DNA of 64,000 bases, taken from Halobaculum marinum. Lineage in GTDB: Archaea; Halobacteriota; Halobacteria; Halobacteriales; Haloferacaceae. Within the stretch, counting starts at the first letter, position 1. Every line of letters begins with the position of its first letter. Of the stretch, positions 1-64,000 are shown in pieces. The notes below the pieces were generated by a model that worked only from the letters and a program-made list of their open reading frames with translations, was not told where the DNA came from and searched no databases. The translations under genes and the position numbers were made by a program. The DNA lies in assembly GCF_029338555.1 (NCBI RefSeq), contig NZ_CP119989.1:1984001-2048000 (forward strand), written 5' to 3'.

Positions 1-1704
1 CACGTCGAACGTCACTTCGCCCGCAGACTCCTCGGTGATCCAGATCACGAGCCACAGCCCCAGCCCCGACGAGTGCGTGAGCGCCGACTCTCCGTCGGCC
101 TGGAACGTCGCCAGTTCCTGCTCGGGGATCCCTGGCCCGTCGTCCGCGACGGTGACGGCGACCGTCTCCTCGTCGGCCTCGACGGTCACGTCTATCGTCG
201 GGTGCTCGCGGTGACTGTGGACGACAGCGTTGTCGAGGAGGTTCTCGAACACCGAGTCGACCAGGTCGCTCGCCTTCACCCACGCCGACTCGGGCGCGTC
301 GACGGAGACGCGCGCAGTCGGCGCTTTGAACGACAGGCCGTCGGCTTGTGCGCGGACTAAGGCGGCGACGTCGAGACGCGTGAGTTCCGACCCCTCGGCG
401 TCTAGCGTCGCCTCTACCTCCCTGACCGTCTCCGCGAGGTCGAGCATCTCCTCTGCGGACTCTTGAATCCGTTCGAGCGCGTTGGTCCCGCCGTCGCCGG
501 ACGCGGTCGGCGTCGGAGCGGGGTCGCGCGCGACGGTGGCCCCGGCGTCGGTCCGTTCGGCGTCGGCTTCCAACAACTCAGCGTACCCCATCACCACGTT
601 CATCTCGTTGCGGAGGTCGTGTCGCAAGAGCCGGTTGAGCACGCCGACCCGGCGACGGTGACGGTGGCTCTCGGTCACGTCGGTGAGCGTGACGACCCGC
701 CCGTCGAGCCCACGCCGCGAGAAGTCGGAGACGGTCACCTCGTAGTGACGCCGCCCCTCGGCGGTCGAGCGAGCGATCCGGCGTGCGTCGTCGGCGTCGG
801 TGGTCGACTCGACCGCCGCGACCGCGTCTGCCACCGACGGGCTAACCGCCGAAAGCGGGCGCCCGAGCGCCTCGTCCCGCTCGACGCCGAGCGGGTCCGT
901 CGCCGCCGGGTTACAGTCGGTGACCACGCCGTCTTCGGTGAGGACGACGACCCCGTCGTCGGCATGTTCGACCGCGGTGTCGCGCGCGAACGACCGGGCC
1001 GCCGGCGGCACGTCGAGCAGGTCGTGGCGGACCGTGACAGCCGCCAGGAGGATGGCCCCGACGACTACACCGAGTGGCGTCGGGTCGACTCCCGGTGGGA
1101 TCAGGCCGAGGAGGAACGCCGCGTTCCCGACCCACGGCGCCAGCACCGCAAACAGGACGACACCGCCGCGGACGCGGTGGCTGTCTGTGGTCAAGATGGC
1201 GGTTCGACCGATCGCGACCCCGCCGACGCCGAGGAGCACGTACGAGTAGGCGGTGTGGAGGACGAACGCCGGGCCGTACGTCGTGTCGAGGTACGTGGCG
1301 CCGTCGACGGTCCGAAGACCCACCTCACTCCAGAACAGCGACACTCCCGGTGTCAGCCACACGGCCAGTAGTGTCACCGCCGGGACGACGGACAGCCCCG
1401 CGATCAGTCGCCTGTCGACCCGTTCGGTCCGGGCGGTGAAGCGCCAGGCGAACACGACCCACGCGACCGGGAGGAGCGCGACGAACAGGTACCCCAGCTT
1501 CACGGCGAGGAGTTTCCCCGCGAGGTCGCCGCGGGCGTGCGCTCCCGCGACCGCCAGTGACCACCCCGCGGCGGCGACGAGGACCGCCACGAGCGCGGCC
1601 CCCCCGGGGCCGTGGTCACGTCGGCGGAGGGAGACGGCGGCCGCTAGCGCGACCACGCCGCCCGCGGCGAACGCGGGGACGATTGGGAGGTACTGCCACG
1701 TCAT
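1..1704 (-). CDS. 7TM-PAS sensor histidine kinase (C-terminus off window)
   Basis: Membrane sensor kinase, cut by the left edge after 568 visible codons. Residues about 1-225 form a hydrophobic region with about seven membrane segments, like the N-terminal 7TM domain of haloarchaeal kinases. A PAS domain follows (about 238-340; HADDGVVVLTEDGVVTDCNP). The phospho-acceptor H box LLRHDLRNEMN is near residue 361, the N box FENLLDNAVVH near 488, and the G boxes DDGPGIP (about 523) and GLGLWLV lie close to the edge. It probably phosphorylates a response regulator, but none is visible. I chose the ATG at 1704. It overlaps by ATGA the stop of a 22-codon upstream frame (1769-1701), and the TATA-like element sits 27 nt before that upstream ATG rather than before the kinase start. 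Confidence 0.9.
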   Translation of the reverse strand, partial: MTWQYLPIVPAFAAGGVVALAAAVSLRRRDHGPGGAALVAVLVAAAGWSLAVAGAHARGDLAGKLLAVKLGYLFVALLPVAWVVFAWRFTARTERVDRRLIAGLSVVPAVTLLAVWLTPGVSLFWSEVGLRTVDGATYLDTTYGPAFVLHTAYSYVLLGVGGVAIGRTAILTTDSHRVRGGVVLFAVLAPWVGNAAFLLGLIPPGVDPTPLGVVVGAILLAAVTVRHDLLDVPPAARSFARDTAVEHADDGVVVLTEDGVVTDCNPAATDPLGVERDEALGRPLSAVSPSVADAVAAVESTTDADDARRIARSTAEGRRHYEVTVSDFSRRGLDGRVVTLTDVTESHRHRRRVGVLNRLLRHDLRNEMNVVMGYAELLEADAERTDAGATVARDPAPTPTASGDGGTNALERIQESAEEMLDLAETVREVEATLDAEGSELTRLDVAALVRAQADGLSFKAPTARVSVDAPESAWVKASDLVDSVFENLLDNAVVHSHREHPTIDVTVEADEETVAVTVADDGPGIPEQELATFQADGESALTHSSGLGLWLVIWITEESAGEVTFDV

Positions 1705-1769
1705 CCCGTCGTCGCCGTCGTCGCGGCGTCGGTCGGCGGCGACGAGCCGAGCGCGACAGGCTGATTCAT
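1701..1769 (-). other. Possible 22-aa leader ORF before the kinase
   Basis: The frame MNQPVALGSSPPTDAATTATTG ends in TGA overlapping the kinase ATG (ATGA). A TATA-like TGTAAGTA about 27 nt upstream would place transcription start at this ATG. It could be a translation-coupling leader or simply chance in GC-rich DNA. Confidence 0.35.
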
Positions 1770-1792
1770 GTAACGCTCCTGACGGTGGCGGG

Positions 1793-1808
1793 TACTTACA
1801 TTTTACTC
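1793..1808 (-). promoter_or_regulatory. Probable BRE/TATA of the kinase transcript
   Basis: On the minus strand AGTAAAATGTAAGTA forms an AT-rich island in GC-rich DNA, centred about 27-30 nt before the ATG at 1769. This is the spacing of leaderless haloarchaeal promoters. Confidence 0.4.
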
Positions 1809-1883
1809 TCCGATTACAGGACAACTGAATTGGACTTCTGGCCCACACGTGCGGCGCGGGTCTCTCCAGCAGTCGCCATCACC

Positions 1884-2273
1884 TCACAGCACGAGGAGGC
1901 CGACCCCGTAGACGAGGAGCGCTCCGGCAAGCGCGGTGCCCGCAGCGGCGGCGTGGATCCGGAGCGCCCGCCGTCGGTCGGCCCGGCGAGCCGCCGGGTC
2001 GGTCACTGGTTTGCGGTCGCCGCCGGTGTCGCTCACGTCGTACACTCCCGCCAACCCGAACCCCGCGCAGAAGCGGTAGCGAGCCTGGTAGTACCCTTCG
2101 GCGGCGCCGAACAGCGGTGCGAACGTCACCAGCGTCAGCCACCCCGGGAGGTCGTACACGTACACCGCGAACAGGAGGAGGAGCGTCGCCGCGAACGAGA
2201 CGGCGCCGAGTGCGTAGCGGCGCCGTCGCTCTGCGGGGCCGATGTTGCACACGCCGGGGTCGTACTCGGTCAT
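1884..2273 (-). CDS. Haloarchaeal membrane protein, unknown function
   Basis: A 129-residue protein starting MTEYDPGVCNIGPAERRRR. It has two adjacent hydrophobic segments (about 18-38 and 42-60), a charged middle, and a third segment at the C-terminus (about 106-128). No catalytic motif is visible. The frame stays open upstream of this ATG, but the extra residues look like non-coding DNA and the ATG at 2273 begins a compact protein. It is divergent from the metallo-hydrolase gene at 2398, with 124 bp between them. I do not recognise the family with certainty. Confidence 0.7.
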   Translation of the reverse strand: MTEYDPGVCNIGPAERRRRYALGAVSFAATLLLLFAVYVYDLPGWLTLVTFAPLFGAAEGYYQARYRFCAGFGLAGVYDVSDTGGDRKPVTDPAARRADRRRALRIHAAAAGTALAGALLVYGVGLLVL

Positions 2274-2360
2274 GTGTGTCGCTGTGGCCGGCGACCGTAT
2301 CGGTGTTGCGTCCGACCCACCCGGCGCGCCACCGCGGTCGGCGCCACCCGCCGACCCGAG

Positions 2361-2376
2361 TCGGAAGCTTTTGCCG
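2361..2376 (+). promoter_or_regulatory. Probable promoter of the MBL-fold hydrolase
   Basis: CGGAAGCTTTTGCC is an AT-rich island about 27 nt before the ATG at 2398, the leaderless spacing seen for many genes here. Confidence 0.35.
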
Positions 2377-2397
2377 CCCCGCCGCCCACGGGTGGGT

Positions 2398-3405
2398 ATG
2401 AACCGGATCCGCCTCGACAACACCGTCTTCGAGGGGCTCAACAACGTCTACGTCCTCGCCGACGACGACTCCGACGAACTGGTGCTCGTCGACGCCGGCG
2501 TCGCCCTCCCGGAGGTCCGCGAGCAACTGACGACCGACCTCGCCTCGCTCGGATACGAACTCGCGGACGTGGACCGCGTCTTGCTCACTCACTGGCACTC
2601 CGACCACGCCGGCCTCGCCGGTGCGATCCAAGCCGAGTCTGGTGCGACCGTCCACGCACACGAGGCCGACGCACCGCTCGTCGCCGGCGACGAGGCGAGC
2701 TTGCTGGAGGAGCGTGACCTGCAGGCGAAGAAGTTCCGCGAGTGGGGGATGCCCGAGGACCGCCGCGAGGAACTGTCCGACTTCCTCGGTGATCACATGG
2801 ATCTGGGCGGCGAGCCGTGCGACGTGGAGCCGTTCGCCGACGGCGACAGCTTCACCGTCGACGGTCGGACCCTCGAAGCGGTCCACCTCCCCGGGCACGC
2901 CGCCGGCCTCACGGCGTTCTACGACGCCGACGCGGACGAAGCGTTCGTCGGCGACGCTATCCTGCCGAAGTACACGCCGAACGTCGGCGGCGCCGACGTG
3001 CGCGTCGACGACCCGCTCGGCCGCTACGTCGACAGCCTCCTCCGACTGATCGACCTCGACCCGGACACCGCGTGGCCGGGCCACCGCGACCGGATCGACG
3101 ACCCCGCCGGCCGGGCCGCGACGATCCTCCGCCACCACGTCGAGCGGACCGAAAACGTCGTCGACGTGCTCCGGCGCGAGGGGGCGTCGACGCCGTGGGA
3201 GGTGAGCGCGGCGTTGTTCGGCGACCTCCACGGCATCCACGTGCTCCACGGCCCGGGCGAGGCGTACGCCCACCTCGACCACCTCGCGAGCAACGGGCTG
3301 GCCGAACGCGACGGGACCCGCTACGACCTCGTCGACCCCGACCCCGACGTGGGGGCGCTGTTCCCCGACCCGGGCGTCGACCGGGTCGTCGAGTGGAGCG
3401 AGTAG
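2398..3405 (+). CDS. MBL-fold metallo-hydrolase (LACTB2/glyoxalase II-like)
   Basis: A 335-residue metallo-beta-lactamase-fold enzyme. The zinc-binding motif THWHSDHAGLA is near residue 66. Further ligands are the His of HLPGHAAG (about 166), the Asp of FVGDAIL (about 187) and the His of WPGHRD (about 226). A C-terminal part after about residue 240 resembles the small winged-helix tail of LACTB2-like hydrolases. The substrate is unknown; thioesters or phosphodiesters are typical for the family. The ATG at 2398 fits a promoter 27 nt upstream; longer in-frame extensions have no coding character. rpoL follows 78 bp downstream on the same strand with no obvious functional link. Confidence 0.9.
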   Translation: MNRIRLDNTVFEGLNNVYVLADDDSDELVLVDAGVALPEVREQLTTDLASLGYELADVDRVLLTHWHSDHAGLAGAIQAESGATVHAHEADAPLVAGDEASLLEERDLQAKKFREWGMPEDRREELSDFLGDHMDLGGEPCDVEPFADGDSFTVDGRTLEAVHLPGHAAGLTAFYDADADEAFVGDAILPKYTPNVGGADVRVDDPLGRYVDSLLRLIDLDPDTAWPGHRDRIDDPAGRAATILRHHVERTENVVDVLRREGASTPWEVSAALFGDLHGIHVLHGPGEAYAHLDHLASNGLAERDGTRYDLVDPDPDVGALFPDPGVDRVVEWSE

Positions 3406-3483
3406 TCGCCGCGGCGCGGGCCGGCGACCCGCCGCATCCGCCGAACACAAGGTTGAAACACGCCTCGGGCGAATCCGTCACCA

Positions 3484-3792
3484 ATGGAACTTCGCGTCAT
3501 CGAGAAGACGGACGAGGAACTCCGCATCGAGATCGCGGGCGAGGACCACACGTTCATGAACGTGCTCAAGGGACAGCTCCTCAACACCGACGGCGTCGCC
3601 GCGGCGACGTACGACATGAACCCCGAGCAGTCCGGTGGGCAGACCGAGCCCATCCTCTCGGTGAAGACTGAAGACGGCCTGGACCCCCTCGACGCGCTCG
3701 GGCAGGCCGCGACCGGCGTCTCGGACAATCTCGCCGAACTGTACGACGACATCGAGGCGGCGTTCGCCGAGGCCGACGCGGCCGAAGCCTGA
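3484..3792 (+). CDS. rpoL: DNA-directed RNA polymerase subunit L
   Basis: A 102-residue homologue of archaeal RpoL, the counterpart of eukaryotic Rpb11/AC19, which pairs with RpoD in the assembly platform of RNA polymerase. The hallmark [13 protein letters not shown] segment is at residues 20-32, and [18 protein letters not shown] follows around 43-60. The acidic C-terminal tail ([12 protein letters not shown]) is typical of haloarchaea. The length matches the family (about 90-105 aa). It stands alone between a hydrolase gene and a convergent DUF1684 gene. Confidence 0.96.
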
Positions 3793-3833
3793 GTCACGGA
3801 CCGACTTCTCTCCGCTCCCCTACAGCTCCGGGC

Positions 3834-4397
3834 CTACAGCTCTGGGAGCAGTTCGCCCGCGCGGATCGACACGTCCAGCCAGTTGTCCATCGGCACCAGC
3901 GGACACTCGTACGCCTCGGCGTACGCGCAGTACGGGTTGTACGCTTCGTTGAAGTCGAGCACCCAGTCGCCGTCGGCAGTCCGGTCGTCGGGGTCTTCCA
4001 GGTCGAGGTACCGCCCCGCGGGGTACGTCTCCTCGCCGCTCGTCGCGTCGCGGAACGGCACCCACAGGCGGTCGAAGTCGTCGGGCGACTGGAACGCCTG
4101 CACGGTCACGTCCTCGCCACCGACGGTGATCCGGAACTCGCCGACGTTGTCGTACTCGCGGACGCCGTCCTGCGTCGTCTCGACGGTGATCCGCTCGGGG
4201 TCGTCGTGTTCGTGCAGCGGCGTCTCGAACCGGTACTCGGGGTCGGGGTCGAAGTAGCGCAGTCCCGCGAAGTCGCTCCGAGCGGCCTGCGGGATGGGCG
4301 ACCGTGGGTGCTCGGCGAAGAACTCGTCTTTCTTGCGTCGGTCGTCGCGGACGCGCTCGGCGTACGCCTCGGCGTCGATGTCGGTGTCGGTGCTCAC
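3834..4397 (-). CDS. DUF1684 family protein
   Basis: A 187-residue cytoplasmic protein, uncharacterised biochemically. It shows the family's conserved C-terminal block: YPAGRYLDLE, DGDWVLDFNEAYNPYCAY and CPLVPMDNWLDVSIRAGE (about 130-183). The N-terminal EFFAEHPRSPIP is also typical. I chose the GTG start (MSTDTDIDAE...); a TTG nine codons upstream at 4424 is an alternative. It lies 74 bp downstream of hisF on the same strand and could be co-transcribed, but no link to histidine synthesis is known. Confidence 0.85.
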   Translation of the reverse strand: MSTDTDIDAEAYAERVRDDRRKKDEFFAEHPRSPIPQAARSDFAGLRYFDPDPEYRFETPLHEHDDPERITVETTQDGVREYDNVGEFRITVGGEDVTVQAFQSPDDFDRLWVPFRDATSGEETYPAGRYLDLEDPDDRTADGDWVLDFNEAYNPYCAYAEAYECPLVPMDNWLDVSIRAGELLPEL

Positions 4398-4471
4398 AGT
4401 CGAGTGTTCGCCGTCGCGAGCCAAGAAGCTTCAGCGGCTGTGTCCGGGCGGCGCCGCGCCGCGGTCGCCGC

Positions 4472-5290
4472 TCACAGTCGGACCGGGACGCCGTGCTCGT
4501 CGAGGTACTCCTTCACCTCGTCGATGCCGTACTCGTCGAAGTGGAAGATGCTGGCCGCGAGCGCGGCGTCGGCGTTCGCGTCGACGAACACCTCCTCCAT
4601 GTGCTCGGGGCCACCACAGCCAGAGGAGGCGATGACGGGCGTCGAGACGGCGTCGCAGACGGCCTTCGTCAGCGGGATGTCGTAGCCGTCCTTCGTGCCG
4701 TCGGCGTCGATGGAATTGACGAACAGTTCGCCGGCGCCGCGTTCCTCCGCCTCCGTCGCCCACGTCACCACGTCGAGGCCAGTCCCCTCGCGGCCGCCCT
4801 TCACGGTGCACTCGAACCAGCACTCGCGCCCGTCGTCCAGCGTGACGTAGTGGTCGCCTTCGTCGTCGAAGCGACGGCGCGCGTCGACGGAGATGACGAT
4901 ACACTGCGCGCCGAAGGCGTCGGCCCCCTCGGTGATGAGTTCCGGGTTCGCGATGGCGCCGGAGTTGATCGACACCTTGTCCGCGCCGGCCCGGAGCGTC
5001 TCCTTGATGTCCTGTTTCGTCCGGATGCCGCCGCCGACGGTGAGCGGGATGAAACACTCGTCGGCGACCTGCGAGACGGTGTCGAGCATCGTCTCGCGTC
5101 CCTCCGCGCTGGCGGTGATGTCGAGGAAGACGAACTCGTCGGCGCCGGCCTCGTTGTACTTCTTCGCCATCTCCACCGGGTCACCGGAGTACTCCAGGTT
5201 CTCGAAGTTGACGCCGGTGTAGACGGCGGCGTTCCCGTCGTCGTCGAGGTCGACGTCGATGCACGGGATGATCCGCTTCGTGAGAGTCAT
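4472..5290 (-). CDS. hisF: Imidazole glycerol phosphate synthase, cyclase subunit
   Basis: The cyclase of histidine biosynthesis. With HisH it converts PRFAR and glutamine-derived ammonia into imidazole glycerol phosphate and AICAR. The 272-residue (beta/alpha)8 barrel starts [14 protein letters not shown], with the catalytic Asp in CIDVD (about 11) and the second catalytic Asp in VISVDARR (about 132). The phosphate-binding loops TVGGGIRTK and [10 protein letters not shown] are present. An insertion after VDARRRF ([17 protein letters not shown]) is common in haloarchaea. hisH is not in the window. The start at 5290 is the only ATG that fits family alignments. Confidence 0.97.
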
Positions 5291-5372
5291 ACGGGCGATA
5301 GCCGCGAGCGGGGTTTCACCGTTTCGCCTGTCTGCGGCGCAGTCGGCCAACAGGGTGACACGGCGAATGCGG

Positions 5373-5699
5373 CTACTGTTTCCACCCGGCGTCGGTCGCG
5401 TCTCCGTACAGCCACGACCGGATCCGGTCGACGACACCGTGGAGCATGACGAACACGACGAACACGTACGCCAGCCCGAGGACGGCCTCGGCCATCGGGC
5501 TGACGATGCCCGCGACTGCTGGGTACAGGTACCGGAGGTACACGTACACGGCTCCGATAACGCCGCCGAGTCCGATGGCGGCGACCGTCACGGCGTAGCA
5601 GACGAACACGGCCCACCAGATTGCCTCGGCGACGTACTCGTTGCGACGGGCGCTTCGTTGCACGGTCGAGAGGAGGGCGTCCTGTCGGGGAGAATCCAT
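5373..5699 (-). CDS. Small membrane protein, unknown function
   Basis: A 108-residue protein. The N-terminus [22 protein letters not shown] is polar. Hydrophobic segments follow at about 25-55 ([30 protein letters not shown]) and 68-88 ([21 protein letters not shown]), with a short polar tail. No known domain is recognised. It sits alone between hisF and the GH13 gene, all on the minus strand with gaps of 60-80 bp. Confidence 0.7.
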
Positions 5700-5761
5700 A
5701 ACAGGCGATCGACACTTCGGTGCTTAATACTGGCGGACGGGGGTACCAACCACCGGTCGGC

Positions 5762-7522
5762 TCACTCCATCACGTACACGCGCGCCTCCCACGGTCTTGC
5801 CTCGTACGCCGTGACAGTCGCTGGCGACGGCGACTCGGAGTAGTTGCACAGCGCGAGAGTGGCCTCGGTGCCCGCGAACGCGGACGGTGGGTCGACGCGT
5901 GCCGCCTCGCCGCTCCAGTTCAGCGCGACGAACGCGCGACCGTGGGCGGCGTCACGCGACGCCGTCTCCGACAGCGTCCGCGTGTACGCCCACACCTGCT
6001 CGTCGTCGGGCGTGTGGTTCTCGTAGTCGCCGTACACGAGCACGTCGTGGGCCTCGCGCAGGTCGATGAGCCGCCGGTAGTAGTGCCACACCGAGGTGGT
6101 GTCGGTGCGCTGGGTCTCGACGTTCACCGTCCGGTGGTCTTCGTGGAGGCGGATCCACGGCTCTGCGTCGGGCGCGGTGAACCCGGCGTTCGGCCCGCTC
6201 GTCCACTGCATCGGCGTCCGGCTGGTGTCTCGTGAGTGGGCATTCACCCCCTCCTGCACCGCCTCGAAGGAGTCGATGTCGCCGGCCTCGATCGCCTCGC
6301 GGACGGTGCGCACGGTCTCGACGTCTCGGAACTCTGCCAGCGACTCGAACGTGGGGTTCGTCATCCCCAACTCCTCTCCCTGGTACACGTACGGCGTCCC
6401 GCGGAGCGTGTGCAGCAGGGTGGCGATACAGGTGGCCGACTCGCGGCGATACTCCTCGTCGTCGCCGAAGCGGGAGACGACGCGGGGTTGGTCGTGGTTG
6501 TTGAAGTAGAGGCTGTTCCAGCCGCGACCCTCGAGACCGGTCTGCCAGCGGTCGAACACGGCCTTGAGATCGGTCAGCGCCCACTCCTCGCGTTCCCACA
6601 GCTCCTCCCCGCGACCGATGCCGACGTGGTCGAAGTGGAAGATCATCGCGAGGCCGTCGCCGTCGGGACGCACGTAGCGAGCGGCCTCATCGACGCCCGT
6701 CTCGCCGATACACTCGCCGACGGTGAGGAGATCCCGCCCGGCGAACACCGCGTCGTGCATCTCGGCGACGTACTCGTGGATCCGCGGGCCGTTCGGCACC
6801 AGCCGGAGCGCGCCGTTGAACGGGTCGTCCGGGTCGCCGTTCGGGTAACCGTCGGGCTTCGAGAGGAGGTTCACCACGTCGAGGCGAAAGCCGTCGATTC
6901 CCTCGTCGAGCCAGTAGCGCAACTGGTCGTACATCGCCTCCCGGACGGCTGGCACGGACCAGTCGAGGTCCGGCTGTTTGGGGTCGAACAGGTGGAGGTA
7001 CCACTGCTCGCGCTCGTCGTCGTACGCCCACGCCGGCCCGCCGAAGAACGAGCGCCAGTTGTTCGGTGGCGCCTCACCGTCCGGCCCCTCGTCGGTCGCG
7101 TCGTACGCCACCGTGTCGGCGTCGACACCGTCGGCCCAGTGGTACCAGTCGGCCGTCGCGCCGCGGCGCCGCGACGTCTGGAACCACTCGTGTTCGTCGG
7201 AGGTGTGGTTCGGGACGAAGTCCATCACCAGGCGGATGTCGCGCTCGTGGAGCGCGTCGCGGACGGCGCGCCAGTCGGCCATCGAACCGAACGTGTCGTC
7301 GACGGCGCGGTAGTCGGCGACGTCGTAGCCGTTGTCCGCCATCGGCGACGCGTACACCGGGTTGAGCCACACCGCGTCGACGCCGAGGTCGGCGAGGTAG
7401 TCCGCGCGGTCGGCCAGCCCGGCGAGGTCGCCGACGCCGTCGCCGTCACCGTCGGCGAAGCTCCGCGGATACACCTGGTAGACGGTCGCCTCCTTCCACC
7501 ACGAACGGGCGGCCTCGTCCAT
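5762..7522 (-). CDS. GH13 alpha-glucosidase (oligo-1,6-glucosidase type)
   Basis: A cytoplasmic glycoside hydrolase of about 586 residues (no signal peptide), acting on alpha-linked oligosaccharides. Conserved GH13 regions are visible in order: MDFVPNHTS (region I, about 97-105), GFRLDVVNL with the nucleophile Asp (region II, about 197-205), VGECIG with the acid/base Glu (region III) and YFNNHDQPRVVSRFG (region IV). The N-terminus WWKEATVYQVYPRSFADGDGDGVGDL is typical of the oligo-1,6-glucosidase/alpha-glucosidase/trehalulose synthase group. I chose the ATG at 7522; a GTG four codons upstream (7534) is possible. A TATA-like element near 7549 serves the ATG choice. Maltose or isomaltose hydrolysis is the likeliest role, but specificity cannot be read from sequence alone. 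Confidence 0.93.
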   Translation of the reverse strand: MDEAARSWWKEATVYQVYPRSFADGDGDGVGDLAGLADRADYLADLGVDAVWLNPVYASPMADNGYDVADYRAVDDTFGSMADWRAVRDALHERDIRLVMDFVPNHTSDEHEWFQTSRRRGATADWYHWADGVDADTVAYDATDEGPDGEAPPNNWRSFFGGPAWAYDDEREQWYLHLFDPKQPDLDWSVPAVREAMYDQLRYWLDEGIDGFRLDVVNLLSKPDGYPNGDPDDPFNGALRLVPNGPRIHEYVAEMHDAVFAGRDLLTVGECIGETGVDEAARYVRPDGDGLAMIFHFDHVGIGRGEELWEREEWALTDLKAVFDRWQTGLEGRGWNSLYFNNHDQPRVVSRFGDDEEYRRESATCIATLLHTLRGTPYVYQGEELGMTNPTFESLAEFRDVETVRTVREAIEAGDIDSFEAVQEGVNAHSRDTSRTPMQWTSGPNAGFTAPDAEPWIRLHEDHRTVNVETQRTDTTSVWHYYRRLIDLREAHDVLVYGDYENHTPDDEQVWAYTRTLSETASRDAAHGRAFVALNWSGEAARVDPPSAFAGTEATLALCNYSESPSPATVTAYEARPWEARVYVME

Positions 7523-7586
7523 GTCGACGCCCACTCACGCGGGGCGGATAGGTGTTTTTTTGCCACGCGGACACCAAACCAGGCGT

Positions 7587-7742
7587 ATGGCCGACCACCA
7601 CGAACACGACCACTACAAGGAGTTCGACTACGAGCGCGTCACCTCACCGATGCAGGCGGTCACGGCCCGCCAGGCCGCCATCGGCGCACTCATCGCGCTC
7701 GTCGGCATCGTCGTCGCGTTCGGACTGCCGCTGCTCCTGTAA
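7587..7742 (+). CDS. 51-aa single-span membrane protein
   Basis: MADHHEHDHYKEFDYERV followed by a linker and one hydrophobic segment (about 29-50, IGALIALVGIVVAFGLPLLL). The His/Asp-rich N-terminus followed by a C-terminal anchor recurs among small haloarchaeal proteins of unknown function. A T-run (about 7553-7562) lies about 27 nt before the ATG and is a plausible TATA element. The His cluster could bind metal, but that is only a guess. Confidence 0.7.
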   Translation: MADHHEHDHYKEFDYERVTSPMQAVTARQAAIGALIALVGIVVAFGLPLLL

Positions 7743-7764
7743 CTGGGTCACTCCCGGCGCTGGC

Positions 7765-9144
7765 TCACTCGCCGGCGTCCACTCGCACCGAGACGACGCC
7801 GTCGGTTCCCGTCGGTCGCGCGTCCTCGACGAACGACTCTGCACCGACGAGCACCGCGACCGTCTCGGGCGAGACGCGGACCAGCCTGACCGGGGCGGCG
7901 TCGCTCGCGCGTTCGTCGCGCCACTCGGCGAACGCCGACTGGAACTCGGTCGCGTTCGCCTCGTCGTCGAAACGCACGACCCACACGTACCCCGTCGTTC
8001 CACTCGCGTCCCCCGCTCGCGTGAACCCCAATCGCACGTCGTTGCCCCATCCGTCCGCGGCGGTCGCTGCGGCGGATTCGTTCAGCCCCGACTCCATGAC
8101 CACGCGGAGGAACAGTTCGCCGTGGGTGTCGCGGCTACCGAGGTCCGCTCGCCAGCGGTCGTTCGGGTCGTCCGTGACGACGAGCGTCGCCAGCGGTTCG
8201 CTCCCCGGCGGCAGGCCGTGGAGCAGTTCCTCCGTCGTCCGCGGCGGGTTCGCGTACACCGTGTCCAGGTCCCGCGGGTCGTCGACGCGCTCGTCCACGT
8301 AGCGGGCGCCGACGACGTACGGCGCGATACCGAGTCCCGTAGCGGTCGACCCGGACCTGGACGCCGCGGCCAGCGAGACGACTGGGTCTGGGGCGTCCGG
8401 GCGGTAGCGACGGACGTACTCGCGTTGGACGTACGTCGCGCTCCCTTCGACGACTCCAGCGTGCAGGAGTCGCGCCTCGGTTGAGCCCGCCGGGGCTGCC
8501 GCGCTCCCGCGCAGGCGCTGGAACGTCCCGTCGCGGAACTGGACGACGTGGACCGACTCGTGGGCCAGCGTCGACTCCGCCTCGGCACTGTCGTTCAGGA
8601 CGGCCTCGTTCACCGTAACCGTCTCCGGGGAGGCGACGTACGCGGCGGCGGTGGTCGCCGTCGGTTGGCCCTCCGGCGCGGTGACCCCGACGAGGCGGTA
8701 GAACTCGGGGTACTGCTGTCGACCGACGCGCATCCGGTCTGGTGGGCGGATGACGACCGACCGTGGCGGCGCCACCGTCGGGCGGTCGACCGTGACCGCG
8801 ACGCGGGCGAACACGAGCGAGTAGTCGACCGGGAGGTCACCGTCGACCACCTCGATGTCGTACCCAGCGGCCAGTTGCTCGGGCGATGGCTCGGCGGTGT
8901 CGGTCTCGTCCGGTCGTGGCGTCGCCGTGGCCGTTTCCGTCTCTTGCCCGGGTTCCGCTTCAGATGGCGGCGCGGACGTGTGCGTGGGGGTGGCCGTGGT
9001 CGAGACACCGGGTGCCTGACCCGATTCAGCAATGGGGTCCGTGCCTCCAATCGCCTCCGCCGCCGGCGACGCCGTCGGGGCGGTACAGCCGGCGACGAGG
9101 AGACAAATGAGGAGGGCGACCGCCTGGAGGGCACGTGCTGCCAC
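7765..9144 (-). CDS. Hvo_1808-like surface lipoprotein with HExxH motif
   Basis: A 459-residue exported lipoprotein. The N-terminus ends in a lipobox (LLVAGC, Cys about 20), followed by a Thr/Ser/Pro/Glu-rich linker (about 25-90) like a haloarchaeal cell-surface stalk. The globular part resembles the Hvo_1808 family. It contains STLAHESVHVVQF (about 191-203): an HExxH pattern, so a zinc-dependent peptidase fold is possible, with a downstream Glu such as that in GVVEGSATYVQREY as candidate third ligand. A second domain (about 300-455) carries WGNDVRLGFTRAG and ends VSVRVDAGE. It is alone between a small membrane protein and purL. The function is unproven. Confidence 0.8.
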   Translation of the reverse strand: MAARALQAVALLICLLVAGCTAPTASPAAEAIGGTDPIAESGQAPGVSTTATPTHTSAPPSEAEPGQETETATATPRPDETDTAEPSPEQLAAGYDIEVVDGDLPVDYSLVFARVAVTVDRPTVAPPRSVVIRPPDRMRVGRQQYPEFYRLVGVTAPEGQPTATTAAAYVASPETVTVNEAVLNDSAEAESTLAHESVHVVQFRDGTFQRLRGSAAAPAGSTEARLLHAGVVEGSATYVQREYVRRYRPDAPDPVVSLAAASRSGSTATGLGIAPYVVGARYVDERVDDPRDLDTVYANPPRTTEELLHGLPPGSEPLATLVVTDDPNDRWRADLGSRDTHGELFLRVVMESGLNESAAATAADGWGNDVRLGFTRAGDASGTTGYVWVVRFDDEANATEFQSAFAEWRDERASDAAPVRLVRVSPETVAVLVGAESFVEDARPTGTDGVVSVRVDAGE

Positions 9145-9224
9145 AGTCCGACATCGACACGCCAGCGGAAAAGTCGTCGCAGGATTCCAACGCCACGGCG
9201 GTCGTACGCCCGTGACTCGGGCAG

Positions 9225-11351
9225 TCAGTCCAGTTCGCGCTCGATGACCGAGCGCAGGTCGGCGATGGACGCGGCGTCGTACGCGAGGTCCTCGTCGCCG
9301 ACCGTCAGCGACAGCGTCCCGTCGTCGGTCGCGGCGCCGAGTTCGGCGACCGGCGCGACGCCGTCGAACGCCGCCCGCACCGCCTCGGGGTCGGTCGTCT
9401 CGACCACAGCACGACCGGGCGTCTCGTCGAACAGCGCGAGCGCGTCGTCAACAGTCACGTCGGCGCCGGCGTCGGCGGTGACCATCTCGGCGAGCGAGAC
9501 GGCGAGGCCACCGTGGCTCACGTCGTGGACGGCGAGCGTCCCGTCGGCAGTGGCCACCTCCGCCAGTGTCTCCAGCACCTCGCTGGCGTTCTCCGGGAGC
9601 GCGGGGAACTGGTCACTGCCGCCAGCCTGCGCGAGGTACTCCGACCCGCCGAGCGCGCCGCCGGGCGCGCCGACGTGGAGGACGGTCCCCTCGCCGGCGA
9701 ACGACGCCGGCGGCGCCGAGAAGCCCGCCTTCGTCCCGATGACCGCCAGCGTCGGCGTGGGCGGGATGGGGCCGGCGACGGAGTCGTTGTACAGCGAGAC
9801 GTTCCCGCCGACGACCGGAATCGAGAGGTCGGAACACATCTCCGCGAGGCCGTCGACGGCGGCCGCGAAGCCACCGTACACGTCCGGCTTCTCGGGGTTG
9901 CCGCCGTTGAGGCAGTCGACCGCCGCCAGCGGAGTGGCCCCCTTCGCCGCGAGGTTGGTGGCGTTCTCCAGCGCGACGGCGCGGGCGCCCTCGTACGGCG
10001 CGGCGGCGGTCCAGTTCGGCTCCGACCCCGAGGACAGCGCGAGGCCCAGCGGCTCGCCCGAGTCGGTCGTCGCCTCTCGGATCGCCATCACGGCGGCGTC
10101 GTCACCGGGGAGCACCGACGTCCGGTTACCGACCTCGTGGTCGTACTGGCGGTACACCCAGCGCTTGCTCGCGGTGTTCGGGTGGCCGACGACGGCCTCG
10201 AACGCCGCCGAGAGCTCCGCGTCCGGGAGGTCGCGCTCGGGTTGGGTCGGCGCCTCGCGGTCGAGGTCGTTCATCGGCGCGCCGTCGGCGAGGTACTCGG
10301 CGGGCGCGTCGACGACCGTCTCCCCCTCGAACGTGCAGACGTAGTTGCCGTCGGTCACCTCACCGATCACCGAGCAGCCGAGGTCGAAGCGTTCGGCCAA
10401 CTCGGCGACGCGCTCGGTGTTCTCCGGGGTCACCTCGTACACCATGCGCTCTTGGCTCTCGGCCAGGAGAATCTCCATCGCGTTCATGTTCGGCTCGCGC
10501 TGGTGGACGCGGTCGAGCGCGATGTCGGCGCCGAGGCCGCCCTTCGCGACGAGTTCGGAGGAGGCGCCACCGAGCCCGGCTGCCCCCAAGTCGCGCGCGG
10601 CGACGACGAGGTCCTCGTCGATCAGCGACTCGTTACACTCGATGAGGCGCTTCTCGGCGTACGGGTCACCGACCTGCACGGCGGGGCGGTCCTCCGTCTC
10701 GGCGTCCTCCGCGAGGTCCTCGGACGCGAACGAGGCGCCGCCGAGGCCGTCCCGTCCAGTCGCGTTGCCGACGAGCACGAGCTTGTTCCCGGGCGTCTCG
10801 GCGGTCGCGGTCACGAGGCGGTCGGGGGTAGTGAGGCCGACGCAGGCGACGTTGACGAGCGGGTTCCCCTCGTAGCCGTCGTCGAACGCGACCGAGCCGG
10901 CGACCGTCGGCACGCCGATGCAGTTGCCGTAGTGGCTGATCCCTTCGACGACGCCCTCGAACAGGTACTTCGAGTGCTCGCGGTCGAAGTCGCCGAAGTA
11001 CAGCGAGTCTGCGAGCGCGATGGGGTACGCGCCCATCGACATCGTGTCGCGGACGATGCCGCCGACGCCGGTGGCGGCGCCGTCGAACGGGTCGACGTAC
11101 GACGGGTGGTTGTGACTCTCGATGCCGAGGGTGGCGTAGGTGTCGTCGTCGAGGGCGACGACCGCGGCGTCGTCGCCGGGGCCGATCACGACGTCGTCGC
11201 TCTCGCTGTCGAACGCCGACAGCAGCGGTCGGGAGGAGCGGTACGCACAGTGCTCGCTCCAGAGGTTCTCGAACAGCGCGGCCTCGGCTCGGGTGGGCGC
11301 CCGTCCGAGTTCCGCCTCCACCAGTTCGCGGTCCGCGTCGGCGAGGGGCAT
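9225..11351 (-). CDS. purL: Phosphoribosylformylglycinamidine synthase II
   Basis: ATP-dependent step four of purine synthesis: FGAR plus ammonia (from glutamine via PurQ, with PurS) gives FGAM. At 708 residues it is the small PurL type used by archaea. Visible motifs are [17 protein letters not shown] (about 28-44), the nucleotide/Mg region [11 protein letters not shown] (about 56-67), [25 protein letters not shown] (about 77-101) and [18 protein letters not shown] (about 250-267). In the C-terminal half GGNPEKP and [10 protein letters not shown] are typical. purQ and purS are not adjacent. It is divergent from the PHP gene at 11477. Confidence 0.96.
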
Positions 11352-11443
11352 TCACGTGTACGGTGATCAGGCCGTCTCAAATGGCTTTCTATGTGCACGG
11401 TCGTGCGCAACATCGCCGGGGTCGGGGCGCCCGGCGGACCGGA

Positions 11444-11456
11444 TTCCTTTTCTACG
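11444..11456 (+). promoter_or_regulatory. Probable promoter of the PHP gene
   Basis: CCTTTTCTACG is an AT-rich TATA-like element about 27 nt upstream of the GTG at 11477. It supports that GTG as the first codon of a leaderless transcript. Confidence 0.4.
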
Positions 11457-11476
11457 GGCCGTGACTACCCGCGAAC

Positions 11477-12160
11477 GTGCTTTCGGTCGAGCTGCACAGT
11501 CACTCCGCGCTCTCGCACGACGGCCGCGACCCGGTCGACATGCTCCTCGAACAGGCGGCCGCCGTCGGCCTCGACGCGCTCGCCGTCACCGACCACGACG
11601 AAATCGACGCCAGCCTCGAAGCGGCCGCGATGGCCGACGACTACGGCCTCGTCGGCATTCCCGGCATGGAGATCACGAGCGCGGCGGGCCACGTCCTCGG
11701 CTTCGGCATCGAGGAAGCAGTGCCCGCGGGCCTCGACTTCGACGAGACGCTCGACCGTATCCGCGACCAGGGCGGCATCGCCGTGGTCCCCCACCCGTTC
11801 CAGAAGTCCCGCCACGGCGTCGCACCACACATCTCCGCCGAGCAACTCGCGAGCGCCGACGCCATCGAGGTGTACAACTCCCGGCTGTTGACCGGTCGCT
11901 CGAACCGGCAGGCCGAGACGTTCGCGGTGAACCACGGTCTCCCGATGACCGCCGGCAGCGACGCCCACATCGCGGAGATGGTCGGCCAAGCCGTCACCGA
12001 GGTCGGTGCCAGCGAGCGCTCGGTCGACGCCATCCTCGACGCGGTCCGCGACGGGCGGACGAGCGTCGTCGGGAAGCGGACGCCGTGGCGCATCTCCTTC
12101 CGCCAGGCCGCCGGTGGCGCCAAGCGCCGGATCGGCCGCCGCGTCGACGACCTGTTGTGA
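11477..12160 (+). CDS. PHP-domain phosphoesterase
   Basis: A 227-residue protein starting with GTG. The PHP fold is evident from LHSHSALSHDG (metal-binding HxH, about 6-16), VTDHDEIDAS (about 37-46), PGMEITSAAGHVLGFG (about 61-76), a VPHPF loop (about 103) and the C-terminal SDAH (about 160-163). Such proteins hydrolyse phosphomonoesters, for example histidinol phosphate or nucleotides. The stop codon overlaps by one base the ATG of the asparagine-synthase-like gene (TGATG), so the two are surely co-translated. This pairing is the best clue to its role; the substrate remains unknown. Confidence 0.88.
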   Translation: MLSVELHSHSALSHDGRDPVDMLLEQAAAVGLDALAVTDHDEIDASLEAAAMADDYGLVGIPGMEITSAAGHVLGFGIEEAVPAGLDFDETLDRIRDQGGIAVVPHPFQKSRHGVAPHISAEQLASADAIEVYNSRLLTGRSNRQAETFAVNHGLPMTAGSDAHIAEMVGQAVTEVGASERSVDAILDAVRDGRTSVVGKRTPWRISFRQAAGGAKRRIGRRVDDLL

Positions 12161-13284
12161 TGCCCGCAGACGACCCTCCCAGTCTCGACGGCGGCGACCC
12201 CGACCTCGTTCGCGCAGCGATCGCGTCCGGCGACCCGTTGCCCGGGACCGACGGGTTCGCTGGAACGGTCGACGGCGCACTCGTCCGCGACGTGCTCGGC
12301 CGTCGACCGGTGTTCGTCGACCGCGCCGATCCTGACCGCTGGAATTTCGACCGGGACAACCTCGACGACCCCCGACCGCTCCCCGCCGGTGTCGTCCGCA
12401 ATGAGGACAGCGAGCGCACCGTCTGGTCACTCCCCGACCTCGACGCCGTGGACCCGGACGCGGCGCTCGACGCCGTCCGAGAGGCGGTGCTGGCGAGCAC
12501 CCGCGCGGTCGACGGCGACTGCGTCGCGGTCGCGTTCTCCGGCGGCGTCGACTCCGCCGTCGTCGCCGCCGGCGTCCCTGATGCGCCGCTGTACGTCGCC
12601 GGCTTCGAGGGTGCCCACGACGTCGCCGCCGCTCGCGACGCCGCCGACGCGATGGGCCGGGACCTCACCATCGTCGACCTGTCGCACGCCGACCTCGAAC
12701 GCGCGGTCCCCGAACTCGTCGCCGCCACGGGACGACGCAACCCGATGGACGTGGCTATCGCGCTCCCGCTGTACCTCGTCGCCCGACGGGCGGTCGCGGA
12801 CGGCTACGACAGACTCGCGGTCGGGCAGGGCGCCGACGAACTGTTCGGCGGCTACGCGAAGGTCGTCGACCCCGCCGACGACCACCGCGTCGCGGCCAAC
12901 ACGGTGCGCGGTGCTCGCCGGGAGACGATGGCGACGCTCCCCGACCAACTGGAACGCGACGTGCTCGCGCTCAGGGCGGCCGGCGTCGAACCGGTCGCGC
13001 CGCTTCTCCACGACCGCGTCGTCGCCGCGGCGCTGGCGCTCCCCGGCGACCTCCTCGTCGCTGACGGTGAGCGGAAAGTGGCCCTGCGCGCGGCAGCCGA
13101 GGGCGTCGTCCCGGAATTCGTCCGCTCCGCCGACAAGAAGGCCGTACAGTACGGCACCTACGTGTCGCGGGAGCTCGACCGACTGGCTCGCCAGGACGGT
13201 TTCAAACGGCGCATGGACGACCACGTCGGACGGTACATCGCGGCGCTGTGCGGAGAGGAGTACGTGGCTCCCGACGACCGATAG
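12160..13284 (+). CDS. Asparagine-synthase-like ATP pyrophosphatase with truncated N-domain
   Basis: A 374-residue protein. The C-terminal synthetase domain has the PP-loop FSGGVDSAVVAAG (about 127-139), VGQGADELFGGYAKV (about 222-236) and DKKAVQYGTY (about 326-335), as in AsnB enzymes that adenylate a carboxylate for amidation. The N-terminal 100 residues look like only the distal half of a class II glutaminase domain (LVRDVLGRRPVFVD, LPAGVV). The N-terminal catalytic Cys half is missing, so it probably uses free ammonia or another amine, or has changed function. It overlaps the PHP gene. The name asparagine synthetase should not be taken as established. Confidence 0.85.
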   Translation: MPADDPPSLDGGDPDLVRAAIASGDPLPGTDGFAGTVDGALVRDVLGRRPVFVDRADPDRWNFDRDNLDDPRPLPAGVVRNEDSERTVWSLPDLDAVDPDAALDAVREAVLASTRAVDGDCVAVAFSGGVDSAVVAAGVPDAPLYVAGFEGAHDVAAARDAADAMGRDLTIVDLSHADLERAVPELVAATGRRNPMDVAIALPLYLVARRAVADGYDRLAVGQGADELFGGYAKVVDPADDHRVAANTVRGARRETMATLPDQLERDVLALRAAGVEPVAPLLHDRVVAAALALPGDLLVADGERKVALRAAAEGVVPEFVRSADKKAVQYGTYVSRELDRLARQDGFKRRMDDHVGRYIAALCGEEYVAPDDR

Positions 13285-13437
13285 CGTCGGCTCAGCGGTC
13301 CTTCTGGCTGACAGGCGACACGGGCTCGCGGCCACGCTGCCGGACGACGCGGTGTCGCGCTCCCGCCGAGCGCCGTCCGCCGAAGGCTACTCGATGGCGG
13401 CCCTGGTCCCGGCTTCCGAGAAAAGGATTCGCGCCGG

Positions 13438-13917
13438 TCAGTCCTCGGCGTCGGCGACGGTCTCGATAGCCTCGATGCCGATGCGCGTCGTGTCGCGGTC
13501 CACGTCACTCTCGCGGAGGTCGGCGGGCGTGTACCAGTCCCACCGCTCGGCGCCGACCTCGTCGTCGCCGGCGGGGTCGACGTCGCGCGAGTCGACGCTC
13601 GCGAAGTAGATGGAGTCGATGTGCTGGTGCCCCACGGTGCCGTCGTCGTGGACGTTAATGTCGTACAGCATCGTGTGCCGAGGGGCGGGGAGCGTCTCGC
13701 CCGCCGGCGCGTCGACCTGTTCGGTGTCGTCGACGAGCGTCGGGTCGAGTCCAGTCTCCTCACGCGCCTCCCGGAGGGCCGCCTGGTGGGGGAGTTCGTC
13801 CCGGTCGACGTGGCCGCCCGGCGGGATGCGGATCCCCAACCGCTCGTGGAGGTGGAGGGCCGTCGCGCCGTCGTTGACGAGGTAGACGGTCGCGGTGAAG
13901 TGGCGTGTCGTCTCCAT
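13438..13917 (-). CDS. Nudix hydrolase
   Basis: A 159-residue protein with a complete Nudix box, GGHVDRDELPHQAALREAREETGL (residues about 34-57), with the REARE(E)TG metal-binding core. Such enzymes cleave a nucleoside diphosphate linked to another group. Substrate cues are few; IRIPPGG before the box and the QHIDSIYFA strand (about 98-106) match haloarchaeal relatives. It faces the asparagine-synthase-like gene convergently across about 150 bp with no feature I recognise. Confidence 0.92.
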   Translation of the reverse strand: METTRHFTATVYLVNDGATALHLHERLGIRIPPGGHVDRDELPHQAALREAREETGLDPTLVDDTEQVDAPAGETLPAPRHTMLYDINVHDDGTVGHQHIDSIYFASVDSRDVDPAGDDEVGAERWDWYTPADLRESDVDRDTTRIGIEAIETVADAED

Positions 13918-13995
13918 ACCCGTCGCTGGCGGACGCGTGGCTTCGGCGTTACGATCCCGCGAAAATCCGTCGGTCGGCGCGTTGTGCGCGTCGAC

Positions 13996-14985
13996 TCAGC
14001 CGAGGTGGACCTGCTCTTCGGCTTCGAGCAGTTCGTGGTAGCGGTTGCGGATGGTGACCTCCGAGATGTTCGCCACGTCGCTCACCTCGCTCTGTGTCAC
14101 CTTCTCGTTGGTGAGCAGCGACGCCGCGTACACCGCGGCGGCGGCGAGACCGACGGGCGACTTCCCGGAGTGGACGCCCTCCTGCTTGGCCGTCTGGAGG
14201 AGCTGTCGAGCGCGACGCTCGGACTCGTCGGAGAGGTCGAGGTCGGACGCGAACCGCGGCACGTAGCTCTCGGGGTCCGCCGGCTGGATCTCCAGTTTCA
14301 GTTCGCGGACGACGTAGCGGTACGTCCGAGCGATCTCGTCTTTCTCGACGCGCGAGACGTTCGCGATCTCGTCGAGACTCCGCGGCGTCCCCGCCTGCCG
14401 GGCGGCGGCGTACAGGCTCGCGGTGGCGACGCCCTCGATGGAGCGCCCCGGCAGCAGGTCGTCGTCGAGTGCGCGACGATAGATGACCGACGCCGTCTCG
14501 CGGACGTTGTCCGGGAGGCCGAGCGCGGAGGCCATCCGGTCGATCTCACCGAGCGCCTGCTTCAGGTTGCGCTCTTTGGAGTCGCGCGTGCGGAACCGCT
14601 CGTTCCACGTGCGCAGTCGCTGCATCTTCTCGCGCTGGCGCGAGGACAGGGAGTTGCCGTAGGCGTCTTTGTCCTGCCAGCCGATGTTGGTCGACAGCCC
14701 CTTGTCGTGCATCATGTTCGTCGTGGGGGCGCCGACCCGGGACTTCTGGTCCTTCTCGCTGGCGTCGAACGCGCGCCACTCGGGACCGTGGTCGATTTCG
14801 TCTTCGTCGACGACGAGGCCGCAGTCGCGACAGACCGTCTCGCCACGCTCGGAGTCGTTGACGAGACTGCCGCCACACTCGGGGCACTCGAGTTGTTCTC
14901 CCTCGGTCTCGGACGCCGCTTCGTCCTCGCCGACGGTTTCGGTTCGCGACCGGTCGTCCGTGTAACTTCGGACGTTCTCGCTCAT
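13996..14985 (-). CDS. tfb: Transcription initiation factor IIB (TFB)
   Basis: A general transcription factor that binds the TBP-TATA complex and recruits RNA polymerase. At 329 residues it has the N-terminal zinc ribbon CPECGG...CRDCGLVVDEDEIDHGPEWRAF (about 34-72), the B-reader/linker with WNERFRTRDSKERNLKQAL (about 127-145) and two cyclin-like repeats (about 145-235 and 240-325). The C-terminal HTH (KVTQSEVSDVANISEVTIRNRYHEL) recognises the BRE. Haloarchaea carry several tfb paralogues with partly distinct regulons; which one this is cannot be told. It has its own promoter with TATAAGTG at 15063-15070. Confidence 0.97.
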   Translation of the reverse strand: MSENVRSYTDDRSRTETVGEDEAASETEGEQLECPECGGSLVNDSERGETVCRDCGLVVDEDEIDHGPEWRAFDASEKDQKSRVGAPTTNMMHDKGLSTNIGWQDKDAYGNSLSSRQREKMQRLRTWNERFRTRDSKERNLKQALGEIDRMASALGLPDNVRETASVIYRRALDDDLLPGRSIEGVATASLYAAARQAGTPRSLDEIANVSRVEKDEIARTYRYVVRELKLEIQPADPESYVPRFASDLDLSDESERRARQLLQTAKQEGVHSGKSPVGLAAAAVYAASLLTNEKVTQSEVSDVANISEVTIRNRYHELLEAEEQVHLG

Positions 14986-15062
14986 TGGTTAGGTGGGGGA
15001 ACGGGAGCCGGAGAGGCGTCTCTCCGACGGGGTTCTCTGTGCACGTATTCAGGTCCGCAAGC

Positions 15063-15070
15063 CACTTATA
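15063..15070 (-). promoter_or_regulatory. TATA box of tfb
   Basis: TATAAGTG on the minus strand lies about 80 nt before the tfb ATG. That predicts a 5' leader of about 50 nt, unlike the leaderless layout of most genes here. tfb genes may be regulated at this level, but no operator is visible. Confidence 0.5.
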
Positions 15071-15183
15071 CTTGCTGGCGAATTTCGACGGCTCGACCCG
15101 CTGAAGCTGCCGGACGGCGCCGACGCGATTTCGCCGGCTCCCGCCCTGCGCGCGTGGTGGCACCGCGCCCGGTGGTCGGGGGT

Positions 15184-15198
15184 ATCGAAACCCTTACT
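15184..15198 (+). promoter_or_regulatory. Probable BRE/TATA of gatCA
   Basis: TCGAAACCCTTACTC resembles a haloarchaeal BRE plus TATA pair. Its TATA part lies about 28 nt before the gatC ATG at 15223, consistent with a leaderless gatCA transcript. Confidence 0.45.
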
Positions 15199-15222
15199 CC
15201 CGGTCCGCGGCACCCCTCGGAC

Positions 15223-15528
15223 ATGACCACGACCGACGAGGGCGACGACGCCGACGTGGGCGGCGTCGACCCCGACGAGGTCCGCCACGTCGCCGACCTC
15301 GCGCGGGTGGACCTCGACGACGAGGAGGCGGCGACGTTCGCCGAGCAGTTCGCCGACGTGCTCGACTACTTCGCGGCGCTGGACGAGGTGCCCGAGGTCG
15401 CCGACGAGCCGGACCTGGTGAACGTGATGCGCGCCGACGAGGTCCGCGACGGTCTCACGCAGGAGGAGGCGCTCGCAAACGCACCCGAGTCTGAGGCGGG
15501 CTTCTTCAAGGGGCCGAAGGTCTCATGA
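15223..15528 (+). CDS. gatC: Glu-tRNA(Gln)/Asp-tRNA(Asn) amidotransferase subunit C
   Basis: A 101-residue subunit that stabilises GatA in the tRNA-dependent amidotransferase. The family signature VRHVADLARVDLDDEEAATFAEQFADVLDYFAALDEVPE lies at about 20-58 and NVMRADEV at about 68-75. The C-terminal SEAGFFKGPKVS matches the ...FFKVPKVL ending of bacterial GatC. The stop overlaps the gatA ATG by four bases (ATGA), so translation is coupled. The first ATG gives a short acidic N-terminal extension, usual in haloarchaea. Confidence 0.96.
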   Translation: MTTTDEGDDADVGGVDPDEVRHVADLARVDLDDEEAATFAEQFADVLDYFAALDEVPEVADEPDLVNVMRADEVRDGLTQEEALANAPESEAGFFKGPKVS

Positions 15529-16844
15529 GCGCCGACGACGCCGCGGACGACCTCAACGTCTTCCTCGCACGGGAGACCGTGGAGGGCGCCGACGACGGCC
15601 CCCTCGCGGGGAAGACGCTCGCCGTGAAGGACAACATCTCGACCGAAGGGGTCGCGACGACGTGCGGGTCGGCCATGCTGGAGGGGTACGTCCCGCCGTA
15701 CGACGCGACCGTCGTCGAGCGCGTCCGCGAGGCGGGCGCCACCATCGTCGGCAAGACGAACATGGACGAGTTCGGGATGGGCGGCACCACGGAGACGTCC
15801 GCCTACGGCCCGACGAAGAACCCCGTCGACCCCGAACGCGTCCCGGGCGGTTCCTCGGGCGGGTCGGCGGCGGCGGTCGCCGCAGGCGAGGCCGACCTCG
15901 CGCTCGGCTCCGACACCGGTGGCTCGGTGCGCAACCCCGCCGCCTTCTGCGGCGTCGTCGGCATCAAGCCGACGTACGGGCTCGTCTCCCGCTACGGTCT
16001 CGTCGCGTACGCCAACTCGCTCGAACAGATCGGACCGCTGGCGAACACCGTCGAGGACGCCGCCGCGCTCTTGGACGTCATCGCGGGCCCCGACGAGCAC
16101 GACGCGACGACGCGATACGACGCCGCCGAGGACGGCCCCGCCGTCCACCCGGCCGACGAGACCGACTACGCCGCGACCGCCGACGGCGACGTCGACGGCA
16201 TGACCGTCGGCGTCCCCACCGAACTGGTCGAAGGCGCCGACGACGCCGTCGTCAAGGTGTTCGAAGACGCGCTGGCCGAGTTGGAGGCGAAGGGCGTCGA
16301 GACCGTCGAGGTGTCGCTCCCGTCCGTCGAGCACGCCGTCCAGGCGTACTACGTCATCGCGATGTCGGAGGCCTCCTCCAACCTCGCGCGTTTCGACGGC
16401 GTCCGCTACGGTATCGGCGGCGGCGAGGGCAACTGGAACGAGTCGTTCGCTCGCTCCCGCGAGGAGGGCTTCGGCGACGAGGTGAAGCGCCGCGTCCTGC
16501 TGGGCACGTACGCCCTCTCTGCGGGCTACCACGACAAGTACTACAAGAAGGCGCAGGACGCCCGCGCGTGGGTGAAGCAGGACTTCGACGAGGCGCTCGC
16601 GGAGGCGGACGTGCTCGCGACGCCGACGATGCCCGTCGTGCCCCCGAAACGCGGCGAGAGCCTCGACGACCCGCTCGCACTGTACCTGATGGACGCCAAC
16701 ACCGTCCCGGTGAACCTTGCGAACCTCCCGGCCATCTCGGTCCCCGCCGGCGAGGCCGACGGCCTCCCGGTCGGGATGCAGTTCGTCGGCCCCGCCTTCG
16801 GCGAGGAGGCGGTCATCCGCGCCGGCAGCGCCGTCGAGGAGTAG
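15525..16844 (+). CDS. gatA: Glu-tRNA(Gln)/Asp-tRNA(Asn) amidotransferase subunit A
   Basis: The glutaminase of the GatCAB complex, which supplies ammonia to amidate Glu-tRNA(Gln) (or Asp-tRNA(Asn)). The amidase-signature catalytic triad is present: Lys in LAVKDNIS (about 34), the cis-Ser in GGSSGGSAAA (about 109-118) and the nucleophile Ser in SDTGGSVRNPAAF (about 129-141). The length of 439 aa is on the short side for GatA but the C-terminal GMQFVGPAFGEEAVIRAGSAVEE is intact. gatB is not adjacent, which is common in archaea. Confidence 0.96.
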   Translation: MSADDAADDLNVFLARETVEGADDGPLAGKTLAVKDNISTEGVATTCGSAMLEGYVPPYDATVVERVREAGATIVGKTNMDEFGMGGTTETSAYGPTKNPVDPERVPGGSSGGSAAAVAAGEADLALGSDTGGSVRNPAAFCGVVGIKPTYGLVSRYGLVAYANSLEQIGPLANTVEDAAALLDVIAGPDEHDATTRYDAAEDGPAVHPADETDYAATADGDVDGMTVGVPTELVEGADDAVVKVFEDALAELEAKGVETVEVSLPSVEHAVQAYYVIAMSEASSNLARFDGVRYGIGGGEGNWNESFARSREEGFGDEVKRRVLLGTYALSAGYHDKYYKKAQDARAWVKQDFDEALAEADVLATPTMPVVPPKRGESLDDPLALYLMDANTVPVNLANLPAISVPAGEADGLPVGMQFVGPAFGEEAVIRAGSAVEE

Positions 16845-16911
16845 GCGACTAGCGACACGGTTGGTGTCCGGCCTGCGTCACGTTTTTCATCTCGTCGTTC
16901 GCGCCGAACGT

Positions 16912-17127
16912 ATGGACGAGGCCCTCCGCCAGCGACTCGACGCGATTGAGTCGCGCCAACGGATCGTCATCGCGCTGCTCGTGATTCCGTACGTACTCGG
17001 TGTCCTCCAGTTTGCGCTGTCGTTCGACGCGAGGGGCATCGTGCTCACCGTCGGTGCAATGTTCTTCGCCATCCTCCTCGGCATCGGCTACGTCGGATAT
17101 CGCGGTCGTCAACCCTCGCGGCGGTAG
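16912..17127 (+). CDS. Small two-span membrane protein
   Basis: A 71-residue protein beginning MDEALRQRLDAIESRQR, a short helical charged segment, followed by two hydrophobic spans (about 18-37 and 42-61) and a basic tail RGRQPSRR. No family is recognised. A T-run (CGTTTTTCATC, about 16881-16891) about 27 nt upstream fits a leaderless promoter. It converges with trkH. Confidence 0.65.
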   Translation: MDEALRQRLDAIESRQRIVIALLVIPYVLGVLQFALSFDARGIVLTVGAMFFAILLGIGYVGYRGRQPSRR

Positions 17128-17164
17128 GACGAACGCACCGGACGTGGGACCGACCGACCTCGCT

Positions 17165-18790
17165 TCAGCGCCGCCAGTACTCCGGCGTGAAGCAGACCAG
17201 CACTGGGATGATCTCAAGCCGGCCGATCCACATCAGGAAGATCATGTACAGCCGGCTGGCGTTCGAGAATGGCAGGTAGCTCCCCATCGGCCCCGCGATG
17301 CCGAACGCCGGCCCGACGTTCCCGAGCGTCGTCGCGGCGGCGCTCATTACTTCGAGGACGGTGAACACCGTCTCTCCCCGGAGGCTGTCGAGGAACAGCA
17401 GGAGCGCCGACAGGAAGAACAAGACGATGTACAGCAGCGTGAACGCGAAGATGCCGCGGACGCCGCGCTCGTCGAGCGCCCGCCCGTTGAGTCGCACCGG
17501 GCGGACCGCGTCGGGGTGGGCGGTCGTGAACAGCTCACGGCGCAGCGACTTCACGATCACCACCCAGCGGATGATCTTGATCCCCCCACCCGTCGACCCG
17601 GCGGAGCCGCCGAGGAACATCGCGAACAGGAGGACGTACTGGGCGGCGGGCGCCCACGTGTTGAAGTCGATGCTCGCGTACCCGGTCGTCGTCACGAGCG
17701 CGACCGACTGGAACACCGCGTGGCGAAGCGCCGGCTCCAGCGACCCCGTGATGTCGCCGGACACCATCGCGAGGTAGGCGGCGTCGAACGTCGACCCACC
17801 TTCAGGGACGGCCGTGACGAAGGCACCACCGAACAGGAGCCCCGTGAGGACGGCGGTCAACACGCCGAGGACGCCGAAGTACGCGCGGAACTCCACGTCG
17901 CGGACCATCCGTTCGGGACTGCCCGTCAGCACGCCCCAGAACAGCGCGAAGTTGACACCGGCGGCGATCATGAAGGGGACGATCACCCACTGAACGGCGG
18001 CCGAGAACGCCTCGATGGAGCGCGCTTCCGGCGAGAACCCGCCCGTCGGCATCGTCGTCAGGCCGTGTGCGACCGCGTTGTACAGCGTCATGTTGGGCGC
18101 GAGTTCGGGCAGCCCGACGACCGGGCCGACCACGTGCATCCCGTACAGCAAGACAATCTCCAGTGCGGTGATGCCGGCGTACACGCCCCACAGCACGCGG
18201 GCGGTCTCGGCGATGCGCGGGGTGAGCTTCTCGATGCCGGGGCCCGGCGCCTCGGCGTCCATCAACTGCGCACCCCCGACGGAGAGTTCGGGGAGGATGG
18301 CGACCGCGAGGACGACGATACCCATGCCGCCGAGCCACTGGGTGAGTTGGCGCCACAGCATGATCCCTCGTCCGTGCGTCTGGAAGGAGATGTCGCCGAG
18401 GACAGTCGCGCCGGTCGTCGTGAAGCCGGACATGGCCTCGAACAGCGCGTTCACCGGGTTCGCGAGCGTCGACTGCGGGTGCGGCGCGGCGACGAGCCCG
18501 GGCACGCCGTGCGCCTCGACGAGGTACGGCACCGCGCCGACGAATCCGACGGCCAGCCACGTGAGCGCGACCATCAGGAACCCCTCGCGAGCGCCCATGT
18601 CGGGTTCGGGGTCGAGGCGTTCGAGAGCGGTGCCGACACCCAGCGCGAGGGCGATGGTGACGACGAAGGGGGCGACGGACTCGCCGTAGTACAGCGCGAC
18701 GAGCAGCGGCGCCGACAGCGGCACCGAGAGGTACCGCACGACGGTGCCGACGAGACTCAGGCTCGCCCGGTACTCGACACGGAGGTTCAC
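17165..18790 (-). CDS. trkH: Trk potassium uptake protein, membrane subunit
   Basis: The ion-conducting subunit of a Trk/Ktr-type K+ transporter, central to the salt-in strategy of haloarchaea. It has 541 residues with about ten membrane segments and four selectivity-filter P-loops: SGFTTTGATVL (about 123-133), GLTTMPTGGFS, VALVTTTGYAS and SAAATTLGNVGPAFG. The C-terminus MWIGRLEIIPVLVCFTPEYWRR is typical. I use the GTG at 18790 (VNLRVEYRASL...), since residues further upstream in the open frame are Arg/Pro-rich noise. Its regulatory partner trkA lies 5.4 kb away (24181-25518) on the same strand. Confidence 0.94.
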   Translation of the reverse strand: MNLRVEYRASLSLVGTVVRYLSVPLSAPLLVALYYGESVAPFVVTIALALGVGTALERLDPEPDMGAREGFLMVALTWLAVGFVGAVPYLVEAHGVPGLVAAPHPQSTLANPVNALFEAMSGFTTTGATVLGDISFQTHGRGIMLWRQLTQWLGGMGIVVLAVAILPELSVGGAQLMDAEAPGPGIEKLTPRIAETARVLWGVYAGITALEIVLLYGMHVVGPVVGLPELAPNMTLYNAVAHGLTTMPTGGFSPEARSIEAFSAAVQWVIVPFMIAAGVNFALFWGVLTGSPERMVRDVEFRAYFGVLGVLTAVLTGLLFGGAFVTAVPEGGSTFDAAYLAMVSGDITGSLEPALRHAVFQSVALVTTTGYASIDFNTWAPAAQYVLLFAMFLGGSAGSTGGGIKIIRWVVIVKSLRRELFTTAHPDAVRPVRLNGRALDERGVRGIFAFTLLYIVLFFLSALLLFLDSLRGETVFTVLEVMSAAATTLGNVGPAFGIAGPMGSYLPFSNASRLYMIFLMWIGRLEIIPVLVCFTPEYWRR

Positions 18791-18882
18791 TCTCGAAGTG
18801 CGCGGCCGCGTCCGTGTTGAACGTGTCGTTCCGCGCCGAACGCGCGCGGAACCGTCAAGTCGCTCCACCTTCGACACTGCGT

Positions 18883-19206
18883 ATGAACTCGGTGCTCCAC
18901 ATCGCACCGGGCGCCCACGGCGTCGCGTACGCGCTCGTGGTCGCGCTCGGTGGACTCGCCGGTGCCGCCCTGCTGGGACTCGGCATCGCGGCGTTCCTCC
19001 GTCGGCGCTCGCGCTCGTACCTGCTCGTCGCGCTCGCGCTCGGCACGCTCGCCGCGCGGGCGGGACTCGCGGGGGCGACGGCGTTCGGACTCGTGGGCGC
19101 CGAGACGCACCACTTCGGTGAGCACCTCCTCGACGTGGTGATGGCCGGTCTCGTCGTCGCGGCGGTCTACTACGCCCGGTCCGTCCGAACGGAGGCGTCC
19201 TCGTGA
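18883..19206 (+). CDS. Three-span membrane protein of the metal/redox cluster
   Basis: A 107-residue protein with hydrophobic segments at about 14-38, 45-70 and 82-98, and a conserved-looking His cluster ETHHFGEHLLD (about 74-84) before the last span, which could ligate metal or haem. No enzyme motif is seen. Its stop overlaps the GTG start of the regulator gene (GTGA), so the two form an operon, perhaps a membrane sensor or effector with its regulator. The family is uncharacterised. Confidence 0.75.
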   Translation: MNSVLHIAPGAHGVAYALVVALGGLAGAALLGLGIAAFLRRRSRSYLLVALALGTLAARAGLAGATAFGLVGAETHHFGEHLLDVVMAGLVVAAVYYARSVRTEASS

Positions 19207-19721
19207 GCGACCCCGCACGCCCCACGCGCGACCGCCTCGCCGACTACGTCGACGCCCATCCCGGCCTCCACTTCAACGAACTCGTCCGCCGACTCGACCT
19301 CGCGCCCGGCCAGGCGCAGTACCACCTCCGCCGACTCGCCCGCGACGACCGCGTCGTCGGCGAGCGGGTGTCCGGTCGGACGCACTACTTCGACCCCGGG
19401 CTGGACCCGCTCGAACGCCGCCGAATCGCGCTGTTCCGCCGAGAGACCGCCCGTGACGCCGTCGTCGAGTTGCTCGACGGCCCCGCCTCGCCCGCGGCGG
19501 TCGCCGACGCCGTCGGCGTCGCCAGGAGCACGCTCGAACACCACCTCGACGGACTCGTCGCGACGGGCGTCGTCGAGAAGCGGCGTGACAGCGGCGGTCG
19601 CGTCACCCTCGCACTCGTCGACCCCGAGGCGACCGCGCGCTCGCTCGCACGCATCGAGCCGTCGGTGCCCGACCGACTGCTCGACCGATTCACCCGCCTC
19701 GTCGACGCGCTGTTGGAGTAG
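19203..19721 (+). CDS. Double winged-helix transcriptional regulator
   Basis: A 172-residue protein with two winged-helix DNA-binding domains. The first is at about 3-60 (GLHFNELVRRLDLAPGQAQYHLRRLARDDRVV), a HYDTY pair sits on its wing (GRTHYFDP), and the second is at about 78-135 (ASPAAVADAVGVARSTLEHHLDGLVATGVVEKRR). This arrangement is common in haloarchaeal ArsR/MarR-like regulators. It starts with GTG inside the stop of the preceding membrane gene. It is the natural candidate to bind the 20-bp motif found upstream of the peroxidase-like gene (19766) and the P19-like gene (22787, 22807). That link is inference. Confidence 0.88.
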   Translation: MSDPARPTRDRLADYVDAHPGLHFNELVRRLDLAPGQAQYHLRRLARDDRVVGERVSGRTHYFDPGLDPLERRRIALFRRETARDAVVELLDGPASPAAVADAVGVARSTLEHHLDGLVATGVVEKRRDSGGRVTLALVDPEATARSLARIEPSVPDRLLDRFTRLVDALLE

Positions 19722-19765
19722 TCGACGCCGGCCCCGCACCGAGAACAACTTCCCTCTGCGCCTCG

Positions 19766-19785
19766 CGTTCGACGGGCGCACCACA
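19766..19785 (+). promoter_or_regulatory. Shared 20-bp motif, copy 1 (peroxidase-like gene)
   Basis: CGTTCGACGGGCGCACCACA stands immediately before a likely BRE/TATA (ACAACCCCCTTGCC). It matches 17 of 20 positions of the copy at 22807, which is also set directly before a TATA-like element. A candidate operator or activator site for the cluster. Confidence 0.5.
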
Positions 19786-19808
19786 ACCCCCTTGCCCCGC
19801 AGTCGGCT

Positions 19809-21131
19809 ATGTCGAGTATGACCGACGCGGACGCCCTCGACACCGACGGCCTCACAAGACGCGAGGCGCTGAAGGCGGCGGTCGCCGTCGGCGGCGCCGC
19901 AGGCCTGGCCGCCTGCGTCGACCGTCTGGACGGCGCCGACCCCATCCCGGCGGGCGACGGCCCCGCCGCCCACCCCGAACGGCAGTACGCGTGGAACGAG
20001 TTCGTGCGCACCGACGACGCCGGCAACTGGCAACTCCCGACCCACCAGACGCTCCTGTATCTCACGCTCCCGGGCGACGCGCCCCCGACGGAGGCGGAGC
20101 GCGAGACAGTGCGCGGGGCGCTCGACGCGCTCGACGAGGCGTACGCGTGGAGCCACGAGGGGCTCCTCCACTCGGCGGCGTACTCGCCGACGTACTTCGA
20201 GCGGTTCGCCGACCCGCTGGCGGTGCCCGACGACGTGTCGCTCCCCCAGCCGACGCCGCTGGCCGACTACGAGACGCCCGACTTCGACACGCAAGACGTG
20301 CTCGTTCACCTCGCGTCGGACCGTCCCGACGCCGTGCTCGCCGCCGAGCAGGCGCTACTCGGCGAGGCGGACGAGGTGAACGACGTCTCGGTTCCGTCGG
20401 CGCTCACCGACGCGCTCGACCTCGACGCGCGGCGCACCGGCTTCATGGGCGCCGGCATCCCCCACGAGAAGGGCGACGGACTGGAGGGGGTGCCCGAGCC
20501 GAATCCGATCCCCGAGGAGTCCCCGCTGTTCATGGGGTTCGCCGCGGGGTTCCGGCAGAACCAGGCGACGGAGGACTACGTCGCCATCGGCGAGGGGCCG
20601 TTCGCCGAGGGAACGACGAAGTCGGTGGGGAACTGGCGCCAGCGCCTCGCCGACTGGTACGGCGAGCAGGACTTCGACCAGCAGGTGATGGAGATGTTCT
20701 CGCCGGGCCACGCGGAGGAGGGACTGGTCGAAGGCGTCGGGACGAACCTCGGCGACGACTCGCTGATCGACCGATTCGCCGACTCGGTGGTCGCCGACGC
20801 GGCGGAGTACGGTCGCGTGGGCCACGCGCAGAAGGCCGCCCGCGCGAACCGCGACGAGAACGGCGACCCCCTGCTGTTGCGTCGCCACTTCGAGTCGGCC
20901 GACGACGACATCGCCAGCCTCCACTTCCCGTCGCTCCAGCGGTCCATCGACCAGTTCGAGGCCGTCAGGCGTGCGATGAACGGCGTAGACGCGACGGAGG
21001 CGACGCCCGCGGTGCGCCAGCGCGTCAACAACGGCATCCTCGAGTACATCTTCGTCCGTCACCGCGGCTACTTCCTCGTCCCGCCGCGGTCGCTGCGGGC
21101 GCTCCCGACGGCGTCGGGCCAGCAAGGGTGA
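19809..21131 (+). CDS. Tat-exported Dyp-peroxidase-like protein
   Basis: A 440-residue protein with a twin-arginine signal (TRREALKAAVAVGGAAGLAAC, about 15-36), ending in a possible lipobox. It resembles Dyp-type haem peroxidases over the mature region: RRTGFMGAGIPHEK (about 211-223), GFAAGFRQNQA, and the C-terminal block GRVGHAQKAARAN...LLLRRHFES...LHFPSLQRSIDQFEAVRRAMN (about 336-394). The usual distal GxxDG is not evident at the GFMGAG position, so peroxidase activity may be altered. Dyp proteins of the EfeB type work in exported iron handling, which fits the P19-like neighbour. The start may instead be the ATG at 19818. Confidence 0.75.
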   Translation: MSSMTDADALDTDGLTRREALKAAVAVGGAAGLAACVDRLDGADPIPAGDGPAAHPERQYAWNEFVRTDDAGNWQLPTHQTLLYLTLPGDAPPTEAERETVRGALDALDEAYAWSHEGLLHSAAYSPTYFERFADPLAVPDDVSLPQPTPLADYETPDFDTQDVLVHLASDRPDAVLAAEQALLGEADEVNDVSVPSALTDALDLDARRTGFMGAGIPHEKGDGLEGVPEPNPIPEESPLFMGFAAGFRQNQATEDYVAIGEGPFAEGTTKSVGNWRQRLADWYGEQDFDQQVMEMFSPGHAEEGLVEGVGTNLGDDSLIDRFADSVVADAAEYGRVGHAQKAARANRDENGDPLLLRRHFESADDDIASLHFPSLQRSIDQFEAVRRAMNGVDATEATPAVRQRVNNGILEYIFVRHRGYFLVPPRSLRALPTASGQQG

Positions 21132-21149
21132 GAACGGGGGTCGACGGCG

Positions 21150-21434
21150 CTACGGGAGGAACAGGCCGAGGGCGACACCCGCGACCAGCAGCGCGGCGCC
21201 GACGCCCACGCCGACGCTGCGCGCGCGCTCTGTCAGCACCTCCTCTTGGCCCAGCAGCAGCACCCCCGTGAGCACGAGCAGTCCCGCGAGCCCCACTCCC
21301 TGTCCGACGGGCGACACGCCGGCCAGCGGACCGCTCGGCGTCGGCGTCTGGTGGCCAACGTGCGCCAACGCCGTTGACGGCAGCGCGGCACACGCCGCCA
21401 ACGCCGCGACGGCCACGGCACGGATGGACGTCAT
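21150..21434 (-). CDS. Small exported/membrane protein of the metal cluster
   Basis: A 94-residue protein. A signal-like N-terminus (MTSIRAVAVAALAACAALPSTALA) is followed by HVGHQTPTPSGP, whose two His near the predicted mature N-terminus could bind metal. Two further hydrophobic spans (about 43-58 and 75-94) flank QEEVLTERARSVG. Unknown family. It lies between the convergent peroxidase-like gene and the beta-propeller gene, and just 43 bp after the latter on the same strand. Confidence 0.65.
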   Translation of the reverse strand: MTSIRAVAVAALAACAALPSTALAHVGHQTPTPSGPLAGVSPVGQGVGLAGLLVLTGVLLLGQEEVLTERARSVGVGVGAALLVAGVALGLFLP

Positions 21435-21477
21435 TGGTCCCACCTCGTCGCTGCGACGGTAACACGGTTTCGACCGA

Positions 21478-22737
21478 TCATCGAACGCCATCCTCGTCGT
21501 CCTCGTCGTCGAGCGAGACGACGACTCCGTCGCCGTACACCACGAACACTTCGTCGTCGCCGTCGCCGTCGGTGTCGGCGAGCGTCGGATGCGTGAACAC
21601 CGACACGTCGCGCTCGTAGGTGGCGACCACGCGCCCCGACGCCGCGTCGAGGACGTGCACCCGGCCGGCGTTGGTGACCGCGACCACCTCGCGGTCGCCG
21701 TCGCCATCGAGGTCACCGACGGACGCGGGTGGCATCATCTGCGCGTCGCCCGCCGCCACCTCGACGCTCCACTCGGTGTCGCCGGTCGCCCCGTCGAGCG
21801 CCCGAACCTGCTGGTCGCGTGCGGTCACGTACACCTCGGGGTGGCCGTCACCGTCGCCGTCGGCGACCGCCCGGACCGTCGCGTACTCGTCGACCGACCG
21901 CTTCCACACCGTCTCGCCGGTCCGACCGTCGAGTGCGGCGACCGTGCCAGCGGTCGTCGCGACCACGAACTCCGCGGCGCCGTCGCCGGCGACGTTCGCG
22001 GTCCCCGTCCACGACACGGACTCCCCGAACGCGTCGCGCTCCCAGACGATGTCCCCGCCCGCGTCGAACAGTACGACTCGGTCCGTGCCGAGTCCGACGG
22101 CGAACTCGTCGGTGCCGTCGCCGGTGAAGTCACCCACCCCCGGCGGTGCGTAGGCGTTGCCGTCGAGTGCGTGCCGCCACGCGGGGCCGTCGCCGTCGGC
22201 GCGGAACGCGAACACCGTCGCGCCCGCGTCGACGACGAGTGCCTCCCGCTGTCCGTCACCGCCGAGGTCGGCGACGACCGGTCGGGTGTACGCGTAGGTG
22301 TCCAGTGGGAACTGGTTCTCGACCGTCCCCGTCGCGGGGTCGTACACGACTACCTCCTCGGTCGTCGACCCGGCCAACAGCTCCGGGCTGCCGTCGCCGT
22401 CGAAGTCGCCCATGGCTGGGTCGGCCACCGAGTGGAGGGTGCACACCTCCGCGGGGACCGGGTCGCGCCAGCGGGTGTCGCCGGTGGCGCCGTCGAGCGC
22501 GGCCAGCCGGCACTCGTCGCTCCCGCCGGCCCCGCTCACCGGCGCGAACACGTATCCCGCGCCGTCGACGCGACCCGCGGCGGCGGCGTGGTGGTTGGCA
22601 CCGATACTGGTGGCCGTGTCGCTCGTCCACCGCACGGCGAGGTCACCGCTCCCGCCGAGCACGGTGGTCGCGGCGAACCCCCCACCGACGACGACGAGCG
22701 TCACCGCGGCGGCGACCGCGGCGATGCGCATATCCAT
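21478..22737 (-). CDS. PQQ/FG-GAP-type beta-propeller protein, membrane anchored
   Basis: A 419-residue protein with an N-terminal signal anchor (about 3-27) and a repeated propeller. About six or seven repeats alternate calcium-binding-like D.DGDG loops (DFDGDGSPE, DFTGDGTDE, DGDGDGHPE, DLDGDGDRE, DTDGDGDDE) with PQQ-type strands (ALDGATGDTRWR, ALDGRTGETVWK, ALDGATGDTEW). It is exported and probably folded outside the cell, binding Ca2+ or partner proteins; the enzyme active site of PQQ dehydrogenases is not seen. It is divergent from the P19-like gene and probably part of the same metal cluster. Start ATG 22737; an ATG two codons in is possible. Confidence 0.8.
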   Translation of the reverse strand: MDMRIAAVAAAVTLVVVGGGFAATTVLGGSGDLAVRWTSDTATSIGANHHAAAAGRVDGAGYVFAPVSGAGGSDECRLAALDGATGDTRWRDPVPAEVCTLHSVADPAMGDFDGDGSPELLAGSTTEEVVVYDPATGTVENQFPLDTYAYTRPVVADLGGDGQREALVVDAGATVFAFRADGDGPAWRHALDGNAYAPPGVGDFTGDGTDEFAVGLGTDRVVLFDAGGDIVWERDAFGESVSWTGTANVAGDGAAEFVVATTAGTVAALDGRTGETVWKRSVDEYATVRAVADGDGDGHPEVYVTARDQQVRALDGATGDTEWSVEVAAGDAQMMPPASVGDLDGDGDREVVAVTNAGRVHVLDAASGRVVATYERDVSVFTHPTLADTDGDGDDEVFVVYGDGVVVSLDDEDDEDGVR

Positions 22738-22786
22738 CGGTCCCGTTCCAACGCGGACGGTAGTAAGCCCATCCGTCTCGGCCCGC

Positions 22787-22806
22787 CGTTCGACGCGCGT
22801 ACCACC
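22787..22806 (+). promoter_or_regulatory. Shared 20-bp motif, copy 2
   Basis: CGTTCGACGCGCGTACCACC lies directly in front of copy 3 (exact 20-bp tandem). It sits in the 121-bp divergent region between the propeller and P19-like genes and agrees with copy 3 at 16 of 20 positions. Confidence 0.5.
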
Positions 22807-22826
22807 CGTTCGACGGGTGTACCAGA
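22807..22826 (+). promoter_or_regulatory. Shared 20-bp motif, copy 3 (P19-like gene)
   Basis: CGTTCGACGGGTGTACCAGA runs into a likely BRE/TATA (AGAAACCCCTACC) about 27 nt before the ATG at 22859. It shares 17 of 20 bases with copy 1 and has the same placement relative to the TATA element. Confidence 0.5.
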
Positions 22827-22858
22827 AACCCCTACCGTGTCGATCCCCTGCCACAGAT

Positions 22859-23956
22859 ATGGACAGACGCACGTTCCTCCGAACGGCAGGCGCCACGGGT
22901 GCGGTGGCCGGCACCGGCGGCTTCGCGGGCTGTCTCGGGTTCCAACTCTCTTCGAGCGATGGCTTCGCCGGCGAACCGCCCGTCGCGGAGAACCGTCTCG
23001 ACGGCGTGTACTACCCGACCCACATCGAGGGGATGAACATGGCCGGGATGGGGATGGCCGGCGACTACAAGGTCGGCGTGTTCTACTCGTACGCGCACCG
23101 CTTCTGGAACGTCAACGGCGAGTCCGTCGAGCGAACGGACACGACTCCCGAGGACGACGTGCACCTCATGGCGAGCGTCTGGGACCCCGAGACGGGACAG
23201 GTACTCCCCGAGACGGGGCTGTCGGTCGAGGTCGAGAAGGACGGCTCGCTCGTCTCTCAGGAGGTGATCTACCCGATGATCTCCCAGCCGATGGGGGTCC
23301 ACTACGGCGGGAACTTCGCGCTCGACGGCGACGGCACGTACACGGTGACCGTCTCCGTCGGCGGCGTCCGAACCCGGCGGACTGGCGCCTTCCGCGACCG
23401 CTTCGCAGACCCTGCCGACATCCCGGTCGAGATGGAGTTCAGTGCGGCCGCCCGTGACGAAATCTCGTACCGGACACTCGACAACGCGGGCGACGCGGGC
23501 GCCGTCAGCCCGATGGAGATGTCGATGATGCCCGACGCGACCGCGCCGGCGACCGAGGACCTCCCCGGCACCGTGCTCGGCGAGGTGAACAGCAACGACG
23601 CGGTACTGGTCGCGACGGTGCTTGAGGAGTCGCCGGAGGGGGTCGACACACCCGGCCCCTACCTCGCGGTGTCGGCGCGCACGCCGTTCAACCGGATGCT
23701 GATCCCCGCGATGGGGCTGGAGGCGCGGCAGGTCCGCGACGGGGAACGTCTGTTCTCCGGCGAACTCACCCGCACCCTCGACCCGGACCTGTCGTACCAC
23801 TACGGCGCCGCGCTGGCGGATGGCACGCTGGAGTCGGGTGACGAACTGACGCTCGCGCCGACGGTGTGGCCCCAGATCGCCCGCCACGAGGGGTACGAGA
23901 CGGCGTTCGGCGCCCTCATGGGCGGGATGCCCGAGCGGACGCTCACGGTGGAGTAG
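22859..23956 (+). CDS. P19/Tp34-like metal-binding lipoprotein
   Basis: A 365-residue Tat lipoprotein (MDRRTFLRTAGATGAVAGTGG, lipobox FAGC). After the anchor, residues about 50-190 match the P19/Tp34 immunoglobulin-like iron-transport fold: HIEGMNMAGMGMAGDYKVGVF (Met-rich), DDVHLMASVWDPETGQVLPETGLSV, and PMISQPMGVHYGGNFALDGDGTYTVTV. In P19 proteins such Met/His/Asp residues bind Cu and Fe at the cell surface. A second, C-terminal domain (about 225-365) is haloarchaea-like and contains TPFNRMLIPAMGLEAR. No FTR1-type permease is in the window. Together with the Dyp-like protein it suggests extracytoplasmic Fe/Cu handling. Confidence 0.8.
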   Translation: MDRRTFLRTAGATGAVAGTGGFAGCLGFQLSSSDGFAGEPPVAENRLDGVYYPTHIEGMNMAGMGMAGDYKVGVFYSYAHRFWNVNGESVERTDTTPEDDVHLMASVWDPETGQVLPETGLSVEVEKDGSLVSQEVIYPMISQPMGVHYGGNFALDGDGTYTVTVSVGGVRTRRTGAFRDRFADPADIPVEMEFSAAARDEISYRTLDNAGDAGAVSPMEMSMMPDATAPATEDLPGTVLGEVNSNDAVLVATVLEESPEGVDTPGPYLAVSARTPFNRMLIPAMGLEARQVRDGERLFSGELTRTLDPDLSYHYGAALADGTLESGDELTLAPTVWPQIARHEGYETAFGALMGGMPERTLTVE

Positions 23957-23982
23957 GGCCGCCTCTCGCGCGGGCGACCACG

Positions 23983-24129
23983 TCAGTGGAGGAAGAAACT
24001 CAGGAAGTCGAGCACCGGGTCCAGCCAGGGCTGCTCTCGCCGAATCTTGTCGCCCCACGACTGCTGGTGTTCGTCGTCTCCGTCCGCTCCGTCGGCTCCG
24101 TCGCAGTCGTCCGCCCCGTCAGCTGACAC
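23983..24129 (-). CDS. Possible 48-aa protein with GTG start
   Basis: A short frame not overlapping any other gene: an acidic repetitive N-terminus (MSADGADDCDGADGADGDDEH) followed by a Trp- and Phe-rich amphipathic end (SWGDKIRREQPWLDPVLDF, then LSFFLH). CACTTTTGG at 24153-24161 lies about 28 nt before the GTG, the standard leaderless spacing. It sits between trkA and the convergent P19-like gene. No family is recognised; it may be a small membrane-associated protein. Confidence 0.5.
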   Translation of the reverse strand: MSADGADDCDGADGADGDDEHQQSWGDKIRREQPWLDPVLDFLSFFLH

Positions 24130-24180
24130 GACCGGTAGTTCCCGCAGTCACTCCAAAAGTGTTCCGCCCAGCGGAGGCAG

Positions 24181-25518
24181 TTACAGTTTCTGCGTGACCT
24201 CGTCGACGACGCACGTCTCGAAGAAGACGACGACGTGGTCGCCGGGGCGGATCACGGTGTCGCCGCGGGGAGTGACCAGTTCGCCGTCGCGGGTGATCGC
24301 GCCGATGACGAGGCAGTCGGGGAAGTCCTGGATCGACTCCATGATCGGGCGGTTCGCGAGCAGCGACTCCTCGGTCACTTCGATCTCCAGCACCTCCGCG
24401 CGGTCGTCCTCGATGAGCGCGATGTTCTCGGCGCCGCCCTCCCGGGTGAACCGAGATATCTCCTCGGCGACGACCGCGCGCGGGCTGACGCCCACGTCGA
24501 TGCCGACCGTCTCGAACAGGTCGACGTACGCGGTCTGGTCGACGACCGCGACGGTGCGTTCGACGCCGAGGCGCGTGGCGAGCAGACACGACAGGAGGTT
24601 CTTCTCGTCGGAGTCGAGGGCGGCGACGAGCACGTCGGCGTCGCCGATGCGCTCGCGCTCGAGGAAGCCCACGTCCGTCGCGTCAGACTGCATGACGAAC
24701 GTCTCGGGCAACTCCTCGGCGAGCACCCGGGCGCGGTCCTCGTCGCGCTCGATGAGCCGCGGGGTGAAGCCGCGCTCGCCGAGCAGGCGAGCGGTGTGGT
24801 AGCCGATCTCTGAGCCGCCGACGATGACGACCTCCTCGTTCGTGCCGACGTGCTCCTCGGGGGCCACGTCGGCGGCGAATCCGCGGACGCTGCTGGGCGA
24901 GCCGATGACGACCGCCTTGTCGCCCACCTCGATCACCGTCTCGCCGCGAGGGATCACGACCTCCTCGTCGCGCAACAGCGCCGCGAACGTCAGCGAGTCG
25001 AAGCGGTCGGCCTCGCTGACCGTCTGGCCCGCGATGGGGCTGTTCTCGCTCACCTCGAACTCCGCCATCTGCACCTTCCCGTCGGCGAACGGGTCCACGT
25101 CGCGTGCGGCGGGCAGGCCGATGACACGGACGATGGACTCGGCGGTCAGCAGGTTCGTACACACCATGAAGTCGATGCCGAACGCCGACTGCGACCGCTC
25201 CCACGTCCGCAGGTACTCGGTGTTCTTGATGCGGGCGACGGTGAACGAGTCGCTGACGGCCTTCGCCGTCGAGCAGGCGACGATGTTCGTCTCGTCGTTG
25301 TCCGTCGAGGCGACGACCATGTCCGCCTCCTCGACGCCGGCCTCCTCCAGCGTGGAGACGGCGGTGCCGTCGCCGTTCACCGTGAGCACGTCCAGCGAGT
25401 AGGTCAACTCGTCACACCGCTCGGCGTCGCGCTCGACGATCACCACTTCGTGGCTGTTGTCGAGGTCCGCGGCGATACTCTCCCCGACCTGTCCGGCGCC
25501 GATGATCAGTACTCGCAC
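24181..25518 (-). CDS. trkA: Trk potassium uptake regulatory subunit
   Basis: A cytoplasmic gating subunit of the Trk K+ transporter. At 445 residues it holds two RCK modules: N1 with VLIIGAGQVGESIAADL (Rossmann GxGxxG, about 3-18), C1 (about 140-215), N2 with EEVVIVGGSEIGYHTARLL (about 227-245) and C2 (about 370-445, LVTPRGDTVIRPGDHVVVFF). NAD(H) or ATP binding regulates conductance in the family. I start at the GTG at 25518 because the family begins with the first Rossmann strand. The partner trkH is 5.4 kb away on the same strand. Confidence 0.95.
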   Translation of the reverse strand: MRVLIIGAGQVGESIAADLDNSHEVVIVERDAERCDELTYSLDVLTVNGDGTAVSTLEEAGVEEADMVVASTDNDETNIVACSTAKAVSDSFTVARIKNTEYLRTWERSQSAFGIDFMVCTNLLTAESIVRVIGLPAARDVDPFADGKVQMAEFEVSENSPIAGQTVSEADRFDSLTFAALLRDEEVVIPRGETVIEVGDKAVVIGSPSSVRGFAADVAPEEHVGTNEEVVIVGGSEIGYHTARLLGERGFTPRLIERDEDRARVLAEELPETFVMQSDATDVGFLERERIGDADVLVAALDSDEKNLLSCLLATRLGVERTVAVVDQTAYVDLFETVGIDVGVSPRAVVAEEISRFTREGGAENIALIEDDRAEVLEIEVTEESLLANRPIMESIQDFPDCLVIGAITRDGELVTPRGDTVIRPGDHVVVFFETCVVDEVTQKL

Positions 25519-25786
25519 GCCGAAGCCACCCCAATCATGTCCACACGTGTTCGACCGAAGGGAATGAGCGTTCCGGAGTCTGGTGGGGTCGCCCGTCCCC
25601 ACCGCCGACGAGCGACTCGCGCACCTGCGACCGACCGGTACGAACCGCTATCGACGCACGCCACACATCAACTAAACAACGAGTGTGCGAACGAACATCA
25701 GCGACGGTTCCCGACGCCTGCTCGTGGTGGTGGGTGTCGCCGTCCTCGTCGTGACCGGCGGCGTCGAGCGCGGGGTCGGCGACCGA

Positions 25787-26329
25787 CTACAGCGCGTCGC
25801 TGTCCTCGCGCACGTCGAGGCGGACCTCGCGTTCGCGCCCCTCCAGGTCCGCGACGGCGCGGCGGACGACCCGTTCGGCCTCCTCGGTGACGAGACCTTT
25901 CACCTTGTCGAGCACCCAGCCGAACGAGACGAGCGGCGGCAGCGACACCGCCGAGGAGTCCGCCGTGTCGGCGTCGAAGTTGATCTGTAGCGTCACCCGA
26001 CAGCCCTCGGTCGCGTCGTCGGGGGCGTCCGACGGGAGGTCGTCGAACGGCTCGATCACCCAGGCGCCGTGCGCGTGGATGTCCTTGAGCACGCGCCACT
26101 CGATGCGCGTCGGCGGCGTCACCTCGGTCACCTCCGAGCGGGCCGTGTACTTGAGCTTCCACCACGCGAACCGCAGTGCGTACCGCGACCCCGGGCCACC
26201 GTCGCCGTGGGTGCGCGCGACGCGGTCGAGGTACTCGGTGTACCGCTCGTACCGCGGGAAGTCCAAGAGGAACTCGTACGCCTCCTCGGGGGCGACGTAC
26301 ACGTCCGTCGAGACGACGAGCTCGTCCAT
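25787..26329 (-). CDS. SRPBCC (START-like) family protein
   Basis: A 180-residue protein beginning MDELVVSTDVYVAPEEAYEFLLDFPRYERYTEYLDRVART, a classic opening of the coenzyme Q-binding/START-like fold that forms a hydrophobic pocket. Later strands include IEWRVLKDIHAHGAWVIEPF and CRVTLQINFDAD. The C-terminal helix VKGLVTEEAERVVRRAVADLEG closes the pocket. The ligand is unknown. It is divergent from the first iron-binding-protein gene but separated from it by that gene's operators (26392-26443). Confidence 0.88.
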   Translation of the reverse strand: MDELVVSTDVYVAPEEAYEFLLDFPRYERYTEYLDRVARTHGDGGPGSRYALRFAWWKLKYTARSEVTEVTPPTRIEWRVLKDIHAHGAWVIEPFDDLPSDAPDDATEGCRVTLQINFDADTADSSAVSLPPLVSFGWVLDKVKGLVTEEAERVVRRAVADLEGREREVRLDVREDSDAL

Positions 26330-26391
26330 ACCCCGGCATCCGTCGGCGAGGGGGTAAGAGTTCGGGGTGGTCCACCGTGCGCCACCGCGAA

Positions 26392-26443
26392 TTTCGGTTC
26401 GCCTAAACTCCGACAGGCTTAGTACGGTTTAGGCAAGCCGAAA
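26392..26443 (+). promoter_or_regulatory. Paired iron-box operators, SBP1
   Basis: Two 16-bp near-palindromes, TTTCGGTTCGCCTAAA (26392-26407) and TTTAGGCAAGCCGAAA (26428-26443), are 36 bp apart start to start. A TATA-like GCTTAGTA lies between them, and site 2 ends three bases before the ATG. The layout resembles a DtxR/IdeR-type iron box blocking the promoter when iron is abundant. Confidence 0.8.
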
Positions 26444-26446
26444 ACC

Positions 26447-27667
26447 ATGGGAATGGAACGAAGGCAGTTCGTCGGGACGGCCGCCGCGGCGCTGGCCGGG
26501 GGACTTGCTGGGTGTGCAGGGTCGTCCAGCGACGGCGCAGAGACGACGACGGAGACGGAGACTGGCACGAGCACCGCGACCCCGGTGGAGACGACGGCTC
26601 CACCCCAGGAGTACGCGTCAAGCATGGCGCCCGTCGGGGGGGTGTCGTTCGACGCGCCGCCGTCGAGTGTGTCGGTGTACAGCCTCACCTACGCGGACCT
26701 CGCCGTCGCGTACGGCCACGGCGACGCGGTGAACTCGCTCGGGTTCGACGCCGCCGCCGGCGGCAACACGCTCGACGCCTACTACGCCAGACTCGACGGC
26801 GTCGACTTCGACTACGACGATCTCACACAGCTCAACAGCGGCTCCGGGGAGATCCGCGTCGAGAAGGAGGTGTTCTACGAACTCGACTCCGACCTCCACC
26901 TGATGGACCCGGCGCTGCTCACCTCGTTCGACGGCTGGGAGCGCGCGGACGTGGAGGAGATCACCGACAACGTCGGTCCGTGGTTCGGCAACGTGTACAG
27001 CCGCACGCACAGCCAGCCGCCCGAGTCGTGGCGCGACGCCTACGAGTACTACGGCCTGTGGGAGATCGCCGAGCGCGTCGCCCCGCTGTTCGGCGAGTCC
27101 GACCGCTACGAGGCGCTCGCGGCGGTACACGACGACCTCCTGGCGACGATCGAGGCTGGGCTGCCGCCCGAGTCCGAGCGCCCCTCGGTCGCCGCGCTCA
27201 TCTACTTCGACGGGACGTTCTACCCGTCGGCGATCAACGCACCGGGCTTCGCGAACGCCCACGTCCGCCCGCTGGGCGCGACGGACGCGTTCGCCGACAC
27301 CGACGCCGGGTTCGGCACCACGTACGACTACGAGACGCTGCTGGAACTGGACCCGGACGTGATCCTCCACCAGTACGGCATCGCCTCCTACTACGACGTG
27401 GCCGCGATCCGCGAGACGATCGCCGACGACCCTGTGGGGAGCGACCTCACGGCGATCCAGAACGACCGCTTCTACCCCTCGGGCACACCGGTTCAGGGCC
27501 CGCTCATGAACCTGTTCCAGTTGGAGATGACCGCCAAGCAACTGTACCCCGAGCAGTTCGGCGCGTGGCCCGGGTACGAGCATGGTGCCGCGTACCCGGC
27601 GATCCCGGAGGACGAGCGGCTGTTCGACCGCGAGCGCGTTGCCGACATCGTCGCAGGGTCGAACTGA
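26447..27667 (+). CDS. Iron-chelate ABC transporter substrate-binding lipoprotein, SBP1
   Basis: A 406-residue exported receptor with a Tat signal (ERRQFVGTAAAALAGG) and lipobox (LAGC, about 23), then a Thr/Glu-rich tether (about 25-55). The PF01497-like periplasmic-binding fold has KEVFYELDSDLHLMDP (about 139-154), NVGPWFGNVY, LELDPDVILHQYG and a C-terminal AIQNDRFYPSGTPVQGPLMNLFQLEM. It captures a ferric siderophore or similar chelate outside the cell and would hand it to the permease at 33652. The ATG at 26447 follows the operator by three bases, so the transcript is leaderless. It is one of four paralogues in tandem. Confidence 0.92.
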   Translation: MGMERRQFVGTAAAALAGGLAGCAGSSSDGAETTTETETGTSTATPVETTAPPQEYASSMAPVGGVSFDAPPSSVSVYSLTYADLAVAYGHGDAVNSLGFDAAAGGNTLDAYYARLDGVDFDYDDLTQLNSGSGEIRVEKEVFYELDSDLHLMDPALLTSFDGWERADVEEITDNVGPWFGNVYSRTHSQPPESWRDAYEYYGLWEIAERVAPLFGESDRYEALAAVHDDLLATIEAGLPPESERPSVAALIYFDGTFYPSAINAPGFANAHVRPLGATDAFADTDAGFGTTYDYETLLELDPDVILHQYGIASYYDVAAIRETIADDPVGSDLTAIQNDRFYPSGTPVQGPLMNLFQLEMTAKQLYPEQFGAWPGYEHGAAYPAIPEDERLFDRERVADIVAGSN

Positions 27668-27703
27668 GCCACGCAGCCGCGCCGTCGACGCCTGCCACTT
27701 AAT

Positions 27704-27755
27704 TTTCGGTTTGCCTAAAAATCGAAGCGCTTAGGGCGGTTTAGGTAAGCCGAAA
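27704..27755 (+). promoter_or_regulatory. Paired iron-box operators, SBP2
   Basis: TTTCGGTTTGCCTAAA (27704-27719) and TTTAGGTAAGCCGAAA (27740-27755) have the same orientation pattern and 36-bp spacing as at SBP1. A TATA-like GCTTAGGG lies between them, and site 2 ends four bases before the ATG. Confidence 0.8.
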
Positions 27756-27759
27756 CTAT

Positions 27760-28929
27760 ATGGACGCGAACCGACGACGGTTCCTCGGGCTGACGAGTGC
27801 GGCGATCTCGGCGGGGCTGGCGGGCTGTGCCGGCTCCGCGGGCGACGAGGCGGAGTCCTCGACCGAGTCAGCCGCGACGACGACCGAGGCGGACGCGACG
27901 ACGACCGCACCGCCGGACACGAGCTACAGCGTGACGATGGCGCCGGTCGGCGACGTGACGTTCGACGACGTACCGGAGACGTTCACCGTGTACGAGTCGG
28001 GCTACGCCGACATGGGTATCGCGCTCGGGAAGGGCGAAGACCTGCTCGCGGTCGGCAACACGGCGCGCTACTACACCGACCACGTCGACGAGTTGGACGG
28101 CGTCGCCGCAAACACGGAGCCGACCCAGTTGCTCGGCGACTCGTACGCAATCGACCGCGAGTTGTTCTACGAACTCGACAGCGACGTCCACCTGATCGAC
28201 CCGCAGTGGCTCCTCAACAACGGCTACTTCAAGCTGGAGGAGTCGGACCTCACAACCGTCACCGAGGACGTGGGCCCGTTCGTCGGAAACACGATCTTCC
28301 GGCGGACGGACCCGTGGCACGAGTACCGCTACTACACGCTGTACGAGGCGTTCGAGACGGTCGCGCAGGTGTTCGACCGCGCCGACCGCTACGAGGCGGT
28401 GAAGGCCGTCCACGACGACGCGGTCGCCGACGTGAGCGCCCGGCTGCCGAGTGCGGACGCCCGCCCGAACGCGCTGTTGTGCTTCGGCGCCGGCGACGAA
28501 CCCGAGCAGTTCTACCCGTACCGCCTCTCCGACCGCGGGACGAACAAGAAGCAGTTCCGCGATCTGGGCATCACGGACGCCCTCTCGGGGACGGGCATCT
28601 CGGGGCTGTCGACGAACGACCGCGGTCAGATCGACTACGAGACGATGCTGGAGGTCGACCCCGACTCGATCCTCCTGCGCGGCCACGAGAGCAAGACTGA
28701 GCAGGAGTTCCGCGACACGGTCGTCGCGTTCATGCAGGAGCACTCGGTCGCGTCCGAGTTGACCGCCGTCCAGGAGGGGCGCGTGTTTCGCGGTGGTCCC
28801 ATCTACCAGGGACCGCTCCAGCACCTGTTCAACCTCGAACGCTTCGCGACGCTGTACTTCCCCGACGAGTTCTCCGGCGACCTGTTCTCACGGGACGAAC
28901 TGGCGGCGGCGATCCGCGGCGAGGCCTGA
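27760..28929 (+). CDS. Iron-chelate ABC transporter substrate-binding lipoprotein, SBP2
   Basis: A 389-residue paralogue of SBP1. Tat lipoprotein signal NRRRFLGLTSAAISAGLAGC (about 4-23), Ser/Thr/Glu tether, then the binding fold with RELFYELDSDVHLIDPQWL (about 128-146), EDVGPFVGNTIFRR, MLEVDPDSILLRGHE and VQEGRVFRGGPIYQGPLQHLF. The pocket region differs from SBP1 (YYTDHVDELDG, RRTDPWHEYRYY), suggesting another ligand. It is monocistronic by layout: own operator pair upstream and another promoter downstream. Confidence 0.92.
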   Translation: MDANRRRFLGLTSAAISAGLAGCAGSAGDEAESSTESAATTTEADATTTAPPDTSYSVTMAPVGDVTFDDVPETFTVYESGYADMGIALGKGEDLLAVGNTARYYTDHVDELDGVAANTEPTQLLGDSYAIDRELFYELDSDVHLIDPQWLLNNGYFKLEESDLTTVTEDVGPFVGNTIFRRTDPWHEYRYYTLYEAFETVAQVFDRADRYEAVKAVHDDAVADVSARLPSADARPNALLCFGAGDEPEQFYPYRLSDRGTNKKQFRDLGITDALSGTGISGLSTNDRGQIDYETMLEVDPDSILLRGHESKTEQEFRDTVVAFMQEHSVASELTAVQEGRVFRGGPIYQGPLQHLFNLERFATLYFPDEFSGDLFSRDELAAAIRGEA

Positions 28930-28944
28930 GTCTCTCCACTCTGT

Positions 28945-28994
28945 TTTAGGCCAGCCAAAATCGGAGCACACTTATTGGTTTAGGCTAGCCTAAA
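28945..28994 (+). promoter_or_regulatory. Paired iron-box operators, SBP3
   Basis: TTTAGGCCAGCCAAAA (28945-28960) and the perfect palindrome TTTAGGCTAGCCTAAA (28979-28994), 34 bp apart, flank a TATA-like ACTTATTG. Site 2 ends three bases before the ATG at 28998. This is the best match to the consensus. Confidence 0.82.
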
Positions 28995-28997
28995 ACC

Positions 28998-30206
28998 ATG
29001 GGCCGAACCAGACGACGCGTCCTCGGTGGGATCGCGAGTGGACTGACTGTGGGTGCTGCGGGGTGCCTGGGCGGCACAAGTGGCGGGGCCCAGAGTGACG
29101 ACGGAACCGCTTCAGAGACGACGGCGTCGGCAACTACCACAGCCGACACCGCGTACACCGCCTCCATCGTGCCGGTGGGCGAGGTGACGTTCCCGGACGT
29201 GCCCGAGACGTGGCTCTGCTACAACGGCGGCTGGGCGGACATGGCGTTCGCACTGGGCCAACGCGACGGCTTCCTGACCGCAGGAAACATGATCCCTGGG
29301 TTCTTTTTCGAGCCGTTCGGGCTGGACGTTCCCGGACAAGACGACCTGCCGGCGTTGGCCGACTGGAACGCCGGCGGCTGGAACAAGGAGGTGTTCTACG
29401 AACTCGATCCAGACGTGATCCTGATGGATCCCACCTACCTGCACGGGACGGGGTGGGACGACGACTGGGACGCCGACGACACCGCCGAGATCCGCGACAA
29501 CGTCGCGCCGTTCTTCGGGAACAACTGTCGGCGCCGTCGCGAGTTCCACGACTACAAGCTGTACAGCATGTACGGCGCGTTCGAGCGCCTCGCCGAGGCG
29601 TTCCAAGAACAGGAACGCTACCGTGCGTTCGCGGAGCTCCACGACGAGGTGCTCTCTGAGGTGCAGTCCCGGCTCCCACCCGAGGAGGAGCGCCCTGAGA
29701 TCGGGCTGATCAACGGCGGGTCGAACCCCGAGGAGGGCGTCTTCTACCCCCTCCACACACAAGACGAGGGGTACGAGATGAAGCCGTACCGCGATCTCGA
29801 CGTGAAGAGCGCCTTCTCGAAGGATCTGGAGGCCGCGGGCGAGGCGGACTACGAGCGCCTGCTGGAGGTCGACCCCGAGATCATCGTCGTCCACTGGGGG
29901 ATCGGCACCACCACGCCAGAGGCGGACGGATTCGACGCCGAGGCGTTCCACGAGCAGTACGTCCGGCCGATGGAGGAGGACGGCGTCGGGAGCCAGCTCA
30001 CGGCCGTCCAGAACGGGCGAGTCTACCCTGGCGCGTACGGCGAGCAAGGACCCATCGTGAACCTCCTCCAGACGGAGATGAAGGCCCAACAGCTGTACCC
30101 CGAGGAGTTCGGCGAGTTCGACCCCGAGTCGTTCCCGGAGGTGCCCGAGGACCGACAGCTGTTCGACCGCCAGCGCGTCCGCGACATCATCACCGGGGAG
30201 TTCTGA
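28998..30206 (+). CDS. Iron-chelate ABC transporter substrate-binding lipoprotein, SBP3
   Basis: A 402-residue paralogue with Tat lipoprotein signal TRRRVLGGIASGLTVGAAGC (about 4-23). The mature part shows AGGWNKEVFYELDPDVILMDP (about 127-147), RDNVAPFFGNNCRRR, GLINGGSNPEEGVFYPL and VHWGIGTTTPEADGFDAEAFH. It is closest to SBP4 (shared NGYEMKPYRDL-type and VHWGI segments). Its stop overlaps the ATG of the flavoprotein gene (TGATG), so receptor and flavoprotein are made together under the same iron-box promoter. This is direct contextual support for a reductive iron-release role of the partner. Confidence 0.92.
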   Translation: MGRTRRRVLGGIASGLTVGAAGCLGGTSGGAQSDDGTASETTASATTTADTAYTASIVPVGEVTFPDVPETWLCYNGGWADMAFALGQRDGFLTAGNMIPGFFFEPFGLDVPGQDDLPALADWNAGGWNKEVFYELDPDVILMDPTYLHGTGWDDDWDADDTAEIRDNVAPFFGNNCRRRREFHDYKLYSMYGAFERLAEAFQEQERYRAFAELHDEVLSEVQSRLPPEEERPEIGLINGGSNPEEGVFYPLHTQDEGYEMKPYRDLDVKSAFSKDLEAAGEADYERLLEVDPEIIVVHWGIGTTTPEADGFDAEAFHEQYVRPMEEDGVGSQLTAVQNGRVYPGAYGEQGPIVNLLQTEMKAQQLYPEEFGEFDPESFPEVPEDRQLFDRQRVRDIITGEF

Positions 30207-31156
30207 TGGCTCGCACGGACACCGTCGAGGGGACCGTCGGCGCCGACCCGGACTCGGCGGTCGACCACGACGTGCTGGTCGTCGGTGGCGGCGTCGCGGG
30301 GCTGTCGGCGGCGACGTTCCTCTCGCGGTACGGGCTCGACACGCTCGTGCTCGCCCGCGGGAAGTCGGCCATCGGTCAGTGTGCCCACCTCGAGAACTAC
30401 CTCGGGTTCCCCGCGGGCGTCTCGCCCGAGCGGTTCCTCGCGCTCGGACGCGAGCAGGCGACGTTCGAGGGAGCGACGGTCCGCGAGGAACTCGTCGAGC
30501 GCGTGGCGACCGTCGACCTCGCCGAGCACGGCGTCGACGACGGCGGCACGAGCGACCCCCCCGCCTCCCGGGGCGGGTTCGCCGTCGACAGCGACGAGGG
30601 GCAGTACGTCGTCCGGTACGTCCTCGCGGCGACGGCCTACGACGGCGACATGTTCGAGCCGCTGGAGGACCGCCTCGACACCGATGCGGAGTACGGGGCA
30701 GCCGAGACCGAACACGGACGCACCACGGTCACGGGGTTGTACGCCGCCGGATGGATGACCGACGAGACGGTCCACCAAGCCGTCGTCAACGCGGGCCACG
30801 GTGCTCGCGCGGCCACCTCGCTCGCCCGAGACGACCTCGACGCACGCTTCTGGCCCGGCGTCGGCGACAACCTCGTCGACTGGGTCGTCTACGAGGACCG
30901 CTACGCCGTCGACGACGAGTGGGAGGCGGACACCCGAGACTGGTTCGACCGCGAGGTTGTCGGCGACGCCACCGTCGACGACGCCACCGTGGAAGCGGCC
31001 TACGACGTCGTCCGGTCGGAGTACGTCGCACGGATGATCGACGCCGAGGAGGCCGCTGAACGCGACCGTGCGGGCCAGCGCCGCCTGCTCGACCACGTAG
31101 ACGATGACGTGATCCGCGAGTACCTCGACGGCGACGACGAACCGGCGGGCTGCTAG
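30206..31156 (+). CDS. TrxR-like FAD protein lacking NAD(P)H domain and CxxC, copy 1
   Basis: A 316-residue cytoplasmic flavoprotein. The FAD-binding Rossmann motif VLVVGGGVAGLSAATFLSRYG (about 23-43) and the C-terminal FAD motif TTVTGLYAAGWMTDETVHQAVVNAGHGARAA (about 172-202) are as in thioredoxin reductases. The NAD(P)H-binding domain normally between them is absent, and there is no redox CxxC. A family-specific extension (about 208-316) has DWVVYEDRYAVDDEWEADTRDW. The paralogue is at 39089. Co-translation with SBP3 suggests a ferric-chelate reductase or a ligand-modifying role; the electron donor is unknown and could be ferredoxin or a free flavin. Confidence 0.82.
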   Translation: MARTDTVEGTVGADPDSAVDHDVLVVGGGVAGLSAATFLSRYGLDTLVLARGKSAIGQCAHLENYLGFPAGVSPERFLALGREQATFEGATVREELVERVATVDLAEHGVDDGGTSDPPASRGGFAVDSDEGQYVVRYVLAATAYDGDMFEPLEDRLDTDAEYGAAETEHGRTTVTGLYAAGWMTDETVHQAVVNAGHGARAATSLARDDLDARFWPGVGDNLVDWVVYEDRYAVDDEWEADTRDWFDREVVGDATVDDATVEAAYDVVRSEYVARMIDAEEAAERDRAGQRRLLDHVDDDVIREYLDGDDEPAGC

Positions 31157-31189
31157 GAGGGTCGTCCCGCGGGGTGGGCTGCGAGCGGA

Positions 31190-31240
31190 TTTTGGCTTGC
31201 CAAAAAATCGGAACGGTTTAGTGTTTTAGGTGGGCCTAAT
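31190..31240 (+). promoter_or_regulatory. Paired iron-box operators, SBP4
   Basis: TTTTGGCTTGCCAAAA (31190-31205) and TTTAGGTGGGCCTAAT (31225-31240), 35 bp apart, flank a TATA-like GTTTAGTG. Site 2 ends five bases before the ATG at 31246. Confidence 0.78.
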
Positions 31241-31245
31241 CGAGT

Positions 31246-32511
31246 ATGTCCGACGACGAGACGACGACCGGAGCCCCGACGCGACGGGACTACGTGAAGT
31301 ACGGAGCAGCCGTCGCGACCGGCGGCTTGTTCGCCGGCTGTGCCGCCAGCGGCACCGAGTCACCCGCTTCGAGCACCGAGCCGACCGGGACCGAGAGTCC
31401 GACCGCCGCCGACACCGACACGGCCACCGACGGGAGCTACTCGGTCGAGTTGTTCCCGGTCGGTGAGGTCGAGTTCGAGTCGGTCCCGGAGTCGGTCGTC
31501 ACCTACAACATGGGGTGGGCTGACATGGTCGTCTCCCTGGGCCAGGCGGACAAACTCCGCACGAACCGGCTGGTCGCGCCGACGATGTTCTACGACCGCT
31601 TCGACGTCGAATGGGACATCGACTACCCGCCGCTGTGGCAGGACGGCGGGATCCCGAAGGAGGTGCTGTACGAACTGGACCCGGACGTGTTCATGATCGA
31701 CCCGAACCTGTTCAAAGCGTGGGACGACGACTGGGACGACGACGACGTCGACGAGATCGAGTCCAACGTCGCCCCGTTCTTCGGGTGCTACAACCGCCGG
31801 ATCCGGGGGGAGTGGCAGCAGGAACTCGGCTACCCCGAACGGGCGCCGTCGATGCTGGAGTCGTTCGAGGCGGTCGGCGAGGTGCTCGACGAGCCGGCGC
31901 GGGCGCGGGCGTGGCTCGACCTCCACGACGGGCTCCAGTCGGAGGTCCGGTCGCGGCTGCCGGCGGACGCCGACACCCCGTCCATCGCGCTGATCAACGG
32001 CGGGTCGGCCCCCGGCGAGGGTGAGTTCTACGTCCTGAACCTCGAGGACAACGGCTACGAGATGAAGCCGTACCGCGATCTCGGGCTGGTCGATGCCGAC
32101 GCGTTCGGGGGCGTCGAGACCGGCCAGTACGGCGCGACCGACTACGAGACGATGCTGGAGGTCGACCCGGACCTGATCCTCGTCCACTGGGGGATCACGA
32201 CCGGCTCGGTGACCTTCGACGGCGACGGCGCCTTCGACGCAGAGGCGTTCCGCGAACAGTACGTCGCGCCGATGGAGAACGACGACGTCGGGAGCCAACT
32301 CGCCGCCGTGCAAGCGGGTCGCGTCCTGCCCGGGCCGACCGCCGAGCAAGGTCCGCTCGTCAACGCGTTCCAAACGGAGTTGACTGCACGACTCTTTTAC
32401 CCCGACGAGTTCGGCGCCGTCGACCTCGAGGCACCATTCGACGTGCCCGAAGGAGAGCGTCTGTTCGACCGCGACCGCGTCCAGTCGATCCTCGACGGCG
32501 ACGTGGTGTGA
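31246..32511 (+). CDS. Iron-chelate ABC transporter substrate-binding lipoprotein, SBP4
   Basis: A 421-residue paralogue with a longer N-terminus before the Tat motif (TRRDYVKYGAAVATGGLFAGC, about 12-32) and a Ser/Thr/Glu tether. The binding fold has KEVLYELDPDVFMIDPNLF (about 138-156), SNVAPFFGCYNRRIRGEW, IALINGGSAPGEGEFYVL, ILVHWGITTGSVTFDGDG and VLPGPTAEQGPLVNAFQTEL. It is most similar to SBP3. Downstream, without an iron box, comes the gene of unknown family at 32574, which may be read through from this promoter. Confidence 0.92.
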   Translation: MSDDETTTGAPTRRDYVKYGAAVATGGLFAGCAASGTESPASSTEPTGTESPTAADTDTATDGSYSVELFPVGEVEFESVPESVVTYNMGWADMVVSLGQADKLRTNRLVAPTMFYDRFDVEWDIDYPPLWQDGGIPKEVLYELDPDVFMIDPNLFKAWDDDWDDDDVDEIESNVAPFFGCYNRRIRGEWQQELGYPERAPSMLESFEAVGEVLDEPARARAWLDLHDGLQSEVRSRLPADADTPSIALINGGSAPGEGEFYVLNLEDNGYEMKPYRDLGLVDADAFGGVETGQYGATDYETMLEVDPDLILVHWGITTGSVTFDGDGAFDAEAFREQYVAPMENDDVGSQLAAVQAGRVLPGPTAEQGPLVNAFQTELTARLFYPDEFGAVDLEAPFDVPEGERLFDRDRVQSILDGDVV

Positions 32512-32538
32512 GGCCATAACGTCCACGTCCGACACTCC

Positions 32539-32577
32539 ATGGAGACGCCCCCGACGACCACCACGCACGACCGATGA
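32539..32577 (+). other. Possible 12-aa leader ORF
   Basis: METPPTTTTHDR, ending in TGA that overlaps the ATG at 32574 (ATGA). A weak TATA-like CCATAACG (about 32514-32521) lies about 24 nt upstream. It may be a coupling leader or chance. Confidence 0.25.
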
Positions 32578-33521
32578 TCGGCACCACACTCGGCGACCTC
32601 CGTCGCCACATCGACTCGCTCGCCGACCCGACCGGCGCGTACCGCATCTGCTGTGGGCGCACCGGTGAGCGACCGGTCCCGGTCGCCGGGCTGGCGTTCA
32701 CCGACCGCGAGACCGCTCGGGCCGCGATCCGGTGCGGCGAGCAGTACCGAGCGGCGCTGCGTCGGTACGACCCGCAGGTGCCGGTGTACGACCTCGTCGC
32801 CGTGGAGTGCCCCGACGGGTCGCTCCCGACGACGCCCTTCAGCCAGGCGCGGGTGCCGGCTGGTGCGACGGGCACGACGATGCCCGAAGACGCGGCTGGC
32901 GACGGGTCTTCCGCCTCAACGGACCGGAGTCACCTCCCCGACTCCGCGATCGACCTCTGTCACACCGTCGCCGGCGCCGTGTTCGAAGCGATCGCCGACT
33001 CGCCGTACGCGACGTTGCAGGACGCGATCATGGACGAGTACCTCGCGGCGGCGGAGAGGGTAGACGAGCCGGACGAACTGTGTCTCCAGCTGCTGGACAG
33101 CATCGCGGTCGAACTCGACACGCGCCTCGACGACGACGAGACCGCGCGACTGCTCCGTGCTGCTGGCAGGCGACTGTCGGCCAGAGAGCCACCCGCTCAG
33201 CGTGACCCCGTGACGGCGATCCTCGACCGACTCCAGTCGGCCGGGATGCTCGGCTCGTACGCGGTGTCGACACCGCGGGTCGACCTCGACCAGACGGCGG
33301 GACGGTGGCGGGTCGAGGTGGACGGCTACGCGCTCGCGGACCACGAGGATGATCGGCTGGTCACGCTCCCGGTGTCCGTCGCGCTGTTCGGCCGAGCGTC
33401 GGTCCGCTCGGCGGCGATCACCAACGTGACGCGGCCCACCTCGGAGCGGTGGCGACTGACGGCCGCGACGAACCCGTCGGGCGGCCCGTCCGGCCTGACT
33501 CGCGTCCACCCGGCGAGCTGA
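32574..33521 (+). CDS. Unknown haloarchaeal protein in the iron locus
   Basis: A 315-residue cytoplasmic protein of no family I can name. N-terminal part (about 1-80): LGDLRRHIDSLADPTGAYRICCGRTGERPVPVAGLAFTDRETARAA, with a paired Cys (about 23-24) and the VYDLVAVECPDG strand. Middle part (about 120-210): helical segment DLCHTVAGAVFEAIADSPYATLQDAIMDEYLAAAERVDEPDELCLQ. C-terminal part (about 218-300): strand-rich, GRWRVEVDGYALADHEDD. It lies between SBP4 and the permease, which suggests a role in chelate use or locus regulation. Scattered Cys and His could bind metal, but no clear site is seen. Confidence 0.75.
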   Translation: MIGTTLGDLRRHIDSLADPTGAYRICCGRTGERPVPVAGLAFTDRETARAAIRCGEQYRAALRRYDPQVPVYDLVAVECPDGSLPTTPFSQARVPAGATGTTMPEDAAGDGSSASTDRSHLPDSAIDLCHTVAGAVFEAIADSPYATLQDAIMDEYLAAAERVDEPDELCLQLLDSIAVELDTRLDDDETARLLRAAGRRLSAREPPAQRDPVTAILDRLQSAGMLGSYAVSTPRVDLDQTAGRWRVEVDGYALADHEDDRLVTLPVSVALFGRASVRSAAITNVTRPTSERWRLTAATNPSGGPSGLTRVHPAS

Positions 33522-33618
33522 TCCGGTCTGGGGTCAGGTGCATCCTCGACGGATCGCTTCGACGCGCGGCGCCCCTCCCCGCTGCTTCGACCCACCGCTT
33601 CGACACGCTTTTTACTGT

Positions 33619-33634
33619 CTTAGGCGAGCCTAAA
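33619..33634 (+). promoter_or_regulatory. Single iron-box operator of the permease operon
   Basis: CTTAGGCGAGCCTAAA lies just after a TATA-like CTTTTTAC (33609-33616). It ends four bases before the ATG at 33639, the same geometry as site 2 of the four receptor genes. No second upstream site is seen; instead three copies of GCTTCGAC occur at 33555, 33584 and 33597. Confidence 0.75.
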
Positions 33635-33638
33635 ACGT

Positions 33639-33671
33639 ATGATCGGAACTGGTGATCGCCGTGGCCAGTGA
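33639..33671 (+). other. 10-codon ORF at the expected permease start
   Basis: The ATG at 33639 is exactly where a leaderless transcript from this promoter should start translation. It encodes only MIGTGDRRGQ before TGA and is one frame away from the permease, whose first usable start is the GTG at 33652. Either a leader peptide or a frameshift at the permease N-terminus. Confidence 0.45.
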
Positions 33672-34809
33672 GACCGGCGAGACGGTCAGGGAGTTTGACA
33701 GCCCCCTGTCGTGGATCGACTCCTCGCTCGTGACGGTCGCGCTCGTGAGTACGGCCATCGTCGTCGCCTCGGGCCTCGTGCAGGTGAGCTTCGGCGCGTT
33801 CACGATGTCCGTCGGCACCGCGTGGGCCGCCGTGTTCGACCCTCTCGTGTGGACGAACCCGCAGGTGCTCTTGCGACTGTTCCTCGGTGAGGGCCTCGGC
33901 AACGCGGTCGCAGCCGCCGTCGGCCTATCGACGGCGGCGGTCGACCTCCCGAAGGAGACGCTGATTGTCTGGCAGATTCGGATGCCGCGGGTGCTCGTCG
34001 GTGTACTCGTCGGCGCGAACTTGGCGGTGTCGGGCGCGGTGTTCCAGGCGGTGACCCGCAACGAACTCGCATCGCCGTTCATCCTCGGCGTCTCGGCGGG
34101 GGCGGGGCTCGCCATCCTCCTGTCGCTCGTCGTGTTCTCCGGACTGGCGGCGTTTCTCCCGCTCATCGCCGCCGGCGGTGGCGCGGTCGCGTTCCTCCTC
34201 GTGTACGCCATCGCGTGGAAGGGCGGCACCGACCCCGTGCGACTCGTCCTCGCGGGCGTCATCGTCTCGACGGTGTTCGGCTCGCTCCAGACGGGGCTGT
34301 TCTTCTTCGCCGACGACCTCGGCGTGGTCCAGTCGGCGTTGGCGTGGACGACGGGGTCGCTCACCGGCGTCGACTGGGAGCAGGTGCGGATGTCGCTCCC
34401 GTGGACGCTCGTCGCAGTCCCGCTGACGCTGGTCGGTGCGCGGCAGTTGAACGTCCTCTTGCTCGGCGAGCGAACCGCACGCTCGCTCGGGATGTCGGTC
34501 GAGCGCGTCCGGTTCGCGCTGTCGGCGGTGGCGGTGTTGGCGGCGGGGACGGCAATCGCCGTCGCCGGTATCGTCGGTTTCGTCGGGCTCATCGTCCCGC
34601 ACATGGTGCGCCAACTCGTCGGCTCCGACTACAAGCGTCTCGTCGTCGCGTGCGTGTTCGCGGGCCCCGCGCTCGTCACGCTCGCCGACGTGGGCGCTCG
34701 CCTCGCGCTCTCGCCCGCACAGCTCCCGGTCGGCATCGTCACCGGCCTGATCGGCGGGCCGTACTTCCTCTACCTGATGCGACGCCAGGAGGGGTTGGGG
34801 GGACTATGA
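33652..34809 (+). CDS. FecCD-type iron-chelate ABC transporter permease
   Basis: A 385-residue inner-membrane permease of the FecCD/BtuC family with about nine or ten membrane spans. Diagnostic segments are QIRMPRVLVGVLVGANLAVSGAVFQAVTRNELASPFILGVSAGAGLAIL (about 106-154), the coupling region RTARSLGMSVERVRF (about 275-289), and AVAGIVGFVGLIVPHMVRQLVGSDYKRL (about 303-330) near the C-terminus. It would serve all four receptors as the only permease of this type here. The start GTG (33652) is uncertain because the iron-box promoter points to the ATG at 33639 in another frame. The stop overlaps the ATPase ATG (ATGA). Confidence 0.93.
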   Translation: MIAVASETGETVREFDSPLSWIDSSLVTVALVSTAIVVASGLVQVSFGAFTMSVGTAWAAVFDPLVWTNPQVLLRLFLGEGLGNAVAAAVGLSTAAVDLPKETLIVWQIRMPRVLVGVLVGANLAVSGAVFQAVTRNELASPFILGVSAGAGLAILLSLVVFSGLAAFLPLIAAGGGAVAFLLVYAIAWKGGTDPVRLVLAGVIVSTVFGSLQTGLFFFADDLGVVQSALAWTTGSLTGVDWEQVRMSLPWTLVAVPLTLVGARQLNVLLLGERTARSLGMSVERVRFALSAVAVLAAGTAIAVAGIVGFVGLIVPHMVRQLVGSDYKRLVVACVFAGPALVTLADVGARLALSPAQLPVGIVTGLIGGPYFLYLMRRQEGLGGL

Positions 34810-35672
34810 GCGCGGACGACGACGCGTCTCCGACCGACGAGACAGCGGACGCCCGAAACACCGCCTCTCCCGGCATCTCCATCGAGGAGGTGGCGCTCTC
34901 GTACGGCGGCGACCCGGTCGTCGAGGCCGAACGCCTGGACGTGCCAGCCGGCGAGATAACGGCGCTCGTCGGGCCGAACGGGAGCGGGAAGTCGACACTG
35001 CTGAAGGCGATGAACGCGGAGCTGTCGCCCGACCGTGGCGTCGTCGCCTTCGACGGCGCAGCCGTGGAGTCGTACGAGACCGGCGAACTCGCCCGACGAC
35101 TCGGGCTCCTCTCGCAGGACCACGCCGCCCCCGAGTCGACGACCGTCCGGGAACTGGCCACGCACGGGCGCTACCCCCACCGCGGCTTCTTCGAGGGGTT
35201 GCGCGAGGCCGACTACCGCGCGGTCGACCGTGCCATCGAGCGCGTCGGCGTCGAGCACCTCGCCGACCGGCCGGTCGGCGGACTCTCGGGGGGGCAAGCG
35301 CAGTTGGCGTGGCTCGCGATGGTGCTCGCACAGGAGACGGACGCGCTGTTGCTCGACGAACCGACGACGTACCTCGACTTGCACCACCAACTGCGCGTGC
35401 TCGATGCGGTCCGGGAGCTCAACGCCGACCACGGCGTCACGGTGTGTGTCGTCCTCCACGACATCGGGCAGGCCGCGCGCTTCGCGGACAACCTGATCGC
35501 GCTGAAGGACGGCGAGCCGTACGAGTGGGGACCGCCAGACGAGGTCGTGACCGAGGAGCTCCTCCGGGAGGTGTTCGGCGTGGTCGCCGACGTGGGCTTC
35601 GGTCCCGAGGGTCCCACGGTGACTCCCCGCCGGCCCGTGTCAGAAGTGGAAGACGAGAGCGCGGCAGACTGA
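34806..35672 (+). CDS. Iron-chelate ABC transporter ATP-binding protein
   Basis: A 288-residue ATPase of the FecE/BtuD type, powering uptake through the permease encoded just upstream. Walker A GPNGSGKST (56-64), Q-loop LLSQD (about 101-105), signature LSGGQ (160-164), Walker B LLLDEPT (181-187) and H-loop VCVVLHDIGQA are all intact. An N-terminal acidic Ser/Thr tail (1-25) is typical of haloarchaea. The C-terminus (about 250-288) is also acidic. It is the last gene of the iron-boxed permease operon and converges with a histidine kinase gene. Confidence 0.95.
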   Translation: MSADDDASPTDETADARNTASPGISIEEVALSYGGDPVVEAERLDVPAGEITALVGPNGSGKSTLLKAMNAELSPDRGVVAFDGAAVESYETGELARRLGLLSQDHAAPESTTVRELATHGRYPHRGFFEGLREADYRAVDRAIERVGVEHLADRPVGGLSGGQAQLAWLAMVLAQETDALLLDEPTTYLDLHHQLRVLDAVRELNADHGVTVCVVLHDIGQAARFADNLIALKDGEPYEWGPPDEVVTEELLREVFGVVADVGFGPEGPTVTPRRPVSEVEDESAAD

Positions 35673-35743
35673 CGGGCCCACCCACGAACGGACTCCCAAA
35701 CTGCCCCGTCGTGGGGAGATCGTCCTGGGGTTGAGATGTGGGC

Positions 35744-36982
35744 TTAGGAGTCCACGAGCACGTCGAAGCGCGCGCCGCCGGCGCTGCTCTCGCCGGCATC
35801 CACCCGCCACCCGTGGGCCTCCACGACCTGCTGGACGATGGTGAGCCCGATGCCCGTCCCGCCGGCGTCACCGGAGCAGCCGCGGGCGAACAAGTCGTCC
35901 GTGTCGCCCGGGAGCCCGACGCCGTCGTCGGCGACGTAGAAGCCGTCGCCGTCCGCTCGCGCCCCGACGACGACGTGCACGTCGGCACCGCCGTGTTCGA
36001 CCGCGTTGCGAAAGAGGTTCGAGAGGGCGTCGAACAGGCGGTTCTCGTCGGCCTCGACGCGCCCGGGCGCGTCGACGTCCAGCGTCGCGGCGCCGGTGTC
36101 GACGGCGTCCCACGCGGTCCACGCGAGGCCGTCGAGCGAGACGGGTGCGACCTCGCCGATGTCGCGACCGGCCCGCGCGAGGCCGAGGACGGTGTCGATG
36201 ATCCCGTCCATCCGTTGGGCCGCTCGACGTGCCCGGTCGAAATGGGCGGTCTCGGACGTCTCTTCCGCCAGATCGACTGATCCGAGCACCACGTTCAGGG
36301 GATTGCGAAGGTCGTGGGAGACGACCGAGGCGAACTGCTCTAGCCGCTCGTTTTGGGCGGCCAGCCGGCGCTCGCGTTCGACTCTTGCCAGCGCGTTGGC
36401 GATCAACTCCGCCAACGAGCGGACGAGGACGACTTCGTGGTCGGTCCACCGCTCCCGGCTGCCGCAGCCGGCGAACGAGAGGACGCCCCACAGTTCCCAG
36501 TCTCGCACGACCGGCACCGCGAGCACGCTCTCGACGCCGTCGGCTCGGAGCCGTTCGGTCCCCGGCGGGACGTGCGTGGCGTCGTCGGAGAGCTGCGCGA
36601 GGCGGACGGCGCCTTCGTCGAGGACCTGCGAGATGAGCGGACCGACGCCCGCCTCCTCGTCGACCCACTTCTCGACGAAGCTGTCGCCCGCTCGACTCCA
36701 GGAACTGACCAACTCGTAGTCCGCCTCGGGAGCCTCGTTGTCGCTCCCGTCTGCCACTTCAGCGACGTCTCCATACACCGCGGCGTGCTCCGCTTCGAGG
36801 CCCGTAGCGACGGAGCTGAGGGTCCACCGAAGCTTCGCGTCCAGTTCGTCCGGGTTCGCAGAGGTGAGCGTCGTCGACGCGTCCACCACCAGCGCCTGCA
36901 GGTCGGCGTGGCGGGCCAGGTCGCCGCCGGCGTCCCCAATCGTCGCCGGATCCGACGTGTCCGACCCGGCGGCACCGTTCAT
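35744..36982 (-). CDS. Soluble GAF-domain sensor histidine kinase
   Basis: A 412-residue kinase without membrane spans. A GAF domain (about 25-200) contains VESVLAVPVVRDWELWGVLSFAGC. A HisKA helix has the acceptor His in SVVSHDLRNPLNVV (H223), and the HATPase domain has N box SNLFRNAVEHG (about 321-331), DDGVGLP (352-358) and GTGIGL (375-380). It could sense a small ligand or redox state in the cytoplasm. No response regulator is adjacent. It lies inside the iron locus on the opposite strand, so a link to iron is possible but not shown; many such orphan kinases occur in haloarchaea. Confidence 0.93.
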   Translation of the reverse strand: MNGAAGSDTSDPATIGDAGGDLARHADLQALVVDASTTLTSANPDELDAKLRWTLSSVATGLEAEHAAVYGDVAEVADGSDNEAPEADYELVSSWSRAGDSFVEKWVDEEAGVGPLISQVLDEGAVRLAQLSDDATHVPPGTERLRADGVESVLAVPVVRDWELWGVLSFAGCGSRERWTDHEVVLVRSLAELIANALARVERERRLAAQNERLEQFASVVSHDLRNPLNVVLGSVDLAEETSETAHFDRARRAAQRMDGIIDTVLGLARAGRDIGEVAPVSLDGLAWTAWDAVDTGAATLDVDAPGRVEADENRLFDALSNLFRNAVEHGGADVHVVVGARADGDGFYVADDGVGLPGDTDDLFARGCSGDAGGTGIGLTIVQQVVEAHGWRVDAGESSAGGARFDVLVDS

Positions 36983-37096
36983 ACCCGAACTGCTTGCAGG
37001 AGACGTTTAGGAATAGCTATCGGAGTATCAGTGCTGAGTCCGCGGCGGCGTCCGGGACCGGTCCGAATAAGTCGCCGGCACCGGTTTCGATTCGTA

Positions 37097-39034
37097 ATGA
37101 GTGTCGAGGAGGAGAGCGCGTTCGACGTGTACCGTGACCGCGTCGAGCGCCCCCTCTACCGCCTGTTCACCGAGTACGGACTCGACAAGTGGCCGTGGCT
37201 GGTGCTCGGGATGACGGCGAACGTCATCGCCCGCGGGGCGAGTCTCCTCCCGCCGCTGGTGTTGGGGGTCGCCATCGACGCCGCCTTCACCGGCGACGAG
37301 CCGTACACGCTTCCCCTGGTGCCGGCGGCGTGGCTCCCGACGACCGCACCCGACGAGGCACAGTTCTGGTTCTCGGTGTGGCTCATCGTCGGCGCGTTCG
37401 CGGTCACCGCGGCGCTGACGTGGGTGTACGGCATCTCGGCGAACAACTTCGCCCACCGCGTGATGCACGACGTGCGGACGGACTCGTACGCCAAGATGCA
37501 GGACCTGTCGATGGCGTTCTTCGACGACAAACAGACCGGCGAGGTGATGTCCGTCCTCAACAACGACGCCACGAACCTGGAACGCTTCCTCGACGACGCG
37601 CTCCAAAACTCCGTCCGTCTCGGCGTGATGCTGCTGGGCATCGGCATCGTCCTGTTCGACGCCAACGCACAGTTGGCGGCGGTCACGCTCGTCGTCGTGC
37701 CGGGGATGGTGCTGTTCACCTACTGGTTCATGAAAGCGGTCGAACCCCGCTACGCCGCCCAACGGGAGGCGGTTGCGGACCTGAACACCCGGCTCGAGAA
37801 CGCCCTCGGCGGGATCCAACTGGTGAAGACGACCGGGACGGAGGCGTACGAGACCGAGCGCGTCGAGGACACCTCCTACGACTACTTCCAGAAGACGCTC
37901 GCGATGCTCCGGCTCAACTACGTGTACCGACCCGGGATGGAACTGTTCGCGGGCATCGCGTTCGCGACGACGTTCCTCGTCGGCGGGCTGTGGATCGTGA
38001 CTGGCACCGCACCTGGCCCGCTGACCGGCGAGTTGAGCGCCGGGACGTTCGTCACGTTCCTGTTCCTCACCCAGCGGTTCGTCACGCCGCTGGCGGAGGT
38101 GTCGAACATCGTCTCGCAGTACGAGAACGCGAAGGCCTCCTGTGAGCGCGTGTTCGGTCTCCAGGACATCCCGCGTGAGGTGACAGAGGTCGCGGACCCG
38201 GTCGACCTCGGCGACGTGGCGGGCGCGGTCGAGTACGACCACGTCGACTTCGCCTACGAGGACGGCGGCGAGACGGTGCTCCGGGACGTGGACTTCGCGG
38301 TCGACCCCGGCGAGACGGTCGCGCTCGTCGGGCCGACAGGCGCCGGTAAGTCGACGCTCCTGAAACTGCTCCTCAGACTGTACGACGTGACCGGGGGTGC
38401 GGTCCGCGTCGACGGCCACGACGTGCGCGAGGTGAGCCTCCGCTCACTGCGCTCGGCGGTCGGCTACGTCAGCCAGGACACGTACCTGTTCGACGGCACC
38501 GTCGCGGAGAACATCCGGTACGGGCGGTTCGACGCGGACCGCGACGAGGTCGTCGCGGCGGCGAAGGCGGCGGAGGCCCACGAGTTCATCGAGAACCTGC
38601 CGGACGGCTACGACACCCGGATCGGCGAGCGCGGCGTGAAGCTGTCGGGCGGCCAGCGCCAACGGCTCTCCATCGCGCGCGTCGTGCTCCAAGACCCGGA
38701 CGTGCTCGTGCTCGACGAGGCGACCAGTGCGGTCGACACGGAGACGGAGATGCTCATCCAGCGGAGCCTCGACCGGCTCGCCGAGGACCGCACCACCTTC
38801 GTCATCGCTCACCGCCTCTCGACGGTGAAAAGCGCCGACGAGGTGCTCGTGTTGGAGGGCGGCGAGGTCGTCGAGCGCGGCGGCCACGACGAGTTGTTGC
38901 GGGCGGACGGGCTGTACGCGAAGTTGTGGGGCGTACAGGCCGGTGAGATCGAGTCGTTGCCCGAGGAGTTCGTCCAGCGGGCGCGCGAGCGACAGGCAGA
39001 GACGCTGGCGGGGACGGGGCCGTCGACCGACTGA
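37097..39034 (+). CDS. ABC exporter, fused permease-ATPase
   Basis: A 645-residue half-transporter of the MsbA/IrtA-like exporter class. About six membrane spans (about 30-345) precede a nucleotide-binding domain with Walker A GPTGAGKST (about 412), signature LSGGQRQRLSIARV (about 516) and VLDEATSAVDTETE (about 540). The coupling helices are preserved (MHDVRTDSYAKMQDLSMAFFDDKQTGEVMS). It may act as a homodimer. The flavoprotein gene starts 54 bp downstream, so the two are probably one operon. That pairing suggests export or recycling of the iron-chelating ligand, but lipid or drug export remains equally possible. Confidence 0.93.
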   Translation: MSVEEESAFDVYRDRVERPLYRLFTEYGLDKWPWLVLGMTANVIARGASLLPPLVLGVAIDAAFTGDEPYTLPLVPAAWLPTTAPDEAQFWFSVWLIVGAFAVTAALTWVYGISANNFAHRVMHDVRTDSYAKMQDLSMAFFDDKQTGEVMSVLNNDATNLERFLDDALQNSVRLGVMLLGIGIVLFDANAQLAAVTLVVVPGMVLFTYWFMKAVEPRYAAQREAVADLNTRLENALGGIQLVKTTGTEAYETERVEDTSYDYFQKTLAMLRLNYVYRPGMELFAGIAFATTFLVGGLWIVTGTAPGPLTGELSAGTFVTFLFLTQRFVTPLAEVSNIVSQYENAKASCERVFGLQDIPREVTEVADPVDLGDVAGAVEYDHVDFAYEDGGETVLRDVDFAVDPGETVALVGPTGAGKSTLLKLLLRLYDVTGGAVRVDGHDVREVSLRSLRSAVGYVSQDTYLFDGTVAENIRYGRFDADRDEVVAAAKAAEAHEFIENLPDGYDTRIGERGVKLSGGQRQRLSIARVVLQDPDVLVLDEATSAVDTETEMLIQRSLDRLAEDRTTFVIAHRLSTVKSADEVLVLEGGEVVERGGHDELLRADGLYAKLWGVQAGEIESLPEEFVQRARERQAETLAGTGPSTD

Positions 39035-39088
39035 GCGACGGCGCCGGCTTTCGCACCATTCTTGCCCGCCGCCGACCTGCCGCCGGAT

Positions 39089-39910
39089 ATGACCGACACC
39101 GTCCTCGACACCGAGTGCGAGTACGACGCGCTCGTCGTCGGTGGGGGCGTCGCCGGGCTCACTGCGGCGACGTTCCTCGCGCGTGCGGACCTCGCGACGC
39201 TGGTCGTCGCCGGCGACGAGTCGATCCTGCGACGCAACGCCCACCTCGAGAACGTGCCCGGGTTCCCCGCAGGCGTGAACCCGCGGTTGTTCGCCAACAT
39301 GCTCCGCGAGCAGGCCGAGCGCAACGGCGCCGAGATCCGTTCGGGGCACGTCGAGGGGGTCACTGGCGAGGCGGGCGCGTTCACCGCCGCCGTCGACGAC
39401 GGGAATGCCGTCACCGCCGCCCGCGTCGTGGCCGCCTCGTGGGCCGACGCCGACTACCTCGACGGCCTCGGTGTCGCCGTCCGCGACGCCGGGAGCAAGC
39501 GCTACGTCGAAGACCACGACCTCGGGCGCACCTCCGTCGACGGCGTGTACGCCGCTGGCCGGATCGCCGAACGCTACCACCAGGCGGTCGTCGCCGCGGG
39601 GCACGCTGCCGAGGCCGCGATCACCCTGCTCCACGACGCCGACGTGCCGTTCTACCACGACTGGGTGGTGCCTGAGGGCTACTTCACCGACCGCGGGCGG
39701 GAGGTGCCGCCCGGGTGTGAGGAGATCACCGCGAGCGAACAGGAACGCCGCGCGGTCGAGTCGCGCGAGACGATGCGCGCGTTCTTCGAGGAGGCCCACG
39801 CCGACCGCCAGCGCACCCACCCGAGCCTCGTCGACGACGACCTCGGACGCGTCGACCCCGAGTGGTACGAGACCGGCGGCGGCGGGGAGGCGGTCGACGG
39901 AGACGACTGA
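39089..39910 (+). CDS. TrxR-like FAD protein lacking NAD(P)H domain and CxxC, copy 2
   Basis: A 273-residue paralogue of the flavoprotein at 30206. The FAD Rossmann motif ALVVGGGVAGLTAATFLARAD (about 13-33), the segment NAHLENVPGFPAGVNPRLFANMLREQAER (about 50-78) and the C-terminal FAD motif TSVDGVYAAGRIAERYHQAVVAAGHAAEAA (about 149-178) are present. Between them only about 60 residues remain, so the NAD(P)H domain of thioredoxin reductases (about 120 aa) is missing. There is no CxxC. The C-terminal extension has YHDWVVPEGYFTDRGREVPPGCEEI, sharing DWVVxE with copy 1. It lies downstream of the exporter. Probable cytoplasmic flavin reductase-like role. Confidence 0.82.
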   Translation: MTDTVLDTECEYDALVVGGGVAGLTAATFLARADLATLVVAGDESILRRNAHLENVPGFPAGVNPRLFANMLREQAERNGAEIRSGHVEGVTGEAGAFTAAVDDGNAVTAARVVAASWADADYLDGLGVAVRDAGSKRYVEDHDLGRTSVDGVYAAGRIAERYHQAVVAAGHAAEAAITLLHDADVPFYHDWVVPEGYFTDRGREVPPGCEEITASEQERRAVESRETMRAFFEEAHADRQRTHPSLVDDDLGRVDPEWYETGGGGEAVDGDD

Positions 39911-39988
39911 CGAGCGAGGGGTGGGGTCGCCTTGCTTCACTGGCGGACCGCGAGGATTTACCACCCGTACCGCCCAACCGACGCGTCA

Positions 39989-41176
39989 ATGAGCGATCTT
40001 CTCGCCGACACCAACGTCGCGCTCGGCGTCTCCGGCTCTATCGCGGCGGTGAAAGTCGTCGAACTGGCGCACGAACTCCGCCGCCACGGCGCGAGCGTCC
40101 GCGCAGTGATGACGGGCGCCGCCACCGGTATCGTCCACCCGTGGGCCGTCGAGTTCGCGACCGAGCACGACGTGGTCACCGAGATCACCGGGCGCGTCGA
40201 ACACGTCGAGTTGTGCGGTCGCGACGGCTGGGCGGACGTGCTCTTGCTCGCCCCGACCACTGCGAACACGGTCGGGAAGGTCGCCGCCGCCGTCGACGAC
40301 ACGCCGGTCACGACGTGCGTGACGACCGCACTCGGCGCCGGGGTGCCCGTGGTGTGTGCCCCCGCGATGCACGAACCCATGTACGACCACCCGGGCGTCC
40401 TCGACGCCATCGACCGCGTCGAGTCGTGGGGCGTCGAGTTCGTCGACCCGCGGATCGAGGAGGGGAAAGCGAAAATCGCGACCGAGGACGCCATCGTCAC
40501 TGGGGTCGCACGCGCCGCCGGCGAGCGCCCCCTGGAGGGGAAGCGCGTCGTCGTCACCTCCGGGGCGACGAGCGAGTCGGTCGACACCGTCCGGGTGCTC
40601 ACCTCGCGGGCGTCGGGCCGAACGGGTCGGGCGGTCGCTCGCGCGCTCGCCGCTCGCGGGGCCGACGTGACGCTCCTGCACGACGCGAGCGCCGCGGGCG
40701 AGGCCGGCGACCCGCCGTGGGCGGACGTCGTCGACGTTGAGTCGGCAGCGGAGATGACCGACGCCGCTGTCGAGGCGTGCGCCGACGCCGACGCACTCGT
40801 CTCGGCTGCGGCCATCTCCGACTACACTGTCGAGGCGGCGGGCGAGAAGATCCGCTCGGGCAAGGAGTCGCTGACGCTGGAACTCACGCCGACGCCGAAA
40901 CTGCTCGACACCGTCCGCGCCGAGTACCCCGACCTCACGCTCGTGGGGTTCAAAGCCGAGAGCGAAGGCGACGAGGACGCGCTCGTCGAGCGCGCCCGAC
41001 AGACGCTGGAGCGTGTTAACCTCGCGTTCGTCGTCGCCAACGACGCCAGCGTGATGGGTGCCGCCGAGACGCGGGCGCTGGTCGTCCGCGACGACTCGGT
41101 CGGCGAAGTCGCCGGCGAGAAACTGGATCTTGGGCTGCGCGTCGCCGACGAACTCGCGTCGGATCTGTCCGAGTGA
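39989..41176 (+). CDS. coaBC: Bifunctional CoaB/CoaC coenzyme A biosynthesis protein
   Basis: A 395-residue enzyme that joins cysteine to 4'-phosphopantothenate and decarboxylates the product to 4'-phosphopantetheine. The N-terminal flavin decarboxylase domain (about 1-180) has LGVSGSIAAVKVVELAHELRR, APTTANTVGKVAAAVDDT and CAPAMHEPMYDHP, with the catalytic Cys region. The C-terminal ligase domain (about 185-395) has VVTSGATSESVDTVRVLTSRASGRTGRAVARAL and SAAAISDYTVEAAGEKIRSG. The length is typical. It stands alone before the convergent Mrp operon. Confidence 0.96.
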   Translation: MSDLLADTNVALGVSGSIAAVKVVELAHELRRHGASVRAVMTGAATGIVHPWAVEFATEHDVVTEITGRVEHVELCGRDGWADVLLLAPTTANTVGKVAAAVDDTPVTTCVTTALGAGVPVVCAPAMHEPMYDHPGVLDAIDRVESWGVEFVDPRIEEGKAKIATEDAIVTGVARAAGERPLEGKRVVVTSGATSESVDTVRVLTSRASGRTGRAVARALAARGADVTLLHDASAAGEAGDPPWADVVDVESAAEMTDAAVEACADADALVSAAAISDYTVEAAGEKIRSGKESLTLELTPTPKLLDTVRAEYPDLTLVGFKAESEGDEDALVERARQTLERVNLAFVVANDASVMGAAETRALVVRDDSVGEVAGEKLDLGLRVADELASDLSE

Positions 41177-41206
41177 CTGCGCGAGGGAGCGAGGCGTCCG
41201 CGGGCG

Positions 41207-41605
41207 TCAGTCGTCCGCGTTCTCGCTTCCGTCCGCTGGCTGTTCCGGCTGCTCGTCGATGCGGCCGGGCCAGTTGACGCCGTCCTCGAACTCGATGCCC
41301 ATCCGCTGAGCGGCCCGCGAGATCATGTGGCCGCCGGTCGGCGCCGTCAGGAACAAGAACAGCACCGTGACGAGTGCCTTCAGGCCGGCGCCGCCCGGGC
41401 CGAAGTACGCCCAGGCGGCCAGTGCGATACCGGAGGCTCCCAGCGTCGTCGCCTTCGAGGTGGCGTGGAGGCGGTTGTACACGTTCGGGAGTCGCAGCAG
41501 GCCGACCGTCCCCACGAGGAGGAAGAACGACCCGACGACGACCAGCGTGACGACGACGAGCGAGACGAGCACGCCCGGCGGCGAGGTTGCGATTGTTCCA
41601 GCCAT
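41207..41605 (-). CDS. mrpG: Mrp Na+/H+ antiporter subunit G
   Basis: A 132-residue membrane subunit, last gene of the seven-gene Mrp operon. Three spans (about 12-38, 50-70, 75-92) and the family block VGTVGLLRLPNVYNRLHATSKATTLGASGIAL (about 27-58) are clear, followed by an acidic haloarchaeal tail (VNWPGRIDEQPEQPADGSENADD). Only two bases separate it from mrpF. The complex exports Na+ in exchange for H+ and helps keep cytoplasmic Na+ low. Confidence 0.94.
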   Translation of the reverse strand: MAGTIATSPPGVLVSLVVVTLVVVGSFFLLVGTVGLLRLPNVYNRLHATSKATTLGASGIALAAWAYFGPGGAGLKALVTVLFLFLTAPTGGHMISRAAQRMGIEFEDGVNWPGRIDEQPEQPADGSENADD

Positions 41606-41607
41606 GG

Positions 41608-41904
41608 TTACTCGATGATGTCCCCCTCGGTCACGTACCGAGCCACGGTGATGGTGCTGATGAAGCCGATGATCGCGAGCACGAGCGCCACGTCGAGGAA
41701 CAGGCCGAGCCCCTCGATCATGGCGTACAGCGCCGCGATGGCGACGACGTTCGTCGCGATCACGTCGAGCGCGACGACGCGGTCGGGCGTCGTCGGCCCC
41801 GTGATGACGCGGTACCCGACCGCGAGGGTGAGCAGTGCCGCCAACACGAGCGCACCCTGCAACACGAGCGGGAGCACGCCCCCGAGCGCGGACGCCTCGG
41901 TCAT
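41608..41904 (-). CDS. mrpF: Mrp Na+/H+ antiporter subunit F
   Basis: A 98-residue three-span subunit. The diagnostic RVITGPTTPDRVVALDVIATNVVAIAALYAMIEG lies at about 31-64, with the last helix DVALVLAIIGFISTITVARYV. The chosen ATG (41904) overlaps the end of mrpE by four bases (ATGA), as for most junctions of this operon. Length and topology match the family. Confidence 0.94.
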   Translation of the reverse strand: MTEASALGGVLPLVLQGALVLAALLTLAVGYRVITGPTTPDRVVALDVIATNVVAIAALYAMIEGLGLFLDVALVLAIIGFISTITVARYVTEGDIIE

Positions 41905-42446
41905 CGGTCGCCCCCGTCGGTCCGCGGTTCCGGCACCGGGTCGCCGGGTTTGAGCGGTTCGTTGAAGATGACGAGCGCGTAGTCCTCCCACGTCCGGATC
42001 GGGTCGAGGATGTCGGTGCCCGAGAGACTGTGCACGTACAGGCTGTTTGCGTCTGCGTCGTAGTCCATGGTCAGCGTCCCCGGCGTCAGGGTGATCGAGT
42101 TCGCGATGGTCGTCACGGCGGCGTCCGACTCCACCCGCAGCGGCACCTCCACGACCGCCGGGTCGATGGGGAGCGAGGGGGAGACGACGACGCGCGCGAC
42201 CGAGAGGTTCGCCACGAGCAGTTCGCGCACGAACGCGGCGAGGTACAGTAGAACGTACGGCACCACCCGGACGCTGCGCGCGACGGGCGGTCCTTGGTAG
42301 AAGTGACGGATGGCGTACGCGAGCGGGAGGCTCACGAGGAGGCCGATCAGCGCCTCCTCGGCGAGTCTGACAGGCGTCAACTCGACGCCGCGGACGAATA
42401 TCCACAGCACGGTGAACACCAACGCGTTCGTGATCCAGCGACGCAT
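41901..42446 (-). CDS. mrpE: Mrp Na+/H+ antiporter subunit E
   Basis: A 181-residue subunit with two N-terminal hydrophobic regions (about 4-45), a further span (about 62-80), and a cytoplasmic domain containing SITLTPGTLTMDYDADANSLYVHSLSG (about 116-142), the most conserved stretch of MrpE. The C-terminal EPLKPGDPVPEPRTDGGDR is a polar tail. Start and stop overlap mrpD and mrpF by one and four bases. Confidence 0.94.
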   Translation of the reverse strand: MRRWITNALVFTVLWIFVRGVELTPVRLAEEALIGLLVSLPLAYAIRHFYQGPPVARSVRVVPYVLLYLAAFVRELLVANLSVARVVVSPSLPIDPAVVEVPLRVESDAAVTTIANSITLTPGTLTMDYDADANSLYVHSLSGTDILDPIRTWEDYALVIFNEPLKPGDPVPEPRTDGGDR

Positions 42447-44200
42447 CAGAGCTCACCCCCGTCGAACGCGTCGAGGCTGTGACTCCCGCCGGAGCTACCG
42501 TCGCCCCCGCCGTAGTCGGTGCCCGGGTCGACCGGATCGACGGCCTCGACGTAGCCGGTCGTGTCGGTCGCGGCCTGCGCGGCGTCGGTCGCCGCGTCGA
42601 CGACGAACTCCGCGCCGATGCCGAAGCCGACCAGCGCCACCGCCAGCACGACGACGACCGTCACCTGCACGACGAGCGCGCGGTCGGTGACGACCGAGGG
42701 GCCGCCGTCCGCGATGGCGTTCCCCTCGCCCGTGTACCGGCTCCGCCCCCACCGTTCGGGGATGACGGTCGCCACCGTCTCGGACGCCTCGCCCCAGAAG
42801 ATCGCGTTCCACCCGCGGGTGATGTACGCGATGGTGAGGATCGCACCCGCGAGCATCGTCACGGCGACGAGCCAGCCGGCGGGGACCCCGACGGCCACAC
42901 CCTCCGCGACGGTCCGGAACACGAGCAGTTTGCCGAAGAAGCCGATGAGCGGCGGCACGCCCACCAGCGAGAGGCCCCCGAGCAGGAAGCCCGTCGCGAG
43001 GATCGGCGCCCGCCGCGCCAGTCCGCCGAGGCGGGCGAAGTCGGTCGTCCCCACGGCGGAGTGGAGCGTGCCGGACGCGAGGAACAGCGCCGGCTTCGCG
43101 AGCGCGTGGTTGAACGAGTACACCAGCGCCGCCGCGACGCCGAGCACCGCGACGGTCGTCTCCGCCCCCGCGAGCGTCGTCGTCGCGGACGGCACCGCCA
43201 TCGCCACGCCCAGCGGGAGTGCGATGAACCCCACCTGCCCGATGCTGGAGAACGCCAGCAGGCCGTCGACGTCCTCGCGCCCCACCGCGCCGATGCCGCC
43301 GTACACGATGGACGCGCACGCCAGCAGGACGAGCACCGGTCCGACGTAGCCGAACGTGGAGCCGTTCACGTAGGCGGCGCCGCCGAACACGGTGAAGAAC
43401 AGCCGGATGATGGCGTACACGCCGACCTTCTTCACGACGCCCGCGAGCACCGCCGTCACCGGCGCCGGCGCCGCGCGGTACGCGGACGGCACCCAGAAGT
43501 GGAACGGCACTATGCCGGCCTTCACGGCGAACACCGCCAGCAGGAGCGATCCGAGTCCGAGCGTCGGCGCCAGCGCGACGCCGTACGCAGCCGGGTCGGC
43601 GAGTCGCCGGGCCATGTCCGCCATGTTGAGCGTCCCGGTCGTCGCGTACAGGCCACCGATGGCGACGAGCATCAGCGCCGACGCCAGCAAGTTGAGCACG
43701 ACGTAGCCGAGCGCCGCGCGGGTGTGCTCGCGCCCCGAGTAGAAGAGGACGAGCACGTAGCTGGACATGAGCATCACCTCGAACCACACGAAGAGGTTGA
43801 ACACGTCGCCGGTGAGGAACGCCCCCGAGACACCGGCGACCATGAAGTGGAACAGCGGGTGGTACGAGAGCAGCTGTCCCTCCTCGCCGACGTAGACGAC
43901 CGAGTAGACGGCCGCCGCGAGCACGACGGGGCCAGCGAGCGCGAGCATGAACGCCGACAGCGAGTCGGCGACGAGCGCGATACCGAACGGCGCGTTCCAG
44001 TTGGAGACGCCGTACGTCAGCGTCGTCCCGCCACCCGACAGCACCACGCGGTCGAACACTGCAATTGTAGCGACGAGGTACGCCGTCGCGCCCGCGAGGC
44101 TGACCCCCTTCTCAACGTGCCCGTCGAAGCGGGCCAACAGCGCGACAATCGCCGTCACCAGTGCGACCAGCACCGGTGCGACGACGATCTGATCGGTCAT
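42446..44200 (-). CDS. mrpD: Mrp Na+/H+ antiporter subunit D
   Basis: A 584-residue polytopic subunit homologous to the NuoL/M/N proton channels of complex I. About 14 spans. Conserved features are FNLFVWFEVMLMSSYVLVLFYSG (with the channel Glu, about 132-154), PFHFWVPSAYRAAPAPVTAVLAGVVKKVGVYAIIRLF (with the key Lys residues, about 230-266) and the Lys in SFNHALAKPALFLASGTLHSAVGTTDF. The C-terminal end carries a loosely conserved Asp/Gly-rich tail. It participates in H+/Na+ movement together with mrpA. Confidence 0.96.
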   Translation of the reverse strand: MTDQIVVAPVLVALVTAIVALLARFDGHVEKGVSLAGATAYLVATIAVFDRVVLSGGGTTLTYGVSNWNAPFGIALVADSLSAFMLALAGPVVLAAAVYSVVYVGEEGQLLSYHPLFHFMVAGVSGAFLTGDVFNLFVWFEVMLMSSYVLVLFYSGREHTRAALGYVVLNLLASALMLVAIGGLYATTGTLNMADMARRLADPAAYGVALAPTLGLGSLLLAVFAVKAGIVPFHFWVPSAYRAAPAPVTAVLAGVVKKVGVYAIIRLFFTVFGGAAYVNGSTFGYVGPVLVLLACASIVYGGIGAVGREDVDGLLAFSSIGQVGFIALPLGVAMAVPSATTTLAGAETTVAVLGVAAALVYSFNHALAKPALFLASGTLHSAVGTTDFARLGGLARRAPILATGFLLGGLSLVGVPPLIGFFGKLLVFRTVAEGVAVGVPAGWLVAVTMLAGAILTIAYITRGWNAIFWGEASETVATVIPERWGRSRYTGEGNAIADGGPSVVTDRALVVQVTVVVVLAVALVGFGIGAEFVVDAATDAAQAATDTTGYVEAVDPVDPGTDYGGGDGSSGGSHSLDAFDGGEL

Positions 44201-44643
44201 CGCTCGACACCTCCGTCCGTCACCGTCGGCTCCTCCGTGTCATCGGTTCCATCGTCGTGTGTCGGTTCCGCGTCGGTCCCGCCGGCGGTCGTCCCGCCGT
44301 CTGCGGCGGTCCGATCGGCCTCCGCGAGCGCGCGGGTGTCGATCGTCCCGTGTTCTTCGTACACGCGGTAGGTGAGCACCAGCGCCAGCGCCGTCGTCCC
44401 GAAGCCGATGACGATGGCGGTGAGCACCAGCGCCTGTACCAGCGGGTCCGTCGGGGTCGACTCCTCGAACGCGCCGATCGGCGCGCCCCCGGACAGCCCA
44501 CCCATCGTGATCAGGTAGACGTTGGCCGCCTGTGAGATGATCGAGACGCCCCAGACGACGCGAACCACGTCGCGCCGGAGGACGAGGAACGTCCCCAGCG
44601 CGAACAGTAGGCCGAGCGTCGCCGCGAGCACTACTTGCGTCAT
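44197..44643 (-). CDS. mrpC: Mrp Na+/H+ antiporter subunit C
   Basis: A 148-residue subunit homologous to NuoK. Three spans: about 4-20, 30-50 and 66-88. The family block RDVVRVVWGVSIISQAANVYLITMGGLSGGAPI (about 24-56) and DPLVQALVLTAIVIGFGTTALALVLTYRVY (about 66-95) are clear. A long Asp/Thr-rich C-terminal tail (about 105-148) is a haloarchaeal addition. It overlaps mrpB and mrpD by four bases each. Confidence 0.94.
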   Translation of the reverse strand: MTQVVLAATLGLLFALGTFLVLRRDVVRVVWGVSIISQAANVYLITMGGLSGGAPIGAFEESTPTDPLVQALVLTAIVIGFGTTALALVLTYRVYEEHGTIDTRALAEADRTAADGGTTAGGTDAEPTHDDGTDDTEEPTVTDGGVER

Positions 44644-45200
44644 TCGTACCCCACCTCCCCGAGCACCGTGAGCAGGCCACCCACGACCGCGAGGTACACC
44701 CCGAGGTCGAACGCGAACGCCGACGCCAACTCGAAGTTCCCGTACAGCGGGACGCCCTCCAAGAAGAGGACCGCCTGTGTGAGGAACGGGAGTCCGGCGA
44801 CCACCGGCACCAGGCCGCTCCCCGCCGCGAGCGCGAGGCCACCGGCGAACAGCCACCGGTACTGCTCGACGGCAGCGTGGGTCCCGTCGTTCGGGTCGTC
44901 GATGCCCAAGAGTTCGTCTTGCAGGTAGTCCAAGCCGAAGATGACGTACACGAGCACGAACGCCGTCACCGTGAGCACAGCGCCGATGAACCCGCCACCG
45001 GGGCGGTTGTGCCCCTGGAACAGCAGGCCAATCGCCGTCACGAGGATGATCGGGACGACGACGCGGACGACCGTCCGCGCGATGACGGTGGTGTGGCGGT
45101 CGTAGCTCGGGTGGTTCGACCCGTTCGACGCCTGGTCGGAGACCGCCTCCGACGAGTCGGCTGCGTGCGCCTCGGACGCGCGGTCGGCGTTGTCGCTCAT
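44640..45200 (-). CDS. mrpB: Mrp Na+/H+ antiporter subunit B
   Basis: A 186-residue membrane subunit. After a 35-residue acidic/polar N-terminus come four spans; hallmark segments are RTVVRVVVPIILVTAIGLLFQGHNRPGGGFIGAVLTVTAFVLVYVIFG (about 43-90) and the C-terminal LASAFAFDLGVYLAVVGGLLTVLGEVGYE. Its start overlaps the mrpA stop (ATGA), giving translational coupling. Confidence 0.95.
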   Translation of the reverse strand: MSDNADRASEAHAADSSEAVSDQASNGSNHPSYDRHTTVIARTVVRVVVPIILVTAIGLLFQGHNRPGGGFIGAVLTVTAFVLVYVIFGLDYLQDELLGIDDPNDGTHAAVEQYRWLFAGGLALAAGSGLVPVVAGLPFLTQAVLFLEGVPLYGNFELASAFAFDLGVYLAVVGGLLTVLGEVGYE

Positions 45201-47650
45201 CGCGCCTCACCCCGCTCGCGCATGCGAACCAGTGTGAGCACGGCCAGCGCCGCCATCGCGACGACGGAGATTTCGCCCAGCGTGTCGAACGCCCGGAGGT
45301 CGACGAGGATGACGTTCACGATGTTGTAGCCGCCACCGTAGTCGACGAACAGGCCGACGTGCTCGCCGGGCGGGAGCCCCGCTCGAGCGATCAGCCCGTC
45401 GGCGATGGTGTCGGGCGACGCCGCCGTCGACACCAGCACCGTGACCGCGACCGTGAGGCCGACGGCGCCGGCGACGACCGCGTCGCGCGCGACTGTCAGG
45501 CGTTCGCTCTCGCCGTACCACGCCGGCAGTCGGTCGAGCACCAGCAGGAAGATGACGAGCACGAGCGTCTCGACGGTCAACTGGGTGAGCGCCAGGTCGG
45601 GGGCGTCCGCGAGGACGTAGAACACCGCGACCATGAACCCGAGGATGGACAGCGTCAGGACGCCCGCCACGTGCGACGGGGCGTCGGTGACGGCGACCGC
45701 ACCGACGATAGCCACGGCGAGCACGACGCCGACCGCGACGGTCGTCGACGCGGGCACCGCGAGCGACGGCAGGCCGACGCCGGTGGCGACGTACGCGCCC
45801 ACGGTGAGCGCACACGAGGCCAGCAGGGCCCACGCCGCGTACGTGCGAACGAGCCCGTTCTGGACGCGCGGGACGACCGCCTTCGAGGTCGCGGTCAGCC
45901 CTTCGACGCCGTTGTCGTACCACCAGTTCGCCCGCACCGGGCCGGTCAACACCGCCCGAACCGCGTCGTGGATGCGGTCGTACTGCGGCCACAGGAGCGC
46001 GCCCACGCCGATGGTGATGGCGCTCATCACCACCGCGGGCTTCAGCGTCGTCGGCAGGCCGATGCTGAACGAGTGCGCCTCGCCGGGCACCGTCGAGCCG
46101 AACGCGTCACCGACGATGGCGTTCACGGCGATCATCGGGTCGACGGAGATGATCCCGACGACGACTGCGAGGATGGCGGGCGGCACGATCATCGCCAGCG
46201 GCGGCGAGTGGACGTGGCCCAACTCCTCGTTGCGGTCGCCGAGGAACAGCGAGAGGAACTTGATCGAGTAGAGGAACGTGAACACCGACCCGAGCACGGC
46301 GACGACGGGGAACGCCCACGTCAGCCCGCCGACCTCGTGGGCGAACTCGTACGTCGCCTCGAACAGCAGTTCCTTGGAGTAGAACCCGTTGAACGGCGGG
46401 ATGCCAGCCATCGACAGCGACGCCGCCGCCGCGATCACCGCGGTGACGGGGAGGTCGTGGCGGAGCCCCCGGAGCCGTTCGATCTTGCGGGTGCCGGCTT
46501 CGTGGGCGATGATCCCCGCGACGAGGAACAGCGCCGCCTTGAACGACGCGTGGTTGAGGATGTGGAACGCGCCCGCCTCTGCGCCGTACGTGTTGGCGAC
46601 GCCGAAGCCGGCGACGATGAGCCCGAGGTGGGAGGCCGTCGAGTACGCGAGCAGTTCCTTGATGTCGGTCGCACCCACCGCGAGCACGGCGGCGACGGTC
46701 ATCGTGAGCAGCCCCAACGTCGTGAACACCGCCGTCCACTCGGGGACCGTCGTGATGGTCGCCTCGGCGGTCGCGGCGGCAGCCGACCCGGCGGCGCCCG
46801 CCGCCTGGACGCCGGCCTCCGCGGCGGCGAACTCTTCGAGGAAGAACGGGCGGAAGCGCCCGACGAGGTAGACGCCGGCCTTCACCATCGTCGCGGAGTG
46901 GAGGAACGCCGACACCGGGGTCGGTGCCTCCATCGCGTTCGGGAGCCACACGTGGAACGGCACCTGCGCGGACTTCGTCGCCGCGCCGACCCCGAGCAAG
47001 AGCAGCGTCGGGAGGAACAGCCCAGCCGTCCGCAGGGTCTCGACGACGCCCGTCGCGTCGGCGGTGAGCGACCCCTCGCCGACGATGAGGGTGGTGTCGC
47101 CCGCCCACGCGAACAGGAGGAAGCCGACCAGCATGAACAGACCGCCGGCGACGGTGATGAGCATCGACTTGCGCGCGGCGTACTGGGAGTCGGCCTCGCT
47201 GGTGTAGTGGCCGATGAGCAGGAACGACGAGAGGCTCGTCAGCTCCCAGAACGTGAACAGCGCGAACAGGTCCGCCGCGAGCGCGACGCCGAGCATCGAG
47301 CCCATGAACGCCAGCAGCGTCGCGTAATACTTCGCCTGCCCAGGCTCGCCGTGCATGTACCCACCAGAGTAGGTGAGGATCAGCACGCCGACGCCGGAGG
47401 CGAGAAACGAGATCAACAGCGCCAGCCCGTCGACGTAGAAGGCCAGCGAGATGCCGAGCGACGGCACCCACTCGGCGGTCGCCAGCCCGTGTGCACCGGT
47501 GAGGTACAGACGGGTGACGAGCCCGAGACAGACGGCCGCCACCGCGGCCGCATAGTACGCCGTGCGCTCCCCCAGCACCCGATACACGAGCGGGGTGATG
47601 GCGGCTCCCAGGAACGGGAGGAACACCACGGCGAGAACGGTTTCCAGCAC
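45197..47650 (-). CDS. mrpA: Mrp Na+/H+ antiporter subunit A (with MrpB-like C-domain)
   Basis: The largest subunit, about 817 residues. The N-terminal part (about 1-500) is NuoL-like: YVDGLALLISFLASGVGVLILTYSGGYM, TFWELTSLSSFLLIGHYTSE, VPFHVWLPNAMEAPTPVSAFLHSATMVKAGVYLVGRF, and AGIPPFNGFYSKELLFEA. The C-terminal part (about 640-817) holds DUF4040/MrpB-like segments (VFYVLADAPDLALTQLTVETLVLVIFLLVL, NIVNVILVDLRAFDTLGEISVV). I chose the GTG at 47650 (MLETVLAVVFLPF...): a TATA-like CCTAAG sits about 27 nt before it, and family proteins start here. An ATG 28 codons upstream (47734) would add a polar extension. Confidence 0.93.
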   Translation of the reverse strand: MLETVLAVVFLPFLGAAITPLVYRVLGERTAYYAAAVAAVCLGLVTRLYLTGAHGLATAEWVPSLGISLAFYVDGLALLISFLASGVGVLILTYSGGYMHGEPGQAKYYATLLAFMGSMLGVALAADLFALFTFWELTSLSSFLLIGHYTSEADSQYAARKSMLITVAGGLFMLVGFLLFAWAGDTTLIVGEGSLTADATGVVETLRTAGLFLPTLLLLGVGAATKSAQVPFHVWLPNAMEAPTPVSAFLHSATMVKAGVYLVGRFRPFFLEEFAAAEAGVQAAGAAGSAAAATAEATITTVPEWTAVFTTLGLLTMTVAAVLAVGATDIKELLAYSTASHLGLIVAGFGVANTYGAEAGAFHILNHASFKAALFLVAGIIAHEAGTRKIERLRGLRHDLPVTAVIAAAASLSMAGIPPFNGFYSKELLFEATYEFAHEVGGLTWAFPVVAVLGSVFTFLYSIKFLSLFLGDRNEELGHVHSPPLAMIVPPAILAVVVGIISVDPMIAVNAIVGDAFGSTVPGEAHSFSIGLPTTLKPAVVMSAITIGVGALLWPQYDRIHDAVRAVLTGPVRANWWYDNGVEGLTATSKAVVPRVQNGLVRTYAAWALLASCALTVGAYVATGVGLPSLAVPASTTVAVGVVLAVAIVGAVAVTDAPSHVAGVLTLSILGFMVAVFYVLADAPDLALTQLTVETLVLVIFLLVLDRLPAWYGESERLTVARDAVVAGAVGLTVAVTVLVSTAASPDTIADGLIARAGLPPGEHVGLFVDYGGGYNIVNVILVDLRAFDTLGEISVVAMAALAVLTLVRMRERGEAR

Positions 47651-47669
47651 ACGCGGACGCTGGGCTGTC

Positions 47670-47686
47670 GCGGACTTAGGTGTTGC
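47670..47686 (-). promoter_or_regulatory. Probable promoter of the mrp operon
   Basis: CAACACCTAAGTCC on the minus strand gives a TATA-like CCTAAG about 27 nt before the GTG at 47650. No other promoter-like element is seen inside the operon, whose genes overlap or abut. Confidence 0.45.
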
Positions 47687-47897
47687 CGAATCGGCCGCAC
47701 GAGCCGCGGTTTCACGCCCCTGTGGTCGACTCATTCGACGCGCGACACGTCACCAGGACGGCTTCGGTCTCCAGCCGGCTACGACTCGACTAACCGACGC
47801 GCAACGGGCGGCTACCAATGTGCCCAAACTGCGTCCGAACGGTCGACACCGCTGGGGGGTGGCGGACCACGCGACCCGCCCGAGCGGACGCCACACG

Positions 47898-48344
47898 ATG
47901 CAGTTGTCCACTCTCACACACTCGGTCGACGCCGGCGGTCGCGAGCGCGCGCTCTCGCCGATTGCGGGCGTCGTCCTCATGGTCGCGATCACCGTCACGT
48001 TGGCGGCGCTCATCGGGTCGCTGGTGATCGCCGTCGGCGTCGCCTCGCCCGGAATCGCCCCCGCTACGACGTTCGAGTTCTCGTACACCGCCGTCGACGA
48101 CGGCTATCACGTCACGGCGACCCACACCGGCGGCGCGACGATAGACGCCGAGAACGCCAAGTCCCTGACGCTCACCACCGAGTCCGGTCACAGCGCCGCA
48201 TTCGACGGTCCCGTCACCGCCGGCGACATGGTCACCGTCGGCGCCGACGACCCGGTCCCTGCGAACACCACCGTCCGCGTGGAGTGGACCTCCGCCGACG
48301 GCGCGACGACCCAGGCGCTCGCCGTCGACCGGACGCCGGCCTGA
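47898..48344 (+). CDS. Archaeal type IV pilin-like protein
   Basis: A 148-residue secreted pilin. The class III signal is GRERALSPIAGVVLMVAITVTLAALIGSLVIAVG (about 14-47): a charged N-terminus, a cleavage region for prepilin peptidase near RALSPIAG, and the hydrophobic pilin core helix. The rest is a strand-rich, Thr-rich extracellular domain (YTAVDDGYHVTATHTGGATI, VEWTSADGATTQ). Haloarchaea carry many such pilins for adhesion. It is monocistronic here; no pil assembly genes are near. Confidence 0.88.
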   Translation: MQLSTLTHSVDAGGRERALSPIAGVVLMVAITVTLAALIGSLVIAVGVASPGIAPATTFEFSYTAVDDGYHVTATHTGGATIDAENAKSLTLTTESGHSAAFDGPVTAGDMVTVGADDPVPANTTVRVEWTSADGATTQALAVDRTPA

Positions 48345-48500
48345 GTCGGTCGCCGCTCACCATCCATCGGGAGCCGAGACACACGATGGCCACCACGACG
48401 TTCGGGTGTTCGTCCTCACCACCGGTCGGCACGTGACTCGGAGCCGACACGGTGGCCGCAGATTCGCCGCGCTTTTCACGCAGCTAGCGGTACCGGCGAC

Positions 48501-49067
48501 ATGGACCGCCTGCGTCAGTCCCTGCTGGACGCGCCGATTATCGAGAAGGGCGAGTACCAGTACTTCGTGCATCCCATCAGCGACGGGGTCCCGATGCTGG
48601 AGCCCGAACTGCTCCGCGAAATCGTCATCCGGATCATCCGGAAGGCCCAGATCGAGGACGTCGACAAGATCGTCACGCCCGCCGCGATGGGGATCCACAT
48701 CTCCACCGCGCTGTCGCTGATGACGGACATCCCGCTGGTCGTCATCCGCAAACGCGAGTACGGCCTCGAGGGTGAGGTGTCGCTGTCCCAGCAGACTGGC
48801 TACTCGGAGTCGGAGATGTACATCAACGACGTGTTCGAGGGCGACCGCGTGCTCGTGCTCGACGACGTGCTGTCGACCGGCGGCACGATGAAGGGCATCC
48901 TCGACGCCCTCACCCACATCGGCGCCGACGTCGTCGACGTCGTCGCGGTGATCAAGAAGGCCGGCCCGAACAAACTCGACGACACCGACTACAGCGTGAA
49001 GACGCTCATCAACGTCACCGTCGAAGACGGCGAGGTCATCGTCGTCGACGAGGACGGCGACGGATAG
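48501..49067 (+). CDS. hpt: Hypoxanthine/guanine phosphoribosyltransferase
   Basis: A purine-salvage enzyme converting hypoxanthine or guanine plus PRPP to IMP or GMP. The 188-residue archaeal-type protein has the PRPP loop [22 protein letters not shown] (about 114-135), the flexible-loop region [27 protein letters not shown] (about 84-110) and [16 protein letters not shown] (about 56-71). No N-terminal HTH is present, so it is not the related regulator GfcR. A TATA-like CGCTTTTCAC about 27 nt upstream (about 48470-48480) suggests a leaderless mRNA. Confidence 0.95.
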
Positions 49068-49184
49068 CTCGCTCGTCCGGGGTCGTCGCCGACCACCGTT
49101 CGACTGACTCGTTCACGACCGTTTCTCACCGACTCGCTGTCCCGCCTCCCCTGTCCTTATCACGGGCCCCGTCCGATGCCCGAT

Positions 49185-49586
49185 ATGGTCTCGACCCGGC
49201 TTCTCGGAGTCGTCTCCACGTCGATGCTCGTCGTCGGCGCTCTCTCGATCGGACAGGCGCTCCACCTGACCGTCGTGACCGGCGAACTCGGCGTCACCGC
49301 GACGCCCGTCGTGGTGTACGGCGTCGCCGGCGTCGTCGCTCTCGCCATCGGCTACCGCGCTCGCAAACCCGTCGCCGAGTCGTACGGCCTCACCAGCGAC
49401 GCGCGCGAACGCGGCGAACACGAGCGCGTCGATGACGCCCCCTCGAGCGGTGCGAGCGACGACGCTGACGGCCCAGAGGAGTCGTTCGACCCGTCCATGA
49501 GTCCGTTGGGCGACGCGGCTCCCGGTGACAGTGCGCGACGCCGTTCCTCGGAGGGGGACGGCGACGGCGCGAACCGCGAGCAGTGA
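49185..49586 (+). CDS. Membrane protein with long acidic tail
   Basis: About 133 residues. Two spans (about 5-25 LLGVVSTSMLVVGALSIGQAL and 35-55 ATPVVVYGVAGVVALAIGYRA) are followed by a disordered, Asp/Ser/Glu-rich cytoplasmic tail (about 65-133) with no motif. The start could be three codons earlier (ATG 49176). No known family. The composition of the tail is typical of haloarchaeal linkers. Confidence 0.65.
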   Translation: MVSTRLLGVVSTSMLVVGALSIGQALHLTVVTGELGVTATPVVVYGVAGVVALAIGYRARKPVAESYGLTSDARERGEHERVDDAPSSGASDDADGPEESFDPSMSPLGDAAPGDSARRRSSEGDGDGANREQ

Positions 49587-49684
49587 CGCCCGCCCGACGG
49601 TCACGGTGACCGCATGTGGACGATCCGTATGGCACCGCGTAGCGGGGGAATTAAGACCCGGCATCCCCGACTGCCGATAGACAT

Positions 49685-49930
49685 ATGTCCGTGAGTACCC
49701 GCGTCCCCGAACCGCTCAAGGGGCCGCTCGGGGTCGTCTCCCTGGGCGTCATGATCGTCGGGCTGGTCGTCGGATACATCTTCACGATGGTCGGCGTCAC
49801 CCTCTACTTCGACCTCAACGGCATCCAAGGCATCTCGAACGGCGAGTCGCTGGTCGTCGTCGCCACGGGGCTGGCCTGTCTCGTCGCCGGCTACCTCGGC
49901 TGGAAGGGCTTCATGGGGTTCGCCTACTGA
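49685..49930 (+). CDS. 81-aa two-span membrane protein
   Basis: MSVSTRVPEPLKGPLGVVSLGVMIVGLVVGYIFTMVG has the first hydrophobic span (about 14-37), the second is at about 55-78 (LVVVATGLACLVAGYLGWKGFMGFAY). The function is unknown. The gene at 49932 begins two bases after its stop, so the two are probably one operon. Confidence 0.75.
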   Translation: MSVSTRVPEPLKGPLGVVSLGVMIVGLVVGYIFTMVGVTLYFDLNGIQGISNGESLVVVATGLACLVAGYLGWKGFMGFAY

Positions 49931-49931
49931 G

Positions 49932-50471
49932 ATGCCCGTCGACATCAGAGACCACCCGCAGGCGCCGCCAGCGGAGGAACTGCAGGGCTTCACGCTCATC
50001 CCCGTGAGTCGCGAGGAGATCGCCTCGCGGCAGGCCGACGGCGAGACGCTCGCGGAGGCCGACCTCACGGCCGAGCGCGACGACGTGTACGTCGAACTCG
50101 ACCCGGACCCGACCGACCGCGGCACCCACGACGACATCGGCACCGCCCTCTACCGTCTGGTCCAGTTGTTCGGCACGCCCAACGTCCCCGGCTTCGACGC
50201 GGGCGGAGACCTCTCGGACCGCGAGCACACGACGTTCAAGTACCTGTTCCGACTCGTAAACGACGCCGACGAGGGCGACCGGACGCTCCCAGACGAGTGG
50301 CTCGTCACGGCGTTCGACAAGAAGGCTCGACTCGGCGTCGGCCTGGCCGACTGGGACGGCGAGGTCGACCCGGAGCACGTCGACGGCGCCGTCGGCCTGG
50401 TGTCGCTGGCGCTCGTCACGAACGTCGTCAGCGAGCCTATCGAGACGTCGGTCGAGGACAACTGGTACTGA
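49932..50471 (+). CDS. Haloarchaeal protein of unknown function
   Basis: A 179-residue soluble protein. Notable segments are MPVDIRDHPQAPPAEELQGFTLIPVSREEIA, DDIGTALYRLVQLFGTPNVPGFDAGGDLSDREHTTFKYLFRL (about 64-105), LPDEWLVTAFDKKARLGVGLADWDGEVD and a C-terminal VSEPIETSVEDNWY. Residue pattern suggests an alpha/beta protein but no catalytic motif stands out. It is probably co-transcribed with the preceding small membrane gene. Confidence 0.75.
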   Translation: MPVDIRDHPQAPPAEELQGFTLIPVSREEIASRQADGETLAEADLTAERDDVYVELDPDPTDRGTHDDIGTALYRLVQLFGTPNVPGFDAGGDLSDREHTTFKYLFRLVNDADEGDRTLPDEWLVTAFDKKARLGVGLADWDGEVDPEHVDGAVGLVSLALVTNVVSEPIETSVEDNWY

Positions 50472-50520
50472 CGGCGACCCGACCGCTTCTGTTCTGTGTG
50501 AGGCCGGACGCTCCCGACCG

Positions 50521-50781
50521 CTAGCGACCGGTCCGAACGTGCATCACCGCGAACACGCCAGCCAGCGACGCGACGAGCAGGCCGGCGAACGCGGGGACGA
50601 CCGTCGACTCGGCGTACAGCCCCGCCCAGTACCCCGCGTACGCGACCGTCACGAGCGTCGGCACTGACAGCAGGAAAAACAGCGACGAGAGGTACGACGC
50701 GAGCGTGGGGTCGTTGCCGTCGTTGGCGTACGTCCCGCGCTCGCGGAGCGACTTCTCCTCGGTCGGGATGTCCCGCGGCAT
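50521..50781 (-). CDS. 86-aa two-span membrane protein
   Basis: A polar N-terminus (MPRDIPTEEKSLRERGTYANDGNDPTLASY) precedes two hydrophobic spans (about 31-52 LSSLFFLLSVPTLVTVAYAGYWAG and 60-82 TVVPAFAGLLVASLAGVFAVMHV). Unknown function and family. It converges with the gene at 49932 and is preceded by 88 bp with no clear feature. Confidence 0.7.
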   Translation of the reverse strand: MPRDIPTEEKSLRERGTYANDGNDPTLASYLSSLFFLLSVPTLVTVAYAGYWAGLYAESTVVPAFAGLLVASLAGVFAVMHVRTGR

Positions 50782-50869
50782 ACCCGGCAGTCGAACCGAC
50801 GCGGTGAAAGGCCTGTCGTCGCCCGCCGCGTGCCGCCGCAGAAGGTGTGCCGCGGGTTTGGCTACCGGG

Positions 50870-51334
50870 CTACGCCGTCGCGCCGTCGTAGACGATTGCG
50901 AGCAGGTAGCCTGTGATCTGCAGCGGGACCTGGCCGAAGACGAGGAACGTGATCACGTCCCGGAACGTCGGCAACAGCGCGAACCCGCCGAGCGTGTCGA
51001 TATTCAACAGCACGTACGGGGCGACCGCCGTCGCGAACGCGACGACGCCGCCGGCGACCACGGCGATGACGAGTGCCGAGATGCTCGTCCGCAACTCCTC
51101 ACACAGGAGTTTGACGAGGACCCCCGAGGCGAGCACGAGCACGCCCATCGAGACCTCGCCGGCCCACCCGGGCGCCAACTCCTGCAGTCGCAGCGAGTAC
51201 GTCGCGGTCGCACCGAGCACCCCGGCGAGCACGCCGATCAGCGTCGCCGACGCCAGTCGTTCTCGGCGACTGCCGAACGACGCCTCCGCGGGACGCAACG
51301 CGACCGTTCGCAGCAGCGATCCGCCCTCAGACAT
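50870..51334 (-). CDS. Polytopic membrane protein at the end of the dpp run
   Basis: A 154-residue protein with about four hydrophobic stretches: about 26-44, 60-78, 85-105 and 125-145. It has no recognised motif. Its start overlaps the previous gene's end by eight bases, so it is translated with it. It may belong to the peptide-transport operon or be read through from it; the function is unknown. Confidence 0.72.
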   Translation of the reverse strand: MSEGGSLLRTVALRPAEASFGSRRERLASATLIGVLAGVLGATATYSLRLQELAPGWAGEVSMGVLVLASGVLVKLLCEELRTSISALVIAVVAGGVVAFATAVAPYVLLNIDTLGGFALLPTFRDVITFLVFGQVPLQITGYLLAIVYDGATA

Positions 51335-51803
51335 CGGCGGAGAACCTCCGGTCGCGGATTTCGACGCTGAACGACCCCGACGCAGTGACGCGACCGGCCG
51401 CGATGGCCTCGCGGGTGCGGTCGAGTCGGTCGGCGGGCACGTCGGCGACGACGACCAGCGTCGTGCTCTCGCCGGGCGCGAGCGTCACGGACCGCGGCGA
51501 CATCGTCGCCGACCGCGGGACGGTCAACTCGTTGCCGTCCGCGGCGACGCGGTCGAACGCGACGAGGCTGTCGACGCGCACCGTCGTCTCGACTGCCGTC
51601 GGGTTCGACGCCGTGACGCGAATTCGCAGCGTCGGGTCGTCGCCGTCGTCGAGGTCGTACCCGTCGACGCTGAAGTCGATGGCGTCGCGGTCTTGCCACG
51701 CCAGTTGGGCGCCGGCGGTCGACGCGAACGCCGCGGCGCTCACGGCGAGACAGCCGGCCAACACCGCAAGGAGGACTCGTTGTGTGCGCGGGGACCGCAC
51801 CAC
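51327..51803 (-). CDS. Exported immunoglobulin-like protein after dppF
   Basis: A 158-residue protein, GTG start. A signal peptide (RVLLAVLAGCLAVSAAAFASTAGA, about 9-32) is followed by a strand-rich domain: DPTLRIRVTASNPTAVETTVRVDSLVAF, MSPRSVTLAPGESTTLVVVADVPADRLD, ASGSFSVEIRDRRF. This pattern resembles CARDB/immunoglobulin-like folds. The gap to the upstream ATPase gene is only two bases. Role unknown; perhaps a cell-surface accessory of the transporter. Confidence 0.72.
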   Translation of the reverse strand: MVRSPRTQRVLLAVLAGCLAVSAAAFASTAGAQLAWQDRDAIDFSVDGYDLDDGDDPTLRIRVTASNPTAVETTVRVDSLVAFDRVAADGNELTVPRSATMSPRSVTLAPGESTTLVVVADVPADRLDRTREAIAAGRVTASGSFSVEIRDRRFSADV

Positions 51804-51805
51804 GG

Positions 51806-53203
51806 TCAGTCCTCCGCCGGTGCGGCGCCGAGTCCGGCGGAGGTCCCGGCGAGTTCGCCGAGCCCCTCGAATCCCTCGTCGTCGTACCGGTGACAGGCGA
51901 CGCGGCGCGACCCCGACTGCTGCGGCTGGGGTTGGCGGTCCTCACACGGCGTCGTGATGGCGTCGTCGAGCGTCGCCAGCGCGGCCTCGGTGTCGCCCGC
52001 GAGCACCGACTCGGCGGCCTCGACCAGCGCGTCGCGCGTCGTCGCGGGGAGGTCCACCGCCCCGAGGTCGACCCGGGTGCCGGCGCTCTCGTTCTCCGTC
52101 TCCGTCCGGTACTCTTCCGGGATGTCGAGCGTCAGGCCGTTCTCGAGGAGGCGTTCGGGGTCGGTGACGTCCGCCGACTCGGCGGACTCCGCGGAGACCT
52201 CGCCCCGGCGAACCTTCAGTTTGAACTGGTAGGCACGTCGGAACGCCTCCTGACTCCCCGCCCAACTGTCCGGCGGGATGATGTGGGCACACCGCGGGTG
52301 GTAGCGACACCCGCTCGGGGGATTCCGGGGCGAGGGTACCTCGCCGGTCGCGTTCGCGCGGCGGCGGTCCTCGCCCAACTCCACGTCCGGCACCGCGTCG
52401 AACAGCGCCTCCGTGTACGGGTGTTTCGGGTCGTCGATGATGTCGTCGGTCGGCCCCTGCTCGACCATGTTGCCGAGGTACATGATGCCCGCGCGGTCGC
52501 ACATGTACCGGATCAGCGAGAGGTCGTGGCTGATGAACAGGTACGTGAGGTCGTACTCACTCTGCAGTTCCTTCATCAGGTTGAGGACGCCAGCACGGAT
52601 CGACACGTCGAGCATCGACACCGGCTCGTCACAGACGATGAAGTCCGGGTCGACGACGAGCGCCCGCGCGATGGCGACGCGTTGGCGCTCACCGCCCGAC
52701 AGTTCGTCCGGGAAGGCGTCGAGGTACACCTCCGCGGGGCCAAGCCCCACGTCTTCGAGTACCTCCTTCACCCGGGCGCGGCGCTCGTCGTAGCCGTCGA
52801 TCATCTCGTTGATCTTGAGCGGTTCGGCGACGGTGTCGTACACCGTCATCCGGGGGTTGAGCGACTCGAACGGGTCTTGGAAGATCATCTGGACCCGCTT
52901 GCGGAACTCGCGCTCCTCCTCACGGGTCATGTCGGTGATGTCCGTGCCGTCGAAGCGGATGGTCCCCTCGGTGGGGTCGTGGAGCTTCACCAGCATCTTC
53001 CCGAGCGTGGTCTTCCCACAGCCGGACTCGCCAGCGATGCCGACGATGTCGCCCTGGTGGATGTCCAGCGAGACGCCGTCGACCGCGCGGACCGGCTGTG
53101 GCTCGCGACCCAGCACGGTGTCGATGATTCCCTGTGACTGGTCGAAGAGCTTGCGCAGCCCGTCGATCTCTACTAGCGGCTCTCGATCCTCTGCTCGGTC
53201 CAT
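51806..53203 (-). CDS. dppF: Dipeptide/oligopeptide ABC transporter ATPase, second
   Basis: A 465-residue ATPase. Walker A GESGCGKTT (about 57-65), signature LSGGERQRVAIARAL (about 170-184), Walker B FIVCDEPVSMLDVS, H-loop YLFISHDLSLIRYMCD and the oligopeptide C-terminal domain starting PSGCRYHPRC (about 319-328). Unusually, the two Cys pairs of that domain are separated by about 114 residues of low-complexity, Glu/Ser/Thr-rich sequence before TPCEDR...VACHRYDDE, whereas they lie near each other in typical proteins. The neighbour at 53173 overlaps its start by 31 bases. Confidence 0.94.
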   Translation of the reverse strand: MDRAEDREPLVEIDGLRKLFDQSQGIIDTVLGREPQPVRAVDGVSLDIHQGDIVGIAGESGCGKTTLGKMLVKLHDPTEGTIRFDGTDITDMTREEEREFRKRVQMIFQDPFESLNPRMTVYDTVAEPLKINEMIDGYDERRARVKEVLEDVGLGPAEVYLDAFPDELSGGERQRVAIARALVVDPDFIVCDEPVSMLDVSIRAGVLNLMKELQSEYDLTYLFISHDLSLIRYMCDRAGIMYLGNMVEQGPTDDIIDDPKHPYTEALFDAVPDVELGEDRRRANATGEVPSPRNPPSGCRYHPRCAHIIPPDSWAGSQEAFRRAYQFKLKVRRGEVSAESAESADVTDPERLLENGLTLDIPEEYRTETENESAGTRVDLGAVDLPATTRDALVEAAESVLAGDTEAALATLDDAITTPCEDRQPQPQQSGSRRVACHRYDDEGFEGLGELAGTSAGLGAAPAED

Positions 53204-54330
53204 GTGTCCTCCTTGAGTGCGTCAGTCCGCAGCTGTTCGAGCTCGTCGATGCGATAACACGCCGACCGGTGAGCGCGTTGGTCGGTTGCCTCCTGCACGA
53301 GGCCGTCGGCCTCGGCGGCGTCCACGTCGTACATCGGTGGGTGGCTCGCGTGACACTCCTCGATGGCGAACGGGCACCGCTCGCGGAACCGACAGCCTGC
53401 CTCGGGGTCGCGAAGCGTCGGCGGCGTCCCGGGGATGGAGACGAGGTCCTGATCCGCCGAGGTGATCGTCGGGAACGAGTTCTTCAGCCCGAGCGTGTAC
53501 GGGTTGGCGGTGTCGCCGAAGATTTCGTCTTTCGGCCCCGACTCCATGACCTTCCCGCCGTACATCACGGCCATCCGGTCGCAGATCTCCGCCATCACCG
53601 AGATGTCGTGGCTGATGACGAGGATGGAGACGCCGAACTCCTCTTGGAGTTTCTCCAGTTCTTCCAGGATGCGGTCCTGGATGATCACGTCGAGTGCGGT
53701 CGTCGGCTCGTCGGCGATGAGCAGGTCCGGACTGCACGCCATCGCCATCGCGATGACGGCGCGCTGTTTCATCCCGCCGGAGAACTGGTGGGCGTAGTCG
53801 TCGGCCCGATCCGGCTCGATGCCGACCCGCTCCAGCAGGTCGCGGGCGCGTTCGTGCGCTTCCTCCGCAGTCGTCTCCGGTTCGTGCCGGAGGATCGCCT
53901 CCACGATCTGGTCGCCGACCTTGTACACCGGGTTGAGCGCGTTCATCGCCGACTGCGGGATGATGGCGATGTCGCGCCAGCGGATGTCGCGGATCTGCTT
54001 GTTCGTCAGCGCCGCAAGGTCCGTCTTGCCGTCCTCGCGGACCGGCTTGTCCGGGTCGTCGATGACGGACTGCTTCACGTCGCCGTTCTTGTCGGTCCAC
54101 TGCGGGAGCGTCCCGTCGAACCAGACGTTGCCGCCCTCGACGTAGCCGTTGTCGTCGAGCAGGTGGACGAGGCTCTTCGCGAGCGTCGTCTTCCCGCAGC
54201 CAGACTCGCCGACGAGCCCGTACGTCTCCCCGCGCTCGACCGAGAAGCTCACCTGGTCGGTCGCGTGGACCGACGAGCCGTCGTCGACCGCGTAGCGGAT
54301 CGAGAGGTCGTTTACCTCGAGTAGTGTCAT
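53173..54330 (-). CDS. dppD: Dipeptide/oligopeptide ABC transporter ATPase, first
   Basis: A 385-residue ATPase of the peptide transporter, pairing with DppF. Walker A GESGCGKTT (about 38-46), signature FSGGMKQRAVIAMAMA (about 190-205), Walker B LLIADEPTTALDV and H-loop ILVISHDISVMAEICD. The compact C-terminal Cys domain is canonical: GCRFRERCPFAIEECHASHPP...RSACYR (about 311-372). It starts ten bases after the end of the dppC gene. Confidence 0.95.
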   Translation of the reverse strand: MTLLEVNDLSIRYAVDDGSSVHATDQVSFSVERGETYGLVGESGCGKTTLAKSLVHLLDDNGYVEGGNVWFDGTLPQWTDKNGDVKQSVIDDPDKPVREDGKTDLAALTNKQIRDIRWRDIAIIPQSAMNALNPVYKVGDQIVEAILRHEPETTAEEAHERARDLLERVGIEPDRADDYAHQFSGGMKQRAVIAMAMACSPDLLIADEPTTALDVIIQDRILEELEKLQEEFGVSILVISHDISVMAEICDRMAVMYGGKVMESGPKDEIFGDTANPYTLGLKNSFPTITSADQDLVSIPGTPPTLRDPEAGCRFRERCPFAIEECHASHPPMYDVDAAEADGLVQEATDQRAHRSACYRIDELEQLRTDALKEDTWTEQRIESR

Positions 54331-54340
54331 TGGATGTGTT

Positions 54341-55303
54341 CTATCGCTGTGGGTTGGTCACGTCCTCCATCGAGAAGCCGATGAAGTAGAACGATGCGGC
54401 CATCAGCATCAGCGCGATGCCCGGCGGCAGCAGCCACCACCACGCCGAGAAGATGTACCCCTGCGACTGGATGTTCTGCAACATCAGCCCCCAGGAGTTG
54501 GCGGTGAAGTCCGCCAGCCCGAGGTACGCCAGCGACGCCTGCGCGATGACCGCGCCCGCGGCGTCCTGTGCGAGGAAGACGAACGAGATGGGGAGCACGT
54601 TCGGCATGATGTGGCGGAAGATGATCCGCGTGTCCGACGCGCCGGCGACCTTCGCCGACTCGACGTACGAGCGCTCCTTCAGCGAGAGTGTCTCCCCGCG
54701 GACCGTGATGCAGTTGTTCAGCCACGAGGTGACCGCGATGCCGATGATGATGTTCGTCGTCGTGATGCCGCGGATGGCGACGAGCACGATGAGGAACGGC
54801 AGGAACGGCAGGCCGTACATGATGTCGACGAAGCGCTGGATCGTCTCGTCGATCCAGGTGTCGCCGTAGAACCCCGAGATGAGACCGAGCGGAACGCCGA
54901 CGAGACTGGAGAGCAGCCCCGCGGCCAGACCGATGTACATCGCGTTCTTCGCGGAGTAGATTACGAGCGAGAGCACCCCCGCGCCGTTGGCGTTGGTGCC
55001 CAGCGGCGCGAAGAAGGGGTCGCCGAACGCCGGCGGGTGCGGCAGCGACCGGATCTGTTCGCCGGTCAGGCGGCGGTCGAACGGTGGCTCACCGAGGTAC
55101 GCCACCCACTCGGTCGAGTGTGGCGCGAACACGCCGGGTGCGATGGACCACAGCGTGTAGATGGTGAGGATGACGAGGCCGAGCACGCCGATGCGGTGCT
55201 CGGTGAACCGGCTCCAGCCGCGACGGAAGCGCTCGATACGCGGCTCCCACTTCCGCTTGAACGATTCTCCGTCGGATCCGGATGATTCCTGTTGCGTAGC
55301 CAT
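54341..55303 (-). CDS. dppC: Dipeptide/oligopeptide ABC transporter permease, second
   Basis: A 320-residue permease with about six spans. The N-terminal cytoplasmic part is polar (KRKWEPRIERFRRGWSRFTEHRIG) and the EAA coupling motif lies in YVESAKVAGASDTRIIFRHIMPNVLPISFV (about 217-246). The segment GTNANGAGVLSLVIYSAKNAMYIGLAAG is typical of DppC. The C-terminus LMAASFYFIGFSMEDVTNPQR is the hallmark ending GDGLRDALDP-like region. It overlaps dppB by one base. Confidence 0.94.
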   Translation of the reverse strand: MATQQESSGSDGESFKRKWEPRIERFRRGWSRFTEHRIGVLGLVILTIYTLWSIAPGVFAPHSTEWVAYLGEPPFDRRLTGEQIRSLPHPPAFGDPFFAPLGTNANGAGVLSLVIYSAKNAMYIGLAAGLLSSLVGVPLGLISGFYGDTWIDETIQRFVDIMYGLPFLPFLIVLVAIRGITTTNIIIGIAVTSWLNNCITVRGETLSLKERSYVESAKVAGASDTRIIFRHIMPNVLPISFVFLAQDAAGAVIAQASLAYLGLADFTANSWGLMLQNIQSQGYIFSAWWWLLPPGIALMLMAASFYFIGFSMEDVTNPQR

Positions 55304-56292
55304 TATTCACCCTCCCCGAACTTGATCCGGGGGTCGAGGTACGTGTAGACGACGTCCGTCAGCAGTCGCATCACGACGACCAGCACGGCCAGCATGAAGA
55401 ACACGGCCTGTGCGATGGGGAAGTCGCGGTTGAGGACTGCCGACACGATGATCTGCCCCATCCCGGGCCAGTTGAACACGTTCTCGATGATCACCGACCC
55501 GTCGATCAGGAACGCGAGGCTCACGACCGCGCCGGTCGCGACCGGGATGAGCGCGTTGCGTGCGGCGTGTTTCACCATCACCGTCCGCTCCGAGAGGCCT
55601 TTCGCACGTGCGAGGAACACGTACCCCTCGTCGGTGACCTGGTTCATCGTCGGCCGCATGATCAGCATCGAGCCGACCCAACCGATGAAAGTGAGGCTGA
55701 TGATGGGGAGTGCGATGTGGTACATCACGTCCCGCATCACCGTGAACGCGGTCCACTCGAACTCGGGGAACTGAGTGAACATGTACGCGCTCGGCAACAG
55801 GTCGAGCTCGTAGTTCAGCAGCCAGATGAACAGCCACGAGATCCAGAACGCCGGCATGGAGTACAGCAGCAGCGACGTGCTGAAGATGGTCTTGTCCTTG
55901 GTGGAGCCGCGCCACCAGCCGAGGTACATGCCGACCAGGGGGCCGACGATGAACCCGACGATGAACGTCGACCCGAACAGGACGAGCGTCCGCGGCATCC
56001 GGCGGATGATCAGATCCGCCACGGCGACGTTCTGTGTGGGGGACCGGCCGAAGTTGCCGGTCTGGTAGTTGATCATGAACCGAAGGTACTGTTGCCACAA
56101 TGGTTCGTTCAGTCCCCACGTTTCCCGGATCCTGTCGACCTGCTCGGCTGTCATCCCCGGGGACATCATACCCGTAATGAACGAACCGGGCATGCTCCGG
56201 AGGAGAACGAACAGGAGCGACATGATCACCAGGAGCGTCAGGTACGAAACGACGATCCGTTTGGCGAGGTATTTTCCACTGATTCTAGTCAT
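55303..56292 (-). CDS. dppB: Dipeptide/oligopeptide ABC transporter permease, first
   Basis: A 329-residue permease. The N-terminus YLAKRIVVSYLTLLVIMSLLFVLLRSMPGSF is typical of DppB. The EAA coupling loop is FLARAKGLSERTVMVKHAARNALIPVATGAVVSLAFLIDGSVIIENVFNWPGMGQ (about 225-280). The C-terminal DVVYTYLDPRIKFGEGE closes the protein. It starts 170 bp after the end of the binding-protein gene; the hairpin at 56429 lies between them. Confidence 0.95.
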   Translation of the reverse strand: MTRISGKYLAKRIVVSYLTLLVIMSLLFVLLRSMPGSFITGMMSPGMTAEQVDRIRETWGLNEPLWQQYLRFMINYQTGNFGRSPTQNVAVADLIIRRMPRTLVLFGSTFIVGFIVGPLVGMYLGWWRGSTKDKTIFSTSLLLYSMPAFWISWLFIWLLNYELDLLPSAYMFTQFPEFEWTAFTVMRDVMYHIALPIISLTFIGWVGSMLIMRPTMNQVTDEGYVFLARAKGLSERTVMVKHAARNALIPVATGAVVSLAFLIDGSVIIENVFNWPGMGQIIVSAVLNRDFPIAQAVFFMLAVLVVVMRLLTDVVYTYLDPRIKFGEGE

Positions 56293-56428
56293 GCGTTGTG
56301 GGACCGCTCAGCGTGGTGGTTTATCGTGAAGGCGACGGTATGAACCTGTTGCATCTTCCGTTTAGAACCGCCGACGCCGACTGAAACCCCGGCGGGGAGA
56401 ACGAGGTTTCCGGCGTCGAACGGGACCG

Positions 56429-56457
56429 GATCCGGACCGGTGACCACCGGTCGGATC
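56429..56457 (-). terminator. Hairpin after the binding-protein gene
   Basis: Arms GATCC-G-GACCGGTG and CACCGGTC-GGATC form a stem of 13 pairs with one bulged G and a 2-nt loop. It starts five bases after the dppA stop (minus strand). It may reduce read-through or protect the upstream transcript, letting the receptor be made in excess of permeases; no U-run follows. Confidence 0.5.
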
Positions 56458-56461
56458 GCAG

Positions 56462-58519
56462 TTATTCGTTCTTGTGAACCTGGAGGATCTGGTTCGACAG
56501 GTACGTCGCGCCGGGGCCGGGGATGTTGCCGATGAAGCCCTTCCAGTCGGCAGAGTTGACCGGCCACTTCGTGACCTCGTAGTCGGTGATCATCGTCGGG
56601 AAGTCGAGGTAGATGCGCTCGACGGCCTCCCGCGACAGCTGGTTACGCTCGTCGGTGTCGAGGGTGACGCGTGCCTCGGAGATGAGGTCGTCCGCGCTCG
56701 CGTCCTCGAACAGGCCGTAGCCCATCGGGTTGTTGAGCAGCGTACTCGTGTTGTTCTCGTCGCCAACGTCCGTCGTGGAGTGGTCGTCGGCGTTTGCCGA
56801 GTGGAACAGCCCGTAGAGCGTACTCGTCGCGAACGGCGAGAGGCTGGACCAACCCATCGGGAAGATGTCGAAGTCCTCCTCGCCGTACACCTTGCCGACC
56901 ATGGTGTTGAACGACATGACCTGCCGGTTGATCGGGATCCCGATCGACTGCAGGTTGCCGATGAAGTTCTCGACCATCTTTGCCGTCTGCGGGCTGGAGT
57001 CGGCCGGGTACACGTACATCGTGAGCGGCCCGCCGTTGATCTCGGTGATCGTCTGGCCGTTCACGCGAATCTCCTTGTCCGTCTCCGCGTTCTGGAGCAC
57101 TTCGGACTCGACGGGACCGAACGAGTACTCGTGCTTGGCCTCCGTCTGACTGGCGGTGACGCCAGTGATGCTGCCGGGGTACTCCTGCCCGAGGTAGGTG
57201 CCACCCTCGCCGGTGACGACGGTGCCGCTCGTCAGGAAGTCACGGATGCCCTGCGCGTCGACGACGCCGGGGCTCGACTGACGGAAGGCGAACGCCTGCG
57301 TCGACGCGCCCGTGAGCAGTTCCTGGTCGCTGTCGGTCTCCGGGCGGACCGCGGTGTAGCCCGGCGGCATGACGAAGTCGCCCTCCTGGGCGTAGCCGCG
57401 CTGGAGCCGGTCGACCCAGTAGACGTCGTCGAAGGCGAAGCCCAGGACCTGGCGGAACGAGGCGTCGTCGAGCGGCGTCTTCCGGAGGTTGAACGAGTAG
57501 TGGCCGTAGCCCGTGTCGAACCCGTCGATGAGGCTGAGCCCCTCGGCGTTCTGTGCGTCCTCGATGCGGGACGTGCGGAGACTGCCGTACATCGAGTCGA
57601 TGTCGCCCTCGAAGAACGCCTGCGTCTGGGCCGACAGCGACGAGTACACGGAGATCCGCATGGCATCGATGAACGGACCGCCGCTACGGATTCCGGGCAC
57701 CTCCTCGCGCCACGCGAGCTCCGAGAGGTTGTACTCGCCCTCGCGCTCGGCGAAGGAGATCTCGATGGACGTGTCGGGCTCGTAGCGGGTGACGACACCC
57801 GGTCCGAGGCCGACGGGACCGCCGTTCTCGAACGGCGCGTACGTGTTGAAGTCGTCGACGCCCTCCCACTTGTGCTTCGGGAGGATCGGGAGGCCCAGCT
57901 GGGAGTAGGCGTACGTGCCGATCGGCTGGTTGAGGATCATCTCGCAGTCCCAGTCGGAGCTGTCGGACTCCTCGACCGACACGATCGGGTCGAGTGCGGA
58001 GATGTACTTGCCGGGCTGCTGCTCTTGGAGGTACTGATACGTGAACAGGACGTCCTCGACGGTGAACTCCTCGCCGTCGTTCCACGTCAGGCCGTCCGTG
58101 CGGACGTTGAACGAGATTCGGACGTTGTTCTGGTCGTTGTCACCCGTCTCGTCGAGTTCCTCCGACTCCCAGTCGGAGAAGACGTTGGGGTGCATCTCGA
58201 AGTTGACCGGGTCGATCGTCGCGCCCGTCTCGTAGATCTGGTCGAGGATGACCGCGGAGTACGCAGACGAGGTCGCGAGGATGTTGATCCCGCGCGGCGG
58301 TTCGCCGACGGCGAAGTTGAACACGCCGCCCGTCGGAACGTCGGCGCTGTCGTCGATCTCGGTCGGCGTCTTGTCTTCGGTCGGCGTCGACGCCTCCGTA
58401 GGCGTCTCCTCGGTGTCGCCGTTACCGCCGGAACAACCGGCGAGGCCCACCGAGACTGCTGCGACCCCAGTTCCCTGGAGGAACCGGCGCCGGCTGGAAT
58501 CGGACTGCTTGTCTGTCAT
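56462..58519 (-). CDS. dppA: Peptide ABC transporter substrate-binding lipoprotein
   Basis: A 685-residue SBP_bac_5 receptor with a Tat lipoprotein signal (SSRRRFLQGTGVAAVSVGLAGC, about 8-29) and an acidic Thr/Glu tether (about 30-60). Conserved segments are GLTWNDGEEFTVEDVLFTYQYLQE (about 139-162) and ASFRQVLGFAFDDVYWVDRLQRG (about 365-387). The last part (about 620-685) has LDTDERNQLSREAVERIYLDFPTMITDY. It captures peptides (or another solute; the family also carries nickel or sugars) for DppBCDF. It is the first gene of the operon, with a TATA-like box about 27 nt before the ATG. Confidence 0.93.
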   Translation of the reverse strand: MTDKQSDSSRRRFLQGTGVAAVSVGLAGCSGGNGDTEETPTEASTPTEDKTPTEIDDSADVPTGGVFNFAVGEPPRGINILATSSAYSAVILDQIYETGATIDPVNFEMHPNVFSDWESEELDETGDNDQNNVRISFNVRTDGLTWNDGEEFTVEDVLFTYQYLQEQQPGKYISALDPIVSVEESDSSDWDCEMILNQPIGTYAYSQLGLPILPKHKWEGVDDFNTYAPFENGGPVGLGPGVVTRYEPDTSIEISFAEREGEYNLSELAWREEVPGIRSGGPFIDAMRISVYSSLSAQTQAFFEGDIDSMYGSLRTSRIEDAQNAEGLSLIDGFDTGYGHYSFNLRKTPLDDASFRQVLGFAFDDVYWVDRLQRGYAQEGDFVMPPGYTAVRPETDSDQELLTGASTQAFAFRQSSPGVVDAQGIRDFLTSGTVVTGEGGTYLGQEYPGSITGVTASQTEAKHEYSFGPVESEVLQNAETDKEIRVNGQTITEINGGPLTMYVYPADSSPQTAKMVENFIGNLQSIGIPINRQVMSFNTMVGKVYGEEDFDIFPMGWSSLSPFATSTLYGLFHSANADDHSTTDVGDENNTSTLLNNPMGYGLFEDASADDLISEARVTLDTDERNQLSREAVERIYLDFPTMITDYEVTKWPVNSADWKGFIGNIPGPGATYLSNQILQVHKNE

Positions 58520-58531
58520 ACGACGCTACGT

Positions 58532-58550
58532 TATGGAATGCCATACTTAA
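58532..58550 (-). promoter_or_regulatory. dpp promoter with inverted repeat
   Basis: TATA-like TTAAGTAT (minus strand, 58543-58550) lies about 27 nt before the dppA ATG. Abutting it, TATGG-AATG-CCATA (58532-58545) is an inverted repeat placed between TATA and start, where a repressor would block initiation. Confidence 0.45.
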
Positions 58551-58582
58551 CTATGTGGGTTTCTCGCATGAAGTAGTGCCAC

Positions 58583-58655
58583 TTTACGTGCACGACAGAA
58601 CGGCCCAAACCCTCCGATCCACCGGATGTTTTCATCATTGAGTTTACGTTCACGA
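58583..58655. repeat. Direct repeat TTTACGTKCACGA upstream of dpp
   Basis: TTTACGTGCACGA (58583-58595) and TTTACGTTCACGA (58643-58655) are 12 of 13 identical and 60 bp apart in an AT-richer 237-bp intergenic region. They may be a binding site for a regulator of the dpp operon. Confidence 0.35.
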
Positions 58656-58756
58656 AGTGATTTCGCTGAGTTTTGGATAATCTGCAGCCTCGCGAAAACA
58701 GCCGCAAACGGAACGTTGGTTGCTCCCCGGGGGTGCCTCGACGGTCCGCCAGCGAG

Positions 58757-59032
58757 TCACTCGCCGTGTGCGTCCGACCGCGTCCGGAGTCCGAAATACA
58801 TGGCTAACGTCACCGCCGCCATCCCGCCAGAGAGGTAAGTGGTCGCCGGTGCGGACGCCTCGCCCCGCCGTGCGAGTTCCATCCCGAGAAAGGCCCACGC
58901 GCTCGCGGTCGCGAACCCGAACGCCATGGCGCCGTAGCCGAGGCGCTCGTCGCCGCGGGCGTGGAAGTAGACGCCGACGGTCAACACGAGTCCCCCGAGG
59001 AGCGCGAGGACGGTCCGTGTACCGACTGCCAT
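58757..59032 (-). CDS. 91-aa membrane protein
   Basis: Three hydrophobic stretches (about 6-24, 31-50 and 65-82) joined by short polar loops (HARGDERLG, ARRGEASAPATTY). The ATG at 59032 begins MAVGTRTVLALLGGLVLTVG; the longer open frame upstream lacks coding features. It is divergent from the DJ-1/PfpI gene. Unknown function. Confidence 0.7.
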   Translation of the reverse strand: MAVGTRTVLALLGGLVLTVGVYFHARGDERLGYGAMAFGFATASAWAFLGMELARRGEASAPATTYLSGGMAAVTLAMYFGLRTRSDAHGE

Positions 59033-59131
59033 ACCCCCCGTTGCTACGGGTCTCATATAAGCCGTCCGGGGTGGCACCAGGTGTGCCGCCGCCGTCACGT
59101 TTTCCGGTGGCGAGGCCGACGTTCCGACTGG

Positions 59132-59830
59132 ATGACTGACTCACCGAGCGCGCTGTTCGTCGTCAGCGAAGAGGGGTACTGGGCAGAGGAGTGCATCGAG
59201 CCACTCACGACGCTCGACGCGGCCGGTGTCGACGTGACGGTCGCGACGCCGTCCGGGTCGCCACCGGTCGTCGACGAGCGGTCGCTCGATCCGGACGACG
59301 TGGGAGAGGACACCGTCGCCCGGTTCCGTGAGATTCACGAGACGGACGAGCGACTGAACGACCCCGAACCGCTCGCCGCGGTCGACGCCGCCGACTACGA
59401 GGCGGTGGTGTTCCCCGGCGGACACGGCACCGAGTGGGACGTGAACCAGGACGTCCACGCCCGCGGCGCGCTGCGGGAGGCCGTCGCCGGCGACGACGGC
59501 GTCGCACTCGTCGTCTGTCACGCCGTCGGCATCCTCGCGTTCACCCGCGACCAGGACGGCGGGTTCCTCGTCGACGGGCGCGACGTGACCGGCTTCCCAA
59601 ACGCATGGGAAGAAGGAATCGTCGACGAGTACGATCGGATCGAGGGGCGCAAACTCCCGTACTGGGTCGAAGACGAGGTCGTCGCCGCTGGCGGCAACTG
59701 GGACGCCGAACTCGACGCCGACACCAGCGTCACCGTCGACGGCGACCTGATCACCGCCCGCGGCCCGGGGTCGTCGTCGGCCGCGGCGGAGACGCTCCTC
59801 GCGGAGTTGGGCGTCGAACTACCAGCCTGA
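59132..59830 (+). CDS. DJ-1/PfpI family protein (type 1 amidotransferase-like)
   Basis: A 232-residue protein of the Hsp31/PfpI/DJ-1 superfamily. The nucleophile elbow is ALVVCHAVGILAF (Cys about 129), preceded by the oxyanion region VVFPGGHGTEWDV (about 90-102) and the Glu-containing start VVSEEGYWAEECIEPLTTL (about 10-28). Members act as glyoxalases/deglycases, chaperones or proteases; the Cys-His pair and size resemble Hsp31-type glyoxalase III. The cytosolic enzyme has no signal. The partner reaction is not indicated by neighbours. Confidence 0.9.
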   Translation: MTDSPSALFVVSEEGYWAEECIEPLTTLDAAGVDVTVATPSGSPPVVDERSLDPDDVGEDTVARFREIHETDERLNDPEPLAAVDAADYEAVVFPGGHGTEWDVNQDVHARGALREAVAGDDGVALVVCHAVGILAFTRDQDGGFLVDGRDVTGFPNAWEEGIVDEYDRIEGRKLPYWVEDEVVAAGGNWDAELDADTSVTVDGDLITARGPGSSSAAAETLLAELGVELPA

Positions 59831-59883
59831 GGCTGCGGCTCCAGGCGTGAGGGCACCGGCGGTCGCTCCCGACCGACCGCGAC

Positions 59884-60168
59884 TCAGGTCCGAATGACGA
59901 ACGCCGGTTCCTCGACGTTCTCTCCCTTGCACTCCGGACACCGCGACGGCGAGTTCACGGGGTCGTCGAAGCGGTCGAAGCCGCAGTCGCGACACTCCGG
60001 GGGCGCGACGAGGAACTCCTCCTCGTCGGGGAGCGACTGGGCCACGTGGTCGAGGTGGTCGTAGACGGTCGAGCGAGTCACGTCGAACTCCGCCGCGAGC
60101 GCGCTCGCCGGGAGTGCCCGCTCGCGAAGTTCGTCTGCGATCTGTTCGCGCGTCGTTCGGTCCGGCAT
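59884..60168 (-). CDS. HTH-zinc ribbon transcriptional regulator
   Basis: A 94-residue protein. The N-terminal helix-turn-helix (about 5-45) has TREQIADELRERALPASALAAEFDVTRSTVYDHLDHVAQSL. The C-terminal zinc ribbon has paired Cys in PPECRDCGFDRFDDPVNSPSRCPECKGENVEEPAF (Cys about 58, 61, 76 and 79). Such haloarchaeal proteins act as small DNA-binding regulators. It is divergent from the nucleotidyltransferase gene with 129 bp between them, so it may regulate that gene; this is only positional inference. Confidence 0.87.
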   Translation of the reverse strand: MPDRTTREQIADELRERALPASALAAEFDVTRSTVYDHLDHVAQSLPDEEEFLVAPPECRDCGFDRFDDPVNSPSRCPECKGENVEEPAFVIRT

Positions 60169-60264
60169 ACCCCACCCAGGTGGGCCGGTGTCGAATCGCT
60201 TTCGCCGCCCGACGTGCGGCGCCGACTGGGGGTCGTCGGTCGTGTCACTGGGTCGAGAGAGGAA

Positions 60265-60280
60265 AGACCCTTGTGAGTTC
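60265..60280 (+). promoter_or_regulatory. Probable promoter of the nucleotidyltransferase gene
   Basis: AGACCCTTGTGAGTTC has a BRE/TATA-like core about 27 nt before the ATG at 60298, consistent with leaderless transcription. Confidence 0.35.
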
Positions 60281-60297
60281 GCTTTGACGTTCCCTGC

Positions 60298-61266
60298 ATG
60301 AAAGCAGTAGTGCTCGCAGGGGGGTACGCGACCCGGATGTGGCCGATCACTCGCAACCGGCCGAAGATGCTCCTCCCCGTCGGCGACGGCACCGTTATCG
60401 ACGAGATATTCGCCGACTTGGAGGCAGACGACCGCGTGGACGAGGTGTTCGTCTCGACGAACGAGCGGTTCGCCGAGGAGTTCGAGTCGTACCTCGCCGA
60501 CTCTGCGTTCGAGAAACCGACCGTCTCCGTCGAGGACACCAGTGCCGAGTCGGAGAAGTTCGGCGTCGTCGGCGCGCTCGCGCAGTTGATCGACCGGGAG
60601 AACGTCGACGACGACCTGGTGGTCGTCGCCGGCGACAACCTCATCTCCTTCGACGTGGCCGAGTTCGTCGACTTCTTCGAGGAGAAGGGGACGCCCGCGC
60701 TGGCGGCGTACGACGTCGGGTCGCGCGAGCGCGCGAAGAGTTACGGGCTCGTCCAACTCGACGGCGACCGCGTCGTCGAGTTCCAGGAGAAGCCCGAGGA
60801 CCCCAAGAGCACGCTCGTCTCCATCGCCTGTTACGCCTTCCCCCGCGAAACGCTGGGTGACTTCGACGAGTACCTCTCCGACGGCAACAACCCCGACGAG
60901 CCCGGGTGGTTCATCCAGTGGCTCCAGTCGCGCCAGCCGGTCCACGCGTTCACCTTCGACGAGGCGTGGTTCGACATCGGGACGCCCGCGAGCTACCTCG
61001 ACGCCGTCTCGTGGTACCTCGGCGGCGAGTCGGTCGTCCACCCGGACGCCACCGTCGAGAACTCGGAAATCGGCGACAACGTGTACGTCCTCGCGGGCGC
61101 AGAGATCACCGACTCGACCGTCGAAGAGTCGGTCGTGTTCCGCAACGCCACCGTCCACGACGCGGACGTCCGGCGCAGCATCATCGACGAGGAGACGGTC
61201 GTCGACGGCCTCGACCTGTCGGGTGCACTCGTGGGCGCTCACTCGAAGCTGACGAACGAGGAGTAG
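60298..61266 (+). CDS. Sugar-phosphate nucleotidyltransferase with beta-helix tail
   Basis: A 322-residue enzyme that activates a sugar phosphate with NTP. The N-terminal nucleotidyltransferase fold has VVLAGGYATRMWPITRNRPKMLLPVGDGTVID (about 4-35), VVVAGDNLISFD (the metal-binding Asp, about 109-120) and AWFDIGTPASYLDAV (about 222-236). The C-terminal part (about 245-322) has hexapeptide-like turns VVHPDATVENSEIGDNVYVLAGAEITDSTVEESVVF, i.e. a left-handed beta-helix. It resembles GlmU/RmlA-type proteins; the sugar (glucose-1-P or GlcNAc-1-P) is not determinable. No cell-wall or glycosylation cluster surrounds it. Confidence 0.92.
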   Translation: MKAVVLAGGYATRMWPITRNRPKMLLPVGDGTVIDEIFADLEADDRVDEVFVSTNERFAEEFESYLADSAFEKPTVSVEDTSAESEKFGVVGALAQLIDRENVDDDLVVVAGDNLISFDVAEFVDFFEEKGTPALAAYDVGSRERAKSYGLVQLDGDRVVEFQEKPEDPKSTLVSIACYAFPRETLGDFDEYLSDGNNPDEPGWFIQWLQSRQPVHAFTFDEAWFDIGTPASYLDAVSWYLGGESVVHPDATVENSEIGDNVYVLAGAEITDSTVEESVVFRNATVHDADVRRSIIDEETVVDGLDLSGALVGAHSKLTNEE

Positions 61267-61307
61267 CCCCGCGAACTGCGGATTTTGTGGACTGGTCGGT
61301 TCGGTCG

Positions 61308-62048
61308 CTACTCGTCCCCCAGCCGCGCGTCCGTCACCCGGATCCGACCGCGGGTCCCCTCCCACTCGGTGTCGTACGTCAACTCGATCGGGCGGGCCAT
61401 GTGCGGTCCGTCGGTGACGAACGTCTCGAACTCCCCACCCTCGCCGAGGATGTGGACGCCGTACTCCTCGTTGAGCCGCTCCAACTCCGCGAGCGCCTCG
61501 TGGTCGAGCGTCCGCCCGAGCCACGACTCGTCGAGGCCCGCCGCCGCCACCTGCAGGATAGTGATCTCGAAGCCGGCGTCGAGCATCGCCTCCGCGAGTT
61601 CACGGGGGTCCTCCTGCCACAGCGGCGCGAACAGCTCGATCCCCAGGCGGTCGCACATCGCCTCGATCCGACTGGTCTGGAACTCCGACTCCACCGCGCC
61701 GGCGGTGACGCCGGCCAGCGGTGTCTCGGCGGCGATCGCCTCCAGCGCCCGCTCCATCGGTTCCAACTCCGTGTCCCCTTGCTCGCCGGAGTCGACGGTC
61801 TCGCTTGCCGCGAAGTCGTCGGGTTCGACCTCGGTCAGCGGCAGGCCGATGCTCTCGGCGGCCAGTCGGGCTAGGCGCGTCTCGGGGACGTGGTACATGT
61901 AGGAGTCGCCCGCGGGGTGGACCGTCAGCAGTCGCTCGACGGGTAACCCCGCCTCCAGCGCCTGGTACACCGCCCACGAGGAGTCCTTCCCGCCGGAGAA
62001 CAGCCCGACGTACACGCCGTCCGTCGGCGCTTCGGCGTCGTCGCTCAT
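61308..62048 (-). CDS. dph6: Diphthine-ammonia ligase (DUF71/ATP pyrophosphatase)
   Basis: A 246-residue ATP-dependent amidase-type ligase that completes diphthamide on elongation factor 2. The PP-loop YVGLFSGGKDSSWAVYQALEAG (about 13-34), PETRLARLAAESIGLPL and the highly conserved GVTAGAVESEFQTSRIEAMCDRLGIELFAPLWQEDPRELAEAMLDAGFE (about 115-162) identify the family, and the last signature is GVHILGEGGEFETFVTDGP. It is encoded opposite the nucleotidyltransferase with convergent ends. I start at the ATG at 62048; a longer N-terminus has no family match. Confidence 0.92.
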   Translation of the reverse strand: MSDDAEAPTDGVYVGLFSGGKDSSWAVYQALEAGLPVERLLTVHPAGDSYMYHVPETRLARLAAESIGLPLTEVEPDDFAASETVDSGEQGDTELEPMERALEAIAAETPLAGVTAGAVESEFQTSRIEAMCDRLGIELFAPLWQEDPRELAEAMLDAGFEITILQVAAAGLDESWLGRTLDHEALAELERLNEEYGVHILGEGGEFETFVTDGPHMARPIELTYDTEWEGTRGRIRVTDARLGDE

Positions 62049-62139
62049 ACCGTCGGTACGCGACGAGGCGACCTTACGGGTGACGGTTCGTCTCGCCCAC
62101 CGACAGTCGTTTGCCGGGGGCGCGCGTACCAGTCGTGGT

Positions 62140-63216
62140 ATGAGCGGGTCGCCGCGTCTACGAACGGGCCTCCGGTCGGCGATGGTCGTCGTCGGCCTGT
62201 TCACACTCGCGTTCTACGCCGTCGCCGCGGCGCTCGTCTGGGAGGCCGCCCGGTTCGTGTGGACCAACCGACCCGACCTCCTCACGGTCGCGGCAGTGTT
62301 CCTCGCCGCGACGCTCGTCTCGGGGTTCGTGACGTACCGACTCGGCACGGGTCGGACACTCGCCGGACTCGACGCGCGCGAACTCCCTCGGTCGACCGCC
62401 CCAGTCGTCCACCGCGTCGTCGACGACCTCGCCGCCGCGATGGACGTCGACCGGCCGCGGGTGTTCGTCGCCCGCCTCGGCGAGCCGAACGCGCTCGCGA
62501 TCGGCGGCCACGACCCCGCGCTGGTCGTCGACTACAGTCTGTTCGACGTGCTCACCGCCGCAGAACTTCAGGGGGTGCTGGCGCACGAGTTCGCGCACAT
62601 CGAGGGGCGCGACGGTCTCGTGCAGACACTCGGCCACAGTCTCGTGCAGACGCTCGTCGGGACGGTCGCACTCGCACTCGCTCCCGTGGCGTTTCTCGCC
62701 GGCGGTTTCGCTCGCGGCGTCGCACTCGTGCGCGGGGCGCCCGACCGGTGGCACCGCACGCTCCCCGGTCGGGTGCGCGTGTCTCTGGAACGAGTGTTGA
62801 CCCTGCTGTTGTTCGGGCTGACGCTGCTGTTGCGCGCCTACTCGCGTCGTCGCGAGCACGCCGCCGACGATCGTGCGGTCGACGTGACGGGACGACCGCT
62901 CGCGCTCGCGAGCGCCCTGCAAAAGATCGACGACGCCAGCGAGTGGTCGTTCCCGTTCGCGCCGCTGTACCGACGGTCTGCGTTCGAGGAGACCACGCTC
63001 GCACGCCTGCTGTCGACGCACCCGCCGATGGACGAGCGGATCGCACGTCTTCGCGAGCGCGCTGACGGAGCCGAGACCGCTGGGCTCGCGTCCGACGGTC
63101 CTGACGGCGCCGACGGCCCTCGCGCTGCTGGAGTCGCTCCGCCCGAACCCGTGCGCCCGGTCAGGCCCAACCGAAGCGACGACGGGTGGACGCGGGTTCC
63201 GATCGAGGACCGCTGA
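62140..63216 (+). CDS. M48 family membrane metalloprotease (HtpX-like)
   Basis: A 358-residue membrane protease. Two N-terminal spans (about 14-38 and 46-66), zinc motif VLAHEFAHIEGRDGLVQTL (HExxH, about 148-153), a hydrophobic stretch (about 170-190 and 220-236), the third ligand in RRREHAADDRAVDVTG (about 240-256) and substrate-groove region LLSTHPPMDERIARLRERAD (about 286-305). These are the features of HtpX-type membrane quality-control proteases. A low-complexity Ala/Pro/Arg-rich C-terminal tail follows. It is divergent from dph6. Confidence 0.93.
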   Translation: MSGSPRLRTGLRSAMVVVGLFTLAFYAVAAALVWEAARFVWTNRPDLLTVAAVFLAATLVSGFVTYRLGTGRTLAGLDARELPRSTAPVVHRVVDDLAAAMDVDRPRVFVARLGEPNALAIGGHDPALVVDYSLFDVLTAAELQGVLAHEFAHIEGRDGLVQTLGHSLVQTLVGTVALALAPVAFLAGGFARGVALVRGAPDRWHRTLPGRVRVSLERVLTLLLFGLTLLLRAYSRRREHAADDRAVDVTGRPLALASALQKIDDASEWSFPFAPLYRRSAFEETTLARLLSTHPPMDERIARLRERADGAETAGLASDGPDGADGPRAAGVAPPEPVRPVRPNRSDDGWTRVPIEDR

Positions 63217-63343
63217 CACCACACCACGAGCGATAGGCTGTGGAGTCACGTCGGATCGAGTCGCACCGGGTCGCATCGAACCGCAGGAACCCACGAGTCG
63301 CCCTCGGCGACCCGTGCGCCGGTCGATACACCGTTCCCGGTCG

Positions 63344-64000
63344 CTACATATACCCCAGATCTCGCAGGTGTGACATCAGGTCCTCCTTGTCCTGTGCGCG
63401 ACCCGCGCGTTCGCCGCCGTCGCCGAGCGACTGGAGCCACGCTGGCTCGTCGGCGGTCCGCGCGGATCCGGCCTCGGTGCCGAGTGAACGGTACCCCTCC
63501 CAGTACTTCGGTGAGATTGGCAGGTCCGCCGGGTCGACCCCGGTCGGCAGGTCGGCCGCCGACGCCGGGACGAGTCCGACCGGGTAGTCGGGCGTCGTCT
63601 CGGGCACGACGACCGCCCACAGCGCCGCCCACACGTCCGCCTCCGAGAAGTCGAGGATCGGGTGGACGCGGACGTGCTCGGGCGTGTAGTCGTCGCCGCG
63701 GGGCGACCGTACCTGCTCGTCGGCGCGGGCGTCGCTCTCGTCACTCCGAACGCCCGTGAGCGCCGCGTCGAACCCCTCCTCGCGGAGCAGGTCGTTGAAC
63801 GCGACCGTCTTCAGCAGATGGTTGCCGGCCATGGAGTCGGCGTCGACGACCAGCGTGTCGCCCTCGTGACCAACTCGGGTTAGTTCCGCGCGCACGCGCG
63901 AGGAGAGGTCGTCGAGGCTGAGTTCGGTCCCCTGCTCGTGGCTCGCGACTTCCTCGAGTCGGGCGACGTGGAGGTCGAGGTCCCACTCGTCGGTCCACCG
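63344..64000 (-). CDS. PAPS-reductase-like protein (N-terminus off window)
   Basis: 219 C-terminal codons of a gene running off the right edge. It resembles the phosphoadenosine phosphosulfate reductase/ATP-pyrophosphatase superfamily: FDAALTGVRSDESDARADEQV (about 72-92 of the visible part), VRSPRGDDYTPEHVRVHPILDFSEADVWAALWA (substrate/adenine region) and PDYPVGLVPASAADLP. A C-terminal CxxC typical of APS reductases is not present, so it may be a non-reducing relative. The PP-loop lies outside the window, so assignment to sulfate assimilation is tentative. Confidence 0.75.
   Translation of the reverse strand, partial: RWTDEWDLDLHVARLEEVASHEQGTELSLDDLSSRVRAELTRVGHEGDTLVVDADSMAGNHLLKTVAFNDLLREEGFDAALTGVRSDESDARADEQVRSPRGDDYTPEHVRVHPILDFSEADVWAALWAVVVPETTPDYPVGLVPASAADLPTGVDPADLPISPKYWEGYRSLGTEAGSARTADEPAWLQSLGDGGERAGRAQDKEDLMSHLRDLGYM

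Follow-up and report, generated by a model that had tools for sequence, protein, structure and literature searches.

The FecCD permease gene of an iron-siderophore uptake cluster in Halobaculum marinum is preceded by a ten-codon frame (mini-ORF) that opens just behind a regulatory palindrome and ends over the permease start codon. The start, the open frame and the stop position of this mini-ORF are conserved. We consider it likely that it serves as a leaderless fore-cistron, which would load ribosomes and pass them to the permease by termination-reinitiation, with the operator giving iron control. The window referred to below is the whole stretch of 64,000 nucleotides that was analysed, and positions are counted from its first letter.

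The permease start in the Halobaculum marinum cluster

The window cluster consists of four substrate-binding proteins, a FAD-type oxidoreductase, a FecCD permease and an ABC ATPase, a set for iron-siderophore uptake (Table 1). A gene with DUF7552 and DUF7551 (32574-33521) lies between receptor 4 and the permease promoter and has no operator of its own. The closest named relative is Halobaculum gomorrense, with a permease 90% identical. The leaders of loci L027 and L009 (Halobaculum gomorrense versus a genome of the window's own genus) are identical.

Table 1. Features of the iron-uptake cluster and of the permease start region in the window.
Feature	Position	Strand	Remarks
Substrate-binding protein 1	26447..27667	+	ATG behind operator site 2 (26429); PF01497 E 3e-6, just below the curated cut-off
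Substrate-binding protein 2	27760..28929	+	ATG behind operator site 2 (27741); Pfam
Substrate-binding protein 3	28998..30206	+	stop TGA shares 1 nt with the ATG of the next gene
FAD/NAD-dependent oxidoreductase-like gene	30206..31156	+	relatives directly precede the permease in many haloarchaea
Substrate-binding protein 4	31246..32511	+	ATG behind operator site 2 (31226); Pfam
TATA-like element cTTTTTACTG	33609..33618	+	centred ~26-28 nt before ATG 33639; putative promoter
DtxR/FerR-type operator palindrome TTAGGCGAGCCTAA	33620..33633	+	single site, 14 bp; receptor genes have two
Mini-ORF (fore-cistron), putatively leaderless	33639..33671	+	10 codons, MIGTGDRRGQ, stop TGA 33669-33671
GGTGATC, Shine-Dalgarno-like	33651..33657	+	inside the mini-ORF, 3 nt before GTG 33661
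GTG put forward earlier as permease start	33652..33654	+	start codon here in 2/9 Halobaculum-group loci
FecCD iron-siderophore ABC permease	33661..34809	+	382 aa; Pfam FecCD E 1.5e-88; VASE/VAGE start conserved
ABC transporter ATPase	34806..35672	+	ATG overlaps permease stop by 4 nt (ATGA); ABC_tran E 1.1e-30

Each receptor gene has two TTAGGNNNNCCTAA-type palindromes that flank a TATA-like element, and its ATG follows the second palindrome after 4-6 nt. The initial annotation had placed these ATGs three to five bases behind operator site 2, and this agrees with the measured distances of 4, 5, 4 and 6 nt behind the 14-bp site, or 3-5 nt when a 16-bp site is assumed. The permease has a gap of 5 nt between the end of its operator and the ATG at 33639-33641. 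The pattern TTAGGNNNNCCTAA has five exact matches in the whole genome and a control pattern has 0. Another exact operator of the same genome (L111:1501-1531; G000:C2:197072) precedes staggered ATGs in different frames at +13 and +17, of which the second (+17) opens a 393-aa ORF.

Two marks of membership in a DtxR/FerR iron regulon, a palindromic operator near the promoter and DtxR-family regulators in the genome, are both present. Four genes score above the cut-off for the DtxR family (PF01325), one of them only with its neighbours. The label DtxR/FerR-type, which we take to apply to this operator, draws in part on PMC11349517. The fhu genes of Haloferax volcanii are reported to carry a ferR regulon signal, and the permease HVO_B0197 of that species to rise 12.7-fold in low iron (PMC11349517).

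It had been claimed that the ATG at 33639 opens a 10-codon frame only and that the permease needs the GTG at 33652, one frame away. The reading of the short frame holds: the ATG is followed by nine codons and a TGA, out of frame with the FecCD permease, and GTG 33652 lies 13 nt downstream in another frame. The permease frame is closed upstream by TGA 33640-33642, inside ATGATC, so the permease must start at one of two codons, GTG 33652 or GTG 33661. The start is most likely GTG 33661, because the equivalent codon is GTG in all nine Halobaculum-group loci (conserved VASET/VAGET) and a start codon equivalent to 33652 occurs in the window locus (L001) and L006 only. GTG 33652 was rejected as a start for this missing conservation, and the earlier claim is revised to that extent; it is probably part of the Shine-Dalgarno-like (SD-like) element GGTGATC. 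We take this element to be a 7-nt match to the complement of the expected anti-Shine-Dalgarno sequence, the 3' end of the 16S rRNA being assumed. The junction between mini-ORF and permease in the window is an 11-nt overlap, not an RTGA tetramer.

The initial annotation had also considered a real or artefactual frameshift at the permease start, and had proposed a comparison of orthologous promoters in which a missing ATG together with a conserved GTG start would speak against its reading. Every one of the nine Halobaculum and five Halolamina loci retains the ATG and ends the short frame over the permease start, with the stop over permease codons 3-4 in 14/14. In the 13 of these loci that share the 22-nt spacing, none of the three ATG columns varies but 18 of the 19 following ones do, and six different second codons are used. 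L006 has lost the TGA by substitution, and a TAG one codon earlier closes the short frame. The ATG is thus conserved, not missing. There is a conserved GTG start, but it is that at 33661, not 33652. A frameshift or sequencing error finds no support, for the same out-of-frame spacing recurs in the orthologues.

Stop placement across haloarchaeal permease loci

The survey includes 100 stretches hand-picked, mostly one per genome, from a listing that gave part of the matches. Of 236 loci, 217 gave a tblastn match; requiring a query start no later than 60 and a score of 40 bits or more left 195, and duplicate removal left 174. An operator with at most one mismatch lies within 400 nt upstream of the permease in 75 of these 174 distinct loci. 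In 17 of the 75 the operator-proximal ATG is itself the in-frame permease start, in the fashion of a leaderless gene; L221 and L180 were assigned to this class by hand. Among the 58 loci whose permease does not start there, 46 have an ATG at +4 to +13 behind the operator, and the other 10-nt bins further down the leader hold 0-5 ATGs each. This placement exceeds chance.

The mini-ORF frame ends -2 to +11 nt from the permease start in 43 of the 46. The spacings are -2 (4 loci), 1 (2), 4 (13), 8 (5) and 11 (18); the 4-nt junction is found in 13/47 loci, and also in L207 once its start is corrected by hand, the sole manual change to the rule-based start calls. The mini-ORFs found among these 58 loci have 9-65 codons, use either non-permease frame and have no peptide in common, and the leaders of loci with a stop-placed mini-ORF measure 19-191 nt. 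Counting also mini-ORFs that begin with GTG, and those of group g5 that begin at a later ATG, gives 50/58; the GTG mini-ORFs (L040, L171, L217) and the +43 ATGs of g5 were admitted after inspection. L171 is a miss in the shuffle test, where the first GTG was taken, and a match in the group test (GTG +6). Stop placement fails in L035 (+22), L117 (-43) and L120 (+41). The latter two, from genus g40, have ~150-nt leaders in which the frame of the operator-proximal ATG misses the called permease start. No mini-ORF was found at the expected place in Haladaptatus L039, L052 and L205 or Halorussus L072, where an operator is present and the leader is 54-77 nt long.

Shuffling of all leaders gives 25.5/54 stop-placed loci on average and at most 35 in 2000 shuffles, compared with 50/54 observed. 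For the 19-22-nt leaders of Halobaculum and Halolamina the null, with the frame taken as given, is 0.87-0.97. As shuffling already gives 25.5/54, the stop position in a short leader is weak evidence by itself. The decisive evidence comes from the long leaders: of those with at least 100 nt, 22/25 are stop-placed versus 5.7 expected and a maximum of 13. Leaders read one or two bases out of register give 1/54 and 12/54. Genus labels and record titles were used to sort loci by hand into 26 groups, each represented in the test by the member with the longest leader. In 24 of the 26 the stop falls in -9 to +11, with 9.9 expected for shuffled leaders (P 6e-14, an optimistic value, as the groups are related and the range was chosen after seeing the data) and 4.7 if the frame is random too. 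The tally is 24/28 when the Haladaptatus and Halorussus loci without a mini-ORF are included.

The frame itself is kept open. In leaders of at least 40 nt the mini-ORF frame has 0.5 stops in 676 codons, and the other two frames have 25.0 in 674 and 13.5 in 668 (group means). The encoded peptide would be nearly free, because GC3 is only 0.669 (GC by codon position 0.689, 0.575, 0.669), pN is mostly close to pS in ten mini-ORF pairs, and frames and lengths vary. These comparisons suggest that start, openness and stop are held by selection and that the peptide is hardly selected. SD-like matches of at least 5 nt occur at 25/54 junctions (shuffled mean 7.1, maximum 15).

The A+T content upstream of the mini-ORFs bears on the transcript start. 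Ahead of the mini-ORF start, the A+T fraction of the 26 group representatives is highest at -29 to -26, with 1.00 at -28. The profile of the 17 leaderless permeases lies ~4 nt further upstream; the two profiles correlate best at a shift of 4 (r 0.47), with lower values at other shifts. The position of the peak and the 4-nt shift together suggest a transcript start on the start codon of the mini-ORF and, for the leaderless permeases, one a few bases ahead of the ATG. Leaderless transcripts are reported to make up 72% of the protein-coding ones in H. volcanii, most of them without an extra base (PMC4983044).

Proposed termination-reinitiation and the competing readings

According to the mechanism that we propose, the permease mRNA would have its 5' end on AUG 33639 or no more than two bases away. 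Ribosomes would load on this leaderless AUG, translate ten codons without a fixed sequence, stop at UGA 33669-33671, remain on the mRNA and restart at GUG 33661, which the mini-ORF overlaps. The restart would be assisted by the SD-like GGTGATC within the mini-ORF, and the mini-ORF would substitute for a full-length upstream gene. The operator between the TATA box and the start would render the whole unit iron-dependent at transcription. We infer the transcript start, the translation of the mini-ORF, the coupling and the iron regulation from sequence.

Features of termination-reinitiation are found at these junctions, namely an overlap or gap of a few nucleotides (-2 to +11, as above) and an SD-like motif in the upstream frame. 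Reinitiation at overlapping genes is reported to be efficient in H. volcanii and to need very short distances (PMC6728339, PMC10666635). It drops with distance and is nearly gone at ~20 nt; the final 15 nt of an upstream gene can be enough for it (PMC10666635). The contribution of SD motifs to reinitiation varies in this species (PMC6728339). The commonest prokaryotic overlap spacings named in the accessible text of PMC10666635 are -4, -1 and -8, and eleven nucleotides is not among them.

Alternatively, GGTGATC could direct a de novo start of the permease at GTG 33661 behind a 22-nt leader, with the mini-ORF a competing, dampening uORF or without effect. The SD-like element is suitably near, 3 nt before the GTG, and E. 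coli mRNAs that have both a 5'-terminal AUG and an SD are reported to be able to use both starts (PMC4965119). However, nothing would require a competing uORF to end on the permease start; 43/46 nevertheless do so across leaders of very different length, and H. volcanii made no use of a 7-nt SD for de novo initiation on the gene tested, sod (PMC3986360). We regard a de novo start as unlikely. The Shine-Dalgarno motif as the sole start signal was rejected separately, as matches of at least 4 nt are missing at 11/54 junctions. If the ATG were kept only by a sequence preference of the transcription start region or of the operator, its position at the expected transcript start would be explained, but neither an open frame of up to 65 codons nor a stop on the permease start would be; this is quite improbable.

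Control of permease translation by a leader peptide was the other proposal of the initial annotation. One part of it stands in modified form, since there does appear to be a leader cistron with its stop placed on the permease start; a conserved message in the peptide does not, as no sequence is shared across lineages and pN is close to pS. A short leader frame ahead of a regulated transport gene is the classical setting of attenuation, and a peptide that stalls ribosomes while sensing iron or an amino acid would fit that setting. The nearly free peptide argues against it, as does the region around the start, where no terminator-like hairpin (0 sites at 33500-33800) and no Rfam match (33450-33900) was found. 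An attenuator or riboswitch was rejected on these two results, and we hold a regulatory leader peptide to be very improbable. Seven single folds gave no common structure, by eye, that would occlude the start codon. Disruption of an originally in-frame leaderless start by a frameshift, real or artefactual, has next to no probability: the 17/75 operator loci with an in-frame start would supply the ancestral arrangement, but the out-of-frame layout is present throughout the Halobaculum and Halolamina loci and other lengths and frames are used elsewhere. The conserved stop of the short frame and the use of both frame relations speak against a programmed frameshift that would yield a fused protein. 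Termination-reinitiation from the fore-cistron is the reading that we carry forward.

Possibly displaced first genes and known coupled systems

Permeases without an operator have a different upstream neighbour. Of 99 such loci, the 98 with a usable start were counted, and 92 have a long upstream frame that ends within 30 nt, overlapping or abutting the permease; the commonest junction is a 4-nt overlap (37). These 92 frames are FAD oxidoreductase-like in 47 cases, receptor-like in 11 and neither in 34. Because so many operator-less permeases adjoin a long frame, the mini-ORF appears to take the place of the full-length upstream gene that would be coupled to the permease in most of these relatives.

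The short-frame device also precedes the FAD gene where this gene is placed first, in nine loci with a junction of 4 or -3: Halorubrum (L034, L036), Haloarcula (L084, L092, L097, L100) and Haloferax (L085, L094, L096). In all of these but L036, the frames before the operator-led FAD genes have 21-46 codons and end on the FAD start or 3 nt before it; the frame has 21 codons in the three Haloferax loci. Among the operator sites scanned in the window and the retrieved loci, 118 have a proximal ATG that opens a long frame, as leaderless genes do, 64 have one that opens a frame of fewer than 100 codons, and 337 have no ATG there; at the end of many of the short frames no long ORF begins. Four Halorubrum loci (L062:4372, L066:4355, L067:4260, L068:4324) have an operator and then a 55-codon frame, MSAGARSR..., that ends 1 nt before an ORF beginning MTD.

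Some of the cistrons resemble parts of known genes. That of L036 matches the profile of receptor N-termini with E 1.2e-11 and that of receptor C-termini with E 1.4e-4. L036:1198-1400 (Halorubrum aquaticum) is a substrate-binding-protein gene with its middle deleted, of which the signal region and the C-terminal end remain. The N-terminal receptor profile also matches L202 (9.6e-5) and L207 (3.4e-4), and the best of 740 shuffled peptides reached 0.024; of the 37 cistrons with at least 18 residues, only L036, L202 and L207 stand clearly above the controls. L209, which is closely related to L202, reached 0.012. The L188 cistron is similar to the C-terminus of genes found immediately before the permease elsewhere (E 3.3e-4, small set). 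Since one of them, that of L036, is an internally deleted substrate-binding-protein gene, fore-cistrons can, in some relatives, be remnants of lost first genes. The ~60-codon mini-ORFs of Natrinema and others were also considered as a conserved small protein; this was rejected in favour of decayed genes, given pN near pS, low GC3 and some receptor-profile matches.

It is possible, and we propose it tentatively, that haloarchaea retain worn-down first genes as ribosome-loading fore-cistrons, and that leadered genes without a usable SD may often use this device. The start, open frame and overlapping stop of a dead first gene would be retained because the next gene is translatable only by reinitiation.

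This kind of arrangement is known from mycobacteria. The leaderless coupled small ORFs described there (Shell et al. 2015, PMC4633059) have a leaderless start, as we propose for the present case, and share with it a short ORF and a stop on the next start; one of them has a conserved linkage and an unconserved peptide, as is found here. The mycobacterial type is bacterial and has an RTGA junction by definition, whereas the host here is an archaeon and the overlap in the window is 11 nt. The present case further differs from the ORFs of PMC4633059 in that it concerns one gene family over 26 groups, of which 24 fit, and in that some cistrons are traced to decayed genes. Overlapping gene pairs of H. 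volcanii (Huber et al. 2019, PMC6728339; PMC10666635) similarly combine a stop/start overlap with an SD-like motif upstream, but those pairs are reported as native genes and the upstream partner here is a 10-codon frame with no sign of a gene function.

Other systems share parts of the layout. In E. coli a 5'-terminal AUG (uAUG) stands ahead of SD-led genes with a variable effect downstream, and the accessible text does not mention conserved stop placement (PMC4965119). The leaderless bicistronic design of Corynebacterium has the same layout and purpose, a leaderless fore-cistron and an SD driving the next gene, but is engineered (PMC10367133), whereas the present case is natural and conserved. 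The uORFs in long 5'-UTRs of H. volcanii (Babski et al. 2016, PMC4983044) also belong to a haloarchaeon; the uORF analysis there covers leaders of 150-250 nt only, and coupling by stop placement is not described in its accessible text. Ribosome delivery by short uORFs is named as a possible mechanism in a 2025 review (PMC12548453). No description of an archaeal counterpart of the leaderless coupled fore-cistron was found in the literature searched, which was largely without subscription papers, and the archaeal case thus appears undescribed in that literature.

The permease loci present a comparative-genomic case for an archaeal mini-cistron selected for the position of its start and stop and hardly for its encoded peptide. 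They offer a direct test of how haloarchaeal genes that are not leaderless are translated, though the SD seems not to serve de novo starts. At promoters of this type, fore-cistrons can account for wrongly called starts and for apparent frameshifts. They would also provide a route for a dying gene to persist as a translation device. If true, the descent of fore-cistrons from lost first genes would cover part of the unexplained initiation of leadered haloarchaeal genes without a usable SD.
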